Source: a bacterium (GTDB lineage: Bacteria; UBP6; JAFGXH01). From it: a stretch of DNA of 7,686 bases. Both the position numbers and the translations under genes were made by a program. The stretch is from contig JAMOQH010000143.1 of the NCBI GenBank assembly GCA_027064085.1, forward strand, positions 1-7,686, in the 5' to 3' direction. The notes below the pieces were generated by a model. It ran no database searches. It had not been told where the DNA came from and worked only from the letters and a program-made list of their open reading frames with translations. Positions 1 to 7,686 of this stretch are shown one piece after another. Position 1 is the stretch's first letter; each line of letters opens with the position of its first letter.

Positions 1-185
1 CATCTTTTTTGATAGATTGTGATTATATGGTCACTTGAAAGTGATGTGTCTAATATAGCAGACAATCCTGTAACTATCGCTACAGAATCTGTTGCTATTA
101 GATAGTCTGTATATAAATCCACCAATTTCTCTAAATCGCTCGGTAATTAACAGTCGGTATTCCTTTTTGTGGAAAGCAAGTTCAT
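1..185 (-). pseudogene. IS4-like DDE transposase, N-terminal part, running off the window and possibly interrupted
   Basis: On the minus strand the frame is open from 146 to the window edge. It encodes LPSDLEKLVDLYTDYLIATD followed by VAIVTGLSAILDTSLSSDHI and a short tail (ITIYQKR). The pattern 'LYTDYLI...TGLS.ll...lS.D.I' resembles the N-terminus that I know from IS4-like DDE transposases, before the catalytic core. That is family resemblance by eye, not a search result. The start is unclear. In the same frame an ATG at 185-183 gives 12 codons (MNLLSTKRNTDC) and then a TAA at 149-147, which could be a mutated CAA. Otherwise translation would need a TTG (125-123) or GTG (122-120) start, with only a weak AGAG upstream. 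I see no terminal inverted repeat here. The ATG lies 5 bp after the stop of the neighbouring glycosyltransferase, so the element may end inside or right beside that gene. The catalytic DDE residues would lie outside the window. Confidence 0.5.
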
Positions 186-190
186 TAAAT

Positions 191-2479
191 TCAATATTTC
201 TGCGATAAAGTAAGGATTTTCTTCACCCTATTATTCCAATTATTATCTTTTATAAAATTGCTAATAGCTTTTTTATTAAAAGAAATTTTGTTCTCAAGAA
301 CTTTTTCAATTAACTTAGCAAATTCTAAATAATCTTTAGCTAACAGAACACCTGGTATATAAGATATCTCAGGATAATACATGCTTACCACGGGTTTTTC
401 CATGGCTAAATATTCATAAATTTTTAATGGATTTACATATTTAACAATATTGTCATTTTCAAAAGGTATAATGGTGCAATCTGAATAAAACAAATATGAA
501 GGCAACTCGTATTGTATCTTTAATCCAAGAAAGTATATGTTTCTTAAGTTAGAGATATTTTTTATTTTTTCAAGAGGAATTTCTCCTATAAAAACAAAGT
601 TGACATTAGAAAGCTTTAAAGCACAATATCTTACGAGATCCCAATCAAACCACTCTCCCCACAAAGCACCAATATATAAAACCGTTCGTTTGTTATTAGA
701 AGGAAAATCATTAGGCTTTTGATAAGTATAAGATGGATTAAACAACAAATCATTTACAGCGTTTGGAACAAGATGAATATTTTTTTCTGTTTTATGTTTT
801 AATTTCTCCTGAAGAGATGATGCAGAAGCAATAACAAAATCCGAGATAGTTAGAAATTTATCTTCAATCATTTCCTTATACCAAGAAGCACCTAAGCTTG
901 AATTCCAATTATCTATATAATCATAAATTAAATATGGCTTTTTATCCCACCTACTCACTTTTAAGAAAATGTCTAAAAACTTTTCGTGGGGCATTTCCGA
1001 GATAATATATGAATTTTCTAACAACGCGTAATAATCTTTATATATTCGTTGTATATCAAATTTTTCTACAGGAAATAATTCGAGCAAGGAATAGTCTATA
1101 TCAAAAAAAACTTTTTTCATTTCTTCGCTACTCTGATAAATATTAACAAAAAAAACCTTATAATTGTTTCTAATAAATTCGCATGCTAATTGAGCACCTC
1201 TTTGCCCTCCACCGGAATCTGTTATAGGTACGCCACTCAAAATAACAACAATACCTTTAATATTTCTTTTTTTAATTTCTATAGCGCTTCTTTGTTTTAT
1301 ACCTTTTTTTATACCTTTTGTATAAACATTATTTGATGCGTCATTATATCTTTGTGGATACAAATAATATGATAAGCCATTTATGCCATCCCCATACCAA
1401 TATCTCAATGTCTTGTTATACATATCTTTTTTTTGTGTCGGTATCTCCCAATATAATATAGATTTTTCGGCAAAAATCCATTTTCGAGATTTTCTTCTAT
1501 ACATTAAACTAAAATATGTATCTTCACCTGTGTTAGGAAGATACTCAGGAAATAATCCACATTCTAGCGCTACGCTTTTTTTAATAATCATAGATGAACC
1601 TGAGGGTAGATATTCATTTAAATATAAATTTTCCCAGTCGGTTATAAAATCGTTTTCTTTATTTTCTTCTCCATAAGCAAGATATTTACAGGCTACAAGA
1701 TCAACACTTTCATCTTCTTGAAAATAAGGAATTGAATACAAAAAATAATTTTTATCGTAAACACAACCCGAATCACATAAAGCAATGATCTCATTTTTAG
1801 ACAACTTAATGCCTACATTGCGTTGTTTGCCAATATTTCTTAGAGAGCTTTTTATTAAAATAATATTAATTGAGGGAGTGCTTTGGATTATTTCTTTTAT
1901 AATTTTTATAGTACTATCAGACGAACCACCATCAACAATAATTATTTCTGAAGGTTTTGAATTTTGTTCGATGAGAGACATTAGCGTATCTCTTATAAAA
2001 CTCTCTTCGTTATAAACAGGCATTACTACAGAAAAATCTAACGTATTTTTATTAAATATTTTTTCTTTTCTTGTAAAATTAATAGGTTTTTTGCTTTCTA
2101 TATAAAGATACGGATTAAAACTTTTTGTTGCATGGGTTTCTTTTAAAACATCGTATTGTCTACTTTTTTCAAACAATGAGCGTAAAGCCCTATATATTCG
2201 CCATATTATTGATATTTTCTCTCTAATGGTATAGTATTTTGAAGCTATTTTCCAAAAGTTTGAATTATATATGTTATTCAATTTACTAATGTAATCTTGA
2301 ATAATAAACTCTTTTGTCCCCAGCTCATGTTTTAACTCTTTCATTTCTTGTTTCTTGGATTTAATAATTTCTAATAATATATCAACCTCTTCTTTACTTA
2401 TACGTTTCATTTCTAATTCTAATGTCTTTTCGATAAAGTGGGAATTATCTGCATTTTTTGCCAAAATTTCTTTTTCCAT
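191..2479 (-). CDS. Two-domain glycosyltransferase: N-terminal helical region, GT2 (GT-A) domain, C-terminal GT-B (GT1/GT4-like) domain
   Basis: A 762-residue cytoplasmic or membrane-associated enzyme, probably adding two sugars in surface glycan synthesis. Residues 15-105 are charged and helical, likely coiled coil, ending in the 'NSNFWKIASKYYTIREK' type of segment often seen before glycosyltransferase domains. Residues 148-345 are a GT2 domain: VVMPVYNEE (151-159), VDGGSSDST (182-190), CDSGC at 235-239 in the place of the metal-binding DxD, and GEDTYF (318-323) supplying the likely catalytic acid/base region. Residues 408-755 look like a GT-B fold: SGGGQRG (422-428), VPNAVN (571-576), YIGAL (602-606) and the nucleotide-sugar motif PLKIYEYLAMEKPVV (684-698). 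No membrane span is evident. The start is supported by GGAG 11 nt upstream. It is the last gene of the block, 171 bp after the preceding gene, and its stop abuts the transposase remnant. Donor and acceptor sugars cannot be read from sequence. Confident of the class, not of the substrate. Confidence 0.9.
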   Translation of the reverse strand: MEKEILAKNADNSHFIEKTLELEMKRISKEEVDILLEIIKSKKQEMKELKHELGTKEFIIQDYISKLNNIYNSNFWKIASKYYTIREKISIIWRIYRALRSLFEKSRQYDVLKETHATKSFNPYLYIESKKPINFTRKEKIFNKNTLDFSVVMPVYNEESFIRDTLMSLIEQNSKPSEIIIVDGGSSDSTIKIIKEIIQSTPSINIILIKSSLRNIGKQRNVGIKLSKNEIIALCDSGCVYDKNYFLYSIPYFQEDESVDLVACKYLAYGEENKENDFITDWENLYLNEYLPSGSSMIIKKSVALECGLFPEYLPNTGEDTYFSLMYRRKSRKWIFAEKSILYWEIPTQKKDMYNKTLRYWYGDGINGLSYYLYPQRYNDASNNVYTKGIKKGIKQRSAIEIKKRNIKGIVVILSGVPITDSGGGQRGAQLACEFIRNNYKVFFVNIYQSSEEMKKVFFDIDYSLLELFPVEKFDIQRIYKDYYALLENSYIISEMPHEKFLDIFLKVSRWDKKPYLIYDYIDNWNSSLGASWYKEMIEDKFLTISDFVIASASSLQEKLKHKTEKNIHLVPNAVNDLLFNPSYTYQKPNDFPSNNKRTVLYIGALWGEWFDWDLVRYCALKLSNVNFVFIGEIPLEKIKNISNLRNIYFLGLKIQYELPSYLFYSDCTIIPFENDNIVKYVNPLKIYEYLAMEKPVVSMYYPEISYIPGVLLAKDYLEFAKLIEKVLENKISFNKKAISNFIKDNNWNNRVKKILTLSQKY

Positions 2480-2490
2480 TTACCTTTTTT

Positions 2491-2494
2491 CTCC
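2491..2494 (-). promoter_or_regulatory. Probable ribosome binding site of the two-domain glycosyltransferase
   Basis: The minus strand reads GGAGAAAAAAGGTAAATG. The GGAG lies 11 nt from the ATG at 2479, which is slightly long. The nearer AGG is only 3 nt from the ATG, too close to work well. This supports the chosen start. Confidence 0.45.
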
Positions 2495-2558
2495 ATAGAA
2501 AAGTTTATATAATTTTTTAATACATTACATACCATAATTTACTATTTTTAGCTTGACT

Positions 2559-2587
2559 AAGTTAACATACTCCTATCTTTTTTTCAA
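2559..2587 (-). promoter_or_regulatory. Weak candidate promoter in the 171-bp gap before the two-domain glycosyltransferase
   Basis: On the minus strand TTGAAA (2587-2582) is followed after 17 nt by TAACTT (2564-2559), about 80 nt before the ATG at 2479. The -35 is good and the -10 is poor. In DNA this AT-rich such matches are common by chance. The gap (2480-2650) otherwise holds only A/T runs, a 12-nt self-complementary TTTATATATAAA stretch and a short 6-bp inverted repeat. It could carry an internal promoter or just be an untranslated spacer within one transcript. Confidence 0.2.
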
Positions 2588-2650
2588 GCCTATGAAATTA
2601 TTAGTTAATTAAAAAATTTATATATAAAAATTCAAAACCCTTACTAACTC

Positions 2651-3886
2651 TCACTCTATGCTATTCAAAGCCTTATCCAAAAGCTTTGCCCTATTTTCCC
2701 AAGAAAAATATTCTATGGCTTTATCATCTCTATGAAATTTTATTTTATTTTCATAAAGCAACGTTATTTTTTTGTAAATTTCTTTATAACTATTTTTACA
2801 TACTAAACCACACCCCAATTTTTTTGTTAATTTGATTAATTGATCTTTATCATTTTGATAAATCATTAATATTGGAGTCCCTGATCCTAAATATTCATAA
2901 AATTTTCCGGGCACTTGCTCTATTTGCTTATTGGATAGATGAATCAACAAGTCTGCTCTATTTTGTAACTTCAGTATATATTTATGTGATCTAAACCCCA
3001 AAAATTTATATTTCTTTCCGAGCGGTTTAAATAAATAATTAAATTGCTCATTCCTTCCAGCTACTATAAATCTAAATTTAAAATCAAGCATCGACAAAGC
3101 CTTTGCAATTTCGAATGGATTTCTGAAATCTTTATAAAAAGTCCCCGTATACACCATAGTAAAAATTTTATTTTTACTATTTTGCTGCTTAAGTTTAATA
3201 TTGAAACCCTGTTCTAATATTAAATGTTTCTTTTTTTCTAAATACGAGTATTTATTAGTCAAGCTATTATAAACCGTCTTGTTTGTAAATATAAGTAAAT
3301 CTGTATTTTTATAGATTTTATTCTCTATTTTATTTTCAAAAAATAGTTTAAATTTCGGCGTATAAATGGATACATAAGGATCTCCGAAATCTCCCACCCA
3401 TTTTATTCTAGGGTTTTTCTTTTTTATATATAAACCAAGCAAAGAATCAACCCATGGTTCGTGCGATGTGATTAGAAAATCATAATTTTGAACATTTATG
3501 TAATTATTAAAGTATTTTTTCACAAAAGGATACCACTCAGTCGTAATATTTCCTGGAAAAATTGCACCAAAAAAACTACGAAATAGAAAATATATACTCT
3601 TCGCAGCTTTAAATTTTAATGAGATTCTTTTTTTTTCATTATCACTATCGCCAACCCCAATTTTATTTTTGATTTTATATGCTACACTCTCAAAAAAACC
3701 AGGATATACCCTGTGTATAGTTATGTTATTATGTATTTTATAATCAAGAGGTGCCGGATGTTTAATTGTTACAACATCAATATAATATCCAAGTTTTGCT
3801 AATTCTTGACTTAAATAATACCATCTTAATGATTGAGCATCTTCTAATGGTGGAAAAGCGTAAGCTACAAGTAAAATTTTTTTCAT
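2651..3886 (-). CDS. GT-B glycosyltransferase (GT4-like), surface polysaccharide synthesis
   Basis: A 411-residue protein with the usual two Rossmann-like halves of GT-B enzymes and the usual length. The N-terminal, acceptor-side half starts [19 protein letters not shown], where the 'FPP...qs.R...ls..La..G..VdVvT' pattern (11-40) is typical of GT4-like enzymes of polysaccharide and LPS operons. GDFGDPY (165-171) matches the 'DFRDPW'-like segment of the same group. The C-terminal donor-binding half contains [13 protein letters not shown] (245-257), a Rossmann strand FIVAGR (273-278) and [17 protein letters not shown] (324-340), with Glu331 where the nucleotide-sugar-binding Glu normally lies. 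It ends with a [14 protein letters not shown] helix. No signal peptide or membrane segment is seen. The ATG overlaps the wecB stop (ATGA), and AGGAAA lies 6 nt upstream, so it is translationally coupled to wecB. The sugar transferred is unknown. It could plausibly be the ManNAc made by the neighbouring epimerase, but that is inference. Confidence 0.9.
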
Positions 3887-5022
3887 ATCGTATTTCCTAA
3901 ATATCTAACAATTCTACTACTTGCTTTACCGTCTCCGTATGGGTTTATGGCTTTTGCCATTTTAACATACTCGCTTTTACTATTTAGCAACTTTTGAGTT
4001 TCATTCACAATCTTTTCTTTATTTGTTCCTACTAGCTTTACGGTACCAGCAACAACCGCTTCAGGTCTTTCTGTCGTATCCCTAAGAACCAGAACAGGCT
4101 TTCCTAATGACGGAGCTTCTTCCTGAATTCCTCCGCTATCCGTAAGAATTAAATAACTCTTCTCCATTAAATATACAAATTCAGGATACTCAAGAGGGTT
4201 TATTAAATGAATATTTTTAATGTTCGATAAAATTTCAAATACAGGTTTTTGCACATTAGGGTTTAAATGAACAGGGTATATTATGTCTATATTTTTATTG
4301 CTCAAAGCTATTTCTTTTAAGGCATTGCATACATCAAGAAAACCTTTCCCAAAATTTTCTCTTCTATGACCTGTAACAAGTATGAATCTTGAATGTTGAA
4401 CATCAATCGCTAAATTATTTGTTTTCAATGTCGAATATATTTTATTTTGCAAATTTTTATCGTTTTTTATTTTTTCAAGCATTAAAAAAAGAGTATCTAT
4501 TACAGTGTTTCCTGTAATAGCAATATTCTCATCTTTGATCCCTTCTTTCAGTAAATTATTTTTAGCCATAGTCGTAGGTGCAAAATGATATTTGGCTAAA
4601 ACTCCCGTAAGTTTTCTATTTGCCTCTTCCGGCCAAGGAGAATAAATGTTACCTGTTCTTAGTCCAGCTTCTATATGTCCCACATCTATTTTTTGATAAA
4701 ATGAAGCAAGTGTCGCACTAAAAGTTGTAGTAGTATCTCCATGGACCAACACCAAATCAGGTTTAAATTCACTCAACACATTTTCCATTCCTAACAAAAT
4801 ATTTGCGGTAATATCATATAAATTTTGGCGTGATTTCATAATATTTAAATCATAGTCCTGCGTAATATCAAATATTTTCAAAACCTGATCAAGCATTTCT
4901 CTATGTTGTGCAGTTACACATATCTTTAATTTAAAATCCTTTACTTTTTGAAATTCTTTTATTAAAGGCACCATTTTTATGGCTTCAGGCCTTGTTCCAA
5001 ACACTATTAAAATCTTTTGCAT
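3883..5022 (-). CDS. wecB: UDP-N-acetylglucosamine 2-epimerase, non-hydrolysing
   Basis: Interconverts UDP-GlcNAc and UDP-ManNAc in the cytoplasm, supplying ManNAc-type sugars for surface glycans. At 379 residues it is full length for the family (E. coli WecB is about 376) and the signature segments are all present: [14 protein letters not shown] (8-21), [10 protein letters not shown] (37-46), VHGDTTTT (93-100), [10 protein letters not shown] (115-124), SPWPEEANR (128-136), GNTVIDTL (171-178), TGHRRENFG (217-225), YPVHLNPNV (249-257), [10 protein letters not shown] (294-303) and [11 protein letters not shown] (313-323). Residues matching the E. coli catalytic set by position are Arg11, Asp96, Glu118, Glu132 and His219, so the enzyme should be active. 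It starts 4 bp after the OpgB-like gene with a good ribosome binding site and overlaps the next glycosyltransferase by 4 bp. No UDP-ManNAc dehydrogenase (WecC) is beside it, so the product may be used as ManNAc or oxidised by an enzyme encoded elsewhere. Function is confident; the symbol follows E. coli usage. Confidence 0.96.
3893..3898 (-). promoter_or_regulatory. Ribosome binding site of the GT4-like gene, inside the end of wecB
   Basis: AGGAAA on the minus strand, 6 nt before the ATG at 3886. It lies within the last codons of wecB, and the ATGA overlap suggests coupled translation. Confidence 0.6.
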
Positions 5023-5026
5023 ATTT

Positions 5027-7393
5027 TTAGTCCTCTTTATAAAAACTTACCTTTAAATTAACAGCTTTACCCCATTGCCAATTATTTTCAATATTCTTTT
5101 GCGCCTGCATAATAATCATAATCTTATGATCATTAGGGCTTAGTTTAATATCTATGAAACTCTTTTTGTTGCTGGCTATGTCTTCTTGCAGGATCACATT
5201 GTTTCTGTAAATTACCTTATACTTAATACGATTACGGTAAGAGATATTGTTGTATGTATCGTAAATAACAAATTTAGCTTTAGAAATATCTTTTTTGTAG
5301 CGCAAAATGACCACCGCTTGTTCTAAAGGCTTTGGATTAGGTTTATTGAATTTTATAACTAAGCCATACTTAAAATTTTTAATGACTGTATTGTCAAGTA
5401 CTGATATTTTATTAGGTATGCTAAATATTCCATGCAATTCACTTATATTTAATTTAAGTTTGCAAACATTATGAAAATGATTTCCAAACACCCAAACATA
5501 CCAATTATCGGGTAGAACTACTGCATCCTTTAAATGAATGTTACCATCATAATAAGAGCCGTTTTGCGTTTCTAAATATATATGAATAGTTCTAAAAAAC
5601 TTTTTTGTTTGAAAGAATAACATATTATCATCAACAGAGTAATAAGCTTTATAGTTATCCGTAGAGAAGTTTCTATATTTTTCTATATTCGGAAAGAAAT
5701 ATTTTTCTATCTCACTTCTAGATATATTCTTAATGTCAGCTCCATAAGAATACAAACTCTTAATCTTTCTTTTAGAATTTCCACTACTTATTCCAACGGC
5801 GGTTATCCAATTTTCAGCATTAATCATACGCCTTAACTTAAAGTCTTTCTTGTTAACAAAAATTTTATTTATATGATTCTTATCAAGTTTTTTCAACGCA
5901 TTTCCACCAAACATAAATTTTGCATTGGTTTTTATGTTTAATAAAGGTAATAATGTTTGAACAAAATCTATGTGGGCAGTTTTCTGAGTAATTTTTTTAT
6001 TATGCTTACCGTCATAAATTAAAACCAAAACGCGCCTATTCATGTGTTTTAGTTTACTTGCGTAAATATCAAAATTTTGCAAATGGTCTCCTAATATAGC
6101 TATGACCAGACTATCGCTTCCAGGAGTAGAGAGAATTTTCTTAATTAATTTTTTTAGAAGATAATCGGTACAATGATAAGATTGAAAAAAATGATTTTCA
6201 GAGAACTTTCCTACATATCTTGGACAGGAAGGAGATGGTGTGCCATTATGAGTATCTATGGTTATTAATGTTATATTAAATAATTTTCCTGTTCTAAGAT
6301 AATTCTTATTTAATTCTAAAAATTTTTTATAGACATACTCAAACAACTCGTCGTCATAAATACCCCATGAATTAAGCTGTTTGGAATGAGACGGCAACTC
6401 TTTTTTTCCATATAACTCATTATAATGGTGTTTTCTATAAAAATCACCTTTATGCTCATACTCTAAATCTGCAGCACCCATATACACTTGATAATAACCT
6501 GCTTTATGGAGCACATCCCCCAAACATATAAGGTTTTTAGTGTCTTTATAATAATATACCGTTCCACACTGTGAAGCAACCATGCCTGCTATAGTAAAGT
6601 CAGCTCCCGGTATCATTCTATCATTTTCAAAAGATACAGAATCCTCCCAAAATTGCTGCAAAAAAGGAGACAAATTATTAAAGTATTTTTTTTCAATAAA
6701 TTCTTTTTCATATGATTCTAAATATATCAAAAGCAGATTCTTTTTTTTAGACGATACAGAAGCGTATAGATTAATCTTGGGCAATTTACATTGCAATACA
6801 GTTTTTTTGTATTTTTGATAATGTAAAAATTTCCAAATGAACAATGAAAAACTATTCGGGGTTAAAATAAGCAAAATAAGAATACAGATAGTAGATGCAA
6901 CTAATACTATTGGTCCTTTTTTATCTATATTTCCTCTCTTTTCTATTTTTCTGAAAATCATATAAACTATAAAGAAACTTAGAATAAAAAATAAAGTCAA
7001 CAAGGTAGAATAGAGAGGAAAAAGCTGCAAAGCTTTCTTAACAGACTCAAAACTCAATAAGTTAAAAAATCTAATATCAAACGTTCGATGCTGAAATAAT
7101 ATTAAAACAGTATCAGCAATGGAAAAAAATAGCAATATCATATATAATGCTGTTACAAATCTTGATATAATTTTTTTTGGGAATATACTCACTAAAAATA
7201 TCAACAAACCTATAAATGGCAATGGCAACACGAATCTCAACTTAAAATCAAACAATATCGAAAATAGAATAAAAGGTATAGATAATAATAACCAATAAAA
7301 GAAAAAATACATAAATCTACTAAACAAAATAGACCTCAACTTTAAACCAATTCCTAATAGATTATACATAATTTTACACAATATTCCATTCAT
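5027..7393 (-). CDS. OpgB/MdoB-like membrane phosphoglycerol transferase (LTA synthase/alkaline phosphatase superfamily)
   Basis: A 788-residue inner-membrane protein, close in length to E. coli OpgB (763). Five hydrophobic segments lie at about 26-49, 53-72, 78-100, 127-147 and 161-180, followed by a large extracytoplasmic domain. That domain has the OpgB layout: [10 protein letters not shown] (223-232; Glu226 a metal ligand), [15 protein letters not shown] (263-277; Thr267 the nucleophile), ICLGDVL..AGY (289-300), [16 protein letters not shown] (314-329), WGIYDDELF (343-351), ITIDTHNG (377-384) and LGDHL (434-438; Asp436-His437 metal ligands). All expected catalytic residues are present. 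Residues from about 500 to 788 are rich in beta-strand-like sequence and end in [13 protein letters not shown]. OpgB moves phosphoglycerol from phosphatidylglycerol onto periplasmic glucans. Here the position upstream of wecB and glycosyltransferases suggests that a surface polysaccharide is the acceptor (inference). The transferred group could also be different. No ribosome binding site precedes the ATG at 7393. An alternative ATG at 7369 is no better, so the longer form is kept. Confidence 0.88.
5031..5036 (-). promoter_or_regulatory. Ribosome binding site of wecB
   Basis: AGAGGA on the minus strand, 8 nt before the ATG at 5022. It lies within the last codons of the upstream OpgB-like gene, supporting cotranscription and the wecB start. 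Confidence 0.7.
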
Positions 7394-7435
7394 TTTGTTT
7401 GTTAGTTAATATAATTTTATGTATTATTTTACTGA

Positions 7436-7458
7436 ATAACTGACCTTACGCACTCCCT
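7436..7458 (+). repeat. Left terminal inverted repeat of the MITE-like element
   Basis: 23 bp, the perfect reverse complement of 7541-7563. The match ends abruptly on the outer side (7435 and 7564 do not pair). Confidence 0.9.
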
Positions 7459-7540
7459 ACCCATATCTCAATTTCCTTAACTCACTCATTGCAGCCATAT
7501 TTGCTTTGATAAGTATTTTTGCTTATTAAAAAAATGATTT

Positions 7541-7563
7541 AGGGAGTGCGTAAGGTCAGTTAT
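7541..7563 (-). repeat. Right terminal inverted repeat of the MITE-like element
   Basis: 23 bp, the perfect reverse complement of 7436-7458. On the minus strand its ...AACTGACC supplies the TGA that ends the peptidase fragment. Confidence 0.9.
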
Positions 7564-7686
7564 CAGATTCTAAAGAACCATATGTAGCAAATGCCCAGCA
7601 TGTATTATAAGGATTTTGATTTTTGATTGAAGTAACAAGATTCTGCTCTCTTAAATCATATTTCACAGGCAGTGGTAGCTCCTTCA
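7556..7686 (-). pseudogene. Papain-like (C1 family) cysteine peptidase, truncated at the MITE-like element
   Basis: The minus-strand frame is open from the window edge to a TGA at 7558-7556 and encodes [18 protein letters not shown] followed by [20 protein letters not shown] and SDN. This is the start of a mature papain-type domain. 'YDLR..nlVt.iKNQ' leads to the oxyanion-hole Gln (7618-7616), and six residues later comes the catalytic Cys (7600-7598) in CWAFA. The Q-x5-C-W spacing is that of papain (Gln19, Cys25). The TYGSLES that follows fits the first helix of the domain. The frame then enters the inverted repeat and stops two codons later. The rest of the domain, with the catalytic His and Asn, is missing, and the 42 bp beyond the element do not resume it. 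The product would therefore be inactive. The N-terminal part, any signal peptide and the true start lie outside the window. The original protein was probably exported, as bacterial C1 peptidases of this type usually are (family knowledge). Confidence 0.82.

Follow-up and report, generated by a model that had tools for sequence, protein, structure and literature searches.

Organization of the locus

The window analysed here is one entire contig (C143) of 7,686 bp, position 7686 being the contig end. It belongs to a fragmented genome bin of 195 contigs and 3.65 Mb in total, with a GC content of 26%, from a sparsely sampled bacterial group. In the following, the readable bin refers to the binned contigs of at least 3 kb. 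The window contains the following features:

191-2479, minus strand: two-domain glycosyltransferase, polysaccharide block
2651-3886, minus strand: glycosyltransferase, polysaccharide block
3883-5022, minus strand: UDP-GlcNAc 2-epimerase, polysaccharide block
5027-7393, minus strand: membrane sulfatase / LTA-synthase-like protein of 788 aa, the first polysaccharide-block gene beyond the element (ATG at 7393)
7436-7563, no strand: inverted-repeat element of 128 bp, with 24-nt perfect arms and 80 nt between them
7436-7459, plus strand: left arm, ATAACTGACCTTACGCACTCCCTA
7440-7559: element core of 120 bp, CTGACC...GGTCAG
7540-7563, minus strand: right arm, which gives the peptidase frame its AAC codon and TGA stop
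7556-7684, minus strand: Peptidase_C1 fragment of 42 codons plus TGA, cut at its 5′ end by the contig end and at its 3′ end at the element
7560-7686: terminal 127 bases, starting at the base after GGTCAG, equal in length to one assembly k-mer and interpreted by us as a vertex at which the assembly graph branches

The start of the sulfatase-like gene is separated from the inverted repeat by 42 nt. At the left contig end, positions 1-190 contain no recognisable gene, and the open frame of 63 residues found there has no significant family match. A synteny search in relatives gave a single 27% domain match to the 788-aa protein, in one genome, and no intact locus for comparison.

A papain-like peptidase gene interrupted at the element

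The initial annotation had reported a clear C1 motif on the minus-strand frame, and profile searches bear this out. The fragment matches the Pfam family Peptidase_C1 (PF00112) above the Pfam cut-off, with 29.3 bits and an E-value of 1.2e-6 over profile positions 1-37 of 220, and it also matches solved papain-like peptidases (mexicain, E-value of 8.6e-7). As in the papain family (PF00112 / MEROPS C1A), the sequence from DLRE onwards aligns with the start of the domain and contains the oxyanion Gln and the catalytic Cys. Unlike full members of the family, it comprises 37 of the 220 profile positions, its own start being lost at the contig end and the region of the catalytic His and Asn being absent.

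The peptidase frame is intact up to the edge of the element, with the catalytic motif undamaged, and halts 13 residues past the Cys. As the initial annotation had described, it ends two codons into the repeat: a GAT codon straddles the edge of the arm, while AAC and the stop codon TGA (7558-7556) lie inside it. To the right of the element, only about 125 bases of peptidase sequence are present before the contig ends. The fragment is part of a real C1 (papain) peptidase domain, interrupted at the element. Its product, if made at all, is predicted to be dead, as it would lack the catalytic His and Asn.

The possibility that homologues naturally end at this point had been raised together with the initial annotation. 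It does not hold for the closest matches in other genomes, since in all seven of them the open frame runs on beyond the motif for at least about 500 aa, and in most of these seven relatives the His and NSWG motifs are located 130-185 residues after the Cys. In the window, we confirmed that the C-terminal part does not resume to the left of the element, where the next gene begins at the ATG at 7393. The initial annotation had further proposed that the missing C-terminus might lie next to another copy of the element. Throughout the readable bin, the outcome was negative for both: the Peptidase_C1 profile search revealed no separate C-terminal piece of a peptidase, and no second copy of the element was found (see below). 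Viral contigs contained no peptidase stump either.

The Peptidase_C1 matches obtained elsewhere in the bin are two other complete and unrelated genes, on contigs C23 and C61, rather than a loose half. One of the two encodes a protein with a Lectin_like domain, a domain for which the search of the bin gave a match in C23 only, while the product of the other is a lipoprotein in which Cys-rich, EGF-like segments recur.

The inverted-repeat element and its relation to MITEs

The two arms of the element, whose end sequence is CTGACCTTACGCACTCCCTA, show 100% complementarity along their 24 nt and contain 11 G+C each. In a sample of about 730 kb of this bin's contigs, it is the longest perfect inverted repeat with arms within 400 nt of each other, the runner-up having 19 nt. 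In addition, the single-strand fold of the element has a z-score of -10.65 with respect to shuffled sequences. The inverted repeat thus exceeds what is expected by chance. Inside the element there is no open reading frame of at least 50 aa; no match to a known RNA family was obtained, and no intrinsic terminator was found. A palindromic TA is present at each outer edge. The flanks share at most these 2 nt, with no clear target duplication beyond them; the TA edges are compatible with a 2-nt target duplication, which makes an insertion plausible.

The initial annotation referred to the element as MITE-like. Disruption of genes by small elements is well known, and the present case is ordinary in this respect. 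The size, the terminal inverted repeats and the non-coding nature of the element all agree with that label, given that bacterial MITEs are about 50-600 bp long and that MITEAba12 of Acinetobacter, for example, has 111-114 bp (PMC6382973) as compared to 120-128 bp here. As with MITEs, the element is found in AT-rich surroundings, where it sits in a coding frame and stops it. Unlike MITEs, it came without a second copy, a parental insertion sequence or a convincing target duplication, and its flanks are not the two halves of one gene. The part of the label that implies a repeat family, i.e. sequences repeated in the genome or in its relatives, was not upheld: the element is MITE-like by form, its membership of a MITE family being unproven.

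The search for further copies was carried out at several levels. At up to 3 mismatches per 20 nt, the readable bin yielded no second copy; 98 other genomes, among them those of the same family, yielded none at up to 2 mismatches, and the whole 128 bp had no match in 60 other genomes. The element ends were also absent from viral contigs. Among 84,980 species genomes, the ends gave one match, located inside a Micavibrio coding sequence with no partner arm, which we took as a chance match, and plasmids and phages gave weak chance matches only.

The test for a parental insertion sequence covered DDE transposase loci. Two such loci were found, on C45 and C176, neither of them with ends matching those of the element. 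The one on C176 (1171-1842) encodes an ISAs1-like transposase with DDE_Tnp_1_assoc and DDE_Tnp_1 domains and runs off the end of its contig; the region upstream of it showed no match to the element ends. C45 (3238 bp) is a small contig of its own that encodes a 625-aa DDE transposase of IS1634-like size.

The contig ends one k-mer beyond the element core

In an assembly graph with k=127, contigs normally terminate in a branch vertex, formed by their final k-mer. Overlaps of exactly 127 bases were seen for two sets of ends in the contig sample, one set belonging to a single circular contig, and we read these overlaps as indicating a de Bruijn assembly of the SPAdes type with k=127. Because the tail of the contig past GGTCAG is exactly 127 bases long, i.e. 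equal to k, it suggests a branch of the assembly graph at the edge of the element. This in turn suggests that, in the sample, 7560-7686 is also preceded by another sequence on its left, namely in a version of the peptidase gene that is free of the element. The initial annotation had considered that the fusion point could be recent and strain-specific, and the same distance of 127 nt lends indirect support to this idea.

By our own estimate, the 127-base coincidence would arise by chance in about 1-2% of cases, and it should be noted that this comparison was chosen after the fact. No second contig with the same terminal 127 bases is present in the readable bin (binned contigs of at least 3 kb only). 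The branch could instead be located to the right of 7686. With its 120-124 bp, the element falls short of the k-mer length, and its copies alone would therefore not merge in the final graph.

A disrupted allele is the preferred explanation

Since the left flank contains no continuation of the peptidase, the junction requires either a second event, such as a deletion or a recombination with a copy outside the bin, or a false join. The view of the initial annotation that this is not a simple insertion is therefore reasonable, all the more as the flanks share at most the 2-nt TA. We give a slightly better than even chance to a real rearranged allele, i.e. a population-variable, MITE-like insertion accompanied by the loss of the adjacent part of the gene. 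According to this explanation, a short, non-coding and presumably mobile MITE-like element of 120-124 bp would have inserted into the gene of a putatively secreted papain-type (C1A) peptidase. A deletion adjacent to the element, or a recombination at it, would then have removed the C-terminal part of the peptidase and placed the element directly before the polysaccharide operon. Only some members of the population would probably carry the disrupted allele, and the contig would break at the point of the assembly graph where this allele converges with another version of the gene.

If real, this is a further example of protease-gene disruption and rearrangement of a surface-polysaccharide locus by a tiny non-autonomous element. 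More generally, a contig end that falls exactly one k-mer beyond an element can hint at an insertion polymorphism in the sample, and apparent 'fusion' genes located at the end of a contig call for confirmation by reads. The main rival explanation, which we consider rather unlikely, is that the join is an artefact of the assembly or of chimeric reads: the element would be present in two places, once before the polysaccharide operon and once in the peptidase gene, and reads or low-k contigs that cross it would have linked the wrong flanks at the contig end. The contig does stop about 125 bases past the element, the bin is broken into 195 contigs, some of which (C176, C45) terminate within an insertion sequence or are made up of one, and the repeat together with the flanking ATAA/TTAT measures 128 nt, just at the limit set by k=127. 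Against a false join, the readable bin contains a single copy of the element, with no visible partner for confusion, and as the core falls below the k-mer length, read-supported 128-mers that span it are required in the final graph.

Two other explanations appear improbable to a similar degree. In the first, the element is an invertible promoter that switches the polysaccharide operon, with the peptidase stump as an old remnant alongside. A short segment that is flanked by inverted repeats and precedes polysaccharide genes is a feature shared with the Bacteroides-type invertible capsule promoters; the 24-nt perfect arms, the 80-nt spacer and the 42 nt before the first polysaccharide gene resemble phase-variable capsule promoters, and three tyrosine recombinase genes are found elsewhere in the bin. 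Unlike in the Bacteroides-type systems, however, promoter sites are at chance level here (two in 7300-7686, one of them in the spacer, vs. 2.2 expected), and there is no recombinase adjacent to the element or anywhere on the contig. Furthermore, the repeat interrupts a coding frame, and the presence of both orientations would be expected to create a branch vertex at 7540-7666 and thus a contig end at 7666 rather than at 7686.

In the second, the peptidase is simply an old pseudogene that had decayed, the hairpin having arisen or inserted later, with no variation in the population. This would account for a stump without a continuing C-terminus, but the frame shows no damage before it reaches the element and still has an intact catalytic motif, which would make any decay very recent, and the 127-base arithmetic is left unexplained. 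Finally, it is very improbable that the 128-bp segment works as an active DNA switch, or as a site of recombination, alternating between an intact peptidase gene and the polysaccharide operon, in which case a secreted protease and a surface polysaccharide would be exchanged by rearrangement in the population.

A circular phage-like contig in the same bin

The ends of contig C147 (7556 bp) are identical over 127 bases, which closes it to a circle of 7429 bp. Its genes encode a Zot-type ATPase, a secretin, a replication protein of the GPA/G2P type and a 491-aa surface protein, and it appears to be the complete genome of a filamentous (inovirus-like) phage within the bin.
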